The notes under the pieces: generated by a model
Told to the model about the DNA's origin: nothing
Databases searched by the model: none
What the model saw: the letters and a program-made list of their open reading frames with translations, nothing else
Made by a program: the position numbers and the translations under genes
Shown: one piece after another, positions 1-5,330 of the stretch
How positions within the stretch are numbered: the first letter of the stretch is position 1
Layout: the number at the start of each line of letters is the position of its first letter
Origin: Nitrososphaerota archaeon
GTDB taxonomy: Archaea; Thermoproteota; Nitrososphaeria; Nitrososphaerales; CADDZS01
Reading direction: 5' to 3'
NCBI GenBank assembly: GCA_027886785.1
Contig: JAPCJV010000163.1
Span: forward strand, 1 to 5,330
Length of the DNA stretch: 5,330 nucleotides

Positions 1-483
1 CAAAGCAACGTGCGAGCTCAGCCCTGTCCACGTACCGAAGAACTTGGTGGGTTGCAAATTGGCGACGCCAGTGGATTCCTCCAGATCGCCGATGAACTCT
101 TGGGAAAGAGAAGGATCAATTGCGTTCGCAGAAACGACGTCTGCATTTTTCTTGATTTGAGAGATCGCTTCAACGCTTTTTTTCCTGACTAAGATCTGTT
201 CTAGGCTCTTCACTTGATTTTCAAAGATCATGCTTCCCAAGGGGGTGTGTTTGTACTCGCCTTCATTTTTGAAAACGAGTCCCAGGTCAACGAGTTCTTT
301 CAGTCTTCCGTAGTACCTCTTTTTCGTGAATTGGTGTTTTTCCAGTACGCTTGTTGAAGCGTCTATTCCTTCCGCTGCGAGATTAAAGATCCTGAGAGAA
401 TCAGTATTGGAAAGAGCGGAATGAATGTCCCTGACTTTAGCTTGAACTTCGTGGGAACTAGGTGGAGTACTATCCTGTGACAT
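1..483 (-). CDS. Partial winged-helix transcriptional regulator (N-terminal part; continues past left edge)
   Basis: Reading the minus strand from the ATG at 483-481 gives 161 codons without a stop, running off the window edge, so the C-terminus is missing. Residues about 27-80 have the layout of a winged helix-turn-helix: helices around SLRIFNLAAEGID and SVLEKHQFTKKRYYGRLKEL (recognition-helix-like), then LVDLGLVFKNEGEYKHTPLG, a typical wing hairpin followed by the TPLG turn seen in archaeal wHTH proteins. From about residue 85 an amphipathic helix (SLEQILVRKKSVEAISQIKK) leads to a second domain that I do not recognise. No enzyme motif is visible. The gene is divergent from the REase-like gene at 622, with a TATA-like box about 28 bp before its ATG, suggesting a nearly leaderless mRNA. 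The regulator call rests on fold-like pattern only; its targets and ligand are unknown. Confidence 0.75.
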   Translation of the reverse strand, partial: MSQDSTPPSSHEVQAKVRDIHSALSNTDSLRIFNLAAEGIDASTSVLEKHQFTKKRYYGRLKELVDLGLVFKNEGEYKHTPLGSMIFENQVKSLEQILVRKKSVEAISQIKKNADVVSANAIDPSLSQEFIGDLEESTGVANLQPTKFFGTWTGLSSHVAL

Positions 484-492
484 AGTTCCCAC
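451..492. repeat. Perfect 10-bp inverted repeat across the regulator start codon
   Basis: GTGGGAACTA at 451-460 is the exact reverse complement of TAGTTCCCAC at 483-492, with 22 bp between them. The right arm ends at the start codon (483-481) of the left-edge winged-helix gene, close to the predicted transcription start. It could be an operator for autoregulation, or a 5' mRNA hairpin if transcription starts upstream of 492. A 10-bp match at this spacing is uncommon but could occur by chance in a window of this length. Confidence 0.4.
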
Positions 493-506
493 AAATGGAG
501 ATGCGA

Positions 507-516
507 ATGTATATGC
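507..516 (-). promoter_or_regulatory. TATA-like promoter element for the left-edge regulator
   Basis: On the minus strand this reads GCATATACAT, an A/T-rich box whose centre lies about 28 bp upstream of the ATG at 483. With the archaeal spacing of about 25 bp from TATA centre to transcription start, initiation would fall within a few bases of the start codon, so the mRNA is probably leaderless. No Shine-Dalgarno motif is seen before this ATG, which fits. Confidence 0.45.
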
Positions 517-572
517 AGTTTCACCATTTACAGAAAAACTAAACGCCCCGATTCTTGTATTCGGAATTCATA

Positions 573-581
573 GTTTAATAT
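573..581 (+). promoter_or_regulatory. TATA-like promoter element for the REase-like gene
   Basis: The sequence GTTTAATAT resembles an archaeal TATA box. Its centre is about 45 bp before the ATG at 622, predicting transcription start near 602 and a leader of about 20 nt, enough to carry the Shine-Dalgarno motif at 609-614. The mutual fit of box, leader and ribosome site supports the assignment. Confidence 0.5.
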
Positions 582-608
582 GACAACTATCCATTGCTTT
601 CTTTAGAC

Positions 609-614
609 AGGTGA
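609..614 (+). promoter_or_regulatory. Shine-Dalgarno site AGGTGA
   Basis: AGGTGA is complementary to the anti-Shine-Dalgarno end of 16S rRNA and ends 7 bases before the ATG at 622. It is the clearest ribosome binding site in the window and fixes the start of the following gene. Confidence 0.65.
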
Positions 615-621
615 ACAGAGA

Positions 622-1110
622 ATGGCGAGTTCAACTCCCGGCATTTCGGGCGAAATACTGAATTTACTCGACAATAGCTCGCCTTCCGATATACACGGAC
701 TGGAGGTATTGCGGATCAAGGAATTGTTGGAAGGATTTGGCTATGTCTGCAAGCCCAATGGTAAGCTGAGGGGGATCAGCGGTAATGTTCATGACTTTGA
801 TTTTGTTTGTACTAAGTTAGACACCGGTGAAAAAATGGTCCTCGATTCGATGATTACATCAGGGGACAATGAAGAAATGCTGGATGTCGAGATGGTCAAG
901 CTGCGACTCAAAACGTACGACTGTAGCCCGGACTCTTGCATCGTGATAGCCTCGCGCGTCAGTCCCTCGTTGAAACAGATGGCGATCCTGTACAGGATTT
1001 CGCTTATTGAAGCAAGCAGTGAAAGCAGTCCTTACGACCGACTGGAATCGCTTCTCAGGTTGCGCGACGCTGAATCCACCCGGAAAAACCCGCTGAGCGA
1101 TCTAGCCTAA
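622..1110 (+). CDS. Restriction-endonuclease-like fold protein, archaeal type (putative)
   Basis: A 162-residue soluble protein with an ATG start supported by AGGTGA 7 bases upstream. After a variable N-terminus, a helix (about 26-40) ending in LEGFGY leads into the signature GISGNVHDFD at 51-60 (G51, G54, H57, D60), then a strand with D75 (MVLDSM) and a long helix containing VEMVKLRLKTYD. The final strand-helix-strand SCIVIASRVSPSLKQMAILYRISLIE (106-130) has the 'predict value, then residue position, then cell-like I/E ending' layout of PD-(D/E)XK-fold proteins. From memory, this GxSGxxHxFD arrangement recurs in archaeal proteins annotated as restriction-endonuclease-like. I cannot see a clean ExK pair after D75, so catalytic activity is uncertain and a binding or structural role is possible. 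Its stop codon overlaps that of the convergent gene at 1107, next to a Cas4-like nuclease. Function is inferred, not shown. Confidence 0.8.
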   Translation: MASSTPGISGEILNLLDNSSPSDIHGLEVLRIKELLEGFGYVCKPNGKLRGISGNVHDFDFVCTKLDTGEKMVLDSMITSGDNEEMLDVEMVKLRLKTYDCSPDSCIVIASRVSPSLKQMAILYRISLIEASSESSPYDRLESLLRLRDAESTRKNPLSDLA

Positions 1111-1379
1111 GGACTTTCTTGCTTCAGATTCCGTAGGGCAGTCGCCACCCCGTTATCGAAAGCTGCTAACTCTCTAAAAGTACCCAACTTCTGCGCAAAA
1201 TATTCGTCCGCATCATCATAGAGAGCTTTCAAAAGAGAAGCTCTAATCGCCCAGCGTTCGATTTTTGCGTCAGTCAGAATCTTCATTAATTCACTGACCT
1301 TGGAGTTAGCCTCGTCCAGATCTTTTTGAGGAACTCCGTCCAGGGATAAGTTTCTCAAAGTATCTAGAATGCTGGCCAA
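1107..1379 (-). CDS. Small helical protein of unknown function, downstream of Cas4-HAD
   Basis: A 90-residue protein that I do not recognise. It is predicted almost entirely helical. Residues 20-40 (KDLDEANSKVSELMKILTDA) have heptad-like hydrophobic spacing and could form a short coiled coil, followed by a second helix around IERWAIRASLLKALYDDADEYFAQKL. There are no cysteines, no signal peptide and no membrane segment. The only in-frame start before the first ATG (codon 32) is the TTG at 1379, 20 bp after the Cas4-HAD stop, without an obvious Shine-Dalgarno, so the start is uncertain. Tight spacing suggests cotranscription with the nuclease fusion and possibly a partner role. Its TAG stop overlaps the TAA of the convergent gene at 622-1110. 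Confidence 0.65.
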   Translation of the reverse strand: MASILDTLRNLSLDGVPQKDLDEANSKVSELMKILTDAKIERWAIRASLLKALYDDADEYFAQKLGTFRELAAFDNGVATALRNLKQESP

Positions 1380-1399
1380 AGTACTAGATAAAACAAATT

Positions 1400-2716
1400 C
1401 TAAGCGCCACTTGACGTCTGCTTAGATCTTTTAACTTGAGCACCTTTCATAATCAAGGAGCTGGTTACTGCATCGCGGTCGAAGATTTCCACAACGTCGT
1501 AATTTACGCCCAAGCGAGACGCCCACCGCGTTTTGAATCGCCCGTCGGAATCATAATTCCCAGGCTCCCGCAAGATCAATTGAAAAATGGGTACGCCTAA
1601 ATTTGCGAGCCGTGCCCGCGTTGCTTCAAGAAGGCTGTCGCGCCTCGAAGAAGAAATTCCGATTGGCACCCGTCCAATTTTAACCTGGTCGTAAAGCTTC
1701 TCTTTGGCCAGAGGGATCAATACATCATATTCTATGTACTTAGGGCTGTCCAGCAATTCCCAGTACTTTTTCTTCGTTTGTTCATCATCAATATCTGATG
1801 GTCTGCTCGATGGCGGGAGGCCCAGTTCTTGGAGTATGACTCGCTTCTTTTCGGAAGTGTCTAGTATAATACTCTCTAAATCGAAAAGGGCGATCTTCGA
1901 ACCCGGTGTGATCGAATCAATCAGATAGGGGTTGCACGTTTCGATGTACGCGCACCGTTCGCACTGTTGATAGTCTCTGATCGTTGAAGCCTCTTTTTGT
2001 GGTAATCCTCCTGTCTTGAGGGCTTCGTGGAGTTCGAAGACCCGTTCTCTTAGGACGGTGCGCATTACATCGTCTTTTACGATGGTGAAACACTTGACCT
2101 TCCCCTCTCTCTTTGCCCAGTACAATAAAACTCCTAGGGGATAGTCCTGAGCTAGAAGGTAGGTGGACAGCTGGTAATAGTGTGACGCCCTAGGCTCGTC
2201 TGGTAAGCTCGAGGTGCTTTTTATTTCTAAAGGTACGAAGAGCCGGAATTTATCACCCGCCTTTTCGATTCTAATCAGGAGGAGATCGTCTATTCTTCCG
2301 TGGAGCTTTGCCTCCTCGCTGAACTCAAGATCGACGGCGACTTCGCTTCCTTCAACGGAGATCAATCCAGATCTGCGCAGGGCAAAAGCGATCAATTCAT
2401 GAATCGCTTTCCCTTCTGCGAAAATAGCAAGCTCTTCAGGAGTGGGAGGCTGCGGGGATAAGTACGAATAAGCCTGAGCTCTAAGGCATTTTTCAATCAT
2501 GCTTGGGTAGTACGATCCTAACCTGAACTTGTGATTTGCAGATTCTGCTTCCCACTCCGTATGCATTCCACTTTTTAGAGCATCTTCTATGGTGGAGGCG
2601 ATTGCCATCGGATCCGACAAAATCGTCGAAACCCATTTTTCGAATTTTTCTTTCTCGGCACTCGTCAATTCCATTGGGGATTCGGTCTTGTCGTGCAAAT
2701 AGTTGTCCAGTGACAA
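1400..2716 (-). CDS. Cas4-like iron-sulfur PD-(D/E)XK nuclease fused to a HAD-like domain
   Basis: A 438-residue two-domain protein. Residues about 65-265 carry the full Cas4/RecB-nuclease set: C77, the His motif EGKAIHE (H106), GRIDD (D143), PLEIKS (E164, K166), QLSTY (Q182, Y186), and a C-terminal cysteine group CERCAYIETC (C252, C255, C261). The four cysteines are the Cas4/AddB-type [4Fe-4S] ligands, and the acidic residues with Lys form a metal-dependent DNA exonuclease site. Residues 274-430 resemble a HAD domain: motif I FDLE (D279, with Glu at 281 instead of Asp), motif II near SSS 355-357, K395, and IFDRD at 411-415. HAD members include the DNA 3'-phosphatases of polynucleotide kinases, so end processing is conceivable. 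The TTG start at 2716 has GGAG 10 bases upstream and lies 22 bp after the zinc-finger gene; an ATG at 2674 (codon 15) is the alternative. No other cas gene is present, so a repair or defence role outside CRISPR is more likely than spacer acquisition. Confidence 0.9.
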   Translation of the reverse strand: MSLDNYLHDKTESPMELTSAEKEKFEKWVSTILSDPMAIASTIEDALKSGMHTEWEAESANHKFRLGSYYPSMIEKCLRAQAYSYLSPQPPTPEELAIFAEGKAIHELIAFALRRSGLISVEGSEVAVDLEFSEEAKLHGRIDDLLLIRIEKAGDKFRLFVPLEIKSTSSLPDEPRASHYYQLSTYLLAQDYPLGVLLYWAKREGKVKCFTIVKDDVMRTVLRERVFELHEALKTGGLPQKEASTIRDYQQCERCAYIETCNPYLIDSITPGSKIALFDLESIILDTSEKKRVILQELGLPPSSRPSDIDDEQTKKKYWELLDSPKYIEYDVLIPLAKEKLYDQVKIGRVPIGISSSRRDSLLEATRARLANLGVPIFQLILREPGNYDSDGRFKTRWASRLGVNYDVVEIFDRDAVTSSLIMKGAQVKRSKQTSSGA

Positions 2717-2738
2717 GCGCCGTTAACTCCAGAAGATG

Positions 2739-2867
2739 TTAGGCTCCCGAGGGTTTCGCATCGGGGGATTTAGTTTGGTCTTTAGAATGGCTCAGAACGT
2801 GATTAATTATCTCATCCATCGGAAAAGCCTGTGAGCATTGCGGGCAAATAACCAGCTGTTTTTTCAA
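2739..2867 (-). CDS. 42-residue C2H2 zinc-finger protein
   Basis: A very small gene in the gap between the amidohydrolase and the Cas4-HAD fusion. It encodes 42 residues: KKQLVICPQCSQAFPMDEI followed by INHVLSHS and a hydrophilic tail KDQTKSPDAKPSGA. C8, C11, H23 and H27 give C-x2-C-x11-H-x3-H, one residue short of the classical C2H2 finger, with F15 and I20 in plausible core positions. It probably binds zinc and perhaps nucleic acid or a protein partner. The only upstream start is a TTG at 2867 (an in-frame TAG lies four codons before it; the internal ATG would delete the CxxC), with no strong Shine-Dalgarno. It starts 42 bp after the amidohydrolase stop and ends 22 bp before the fusion gene, which suggests cotranscription with the nuclease. 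A chance reading frame is not excluded, but the motif is exact and sits in otherwise empty space. Confidence 0.65.
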   Translation of the reverse strand: MKKQLVICPQCSQAFPMDEIINHVLSHSKDQTKSPDAKPSGA

Positions 2868-2909
2868 AGAAGAGATCTAACCCCTTTTTCTTAGACGTAA
2901 ATGATTCTC

Positions 2910-4103
2910 TTATGGCTTGCCAAATTCCAGGGCGAGTTTTGCAAGCGAGATCGACCCAAATTTTAGCACGTCCTCGTCCACTTTGAATTTGGAGCTGTGG
3001 TTTGGGTGTATACATCCCTTTTTTTCGTTTCTCGTACCTAGGTAGTAGAAAGTTCCGGGTGCCTTTTTGAGAAACCTGGAGAAATCCTCAGCACCCAGTT
3101 TGACATCGATCTCGTGGGTTTTCGTACCCTTTATCGTCTTCAGAATTTCAAACACTTTTTCGGTTGCTTTTTCGTCGTTGTACGTGACCGGGTATGCATC
3201 TTCCTTGAAACTCAACTCGTACTTTGCGCCGAACGCATCACATACAGCTTTAGTTATTTGAGAAACACTCTTTTTTGCAAGGGCTCTCGTCTTATCATTC
3301 ATAGTCCTAATCGTTCCCAGCAAAAGGGCATCGTCCGGAATCACATTATCCTTGGTACCTGCGTGAATGCTGCAGACCGAGACAACGAACGGTTCCACGG
3401 GATTGACAATGCGGCTGGAAATACCCTGAAGGGCGACGATTAGTTCTGCCGAAACGAAGATGGGATCAATGGTTTCATGAGGCCTCGATCCATGACCTCC
3501 CTTTCCGATTATTCTGATCTTGAACGCATTCGGGGCCGCCATGAACGGGCCCGGGCGGACTCCAAAAGTTCCGGAAGGATATTCGCCGCCGATGTGCAGT
3601 CCAAAAACGTAATCGACTTTTGGATTTTCCATAACCCCTGCCTCGATCATCGGCTCCGCTCCGCCCCTTCCTCCATCCTCTTCGGCGGGCTGAAAAAAGA
3701 ACTTGACGATGCCTGAAAGATCTGACTTGTGGTTTGACAGAATCTCTGCCGCCCCCAAAAGCATGGCAACGTGCGTGTCGTGCCCGCAGGAATGCATGAC
3801 GCCGGGATTTATGGACTTGAAGGGGAGATCAACATCTTCCGTGACGGGTAATGCATCCATATCTGCCCTCAGACCTATGACCTTGCCATTTTTCTCGCCT
3901 TTGAGAATCCCCATTACTCCGGTGGTCCCGCCGATCTTCGTCTTGACCTCGATTCCCAGCTCTCTAAGTTTCTCGGCCACCAACTTCGCAGTTCTTTCTT
4001 CAGCATAGGAAAGCTCAGGATGGGCGTGAATGTCTCTCCTCAGGGCGAGGATCTTGGGCTCGATTCTCTTTGCCTCCGCCTCGAGGTCTAATTGCTCAAG
4101 CAA
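2910..4103 (-). CDS. M20 family metallo-amidohydrolase (N-acyl amino acid / carboxypeptidase-type)
   Basis: A cytoplasmic 397-residue enzyme, full length for the M20D branch (IAA-amino-acid hydrolase, hippurate hydrolase, archaeal CpsA-type carboxypeptidase). It hydrolyses the amide bond of N-acyl amino acids or small peptides using two metal ions. Family landmarks are in order: LRRDIHAHPELSY at 21-33, GLRADMDALPV at 78-87, MHSCGHDTHVAML at 103-115 (ligands C106 and H108), FQPAEEDGGRGG at 137-148 (E141 catalytic base and E142 ligand), GLHIG with H170, the dimerisation-domain motif GKGGHGSRPHE at 200-210, LGAEDFS at 337-342, and the C-terminal HPNHSSKF with H369. The exact substrate cannot be read from sequence. 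No signal peptide is present. The start is TTG at 4103; no ATG or GTG lies between it and the upstream stop, and a TATA-like box sits about 32 bp before it. It is the first gene of a four-gene minus-strand run and is probably functionally unrelated to the nuclease genes. Confidence 0.97.
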   Translation of the reverse strand: MLEQLDLEAEAKRIEPKILALRRDIHAHPELSYAEERTAKLVAEKLRELGIEVKTKIGGTTGVMGILKGEKNGKVIGLRADMDALPVTEDVDLPFKSINPGVMHSCGHDTHVAMLLGAAEILSNHKSDLSGIVKFFFQPAEEDGGRGGAEPMIEAGVMENPKVDYVFGLHIGGEYPSGTFGVRPGPFMAAPNAFKIRIIGKGGHGSRPHETIDPIFVSAELIVALQGISSRIVNPVEPFVVSVCSIHAGTKDNVIPDDALLLGTIRTMNDKTRALAKKSVSQITKAVCDAFGAKYELSFKEDAYPVTYNDEKATEKVFEILKTIKGTKTHEIDVKLGAEDFSRFLKKAPGTFYYLGTRNEKKGCIHPNHSSKFKVDEDVLKFGSISLAKLALEFGKP

Positions 4104-4126
4104 TCTAATAGCAAATCCAGAATGTA

Positions 4127-4144
4127 CGAAATGTATTACTTTCG
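4127..4144 (-). promoter_or_regulatory. Probable promoter (BRE plus TATA) of the amidohydrolase gene
   Basis: The minus strand reads CGAAAGTAATACATTTCG. GTAATACA (4139-4132) is a TATA-like box and the CGAAA directly before it fits the purine-rich BRE that binds archaeal TFB. The box centre is about 32 bp before the TTG at 4103, predicting a leader of only a few bases. The CGAAA/TTTCG arms (4127-4131 and 4140-4144) also form an inverted repeat around the box, so a repressor could bind here. Confidence 0.5.
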
Positions 4145-4225
4145 AGTTTTATTTCGAAGGGATTTCTTCACTCATAGAGACGTGCTCTTCCCAATCCATT
4201 CTTCAAAACAAGGCAACTAAAACAG

Positions 4226-4241
4226 TATCCAATTTTGGATA
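4226..4241. repeat. 16-bp palindrome TATCCAATTTTGGATA, candidate operator
   Basis: TATCCAA at 4226-4232 and TTGGATA at 4235-4241 are perfect 7-bp inverted arms separated by TT. It lies in the intergenic space between the divergent amidohydrolase and zinc-finger genes, about 50 bp before the TATA-like box of the plus-strand gene. It has the size of a dimeric regulator site. It is not followed by a T run on the plus strand, so it is unlikely to be a terminator in that direction. Confidence 0.4.
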
Positions 4242-4280
4242 AAAACTTCCTTTCAGAGGATTTCTAATTCGGCAATTTTT

Positions 4281-4287
4281 CTTAATA
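4281..4287 (+). promoter_or_regulatory. TATA-like promoter element for the small zinc-finger gene
   Basis: CTTAATA, preceded by a T-rich stretch, is an archaeal-like TATA box. Its centre is about 28 bp before the GTG at 4312 and 37 bp before the ATG at 4321. Expected initiation near 4310 makes either a leaderless GTG or a 9-10 nt leader before the ATG possible. Confidence 0.5.
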
Positions 4288-4311
4288 GCCATTTCCGAAG
4301 AACGGTAATTA

Positions 4312-4539
4312 GTGTACAAAATGCCTGACGAATCGTCCCAGAAAATGGAAGGAAAAGCTGAGGTTTCTTACGAAGACGAGACAAATGAAGGGCGATTCGG
4401 AAGGGAGTTCAGGTTAAGCAAGAACAACTGCCCGCTATGCAGCTTTGTCCAGAAAGAAATGGATAAGGGAAACCCTCTTCCCATTGAAGAGTGGATCTAC
4501 CTATCTCATCTGAAAAATGCGCACGGTTTCGAGCCGTAG
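4312..4539 (+). CDS. Small C2H2-type zinc-binding protein of unknown function
   Basis: A 75-residue protein (72 if the ATG at 4321 is used; codon 1 is GTG). The first half is acidic, polar and probably disordered. The second half contains NNCPLCSFVQKEM and YLSHLKNAHGFEP: C40, C43, H66 and H71 give C-x2-C-x22-H-x4-H, a C2H2-like metal site with a long loop between the pairs. The SHLKNAHG helix resembles the second half of a zinc finger. It could be a DNA- or RNA-binding or protein-interaction module; nothing in the sequence gives a specific function. The TATA-like box at 4281-4287 and lack of a Shine-Dalgarno fit a leaderless or nearly leaderless mRNA. It is divergent from the amidohydrolase and convergent with the winged-helix gene at 4575, with 35 bp between stops. 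Confidence 0.75.
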   Translation: MYKMPDESSQKMEGKAEVSYEDETNEGRFGREFRLSKNNCPLCSFVQKEMDKGNPLPIEEWIYLSHLKNAHGFEP

Positions 4540-4574
4540 CCGGTAGTAGTTCGTCTCGACAAATGTTTGATTTA

Positions 4575-4868
4575 CTATCTTAGCGGCTCGTCCGGTTCTA
4601 AGCCTAAACCGGCCATGATTGAATCGACCTTTTCGAGAACTTCTCTGCCTCGATCTGTTGTCTGCATCGCGAATAACCCCATCTCGGAAGCGATTGCACG
4701 CATCAATCCTCTCCTGATGCAATGTCCAGTGAATCTCCTGAACTTTATTCCGTCGATTCGACAGTAGGTCATTATTTGCGAGGGCAACTTTGGTTCTTCG
4801 CAAAAGTAAAGCATCCGGACAATAATGTCGGAGTCACTCAGCTCTCCAAGATCTTCTTCCATGATCAT
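4575..4868 (-). CDS. Short winged-helix transcriptional regulator (ArnR1/HTH_45-like)
   Basis: A single-domain DNA-binding protein of about 97 residues. From the 4868 start, the core runs from SDSDIIVRMLYFCEE (first helix), through LPSQIMTYCRIDGIKFRRFTGHCIRRGLM (helix-turn-helix with basic recognition helix), to AIASEMGLFAMQTTDRGREVLEK (wing, then the TxxGxxxL turn and final helix). This 'LPSQIM..CRI....FRRF...' plus 'TTDRGREVL' pattern is typical of the compact archaeal wHTH family resembling ArnR1 / Pfam HTH_45. I prefer ATG 4868 because AGGAAG lies 8 bases before it. In-frame alternatives are ATG 4862, ATG 4886 and TTG 4931, but 4931 falls inside the likely TATA box. Its targets are unknown; it lacks a membrane segment or ligand domain. 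Confidence 0.85.
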   Translation of the reverse strand: MIMEEDLGELSDSDIIVRMLYFCEEPKLPSQIMTYCRIDGIKFRRFTGHCIRRGLMRAIASEMGLFAMQTTDRGREVLEKVDSIMAGLGLEPDEPLR

Positions 4869-4876
4869 AACTCTAA

Positions 4877-4882
4877 CTTCCT
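4877..4882 (-). promoter_or_regulatory. Shine-Dalgarno-like AGGAAG before ATG 4868
   Basis: AGGAAG on the minus strand is 8 bases before the ATG at 4868 and helps choose this start over ATG 4886 and TTG 4931. ATG 4862 would place the motif 14 bases away, which is too far. Confidence 0.4.
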
Positions 4883-4915
4883 GCATGAGACTAGGGGTCG
4901 ACGTACCAAGTCTCT

Positions 4916-4930
4916 CGATATGAATTATCA
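4916..4930 (-). promoter_or_regulatory. TATA-like region for the winged-helix gene
   Basis: The minus strand reads TGATAATTCATATCG, an A/T-rich stretch that could hold a TATA box centred between about 4919 and 4925. That predicts transcription start near 4893-4900, leaving a leader of about 25-30 nt with the AGGAAG ribosome site before ATG 4868. The exact box is ambiguous. Confidence 0.35.
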
Positions 4931-5060
4931 ATCTGATCCCCAGATTTTAGGATAGCGGTAACGTTCGAATGTTGTATGCGGACTGGAGTTTTTCGTCTGG
5001 AATATTTTTCCCCGGATTACGAGAATTATTGCAAAGCTTCCAACGGCGACTTTTGTTTTC

Positions 5061-5330
5061 CTAGCCTCTACGCATTCTCACCGTCAGCAGATTCTTTGAT
5101 TTATCATATCGGGTCTCCGAAACTTGCAACTTTCGTTCCAGAATACACTCCGTCAGTCCGAGTACGACGCCCAAAAGAAAATTAGAACTTTCTGCACCTG
5201 CTGAAGGTGGATGACTCAGTGAAAACACCACCTCACTATTTTCTTGCTCCTCAAGTTTACTGACGCCCCAGCCAATTGCCCTTGTTATTTCCAGAACGGC
5301 ATCGATATACTCGGCGGAGTCTTCAAATTC
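5061..5330 (-). CDS. Partial protein of unknown function (C-terminal 89 residues; begins beyond right edge)
   Basis: The minus strand is open from the right edge to a TAG at 5063-5061, giving 89 residues. The sequence begins EFEDSAEYIDAVLEITRAIG, continues with VVFSLSHPPSAGAESSNF and LLGVVLGLTECILERKLQV, and ends ETRYDKSKNLLTVRMRRG. The pattern is helix, a strand ending in HPP, a loop with N50, a long helix GVVLGLTECILERKL, then a final two-strand unit. It resembles the end of small ligand-binding domains such as the V4R / hydrocarbon-binding type (a G-x-x-x-G helix followed by a short strand pair), but this is only a resemblance. Even amino acid use and clear secondary structure make it more credible than the opposing plus-strand frame. 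The start and N-terminal domain are outside the window. Confidence 0.7.
   Translation of the reverse strand, partial: EFEDSAEYIDAVLEITRAIGWGVSKLEEQENSEVVFSLSHPPSAGAESSNFLLGVVLGLTECILERKLQVSETRYDKSKNLLTVRMRRG

Follow-up and report, generated by a model that had tools for sequence, protein, structure and literature searches.

Cas4 proteins cut single-stranded DNA, for which motifs II and III and the QhXXY motif are required, and their four cysteines bind Fe-S clusters (PMC4176176, in part). Solo Cas4 and Cas4-like proteins (PF12705 and PF01930), such as SSO0001 and Pcal_0546, share with the protein described here the RecB motif residues, QhXXY and the arrangement of one N-terminal and three C-terminal cysteines, and no cas genes were found beside the present gene either. 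However, the present protein is approximately twice as long, carries a C-terminal HAD domain and stays below the PF01930 and TIGR00372 cut-offs. Cas4-like domains joined to another DNA-processing domain have been reported as UvrD-Cas4 and Cas1-Cas4 fusions, but there the partner is a helicase or an integrase and not a phosphatase (PMC5704561, in part). The same phylogenomics survey calls for the characterisation of solo Cas4 proteins, and its main text contains none of the terms HAD, phosphatase, haloacid or Thaumarch- (PMC5704561).

The second half of the protein is best compared with T4 Pnkp and bacterial Pnkp1 (PF25109), with which it shares the HAD fold, the Asp of motif I, the Ser and Arg of motif II, most of the R246...D254...K258 stretch and the first Asp of motif IV. 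In T4 Pnkp, the residue numbers of which were confirmed on the T4 record, we take D165 to be the motif I nucleophile, S211 and R213 to form motif II, K258 motif III, and D277 and D278 motif IV. D279 of the present protein aligns with D165, and S356, R358, K395 and D413 align with S211, R213, K258 and D277, respectively. Unlike T4 Pnkp, the present protein has no kinase half and is fused to a nuclease, its motif I reads D-x-E with E281 at the D167 position, and its motif IV reads D-R-D instead of D-D, R414 falling into the D278 column and D415 one residue further. Between motifs I and II it also carries an insert absent from T4 Pnkp. This insert, together with a GD.RKD...K-like stretch, is shared with standalone archaeal HAD_PNKP proteins of 150-184 aa, the named members of which include Thermoprotei, Korarchaeota, Verstraetearchaeota and others. 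These proteins are, however, unfused, and in all 11 aligned rows motif I is DxD and motif IV is D-D or E-D.

In the window, the whole stretch of 5,330 nucleotides analysed here, the two kinds of domain are encoded in a single open reading frame (Table 1). The sequence and the predicted structure show a Cas4/RecB-type nuclease and a Pnkp-type HAD domain in one chain, and with a probability of roughly 0.5 we read the product as a solo (non-CRISPR) archaeal protein for DNA end processing. An earlier note on this DNA had not recognised the combination as a described system, and indeed no description was found in literature titles and abstract openings, a coverage that leaves subscription journals mostly outside. 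The combination is already visible in databases, where automatic JGI names give both domains for P0046 and P0092. At the N-terminus, the family consensus starts with SLDN.LHD, and residues 1-5 and 7-12 have pLDDT below 50 in the predicted structure.

Table 1. Fusion gene, its predicted domains and the frame downstream of it (window positions).
Feature	Positions	Strand	Details
Cas4-like nuclease / Pnkp-type HAD fusion ORF	1400..2716	(-)	438 aa, TTG start, no internal stop
N-terminal helical region, residues 1-60	2537..2716	(-)	predicted helices 19-34 and 37-59
Cas4/RecB (PD-(D/E)XK) nuclease domain, residues 61-265	1922..2536	(-)	C77, H106, D143, E164-x-K166, Q182LSTY186, C252, C255, C261
HAD domain, Pnkp 3'-phosphatase type, residues 270-428	1433..1909	(-)	D279-x-E281, S356/R358, R383...D391...K395, D413-R-D415
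90-aa ORF, possible operon partner of the fusion	1107..1379	(-)	20 bases downstream, same strand

The first protein search gave 104 proteins including that of the window, the others being 54-90% identical to it, with Thaumarchaeota, Nitrososphaerota and Nitrososphaerales archaeon among their names. A second set of 38 proteins was obtained from the divergent fusion L017; a few of these are named Thaumarchaeota, Conexivisphaerales or Conexivisphaera. Group A denotes here the first set together with the window (104 rows, the window copy P0002 dropped), and group B the second set together with the loci L023 and L024 (40 rows). Both domains are covered in 136 of the 144 aligned rows, which is not an unbiased rate, because the searches were restricted to 0.55-1.75 times the query length and approximately 8000 candidates were scored. 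The eight remaining rows are P0101-P0105, P0130 and L024, of 228-317 aa, and P0142, of 346 aa.

No length restriction applied to the whole-genome search, in which up to four candidates were scored for each genome. At the order level, 14 of 201 genomes matched at E<=1e-5: the eight genomes with named loci, G024 with the divergent fusion, G035, and four in which only the Cas4 part matched, in frames of 215-263 aa. Each of the eight has one match, the copy in G006 being truncated where the HAD domain begins, at the end of its contig, and the match in G035 is a 48-aa contig-end piece that resembles the start of L017 and is not callable as a fusion. At the phylum level, a broader profile matched 25 of 398 genomes at E<=1e-25. 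Both domains lie in one chain in G003 and G452 only and are split over two contig ends in G386; judged by matched range, the rest have either the Cas4 or the HAD part alone. Within the limits of these samples, the fusion is a property of a few lineages of archaea, not of the phylum as a whole. No relatives of the fusion were found in viral contigs (a pattern scan for close relatives), plasmids or phage records. A solo Cas4 and a standalone HAD gene lie approximately 27 kb apart in G499, and the two were not seen adjoining each other in other archaea.

The Cas4 hallmarks that the earlier note had read in the N-terminal half, that is, the four cysteines, H106, D143, E164, K166 and QLSTY, are all in place (Table 1), and profile matches and conservation put them beyond a chance resemblance. 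The nuclease half matches PF12705 above the gathering cut-off (1.7e-6, 28.6 bits against 22, residues 121-262) and the NCBIfam Cas4 model TIGR00372 below its equivalog cut-off (7e-7, 29.2 against 65, residues 77-263), and PF01930 is below its curated cut-off (14.0 against 22.7). Every one of the 97 rows of at least 400 aa, a set that includes the window twice (P0001 and P0002), has all nine Cas4-type residues. Among group A rows with letters, H106 is kept in 101/101, D143 in 100/101, and E164, K166, Q182 and Y186 in 102/103 each, and the deviants at D143, E164, K166 and Q182 are two partial proteins, P0104 and P0105. In group B the RecB motif residues are all invariant wherever lettered. Homologues thus do not regularly lack the catalytic residues, a loss that the earlier note had named as evidence against its reading. 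C77, C252, C255 and C261, invariant wherever lettered in the 144 rows, are putative Fe-S staple cysteines, one N-terminal and three C-terminal.

The motifs claimed for the C-terminal half are likewise found in the same frame, with FDLE at 278-281, SSS at 355-357, K395, and IFDRD at 411-415. Searched on its own, the C-terminal half of the window protein hits no HAD model in Pfam, PF25109 included, and a PDB search with the window protein as a single sequence was empty, but the fold is found by the family profile, by related proteins and in the predicted structure. The failure to match a HAD fold, which the earlier note had named as refuting its reading, is thus not observed. In group B, PF25109 was matched at E<=0.01 by 14 of 38 members, at best with 2.8e-8; the match of the fusion L017 is below the cut-off and L023 gave none. 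All six standalone archaeal HAD relatives scanned pass the PF25109 cut-off (37.4 to 63.7 bits against 27.6), and for one of them 57 of 58 homologues carry PF25109 in precomputed annotation. On profile and modelled structure, the nearest solved relatives of the HAD domain are the phosphatase domains of Pnkp1 and T4 Pnkp. The only PDB sequence match below 1e-5 for the HAD part of the A2 profile is Pnkp1 of the Pnkp1/Rnl/Hen1 RNA repair complex (4e-7), and in a Foldseek search T4 Pnkp ranked 22, with several other HAD hydrolases above it (rank 13 with a first model of pLDDT 75.7, weak near residues 63-102, in place of which a second model was used).

These matches bear on the substrate of the HAD domain. 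It might be a phosphatase of small molecules, such as nucleotide or sugar phosphates, carried along by the fusion with no role at DNA ends. The members matched by generic HAD and acid-phosphatase models are as numerous as those matched by PF25109, or more so (among 58 A1 members at E<=1, PF00702 matches 16, PF03767 14 and PF25109 8), some members are automatically named phosphoglycolate phosphatase-like or YigB, and several such enzymes are among the Foldseek matches above T4 Pnkp. We nevertheless consider this improbable, given Pnkp1 as the single PDB match below 1e-5, the presence of most of the T4 Pnkp R246-to-K258 stretch and the fusion to a DNA nuclease, which is retained in groups A and B. 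The same Pnkp1 match, the best in PDB, could point instead to an enzyme of RNA repair or decay, the HAD domain of which would act on RNA end phosphates as in the Pnkp1/Rnl/Hen1 complex. A P-loop kinase, of a kind also found in Pnkp, is encoded approximately 4.6 kb from the fusion at L067:12238-12675 (-) (PF13671, 5.6e-21), but in this one genome alone; no RNA ligase or Hen1 was seen by eye among the listed neighbours of the fusions, and the nuclease half belongs to a DNA nuclease family, so that an RNA substrate appears quite unlikely.

Another fusion of the same HAD family is perhaps represented by the locus L026 (G425:C125), where a frame at 511-2010 (-) encodes 499 aa with an N-terminal Pnkp-like HAD domain (PF25109 2.9e-4, below the cut-off) and approximately 300 C-terminal residues.

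In phylogenetic trees, the roots of which were not inferred, the nuclease domains of the fusions group in a single clade, apart from 12 solo Cas4-like proteins (91/86, a support without a star), with a program warning of long branches in the solo set. A branch with support 100/98 separates the HAD domains of the fusions (61 rows) from 18 other HADs, namely 17 standalone proteins and the N-terminal part of L026, while some group B subclades join group A or the standalone side with weak support. A single clade of nucleases and a single side for the HADs are both explained by one fusion event.

The two halves have been kept to different degrees. Mean pairwise identity is 0.745 in the nuclease against 0.585 in the HAD domain for group A, and 0.565 against 0.322 for group B. 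The slower evolution of the nuclease in both groups marks it as the constant function. Among group A rows with letters, D279, R358 and K395 are present in 102/102, D415 in 101/102 and D413 in 98/102, and 18 of 102 have no Ser at the position equivalent to S211. The second motif I position, 281, is D in 90 and E in 12 of the 102 group A rows, the window among the latter, and D in 37 of the 40 rows of group B. Position 279 in group B, however, is E in 19 rows, G in eight, D in seven, S in five and T in one, and the nucleophile is thus gone in 33 of 40 with the nuclease intact. When D and not-D at this position are mapped onto the tree of the nuclease domains of 62 fusions, five changes or more are needed, a count that cannot separate gain from loss; loss is the simple reading, because D is found in 11 of 11 aligned standalone relatives. 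Phosphatase activity therefore cannot be the family-wide function.

Among the 152 HAD columns, the first ranks in the 33 nucleophile-less rows include D331 (rank 1, 30/30), K395 (rank 6, 31/33), R358 and D413 (both rank 8, 30/32 each), D281 (rank 10, 30/33) and T366 (rank 13, 27/33). The substituted nucleophile column ranks 47, and S356 (18/33, rank 50), R383 (17/33, rank 56) and D415 (10/32, rank 110) are less well kept. Much of the HAD pocket is therefore kept with or without the nucleophile. Three group B proteins, P0141, P0142 (which covers the HAD domain incompletely) and P0143, have a more eroded HAD domain with G-x-S or G-x-N in motif I, and their nuclease residues remain.

It could be argued that the HAD domain is chiefly a non-hydrolysing reader of phosphate, which brings DNA ends into place for the Cas4 nuclease or licenses them, with hydrolysis as a remnant in the clade of the window. 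The repeated change at position 279, the six pocket or nearby positions at ranks 1-13 and the DxE of the window copy agree with this. The full conservation of D279 in the window's clade, where the mean top-letter frequency of the HAD domain is 0.70, is hard to explain without catalysis, and the less well kept S356, R383 and D415 positions do not favour a reader either; we regard it as unlikely. A tentative view, possible but doubtful, is that of a family of single origin in which the Pnkp-type domain switched several times from a 3'-phosphatase to a dead end-phosphate reader gating the Cas4 nuclease, so that enzyme and sensor versions would exist side by side.

Returning to an end-processing protein with both domains, the nuclease, like characterised Cas4 proteins, would trim flaps or single-stranded ends, and the HAD pocket would bind the phosphate that a DNA end carries. 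For the window's clade, the invariance of D279 and of the pocket Arg and Lys makes removal of the 3'-phosphate probable, which would leave a 3'-OH for a polymerase or ligase. In several sister lineages, where the nucleophile is lost and much of the pocket kept, a role restricted to sensing the phosphate on the end, or to placing that end for the nuclease, is more likely. With the loss of the nucleophile in group B, and with DxE and Arg at the T4 Asp278 site in the window, the domain may be catalytic in the window's clade and a phosphate-binding sensor elsewhere. Of the earlier idea of a single-chain end-processing enzyme, the nuclease of Cas4 type, the fold of the HAD half and its relation to polynucleotide 3'-phosphatases thus stand, but two activities throughout the family do not. 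RecB-type nucleases leave 3'-OH ends, and a phosphatase is therefore not needed on the nuclease's own products. The protein would likely serve in repairing or recombining broken chromosomal DNA, not in CRISPR adaptation. The fusion looks like a new DNA-end tool of a soil-type archaeon and its relatives, and if this is true, a lineage of uncultivated archaea gains a candidate activity for cleaning DNA 3'-ends. A fixed partner domain is also a strong clue to the role of a solo Cas4, here pointing to phosphate-bearing DNA ends, and the members with DxD, DxE, ExD, SxD and GxD form a natural series for a change from enzyme to sensor.

The genomic setting is outside CRISPR loci, as claimed earlier. 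No CRISPR-like arrays were found in the window and 22 loci by a simple 20-mer spacing scan that detected a synthetic control array (some of the loci overlap, and L073 and L074 are without the fusion). None of the 75 neighbour ORFs at eight loci (at least 110 aa, within approximately 6 kb of the fusion) matched Cas adaptation or effector models of PADLOC at 1e-5; the matches obtained are to generic ATPases, oxidoreductase- and CARF/LolE-type models and Csa3 winged helices. Two UvrA proteins and one ABC-type ATPase account for the matches to mad3 and mad8 (3/75 each), which were set aside as a shared ATPase fold. With the neighbours at L068 and L069 read by eye only, no cas1, cas2 or array was found beside the fusion at the loci covered. 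Cas1 was matched in five of 11 fusion genomes, always on another contig than the fusion. A part in CRISPR adaptation or in an unlisted anti-viral system would fit the match of the nuclease half to several PADLOC Cas4 models, the defence or repair roles proposed for solo Cas4 genes (PMC5704561, in part) and weak matches of the regulator ORF at 1-492 to Csa3 (part of the model, 2.1e-5), CARF3 (6.5e-4) and PDC-S02 (5.5e-3). It is very improbable considering the missing arrays and Cas models near the gene, neighbours that differ between clades, phage and plasmid records without a match, and the lack of a Cas1 match in six of the 11 genomes, a weak absence in incomplete MAGs.

Repair genes occur near the fusion at several loci: uvrB, uvrA and uvrC at L065 (by Pfam, with the same order by eye at L069), an MGMT-like gene at L064, a LigD 3'-phosphoesterase and a methyladenine glycosylase at L066, and a Rad51/RadA-family gene and an HhH-GPD glycosylase, besides the P-loop kinase, at L067 (all by Pfam). 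These neighbours may hint at a repair role, but they differ between loci. No repair operon was seen by eye beside 12 standalone HAD genes. Gene order is conserved within close clades only and breaks down further away in the family, and the neighbourhood was consequently rejected as a clue to function.

Around the fusion, the window genes are all in the same order at L003, which carries a fusion orthologue also with a TTG start, and partly at L006. The 90-aa ORF has a homologue directly downstream of the fusion at L003 (59%) and L001 (46%; L063 is the same contig); no Pfam family was found for it, and the other loci that were searched gave no homologue; of these loci, L006/L067 breaks off within the fusion gene. 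Convergent with it, a 162-aa ORF at 622-1110 (+) contains a 'GISGN.H.FDF' stretch that recalls restriction-type nucleases, as an impression only; nothing was above the Pfam cut-off, and among the loci searched it has a homologue at L003 only (59%). Rfam and tRNA scans of the window gave no match. Between positions 1050 and 2900, three promoter-like sites against a shuffled mean of 1.5 and no terminators were found with a bacterial consensus, which is of little use for an archaeon. The ORF at 1-492 (-) is a winged-helix regulator (HVO_A0261_N 0.0031, below the cut-off), and its L003 orthologue has 324 aa. An M20 carboxypeptidase CpsA is encoded at 2910-4103 (-) (NF040868, 3.2e-188), and in the window as well as at L003 and L006 its gene is located upstream of the fusion.
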